DNA of 13,552 bases, taken from NCBI GenBank assembly GCA_021797385.1, contig JAJZZW010000039.1:1-13552 (forward strand), written 5' to 3'. The translations under genes were made by a program, and so were the position numbers. A model generated the notes under the pieces. The model was not told where the DNA came from. It was given only the letters and a program-made list of their open reading frames with translations, and did not search any database. Shown here piece by piece: positions 1-13,552 of this stretch (positions are counted from its first letter, which is position 1; each line of letters starts with the position of its first letter). The stretch is from Thermoplasmata archaeon. GTDB lineage: Archaea > Thermoplasmatota > Thermoplasmata > Thermoplasmatales > Thermoplasmataceae.

Positions 1-218
1 ATTAAAATAAAAGATAAATTAATTATTTTATATATATTTATTTAATAAAATACATATATTAAAATATATTAATGTAGATAATTATAGTATTTAATGGATA
101 ATTATATATTAATAAAACGATAATATTTAAATTTTTAAAAGTAGATATTAAAACGAAATGTTTACATGAGCTGTTACAGAACAAATAGAAATATCCAGCC
201 AGAGCGAAAAACGTTAAA
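1..218. other. AT-rich gene-free left edge
   Basis: This stretch lies downstream of the leftmost glycosylase gene. The first 160 bases or so are almost entirely A and T, with dense stops in all frames, and I see no coding region, RNA gene or strong hairpin. Short AT-rich words recur, for example GATAATTATA at 77-86 and 97-106, but at this composition such repeats are expected by chance. It may hold a promoter for a gene to the left or the 3' untranslated region of the minus-strand glycosylase gene. Nothing more can be supported. Confidence 0.6.
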
Positions 219-890
219 TTATGTGTTATTTCCCTGCTTTAAATGATTTAATGAATACGGGCATTCCATGTTTAAGGGGCATTCACTGCATTTAGGAACG
301 GCCCCACAAATCAGAGCGCCAAAATCGAGAATGGAATAACCGAACACTACCGGGTCATATAAATTAAGCATTTCTACATATTTCTCGTGTATTATTCTAC
401 TTCTTCTTAGTGAATCGGTATATGGAATCCCATTTATTCTTGATATGATTCTTACAGTGTTAGCATCAATTAATGGATCATTGTGCCTGAATGCAAATAC
501 CCTAATGGCAGATACACTGTAATCACCAAGGCCGGGTATTGCAAGAAGCTTCTTTCGATCCTCGGGAATAATACCATCATAAATATCTGTAATCTGGTGG
601 GCAAATTCGCGTAATATCCAGGCTCTTGAGTGGAGACCCAGAGTGAGTAACATGACATCATCATCCCCGATACTTACAATCTTTTGCACTGATGGATACC
701 TGTCTATAATCTGGTTATATACCCTGCCCACCTCAAACGCCCTCGTCCTTCTTAAAAGAATTTCTGAAACTGCAATCCGGTAAGGGTCATAGGTAAATCT
801 CCATGGAAAGTCTCGGTAATTATTAACTCCCCATTTTATGATTTCTGCACCAATCCTATGCTGTAACTGCCCTGCTTTCCCTAAGCACAT
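219..890 (-). CDS. mig: Mig-type thymine-DNA (T:G mismatch) glycosylase, HhH-GPD family with [4Fe-4S] cluster
   Basis: This 223-residue protein is predicted to remove thymine from T:G mismatches created when 5-methylcytosine deaminates, starting base excision repair. Seen: RDFPWR near residues 26-31 and EILLRRT near 43-49, both typical of the MutY/Mig branch; the helix-hairpin-helix IPGLGDYS around 118-125; Tyr124 where endonuclease III has its catalytic Lys; the conserved Asp142 in LIDANTVR; and Cys195, 201, 204 and 210 for the iron-sulfur cluster. Known: Mig of Methanobacterium thermoautotrophicum plasmid pFV1 has Tyr and Asp at these positions and is encoded beside a GGCC restriction-modification system. 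The cluster spacing is C-x5-C-x2-C-x5-C, one residue shorter in the first gap than the usual x6. The ATG at 890 has GGAGTGATT just upstream. The gene is divergent from the HNH nuclease gene, 42 bp away. MutY is less likely because Tyr replaces its Ser. Confidence 0.85.
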   Translation of the reverse strand: MCLGKAGQLQHRIGAEIIKWGVNNYRDFPWRFTYDPYRIAVSEILLRRTRAFEVGRVYNQIIDRYPSVQKIVSIGDDDVMLLTLGLHSRAWILREFAHQITDIYDGIIPEDRKKLLAIPGLGDYSVSAIRVFAFRHNDPLIDANTVRIISRINGIPYTDSLRRSRIIHEKYVEMLNLYDPVVFGYSILDFGALICGAVPKCSECPLNMECPYSLNHLKQGNNT

Positions 891-932
891 CTATAATCAC
901 TCCCGCAAGCGTATATGAAAACACAGGGCTAA
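891..932. promoter_or_regulatory. Compact divergent promoter region between glycosylase and HNH nuclease genes
   Basis: Only 42 bases separate the two divergent start codons. On the minus strand TTTCATATAC (920-911) is TATA-like, 21-30 bases before the glycosylase ATG, the spacing expected for a nearly leaderless archaeal transcript. The ribosome site at 903-895 would argue for a longer leader and a TATA box further up. On the plus strand the candidates are CTATAATC (891-898) and GTATATG (911-917). The sharing suggests coupled expression of nuclease and repair enzyme, but the exact elements are uncertain. Confidence 0.4.
895..903 (-). promoter_or_regulatory. Shine-Dalgarno site for the mig-like gene
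   Basis: Read on the minus strand this is GGAGTGATT, ending four bases before the ATG at 890. It matches the archaeal consensus GGAGGTGATC except for one missing base and the last position. It supports translation starting at 890 on a leadered message. Other genes in the window lack so clear a site. Confidence 0.55.
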
Positions 933-1991
933 TTGAATCTACCAGATAGAAAGTCTTTCACAACTGGAAAAATTTGGCATTCTACGTATTTTGAAAAAAA
1001 TGTTATAGCAATATTCGGAAAACCATCGCCGAAAAATGAGAACGCAAGTAGCGAATACGATAAATTTATCATTCAGCCTCTAAGAGCGCTTTCCTATTCT
1101 GGTGTACTCCTTTCTGAACGGAGAGGCAATGGATACATCTATTCTATAACTGACAATGATATATTGCAGTTCATCTCCATAAAGGAAAGAAACGCCTATC
1201 GTTTCCTCTACCATTACCTATTGAAAGTTCTCTCAGATTCTGATCAACTCATGTATTTTGAAACATTTAAGGATAAGTGCAAGGATGGCAATGTGTCTTG
1301 TGAGGATTATATGGAGCTACGGAACAAATTCATCCAATTCCTAAGGGGACATACACTGATTACTCAAGATGTAGAGATAAGGAGAATATTCCCAAAAATC
1401 CTTAATATTTATAGCTACGCAAACATGATCCAAGGCTCTGAAAAAGGTAGACTATCAAAATATCCGTATATATGGCCCAATCTAATGTATAACAGATCCA
1501 ACTGGAGAGATGTAGACAAGAGTAAAGGGATTACACGCAAAGAGGCAAGCTACAATGTTATCCCTGCGAGAGATTACCTCGATTATCAGATCCGCAAGGC
1601 AAAAGCAATGATAAATAGAAAATATCCCAAAAGTGAGATAAGAGATCGTTATAACAACGGATCTGCATCCCATGTACACCACATCTTTCCAATATCTGAA
1701 AATCCGGAACTTGCAACATATTTAGAGAATGCGATTAAGCTTACGCCCACCCAGCACCTTTCGCTTGCACATCCAGACGGAAACACTCATACAATAGACA
1801 GGAATTACCAAGAGTTATGTTTACTGACCAAAACCGAAAGCATAGGGGATTCGCTAAAGAAAGGGGAAATGTTCTATTCCTTGCCGAATTTTATCTATGT
1901 TGTGAACGTCGGTCTGAAACGTTCCCTTCCAACTTCGGTTGGTTTAGACAGGATCAGGCAAGAAATTTGTTCTTACTATGATAGCACATAA
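933..1991 (+). CDS. HNH endonuclease, probable type II restriction enzyme
   Basis: This 352-residue protein is predicted to cut DNA with a beta-beta-alpha-metal HNH nuclease. The motif is VHHIFPIS around 248-255 (His249, His250), Asn266 in ENAIKLTPTQH, and His275 and His280. The pattern HHIFP-(x)n-LxPTQH-(x)n-AHP is typical of HNH restriction enzymes. The N-terminal half, around residues 45-80, alternates strands and helices in a way compatible with a winged-helix DNA reader. There is no signal peptide or membrane segment. The start is TTG at 933, directly after an in-frame TAA (930-932). The next ATG in frame is at residue 107 and would remove a third of the protein. A weak AGGG (925-928) precedes the TTG. 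The gene neighbours a C5 methylase about 1.1 kb downstream and could be its cognate nuclease, or could replace the missing DISARM nuclease DrmC. Its recognition site cannot be inferred. Confidence 0.75.
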   Translation: MNLPDRKSFTTGKIWHSTYFEKNVIAIFGKPSPKNENASSEYDKFIIQPLRALSYSGVLLSERRGNGYIYSITDNDILQFISIKERNAYRFLYHYLLKVLSDSDQLMYFETFKDKCKDGNVSCEDYMELRNKFIQFLRGHTLITQDVEIRRIFPKILNIYSYANMIQGSEKGRLSKYPYIWPNLMYNRSNWRDVDKSKGITRKEASYNVIPARDYLDYQIRKAKAMINRKYPKSEIRDRYNNGSASHVHHIFPISENPELATYLENAIKLTPTQHLSLAHPDGNTHTIDRNYQELCLLTKTESIGDSLKKGEMFYSLPNFIYVVNVGLKRSLPTSVGLDRIRQEICSYYDST

Positions 1992-2024
1992 AGGATACCG
2001 CATAGATAAGCTTTTAAAAAGTCC

Positions 2025-2049
2025 TTAATTCTTGAAAAGAAAGAATTAA
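2025..2049 (+). terminator. Hairpin downstream of the HNH nuclease gene, possible terminator
   Basis: Perfect 9-base arms TTAATTCTT (2025-2033) and AAGAATTAA (2041-2049) flank a 7-base loop GAAAAGA, 34 bases after the HNH stop codon. The stem is almost all A:T and no T-run follows directly, so it would be a weak terminator. Archaeal termination relies mainly on U-tracts. It could equally be an operator or chance. Confidence 0.3.
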
Positions 2050-2433
2050 CGTGTAAACCAATAATAATAGAAATTGAGCCTGTAAATTCTGTTGAGATAG
2101 CAAGTCATTAGATTAAATATATGACTATTACAGCATGTCAAAACTTTCATAATATGTTCGATGATTCCTATATTTATTGATTTTAATAGTATTAGTGGGT
2201 TATGTACCACATTTTATGTAAATCTATATCTTCCATCCTTAATAAATTTCAGTTAAATAAAAGAAAGAAATGCTTCTTTTGCCCCTATCGTGTAGTAAAA
2301 TACCTAATATGAGGATATAAACACATCTGATATAAAATCGATAATTAACAGGGCAATGAAAGATAAATTTGAGCAAACAATGAGATATGGTAAGTGAAAT
2401 TACATTATAAATGTGAATTCATAGCCAGTGCAA

Positions 2434-2460
2434 TTTATATAATATATAATTTCATATACA
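2434..2460 (+). promoter_or_regulatory. Probable archaeal promoter of the glycosylase-methylase operon
   Basis: TTTATATA at 2434-2441, AATATATAAT at 2441-2450 and CATATAC at 2453-2459 lie 24-50 bases before the ATG at 2484. The last is placed about right for a leaderless archaeal transcript starting at the codon, and the first for a leader of roughly 20 bases. No clear ribosome site precedes 2484, which fits leaderless translation. The region is AT-rich throughout, so the exact box is uncertain. Confidence 0.45.
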
Positions 2461-2483
2461 AATTGGTAATTAAACTATTGAAG

Positions 2484-3146
2484 ATGAAAGAATATAACAT
2501 ACAGGAACAGAGCGTGTTTATCGAAATTTTAGATTTGCTGAAAGATAATTTCTATAAGCCTGATTTATTGGGCAATTTCGCAGATCCAACCAGAGAGTTG
2601 ATTTATCTGATACTCTCACAGAGAACCAGAATTTCAAAAGTTCAGAGTATTATTGATAACATTAACATCGACTGTATAGAAAATACTAGAGAATTAATAT
2701 ATTCTACCGGAAGAGGACATGTTAAATATAATACACTGCACGTGTTATTCTCAGAATTAAAAAATAGGTACGGACGCCTGGAATTACCGACATTTTCTGG
2801 GTATAGTAGTCCTGATATATTCAATGAACTGATATCTCTCCCCGGGATCGGATATAAGGTAGCATCATGTTTAATGATCTATTCCTATAATAGAACAGGA
2901 TATTTTCCGGTTGATTCAAATATTATGAGAATTTTAAAAAGAATCGGGTTGATAGAACAGTCATTGTCTGATCATCATCAAATTCAAAAGACGTTAATAC
3001 ATGCAATACCGCCAAATCTTGAAAAAGAAATTCATGTATCCCTGGTTATATTAGGAATAGAAGTATGTAAACCCGTAAAACCTGCATGTAATGAGTGCCC
3101 TCTCGATATGATATGCAAATATGGTGGTAAATTTGAATATTCTTGA
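2484..3146 (+). CDS. Endonuclease III-class HhH-GPD DNA glycosylase/AP lyase with [4Fe-4S] cluster
   Basis: This 220-residue protein is predicted to excise a damaged or modified base and nick the strand. Seen, numbered from the ATG at 2484: the helix-hairpin-helix LPGIGYK (119-125); Lys125 at the catalytic position of bifunctional glycosylases; Asp144 in FPVDSNIMR; and Cys195, 202, 205 and 211 in the canonical C-x6-C-x2-C-x5-C cluster. This active site differs from the Tyr/Asp pair of the Mig-like enzyme at 219-890, so the two are not recent duplicates. The block FPVDSNIMRILKRIG and the Cys-rich tail resemble the DEMETER/ROS1 plant 5mC glycosylases as I remember them, but those are large proteins with extra domains, so this is only a hint. 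The last 26 bp overlap the methylase start, implying translational coupling. The substrate could be T:G, an oxidised pyrimidine or 5mC. A GTG start at 2394 is possible but unlikely. Confidence 0.8.
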   Translation: MKEYNIQEQSVFIEILDLLKDNFYKPDLLGNFADPTRELIYLILSQRTRISKVQSIIDNINIDCIENTRELIYSTGRGHVKYNTLHVLFSELKNRYGRLELPTFSGYSSPDIFNELISLPGIGYKVASCLMIYSYNRTGYFPVDSNIMRILKRIGLIEQSLSDHHQIQKTLIHAIPPNLEKEIHVSLVILGIEVCKPVKPACNECPLDMICKYGGKFEYS

Positions 3147-4194
3147 GATGTTCAGCGGTGCGGGTGGTTTTACTGCAGAACTTGATAGGAATAAATTTCA
3201 TGTAAAATATGCAATTGACATCGACATAAACGCCGAAATCGTTTATAGAAAAAATAATCCGGAAGTTGAATTTATTAGAAACGATGTTAAACAAATCGCT
3301 TTTAATACGTTAAAATCTGTAGATATGATACTGGCTGGTCCTCCGTGTCAGGGCTTCTCTCTGGCAGGAATGAGATCCAGGAAAAATCATGCATCTGTTA
3401 ATTTCTCTGTCGAGGATGATGAACGGAATAGTTTAACTGTTGAGATTCTCAGGGCTGTTGAAACATTGAAACCGCATTATGTAATAATGGAAAATGTTCC
3501 CGCCATGGAAAATACTATGGTAAACATAAATGGAAAAAAAGAAAATATCACCTCCTTTTATATTGAAGAAATGGAAAACATGGGTTACGGAGTAATAGAT
3601 CCTATCAGGATTAATGCTGCTGATTTCGGTATCCAGCAGAGTAGGAAAAGGTTATTTATACTTGCTACTCTGGACAAAAATGTTGGAAAAAATGAATTGA
3701 CGAATAAAATAAAAGATTCATTTGATCCGGATATGAAAAATTTCGTCTGGAAAAATATAGATTATTATGCTGGCCTGAGCCTGGGCACTGTCCCCGATCA
3801 TATCGGACGACTTCCGAACTCTGACGATTTAAAAATAATTCATAACCTGGGCCAGGGAGAAACGTATAGACATTTACTTGTTCGCAATCCGGAAATTCTG
3901 AAGGGCCGAAGACATGTGATTTACAATTCCACGAATTTTGGAGACCGGTTTTACAGGTTAAAATACGGCGAACCTGCGAAGACCATAGTAGCCCATTTAC
4001 AGAAAGATGGAAACTCGTTTATTCATCCCACACTCGATAGGTCGATTTCAGTCAAAGAAGCTATGATATTTCAGGGATTCCCCGAACAATACGTGTTCGG
4101 AATATCAAAAACCCAATCATATAAATTGATAGGAAATGCTGTAGTCCCCAGAGTTGGAAAGTTTTTAGTTGAATACATAACAGATGCGACTTAA
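3121..4194 (+). CDS. drmMII: DNA (cytosine-5) methyltransferase, probable DISARM class 2 methylase DrmMII
   Basis: This 357-residue enzyme transfers a methyl group from S-adenosylmethionine to C5 of cytosine in a specific DNA site. All key motifs are present in order: motif I FSGAGG (11-16) for cofactor binding; motif IV PPCQGFS (74-80) with nucleophile Cys76; motif VI ENVP (124-127); motif VIII QSRKR (173-177); a target-recognition region of about 80-100 residues (roughly 185-280); motif IX around QGFP (318-321); and motif X GNAVVP (338-343). The length is normal for the family. The ATG at 3121 lies within the glycosylase gene, 26 bp before its stop, with no ribosome site of its own. Class 2 DISARM uses a C5 methylase of this kind; in Bacillus paralicheniformis it was reported to modify CCWGG. 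The specificity here is unknown. It could also serve the HNH nuclease as an ordinary type II partner. Confidence 0.95.
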   Translation: MVVNLNILEMFSGAGGFTAELDRNKFHVKYAIDIDINAEIVYRKNNPEVEFIRNDVKQIAFNTLKSVDMILAGPPCQGFSLAGMRSRKNHASVNFSVEDDERNSLTVEILRAVETLKPHYVIMENVPAMENTMVNINGKKENITSFYIEEMENMGYGVIDPIRINAADFGIQQSRKRLFILATLDKNVGKNELTNKIKDSFDPDMKNFVWKNIDYYAGLSLGTVPDHIGRLPNSDDLKIIHNLGQGETYRHLLVRNPEILKGRRHVIYNSTNFGDRFYRLKYGEPAKTIVAHLQKDGNSFIHPTLDRSISVKEAMIFQGFPEQYVFGISKTQSYKLIGNAVVPRVGKFLVEYITDAT

Positions 4195-4322
4195 TGTATC
4201 TCCAATATGTATAGATAAATTTCTGATCCTGCTTCTGTACGGGAGAGATACTATCATATATATAAATATGGATTGAAATCTTATGTTGTAAAAAGATAAC
4301 CCTACATTTATAACATATATTA
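4195..4322. other. Convergent intergenic region between methylase and DrmE-like genes
   Basis: The plus-strand methylase and the minus-strand operon end face to face here, with 128 AT-rich bases between them. GTATCTC at 4196-4202 and GAGATAC at 4245-4251 could pair across a 42-base loop, and T-rich runs occur on both strands, so transcription probably ends here from both sides. There is no well-formed terminator hairpin. Confidence 0.4.
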
Positions 4323-7160
4323 TCATTTAATTAATAAATTTTTCAGTAAATCATTGATATTATAATTCTCTACATCCATATCCAGTGTTACTATTCCCTT
4401 ATCGATCCTGCATATATGAAATCTCGGCATCGAAGATAAGTTTTCAGCCATCCTATCATGGATAAATTCTACATCTCCGTTGAAATCTCTGTCATTGCCT
4501 GTCATCGTATCGTGGCGGAATTTCTGCAGAGTCAAAATCGCGTAATAACACTTTCTGATCTCGGAATAATCTACTTTTATACCGTACTTTTCTATACTTT
4601 TATATATTTTATAAAGATCTTCGAGACTATGTGGTCGTTCTATATTTATTACTTCATAGTTCTCATCACTGATATCCATCCATAATTTCATATATTCTTC
4701 ATTTTTTGCGAATATACCTGAGGAAGCGATCTCACTTGCAATAATACTCTTCGCCGCTTCTTCATCAAGTTGATTTTTATCGATCAGAACCTGTACAGCC
4801 GAATTGATATCCAGTTTCCATTTTATAGAATTTTCATACAGATATTTGAAGTTATCCCATGTGTATATTCCCCTCTCAAACTTTATTGTGTTCCCGTACT
4901 CTTCCATAAGTTTTATGAATATCTGCTTGAATGATATGTATGTTGTACTATTTTTTATTAGCATATACTTTCCCCTGATAGCATATATTTGATCTGAATT
5001 CGAGATCTTTTCTGTTATTTTATATTCTGAAAATCCCGGATCAAGAATTATAATGGATGAACCTGGAACTATTACTAATGGATGGTTCTCTTCATCATAG
5101 AACACAAACACTGTAGAACCTTTTTTTAATTTCCGTATATAGTTGTTTCTGTTATCCTGGGGATCATTGTAATCATGATCCGAAGCCGCATCCAGAATTC
5201 TGTAATTTAAAGCCTTATAATCATCAATTCCGTATATCTCGCTCATATTTCCGGATTGCCTTCTGTACATCTCATAAAGAAAGCCTGGAACATTTTTATC
5301 ATCCGGATTGATAAATGGTCTTGAACTGAAATTACTTATCCGGTAACTCATTTTTAATCGGAATTCAGCCACTCTTTTTTCATTTCCTATAAAATATATC
5401 ATCTTGACTTTATCGGGGTAAATATAATCAGGAATTAGATTAGTTATAACATAAAAATCCGTCTCTCTATATCGCATTAAATCAGACCATTTACCGAATG
5501 TAACATGGGATCCCAGATCTTGATCTACCATTAAACGTTGTATTTTTTTGACATCGGAAGAAATAACGGCAACAAAGATGTGTGCGGATACACCGTATTT
5601 ATTTTTTATATCACCGATTTGTTTAATTATAATATCCACTGCCGGGGAAATTGGATATTTGTCATATATCGCATGTAACGACCTGTCAAAATCCTCCTGG
5701 CCGGATAATAAATTCCGGTAAATTGTGTAGTAATCAACCCCGGAAGCGATTTCATTATCATAATACATGGCACCGTTCTTACCATCAAAGACCGGAAGTG
5801 GAGAAAGTTGAAGATACTCTAAAAAACGTTTGAACATATTTATCTTATTTTTATCAAAACATTCCGTATAAATATCCAGATCCTGCAATTCCTTCAAATA
5901 TTCGGGTGTAGTAAAATCATAGGCAGGATAATTCCGTGGATAGCTTACATATTTACCTGATGACAATGCTGAAGCATAGGTCCTTGCGGTGTTATTTTTG
6001 TCATAATAATCCATAATCCGATCATTGTCTATAGCGTGGAAGATGACCCCGTTCTTCATTGCGAATGTAATATCCTTTGGTGATAGATATCGCTCCCGGA
6101 TATCCCTGTTTGCCGAAAAAGCAATTACTGCAGTGTTAAAAGACAGAAGGTGCCTGTACAATTCTCTACTATCGTTAAACATACTGTAAAAAGAGTCAAG
6201 TCTTTCTATTATTATGAAATCCGGCTCAAAGGCCTTGATATAGTCTTCAATGCTTTTTACTTCCTGGCTTTCATCAATATACAGAAAGTTTCCACACTTG
6301 AAGTATGGTCCCGGTTTTAACTTTCGGAATGGAAATACTATACTATCAGAGTTATCGATTACATCGGCAATCCATTCGGGATATCTATAAGCACCTGACA
6401 ATGGAAAATTCTTTTTCTTGAGTCTGGATAGTTTAATAATTTCATCGTTATTTTCAGTACTTCCGTCAGTTGGTGATGTCCATCTAATGCTATCATCATC
6501 AGCTGTTATTATTTTTTTAACCCTTTTTAAACTTACACGGAAAAAGTCACGTACTCTCGTATATTTCCCGGCTCCCCTGTAGGATATGGTAGCTTTGATG
6601 ATATTGGTTTCCCTGAAAATATCTATATGTTTAAATTCCTTTTTCAGGTATTTATGTAATTCATCATCCTGCACATGATTTTCAATGTAAAACAATTTTG
6701 TCATATTTGACATTAGATCAACGCTGGAATAATAGCCGGAATCCTGCTGATAATCAGATCTCCCTATCAATACAATTTTGCTATGCTCAGTTCTAGATAA
6801 CATTTCTGACACCATAACAGGTATAAATCTTACTTCTGACCATGGCCATGTAATTATATTTACTCCTTTCATCATTAAAGAATTTTCTATATACGATATT
6901 TCAAGGTCGTTATTTTCGATCTTCCAGAATTTCGTGTTAATATCACATAAATCAATAAATCTGCTTATTTTTGCTCTCACTGCAGGGTTCTCGGTAAGTG
7001 TAGAAAAACCTTTATCTTTCGAAATTCCTTCATGTGAATACGTAGCATGACATTTATTACAATTATAGATAAAATCAGAAAGTTGCTTTTGAGCATATCC
7101 TGATTTATACGGCTCCAGACATGACGGACACTGATAATTTAATGTATAATATTCTTTCAT
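4323..7160 (-). CDS. DrmE-like DISARM protein: zinc ribbon plus probable inactive helicase-like core
   Basis: This is a 945-residue soluble protein with no family motif that I can name with certainty. Seen: an N-terminal zinc ribbon formed by CPSC (11-14) and CNKC (34-37); a stretch FIIIERLDSF (315-324) resembling a Walker B strand in which the acidic DE-box residues are altered; AVIAFSAN (344-351) where SF2 helicases carry motif III; and a second alpha/beta unit at about 505-605. There is no Walker A P-loop, so if it derives from a helicase it has lost ATP hydrolysis. I see no HKD nuclease motif, so it is not DrmC. Its start shares ATGA with the stop of the DrmA-DrmB gene, so the two are co-translated. 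Class 2 DISARM encodes a large protein of unknown function, DrmE, beside drmA, and size and position fit that. The identity is inferred mostly from context. Confidence 0.5.
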   Translation of the reverse strand: MKEYYTLNYQCPSCLEPYKSGYAQKQLSDFIYNCNKCHATYSHEGISKDKGFSTLTENPAVRAKISRFIDLCDINTKFWKIENNDLEISYIENSLMMKGVNIITWPWSEVRFIPVMVSEMLSRTEHSKIVLIGRSDYQQDSGYYSSVDLMSNMTKLFYIENHVQDDELHKYLKKEFKHIDIFRETNIIKATISYRGAGKYTRVRDFFRVSLKRVKKIITADDDSIRWTSPTDGSTENNDEIIKLSRLKKKNFPLSGAYRYPEWIADVIDNSDSIVFPFRKLKPGPYFKCGNFLYIDESQEVKSIEDYIKAFEPDFIIIERLDSFYSMFNDSRELYRHLLSFNTAVIAFSANRDIRERYLSPKDITFAMKNGVIFHAIDNDRIMDYYDKNNTARTYASALSSGKYVSYPRNYPAYDFTTPEYLKELQDLDIYTECFDKNKINMFKRFLEYLQLSPLPVFDGKNGAMYYDNEIASGVDYYTIYRNLLSGQEDFDRSLHAIYDKYPISPAVDIIIKQIGDIKNKYGVSAHIFVAVISSDVKKIQRLMVDQDLGSHVTFGKWSDLMRYRETDFYVITNLIPDYIYPDKVKMIYFIGNEKRVAEFRLKMSYRISNFSSRPFINPDDKNVPGFLYEMYRRQSGNMSEIYGIDDYKALNYRILDAASDHDYNDPQDNRNNYIRKLKKGSTVFVFYDEENHPLVIVPGSSIIILDPGFSEYKITEKISNSDQIYAIRGKYMLIKNSTTYISFKQIFIKLMEEYGNTIKFERGIYTWDNFKYLYENSIKWKLDINSAVQVLIDKNQLDEEAAKSIIASEIASSGIFAKNEEYMKLWMDISDENYEVINIERPHSLEDLYKIYKSIEKYGIKVDYSEIRKCYYAILTLQKFRHDTMTGNDRDFNGDVEFIHDRMAENLSSMPRFHICRIDKGIVTLDMDVENYNINDLLKNLLIK

Positions 7161-10100
7161 ATTTTATCAAAGGAAAATAGACTTCTATCTAGTCCTGTAT
7201 TCATATGTTCACACGAAGTTTCAGATAGCATCAGACAACTATAGCACACTGCACCATTGATCGGATAACTCTTTAGTTCAATGCACAGGGGATCGTTTGA
7301 GCAATGTGCTATTAATTCTTTGGCATTTTGTACTATATTTACCAATTCATTTTTTGAAAGGCCTGTTAATCCACCGAGACTCCCGTCTTCTCCGGGCTCC
7401 GATGTGTATATGAGTATGGAAGATTTCTGACCAGTATCATCCATATATATACGCTCGTGCAGGGATGACGATGAATAACCACTGAGTAACGATAGACTTT
7501 TTATTAAAGCGTGTGAGAGGGTGTGAGTGATAAAAAAGGAGAATTTGTTTGAATAATTCCATAACGGGTTTCTATCTTCATATTGATCAAGTTCCGGTGG
7601 ATATTTTCCCGATGGATCAATTCCCTCGAGTTCTATGAATAAAGCCTCTCCGGTTCCGTGAAAAGCAGCGTAATATTGATTACCGGGCACATCTATGTGG
7701 GAATATATAATTTTAGAGTCCTTATCTGCCTTATATCTATTGTAACCGATGTTGCTTGTAACAGTTCCGATTTTACTTATACCATATATATTAAATGCTA
7801 TTCTATCAATTCCACTTTCAATATGAAAAGGGTTATGATCTATAATGAAGTCAGGATTTTCATCTCTATCGATAATTTTATTCTTTATAGTCAGATATTC
7901 TTTCCGGATCATATCCATAAAACCAACTTTTTTTTCTCTTTTCAAGAATTCTTCGTACGCGGATTTCAAATTATCAATATTATTGATTGTTATAAATTTA
8001 ATTAATAACTGTTTTTGGTCCTGAGTAATTACGGAGCTCTTCACAATTGATAAATATGTACTTTCCTCTATATTTTTCAAATCTATAATTATTTTTACAG
8101 TACTAGCGAAGACCGTGTCCTGAAAATTCTTGATCAGTGGATCAACTGTTTCTGGGAGATCCAGGAAAGTAACAGTCAATGGATACCTGACTGATGAAGA
8201 TTGCCTTTGAACTATTTTAATATTGTTCTTGCACATAACATGTCTATCTTCTTCTGCAATAAAACCGGTGCATTTTACGGGCACATTGTAAAGTTGGCTC
8301 ATGGTTTTCTCTACCTTACATACAGGGCACTTTATTGTTATATCGGCCAGAGACGGCCCGTGTGCATTCCATGTATAATAATCATGTCCCCTTTCTTCGT
8401 GCCCGTGAAGCATCCTATTCCATGGCAGATCATCCATATGTCCGTCTTTACATATTGAAATAAATCGTATTGTAGCTAAATTATTCGATTTATGACAGGA
8501 AGGACAAACATCATAAATCCCATGATCGAACAGTATGTTTTCTTTTTCTGGGTGTGGCTCGCTATTATAGCATATTTTCCATTTCGGAAATTCTTCGCTA
8601 TCATAAATATATTCTTTTTGATCCAGGTTTTCTGATTCATTTGTAGGTAAATCGAATAATCGGATCTGTTTATCAGTACCCGGGTTTAGTGAGGTAATAA
8701 TTGACACTATCTTTTCATTTTTGATTTCTCTGGAAGCCAGGTAATCCAGATTCCCCAAATTTCTATAACCGTCACTACGTAAACCTTTACTCAGTGATAG
8801 CATTACTCTCGGGCCTTTCAGAGTTTCTATTATGGAGCCGGGACCGTATGAAAATATAAACTGAGACCGCCTTATCACCTGAGTGTTATCATATTTAGCT
8901 GTTCTGGATATCCTTATAGCAAGAGTTTCATCGATGTTTCGGAGAGATTGCGGGGAATTGTGATAAACCACACTGACATTATTTTTGTAATTATCTCCTG
9001 GCGCCCCCAGTAAAACCGAGTATGATTTGTTATTGCGAACGTTAAATCGATTAAAATAAAATTGATCCGGGTTTTCTTTAAAATATTTCCATCTATCTAA
9101 TTCAAATTTAAGTGAATTCATTGCGTCAATTTCTTTAATAGATTTCAGTCTATCTTCGAAATGTGAATTCATTCTGGATAAATCTTCCTCTGCAGCTGAA
9201 TTGTGTATTACATCCGGGGATTTTCCATACCAATCCACGGCAGGATTTCTCATATTGCGGAGGAATGATGTCATAACAGCACCACCCGCAATTGACACTG
9301 CCCCTGTAGAGAAAGGAGAGACCGAAATGTTTTCTATTTCCATATTGCTTCTAAGATGATATCTGGCAAACATCTCATAATGACTGAGGTCCCTGGGTCT
9401 TCCGGCTGATAACATTGTTATTACTATTCCTCCGTGGAGTCGTCCTATTCTACCGGTCGCCTGTATATACTGAGATGTTGTTTTGGGTTGCCCTACTACA
9501 ATCATGGATGACAGGACAGGTAGATCAATCCCTGTACCGAACATGGAGGTAGCAAACACCGCTATCGGTTTATCTTTGTTGTTAGTTCCCCTAGCATCCC
9601 CTAATTTATCTATTATATACGGTAAGTCAACCGAATTAACTCTGCCGGATAATTCAAGATGATTGTAAATCAGGTCATTTGCTTCCGGATCATTATGAGA
9701 AAGTTGTAATTGCTTTAATCTTTCCTTTACATCTTCTTCAATGAGAGACTCACCGGTACCGAGTTCTTTGATAGAATTAAAATAATTGACAATTGTCCAG
9801 TAATATTTAGAATCTGAATCATTCTGTATTGTTATGTTAGTATGTATCATAGATGCCATCAATCTGGTGTACATTGTATCTTTGGATATTCCCGGAGAAC
9901 AGATACCGGCGTAAATTTTTCCTTTTTCCTTATCTTCCCACATTTTATGAGCATCAGAATACTTTATAAAGAAGGAATCGTCAATGTTTTTACCAGATGG
10001 AGGAAATTGGAATAACTCTCTGTTGAATACTCTTCTTGCTTGAATTTCACCACCTTTGATTGTAGCAGTTGAAGCTATATATTTCAGTTTACCACCGTTG

Positions 10101-12658
10101 TCTATTATAAGGGAGTCTACTGTTGTTTCATAAATACCTACCATGCTTCCGAGTGGACCGTCGATGAGATGTAATTCATCCTGTATAATCATATCAGGAG
10201 GCTTAAATCCCGGAATATTGATTGTACTTTTCCTGGCTTTTATCGTAGTATCTCCGGAATATAATCCATTTCTCGAAAAACCGTAATAAGGGTTATATTC
10301 ATTTACATTTCCGAATATAGGTGCGATAGTCGGGTCATATGCCAATCTGGCGAGCTTATCCACTGTCCCTATTATTACAGAGGGTAATCTAGAATAGATC
10401 TGTTCGTCAACTGTATATGCTGTTATAGGTACCCTTTTTTTATAGAATATTGTTCTGTTATCGATTTCCTTTAGTACAATAGTTGATTCTTTACCTGAAC
10501 CTGTATTTTCTGCGGGTTCATATTCAAAATATTGTGTATTCCCGTCGAGATTATTCAATTTACATTCAGGATTGGGGCAGTAAATTTCAAAGTTTAGATA
10601 GTTTTCGGCAGATTTTTTTTGTCGTCCCGGCTCATCACCATACGGAAAATAACCGGGATTGAGGATACTTATAGGTAAGAATTTTGCTTTCATTTGAGTC
10701 AGCCAGTGCCGTATATGTGTATAGGATTCACTTATTTCATCTATGCCTATCCCACTTGTCTTTTTCATTTTCAATATGCAGGTTCCATCATAACCAATAT
10801 TATTCAGCAATAAAGCACTTTTTATGATTGTTTTAATTCGGGTATTCGTGGTCAACTGTTCGACATCACGTATCAACCTGACCAGATCAGAGTCCGTGAT
10901 AATATGAGAATCGTCGCATTCAATAGTCAGATACACGTCAAATATCTCACTTTTGATGTTATCGCCCTGTATTGATAAACGAGTACCGCAAAATGGACAT
11001 ACCAGTATCTGTGCCGTTTCAGACGTTTTTTCACCATTCTTCAAAGAAAGATTTTCCAGCGCACCCTTGTCTCCACGTAATTCATGTGGTGTCATGGTAT
11101 TTCCTACCCATAATCCCACAGAAAATCGCATTTTACCGAACAAATCCCTCGAATTTTTTGAACCTGTGCGATCTTTATATCCCTTCGGCCTCCAGCCCCT
11201 GATTCTTATATATTCTGCTGCAGTCATGGCTTTTACCATTCTACGGAACTGCTGGATGGTTAACAGTCTCAATGTATATCGACTCAATACAGCGGTGCCA
11301 TAACCTGAATTATCATTATAATGCAATCTCCGGAAAGATGAAATGAAGATGGATAAAAATATGTATGTTTCTGTCTTCCCGCCCCCGGTTGGAATCCATA
11401 ATAAGTCCATATAATCTCTATCATCCGAATTAATTGAAACAAGAGAAGGGATAGCAGATAAAATATATGCTATCTGAAAAGGGTACCAATTGAATTCCCC
11501 TTTGCTTTCATCCTGCTGGAATGCCATTACACGATTCGCAAAACAGAATGATAGTCTTGCATTTTCATCTTTTGTTAGACATTCAATGCCATTTTCTAAT
11601 TTTTTTAAAAATCTCTTTTCCTGATTTATAATGTTAGTACCGTAGATGTCCTGTGTCATATTATTATCTATATATTTTTTATTTTTATCTATCCATTCCT
11701 TGTACCGCTTGATTAAAGGATTGAAATTCTCGATTAACTCAGAAGGGGTATACATATCTGATAATTCTGATGCAGAAAATATTATGTTTTCAAAATTTTC
11801 TGAAAGCTCGTGGCTCGAAACTAATGCAGAAGGGACGGTTATCAAAGGTATGAATTCACTTCTCAAATCGCATGTGAAGAAGTCCGGTTCAATATGGAAA
11901 TACTTACCATCTGGCCATATAAGGTCATTGTCCAGCTGTTCATTATAATCTATATCCTTCCATATAGCAGAACATAAAAGCCCTTTCCCGTATACTTTTT
12001 TATCTCGATAAAGATAAGATATTTCATCATCGACATTGAGCGTGTCCAGCAATTTCCCGTCTTTTATATTTATTCTTATAGACGGTTGAAATATAACATT
12101 CTCCGTTCTTTCCTTTTTATCCGGTAATTCAGTTTTATTTATAAGAGACAGTATGAATATATTATTTTCTCGTTTGATATTAAATATGAGTTTAATATTA
12201 GAGTTTGGATAGCTTATGTTCATACGCCTTGACTCAGAATTCTGTAGCTTGCAGTCATATGAAAATTTATGTGGCTTTCGTTTCCATGTATTCCCGTTTT
12301 CAATTTTATGGTAAGTACCCCATGTAATAACAATTAGTGGATTCGCATTATTATTATCAACTTGAAAAGAAAGACCGAAAGAAGAGGGTCGCTCGAATTG
12401 AGATATATTTGATACTATATCGGATATTTCTGAATCTATATCGTCCGGAACTGGTTGATCCATAAGATTAATTGTATCATTATCAGAATTGACTATGTTA
12501 TCGCCTGAATTAGAAGCTGATTCTATTGGTTTCAAGGTTCCTATAATGTATTCAGCATAAGGATCGGTTACTGAAATTATTTCCTCTGAGCCGTTACGTG
12601 GCCCGTACAGATCTCTTATCATTTCCTTTAGTATATGAGTTCTCAAAAAATCCGACAT
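7157..12658 (-). CDS. drmAB: DISARM DrmA-DrmB fusion: SF2 helicase joined to DUF1998 protein
   Basis: This 1833-residue protein combines two DISARM core subunits. DrmA part (1 to about 1250): an N-terminal segment with GPRNG and DPYAEYIIG, then Walker A PTGGGKTE (423-430), TLRLLTIQQF (462-471), a Zn ribbon (Cys554, 557, and 694/699), Walker B DELH (827-830), STAT (863-866) and motif VI QATGRIGR (1066-1073), so an ATP-driven DNA translocase. It ends with SLRNID (1238-1243), like free DrmA. DrmB part (about 1260-1833): it opens with RRSQFIFSYGPGSI (1263-1276), the usual DrmB beginning, then CPSC (1385-1388), CKDGHMDDLPW (1403-1413), CPVC (1444-1447), and the DUF1998 signature (1711-1765, with GSLGGLTGL) plus terminal cysteines 1786, 1792, 1805, 1808 and 1816. 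Separate DrmA and DrmB form a complex, so fusion fixes 1:1 stoichiometry. The linker is about 15 residues. It is the first gene of a leftward operon, with the ATG at 12658. Confidence 0.9.
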   Translation of the reverse strand: MSDFLRTHILKEMIRDLYGPRNGSEEIISVTDPYAEYIIGTLKPIESASNSGDNIVNSDNDTINLMDQPVPDDIDSEISDIVSNISQFERPSSFGLSFQVDNNNANPLIVITWGTYHKIENGNTWKRKPHKFSYDCKLQNSESRRMNISYPNSNIKLIFNIKRENNIFILSLINKTELPDKKERTENVIFQPSIRINIKDGKLLDTLNVDDEISYLYRDKKVYGKGLLCSAIWKDIDYNEQLDNDLIWPDGKYFHIEPDFFTCDLRSEFIPLITVPSALVSSHELSENFENIIFSASELSDMYTPSELIENFNPLIKRYKEWIDKNKKYIDNNMTQDIYGTNIINQEKRFLKKLENGIECLTKDENARLSFCFANRVMAFQQDESKGEFNWYPFQIAYILSAIPSLVSINSDDRDYMDLLWIPTGGGKTETYIFLSIFISSFRRLHYNDNSGYGTAVLSRYTLRLLTIQQFRRMVKAMTAAEYIRIRGWRPKGYKDRTGSKNSRDLFGKMRFSVGLWVGNTMTPHELRGDKGALENLSLKNGEKTSETAQILVCPFCGTRLSIQGDNIKSEIFDVYLTIECDDSHIITDSDLVRLIRDVEQLTTNTRIKTIIKSALLLNNIGYDGTCILKMKKTSGIGIDEISESYTHIRHWLTQMKAKFLPISILNPGYFPYGDEPGRQKKSAENYLNFEIYCPNPECKLNNLDGNTQYFEYEPAENTGSGKESTIVLKEIDNRTIFYKKRVPITAYTVDEQIYSRLPSVIIGTVDKLARLAYDPTIAPIFGNVNEYNPYYGFSRNGLYSGDTTIKARKSTINIPGFKPPDMIIQDELHLIDGPLGSMVGIYETTVDSLIIDNGGKLKYIASTATIKGGEIQARRVFNRELFQFPPSGKNIDDSFFIKYSDAHKMWEDKEKGKIYAGICSPGISKDTMYTRLMASMIHTNITIQNDSDSKYYWTIVNYFNSIKELGTGESLIEEDVKERLKQLQLSHNDPEANDLIYNHLELSGRVNSVDLPYIIDKLGDARGTNNKDKPIAVFATSMFGTGIDLPVLSSMIVVGQPKTTSQYIQATGRIGRLHGGIVITMLSAGRPRDLSHYEMFARYHLRSNMEIENISVSPFSTGAVSIAGGAVMTSFLRNMRNPAVDWYGKSPDVIHNSAAEEDLSRMNSHFEDRLKSIKEIDAMNSLKFELDRWKYFKENPDQFYFNRFNVRNNKSYSVLLGAPGDNYKNNVSVVYHNSPQSLRNIDETLAIRISRTAKYDNTQVIRRSQFIFSYGPGSIIETLKGPRVMLSLSKGLRSDGYRNLGNLDYLASREIKNEKIVSIITSLNPGTDKQIRLFDLPTNESENLDQKEYIYDSEEFPKWKICYNSEPHPEKENILFDHGIYDVCPSCHKSNNLATIRFISICKDGHMDDLPWNRMLHGHEERGHDYYTWNAHGPSLADITIKCPVCKVEKTMSQLYNVPVKCTGFIAEEDRHVMCKNNIKIVQRQSSSVRYPLTVTFLDLPETVDPLIKNFQDTVFASTVKIIIDLKNIEESTYLSIVKSSVITQDQKQLLIKFITINNIDNLKSAYEEFLKREKKVGFMDMIRKEYLTIKNKIIDRDENPDFIIDHNPFHIESGIDRIAFNIYGISKIGTVTSNIGYNRYKADKDSKIIYSHIDVPGNQYYAAFHGTGEALFIELEGIDPSGKYPPELDQYEDRNPLWNYSNKFSFFITHTLSHALIKSLSLLSGYSSSSLHERIYMDDTGQKSSILIYTSEPGEDGSLGGLTGLSKNELVNIVQNAKELIAHCSNDPLCIELKSYPINGAVCYSCLMLSETSCEHMNTGLDRSLFSFDKI

Positions 12659-13144
12659 ATTAAAATTACCAGTTGTTTATGAGGCAATTATATATAAATA
12701 TTGTTTCTATTACTCATAGATTATTCAGAAAACAAAATCAACTATTTATGGCATTATGGACTACAACGGGTATGCCTGCTTTCAGGATATTACACTACAG
12801 ATAATCAACAATCGACAGCATATAATATCTCCAGATGATAGCAATACTGCAATAAATTCTTTGGTTAAAAAGACATACAGGTATACTATAGCACAGATAT
12901 GCAAAAAGAATAGGTATTAGAAAGACTCTGATGTTCAGGGGGTTACAGCACCATGGGCTATGAATGTAGAAGGAAGTAACATGCTTCCCTAGATACTGAT
13001 CCATCATCATTGATTTCCCGGAAGATAACCACTGTATCCGTATATAATAAGAATATAGCATTTGAAATTACAGATTCAGTGAGAGATTTTACAGTAATGA
13101 GGAGGTTTAAACATTAAAGCCAGAATGGAATGTTACCCTCTGTA
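12659..13144. other. Gap of about 490 bp with no intact gene, possible decayed coding remnants
   Basis: Apart from the drmAB promoter at its left end, no convincing gene is present. On the minus strand one frame (13161 down to 12958) reads as protein-like sequence broken by a single TAA at 13116-13114, including GILPANTEGNIPFWL and, further on, VVIFREINDDGSVSREACY. On the plus strand a 54-codon frame (12756-12920) ends in TAG, and about 24 further in-frame codons follow. I recognise none of these. They lie next to a broken transposase and may be remnants of it or of its target, but chance reading cannot be excluded. No RNA gene or long repeat was seen. Confidence 0.45.
12685..12700 (-). promoter_or_regulatory. 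TATA-like promoter of the drmAB operon
   Basis: On the minus strand TATTTATATATAATTG lies 27-42 bases before the ATG at 12658. This matches the archaeal TATA consensus (TTTAWATA) and would give a very short leader of under about 15 bases. No strong ribosome site follows. It is the only good TATA box close to this start and probably drives drmAB and the DrmE-like gene together. Confidence 0.5.
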
Positions 13145-13552
13145 TTAGCAGGCAGAATCCCTTTCATGCATGATGAATGTGGATTCAATAATCTCGTCCA
13201 TGGTGTAAAACAAATCACTGTTCTTTACTGTCATCCTTCCCATATCATAAAATGACGCCTTCCTGTTAGATTTTAATTCAGTGACATAATTACTGCCAAG
13301 GAACTTCACGCTTGAGTACCATGAATCAACAACCTTGCCTGACACATTGAAGTTGTTTTCTGCTGTATTGAATATATCTGACATGATCTCAAGCTTTGTT
13401 TTAAATTCTTTTTCTGACTGTGCCCTCTTAACGTAAAGCCTTGTTAGGAATGGATAGAATATATCAGTATCAAGGTCGTACAGTACCGAGGTAACGGATT
13501 GGTGTGCAAGCACATTGCTTCCTGATGCATGGTCAAAGAACCATCCTACATA
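13145..13552 (-). pseudogene. DDE transposase fragment (IS4/IS701-like), cut by the window edge and prematurely ended
   Basis: The open frame continues to the right window edge (GWFFDHASGS is encoded before the first possible GTG start at 13513), so the N-terminus lies outside. The fragment carries VVDSWYSSVKFL followed by VTELKSNRK, which is the region of the second catalytic Asp in IS4-like and IS701-like DDE transposases, with the typical basic SNRK downstream. The frame stops at 13147-13145 only about 60 residues after that Asp, whereas the catalytic Glu and its Y-R-E region normally lie around 100 residues beyond it. None of the downstream frames shows a Y-x2-R-x3-E-type motif. The element therefore appears truncated or frameshifted and is probably inactive. 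It marks the edge of the defence island and fits acquisition or rearrangement by mobile elements. Confidence 0.7.

Follow-up and report, generated by a model that had tools for sequence, protein, structure and literature searches.

A DISARM-type locus of a Thermoplasmata archaeon that may carry its own repair of deaminated 5-methylcytosine

5-Methylcytosine deaminates to thymine, and does so faster the hotter the cell. The very-short-patch repair enzyme Vsr, a PD-(D/E)XK nicking enzyme, is encoded beside the methylase Dcm. The locus described here would follow the same principle, in that a C5 methylase and an enzyme repairing the damage that arises from its mark are encoded together; Vsr, however, is no glycosylase, unlike the products of the genes that we call gly1 and gly2. 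DISARM, a many-gene defense system, was reportedly first described by Ofir et al. in 2018. In DISARM, DrmA and DrmB are as a rule two genes, according to the available portion of a preprint (PMC12458937), which also describes ARMADA, whose helicases carry a Vsr-type nuclease at their end and have PglX-like methylases as partners. Mig.MthI, a T:G mismatch glycosylase, is encoded near the C5 restriction-modification pair of pFV1.

We analyzed a window of 13,552 nucleotides, the whole of the stretch available from contig JAJZZW010000039.1 of a member of the Thermoplasmataceae (assembly GCA_021797385.1). ORF calling on the window returned six genes as real ORFs at the positions given in the initial annotation, and family profiles agree with the gene content described there: a C5 methylase, a DrmA-DrmB protein, a zinc-ribbon protein, an HNH nuclease and two HhH-GPD glycosylases (Table 1). 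We read the locus as a C5-methylating DISARM-type core (drmAB, p945 and the methylase) whose glycosylases may act as built-in repair of deaminated 5-methylcytosine, and we put the probability of this reading at roughly 0.58.

Table 1. Features of the analyzed window, with positions counted from its first nucleotide.
Feature	Position	Strand	Description
gly1	219-890	-	HhH-GPD glycosylase, Mig/MutY group, 223 aa
HNH nuclease gene, 5'-truncated	933-1991	+	PDLC03488, E 4e-80; HHIFP..N..H core retained
gly2	2394-3146 (listed ORF); likelier 2484-3146	+	EndoIII-like HhH-GPD glycosylase
C5-cytosine DNA methylase	3121-4194	+	357 aa; C-5 methylase, E 2e-57
p945	4323-7160	-	945 aa; orphan; N-terminal zinc ribbon
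drmAB	7157-12658	-	1833 aa; DrmA (residues 5-1249) and DrmB (1258-1828) in a single frame
Transposase piece, IS701/ISC1217 type	13145-13552	-	Cut by window edge; outside the system

The drmAB protein scored 1226 bits against the PADLOC model of DrmA and 452 bits against that of DrmB. It also exceeded the cut-offs of the NCBIfam models DrmAL (NF038326; 1190.8 bits, cut-off 999) and DrmB (NF038324, DUF1998-type; 352.6 bits, cut-off 240), and it retains the helicase motifs GGGKT, DELH, STAT and TGRIGR. The proposed DISARM-type core with an adjoining C5 methylase is thus upheld by DrmA and DrmB scores above curated cut-offs. As in the available portion of the DISARM structure paper (PMC9142583), DrmA and DrmB have a DNA methylase beside them; here, however, the two are fused, DrmC, DrmE and DrmD find no match, and an orphan 945-residue protein and two glycosylases are present. 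ARMADA likewise joins a YprA-family helicase to a DUF1998-type module, but drmAB matches the DISARM models. The label "class 2" found no support: neither DrmE nor DrmC has a match, and the label is an interpretation rather than an observation. Among the seven window proteins scanned, none matched DrmC or a PLD nuclease, which may lie outside the window, and no window protein matched DrmD.

The p945 gene shares 4 bases with the end of drmAB. Its product begins with a zinc ribbon, CxxC-x19-CxxC, that is also present in a 65% identical homologue, one of two homologues found; none was found on plasmids. We considered p945 as a recognizable DrmE and rejected this assignment, since it has no DrmE match at 0.01 in PADLOC or NCBIfam and a profile comparison with a haloarchaeal protein annotated as DrmE gave no match; it may still be a very diverged DrmE, or a DrmE gene may lie beyond the window. 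DrmC models did not match p945 either, and its predicted structure, from an alignment of two sequences, has a mean pLDDT of 33. The locus is predicted to serve antiviral defense. Viral contigs carrying drmAB, p945, the methylase, gly2 or gly1 were not found.

The methylase, which adjoins the DISARM core on the strand opposite to drmAB and is of C5 type, would mark self DNA for drmAB. In the mechanism that we propose, deamination of 5-methylcytosine would produce a T:G mismatch that both erases the self mark and mutates the host; gly2 and gly1 would excise the T (or U) from the mispair, and base-excision repair would then restore the C:G pair. The substrate and the division of labor between gly1 and gly2 are inferred. 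A point against the repair reading is that it requires no DISARM-specific function. The methylase scored higher against the PADLOC type II model (210 bits) than against the DrmMII model (180 bits) and may thus be part of a restriction-modification system of its own. The locus would then be an accidental defense island, with the methylase and glycosylases forming an independent C5 restriction-modification or solo methylase module beside drmAB-p945 and with the HNH gene as the remains of a restriction enzyme. The (+) orientation of gly2 and the methylase, opposite to the (-) orientation of drmAB-p945, favors such an arrangement, as does the transposase piece at the window edge. Against it, p945 and gly2 probably also stand together in a sister locus, judged by the equal length of the longest contig (12255 bases) listed for the nearest homologue of each beyond near-identical ones (65% and 74%). 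We regard an accidental assembly as possible but doubtful.

The HNH nuclease is probably no part of DISARM. Approximately 45 further N-terminal residues, present in 10 of 12 aligned homologues, are missing from the window protein (of the remaining homologues, P0001 is a 99% copy that starts at the same place, and P0115 is even shorter), and an in-frame TAA directly precedes the TTG start of its ORF. In the loci of 80 relatives, a C5-methylase match lies at most 3.5 kb upstream of the HNH gene in 75, and the upstream methylase frame spans at least 700 codons in 65 of those 75; the window contains no such frame. One of these upstream methylases (locus L002) reads as a fusion of C5 and N6A enzymes. 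An HhH-GPD match was found in none of the 80 loci. The window gene therefore has neither the full length nor the partner methylase of the type II HNH family PDLC03488, and truncation, a different partner elsewhere and the lack of glycosylase matches among its relatives led us to reject it as a DISARM nuclease. We read it as the probable remnant of a different restriction system. Its membership in a type II restriction enzyme family favors an accidental island, but the relatives pair with another large methylase that is absent here, and the 0 of 80 glycosylase count also speaks against such an island.

The gly1 protein passes the Pfam HhH-GPD cut-off (E 1.5e-6) and matches PADLOC PDLC03398 (E 6e-32); its best PDB relative is 1kea, "Possible G-T mismatches repair enzyme." The roles of pocket positions in MutY and Mig, such as Val45 and Gln182, are set out in the available portion of PMC2714593. 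By alignment, the gly1 pocket has Glu37, Ala at the position of Escherichia coli MutY V45, Tyr at S120 and the catalytic Asp, and gly1, like gly2, retains the four [4Fe-4S] cysteines. The Mig pocket and fold are thereby matched, except that gly1 has Tyr where Mig has Leu187 and MutY has Gln182. Three of the four MutY rows likewise have Tyr at S120, which is thus no mark of Mig. We rejected gly1 as an ordinary MutY: at 223 residues it is too short to hold the C-terminal domain of MutY, and it has Ala in place of V45 and Tyr in place of Q182, although a MutY origin is compatible with the tree, in which gly1 sits at an open fork and, in two of three rebuilds, falls on the MutY side under an open fork. 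We assign gly1 to the Mig/MutY-type glycosylases; its pocket is Mig-like, and it would remove T or U opposite G.

gly1 resembles Mig.MthI in its fold group, its pocket Ala, the absence of the MutY Gln and a nearby C5 methylase, from which it is separated by 2.2 kb, on opposite strands, with the HNH relic in between. It differs in sequence (33% identity, Tyr for Leu187) and in setting, since here the neighbor is a DISARM-type core instead of an intact restriction-modification pair and a second, EndoIII-type glycosylase is present. The repair reading fits Mig, whose gene on pFV1 has those of a C5 methylase and a restriction enzyme nearby (PMC2714593, available portion). When gly1 was compared with 23 glycosylases, the best match was a Gloeothece plasmid gene (140 bits) with no annotated C5 methylase nearby; the enzymes of the bacterial loci G345 and G546 gave 129 bits each, one MutY 120 bits and Mig 119 bits. 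That gly1 shows no particular closeness to the glycosylases of DISARM loci, and that it is set apart from the methylase, are further points against the repair reading.

The second glycosylase, gly2, falls under the Pfam HhH-GPD cut-off (E 8.5e-4) and matches EndoIII structures in the PDB (E 9e-14). It carries the EndoIII-family features IGYKVA and PVDSN, which hold the Lys and Asp typical of bifunctional enzymes, together with the four cysteines. Its score against the NCBIfam nth model is 60 bits, far under the cut-off of 211.7, and gly2 is therefore no ordinary Nth; with only two homologues in the protein database, we rejected it as a housekeeping Nth. Translation probably starts near 2484, where homologue P0124 begins (P0123 begins seven residues earlier). 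The first start codon of the methylase lies 26 bases ahead of the gly2 end, so that the ORFs overlap. Among 23 other glycosylases, gly2 best matched the enzyme of bacterial locus G349 (101 bits; next 72), and the two are joined in the tree with support of 98/95, on long branches, so that the join may be false.

The glycosylases could instead be effectors: DrmAB would open or load on foreign DNA, and gly2 and gly1 would make abasic sites and nicks, taking the role of the DrmC nuclease, or strip modified viral bases. The lack of a DrmC match in the window and the EndoIII Lys/Asp pair of gly2, AP-lyase residues, are consistent with this, and glycosylases of other folds do act in defense, namely Brig1 (PMC11078745), Brig3 (PMC13160076) and the PabI-type restriction glycosylases (PMC10273834), as far as the available portions of these papers go. 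The main texts of the Brig1 and Brig3 papers do not mention DISARM, and the available portion of PMC10273834 reports no DISARM-glycosylase link. Brig1 and Brig3, however, are of the uracil-glycosylase type rather than HhH-GPD (PMC11078745, PMC13160076, same portions), gly1 retains Mig-like pocket residues, and Mig, the characterized relative in such a setting, repairs T:G. We consider an effector role improbable. In one form of it, DrmAB would load on unmethylated or modified invader DNA and pass it to gly2 and gly1 for cutting by base excision and AP-lyase nicking, a base-excision branch of DISARM replacing DrmC; this seems equally improbable. DrmC and a glycosylase coexist in loci G345 and G349, which implies that the glycosylase is no simple DrmC replacement.

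An HhH-GPD gene occurs in 5 of 93 bacterial DrmA-type loci (G1643 and a second place in G154 were left out), and all five belong to the 28 loci that have a C5 methylase (5/28 versus 0/65; one-sided p 0.0019). Three of the five come from one class, a point against the repair reading. G345, G349 and G510 pass a curated DrmA cut-off, and G1039 and G546 fall under both DrmA cut-offs. The initial annotation had called for a co-occurrence check in archaeal genomes; these bacterial loci show enrichment with the C5 methylase, but 88 of the 93, including 23 of the 28, have no HhH-GPD match, so that by the refutation criterion of that annotation the link is optional rather than constant. G345, G349 and G510 resemble the window in holding a C5 methylase, DrmA, DrmB and an HhH-GPD glycosylase within one locus, and in all three the glycosylase follows the drm genes in the same orientation; they differ in having separate DrmA and DrmB, DrmC (G345 and G349) and one glycosylase each. 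The gene rows are DrmMII, DrmA, DrmB, DrmC, glycosylase in G345; DrmA, DrmB, DrmMII, glycosylase in G510; and DrmA, DrmB, DrmC, UvrD-like, glycosylase in G349, whose C5 methylase is 4.6 kb off. In G345 and G510, the glycosylase forms a single row with drmA, drmB and DrmMII, which argues against an accidental island. G546 points the other way: its Mig-like gene adjoins genes for a C5 methylase and a restriction enzyme, 2.2 kb from its DrmA-type locus.

The archaeal comparison consisted of six haloarchaeal plasmid loci, as the genome scan gave 80 loci without an archaeal name among them; on one haloarchaeal plasmid, a Mig-like gene lies between a C5 methylase and drmA. At eight of nine plasmid places, hand-picked from 80 records and including mig of pFV1, a Mig-like gene and a C5 methylase share the same stretch. 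In the plasmid stretches retrieved, such pairs also occur where DISARM is absent, as an independent module would. We drew no trend from 16S G+C, taken as a sign of heat-loving hosts, for which matches were available in 10 of 30 genomes (middle 1545 bases, one stretch per genome; the G210 and G851 values are probably off): glycosylase-bearing G349 and G1039 gave 0.605 and 0.575, and among glycosylase-free genomes G328 gave 0.644 and the other seven 0.50-0.56. The word "glycosylase" is absent from the main texts of PMC12458937 and PMC9142583, and a literature search, with most subscription journals beyond its reach, found no report of a DISARM-glycosylase link. The idea that glycosylases are DISARM accessories holds for occasional loci (G345, G349, G510 and the haloarchaeal plasmid) and fails as a general rule. 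The link between glycosylases and DISARM is real but uncommon.

The self mark of DISARM is DNA methylation, which in its C5 form comes at a mutational cost. If some DISARM loci do carry a mismatch glycosylase of their own, this cost would be large enough for selection to act on it, and the rule of a C5 methylase plus a repair enzyme, known from restriction-modification, would extend to a many-gene defense system. It would also allow one to test directly if accessory genes join a locus according to its methylase and not its helicase.

The DrmA and DrmB parts of the window lie in one protein, drmAB. Residues 6-1249 match the NCBIfam DrmAL model (1190.8; cut-off 999) and residues 1260-1828 match DrmB (352.6; cut-off 240); the PADLOC models concur on both parts, and the helicase motifs GGGKT, DELH, STAT and TGRIGR were found. 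Because DISARM normally has DrmA and DrmB as two distinct genes, according to excerpts of a published account (PMC12458937), the fusion is unusual. The neighboring 945-residue zinc-ribbon protein, p945, had no match in Pfam, PADLOC, NCBIfam or PDB sequences, and its structure model was uninformative. Its homologues among 5.8 billion proteins were two entries, one identical and the other 65% identical. A profile comparison with three haloarchaeal proteins preceding drmA, one annotated DrmE, gave no match and is weak because so few sequences entered it. The same longest contig, of 12255 bases, is listed for the 65% homologue and for a 74% identical homologue of the glycosylase gly2, from which we infer one shared sister contig. 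The transposase piece at the right edge matches an archaeal family, a weak pointer to an archaeal host.

Features of the Thermoplasmata archaeon window (JAJZZW010000039.1)
Feature	Position	Strand	Basis
gly1 (HhH-GPD glycosylase)	219-890	(-)	ORF
HNH gene, truncated	933-1991	(+)	ORF
gly2 (HhH-GPD glycosylase)	2394 (probably 2484)-3146	(+)	ORF
C5 methylase	3121-4194	(+)	ORF
p945	4323-7160	(-)	ORF; 4-base overlap with drmAB
drmAB (DrmA-DrmB protein, 1833 residues)	7157-12658	(-)	ORF
IS701/ISC1217-type transposase piece	13145-13552, right window edge		Pfam 'Archaeal putative transposase ISC1217'

Bacterial genomes were searched with the PADLOC DrmA model: 398 of the phylum of genome G001, 37 and 151-154 of two classes, and 299, 247, 292 and 246 of the phyla of G560, G558, G562 and G559. 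For 93 strong DrmA places we retrieved the surrounding sequence in stretches of at most 20 kb, namely 18 (from 19 genes that reached E 1e-55 or better in one search), 26 (all new genomes of three of the searches) and 49 (all places from the G562 and G559 phylum searches). As some stretches were shortened by contig ends, and the curated DrmA cut-offs were applied to the five glycosylase-bearing loci only, we call these loci DrmA-type. An HhH-GPD gene (tblastn, 1e-4) was found in 5 of the 93, those of G345, G349, G510, G546 and G1039, three of them from one class, and in none of the 49 fetched last. All five are among the 28 loci with a C5 methylase match, giving 5/28 with the methylase versus 0/65 without it (one-sided Fisher p 0.0019; p 0.011 in the first 44 loci alone), for loci that are not independent draws. 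The initial annotation had proposed the glycosylases as accessory parts of an archaeal DISARM variant; in bacteria this holds for some C5-methylating loci, where the association is real, and fails as a general rule, the accessory being uncommon.

Three of the five loci exceed the DrmA cut-offs. G345 (locus L125) has the order DrmMII (E 3e-204), DrmA (1625 bits over two ORFs; cut-off 999), DrmB (489.7; cut-off 240), a short DrmC (E 1.5e-55) and the glycosylase; apart from the break within drmA, consecutive ORFs overlap by 4-23 bases. That drmA (L125:9271-13256) is divided into 224- and 1101-residue ORFs by a frameshift, a sequencing error or a natural split. In G510 (L151), DrmA (987.8; cut-off 950), DrmB and DrmMII (E 1e-126) precede the glycosylase gene, which overlaps DrmMII by 19 bases; a UvrD-like helicase and an Hsp70-like protein, recognized by sequence reading, lie upstream of drmA on the same strand (L151:12085-15865). 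G349 (L126) carries DrmA (1236.6; cut-off 950), DrmB, DrmC (E 4e-57), a UvrD-like gene and a gly2-like glycosylase, with neighbors at most 4 bases apart from DrmB onward and, on the opposite strand 4.6 kb past drmA, a C5 methylase. The DrmB assignment in G510 and G349 comes from a tblastn match with the window protein. Since further same-strand ORFs of no recognized kind follow in all three loci, the transcript may continue past the glycosylase gene. DrmA falls below the cut-off in G1039 (L164; 883.9), where the glycosylase and a C5 methylase diverge next to the drm genes, and in G546 (L152; 858.6), where a Mig-like gene (Mig being the T:G mismatch glycosylase of plasmid pFV1) has as neighbors a C5 methylase and the gene of a type II restriction enzyme (E 1e-70), 2.2 kb from drmB.

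The HNH nuclease, initially counted as part of the composite island, we read as a relic. It belongs to a family of type II restriction enzymes, and of 12 homologues aligned with it 10 are longer at the N terminus by ~45 residues, which include a conserved RFMDQKVTPDVLC-like stretch; the homologues P0001 and P0115 lack this extension. In the window, homology ends at a TTG start whose preceding codon is a stop, and a query with the missing stretch gave no match at that start (best E 0.07, elsewhere). P0001, 99% identical and on another contig (12683 bases), starts identically, and an error confined to this assembly is therefore an unlikely source of the truncation. We sampled 80 bacterial loci of this widespread family (L001-L080; 13 stretches shorter than 10 kb). 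The window methylase was matched in 77; in 75 of them the match has the same strand as the HNH gene and lies upstream by at most 3.5 kb, and 65 of these 75 matches lie within an open frame of at least 700 codons, so that bacterial members mostly follow directly on a long methylase frame (65/80). Such pairs would constitute a restriction system; in the one locus read, L002, the 834-residue frame directly before the HNH gene reads as a C5 and N6A fusion. No such long frame exists in the window. Neither gly1 nor gly2 was matched in any of the 80 loci, which, set against 5/28, gives p 0.0009 in a comparison with loci from other hosts.

The best solved relative of gly1 is 1kea, a 'Possible G-T mismatches repair enzyme', which is Mig. 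Mapped on Escherichia coli MutY, gly1 has Glu37, Ala at 45, Tyr at 120, Asp138, Tyr at 182 and the four cysteines; excerpts of PMC2714593 give Val45 and Gln182 for MutY, and Ala and Leu at those positions for Mig. The Tyr at 182 is common to the glycosylases of G345, G510, G1039 and G546 and occurs in no other row of 24. Among the compared glycosylases, gly1 scored highest with a Gloeothece plasmid gene (140 bits), followed by Caldicellulosiruptor (131), G546 and G345 (129), Bacteroides finegoldii MutY (120) and Mig (119); the glycosylase tree leaves its placement unsettled. gly2 is endonuclease III-like and keeps the catalytic Lys and Asp, and only two homologues were found, 96% and 74% identical. 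Its closest relative among 23 other compared glycosylases is the G349 enzyme (101 bits; next 72), and the tree joins the two with support of 98/95 (89-94 SH-aLRT in three rebuilds), subject to a long-branch warning.

The archaeal sample comprised six haloarchaeal plasmid loci with DrmA. That of Natronobeatus contains a C5 methylase (minus strand), a Mig-like gene, a GHKL-type ATPase (by sequence reading) and DrmA, then a DrmB-like gene, a PLD protein, a large methylase and an HNH gene. Halarchaeum shares this layout (ATPase 83% identical) and DL31 has a similar one with the ATPase only as a remnant; no Mig-like match was found in either DrmA locus. In Natronobeatus and Halarchaeum the gene immediately preceding drmA encodes this GHKL-ATPase-like protein (L084:8915-11632; 52 residues remain in DL31), which reads as a DISARM partner at the position where Halomicrobium has DrmE. 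In Halomicrobium and Halobaculum, a Mig-like gene and C5 methylase lie at distances of 7.5 and 13 kb, respectively by plasmid, from the drm genes and look like a separate module; the Haladaptatus QDMS2 DrmA locus has neither gene of that kind. Haloarchaeal plasmids L083, L086 and L146 have in common a C5 methylase and Mig-like glycosylase near DUF6339 and hypothetical proteins, with ATP-binding and SprT-like proteins in two of the three, possibly a separate defence system.

From a list of 80 plasmid records matching gly1, twelve were fetched. Three places annotated as adenine glycosylases, which served as MutY rows, had no C5 methylase within flanks of 0.6 to 3 kb. Of the nine other stretches, with Mig-like genes and hand-chosen rather than random, eight have a C5 methylase (pFV1, pCALKR01, Haloplanus, Natronobeatus, two Thermus, Halobaculum and Halorubrum). 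These HhH-GPD genes track the C5 methylase as their partner. The methylase and glycosylases might nonetheless be an independent module that merely adjoins drmAB and p945: the ninth stretch, the Gloeothece plasmid with the best match to gly1, has no C5 methylase, and one pocket mark, the Tyr at 120 that gly1 shares with Mig, is also present in three of four MutY rows. Because of these two points we slightly raised the weight of such an accidental island, which we still consider rather unlikely, and slightly lowered that of a C5-methylating DISARM-type locus whose glycosylases repair methylation damage, which stays the likelier reading at a probability of roughly 0.6.

Mig is known for the repair of deaminated 5-methylcytosine, and this would be the simplest role for gly1 and gly2. 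gly1 is probably a pure glycosylase, and gly2, with its AP-lyase residues, could open the strand after base excision; we infer this division of labour. Glycosylases of other folds act in defence, as described in excerpts of three reports (PMC10273834, PMC11078745, PMC13160076), and an effector role for gly1 and gly2 against invading DNA, which this precedent favors, seems improbable to us. We conclude that C5-methylating DISARM loci genuinely, though uncommonly, carry an HhH-GPD glycosylase as an accessory, and that, whereas G345, G349 and G510 have one each, the window has two such enzymes at once.
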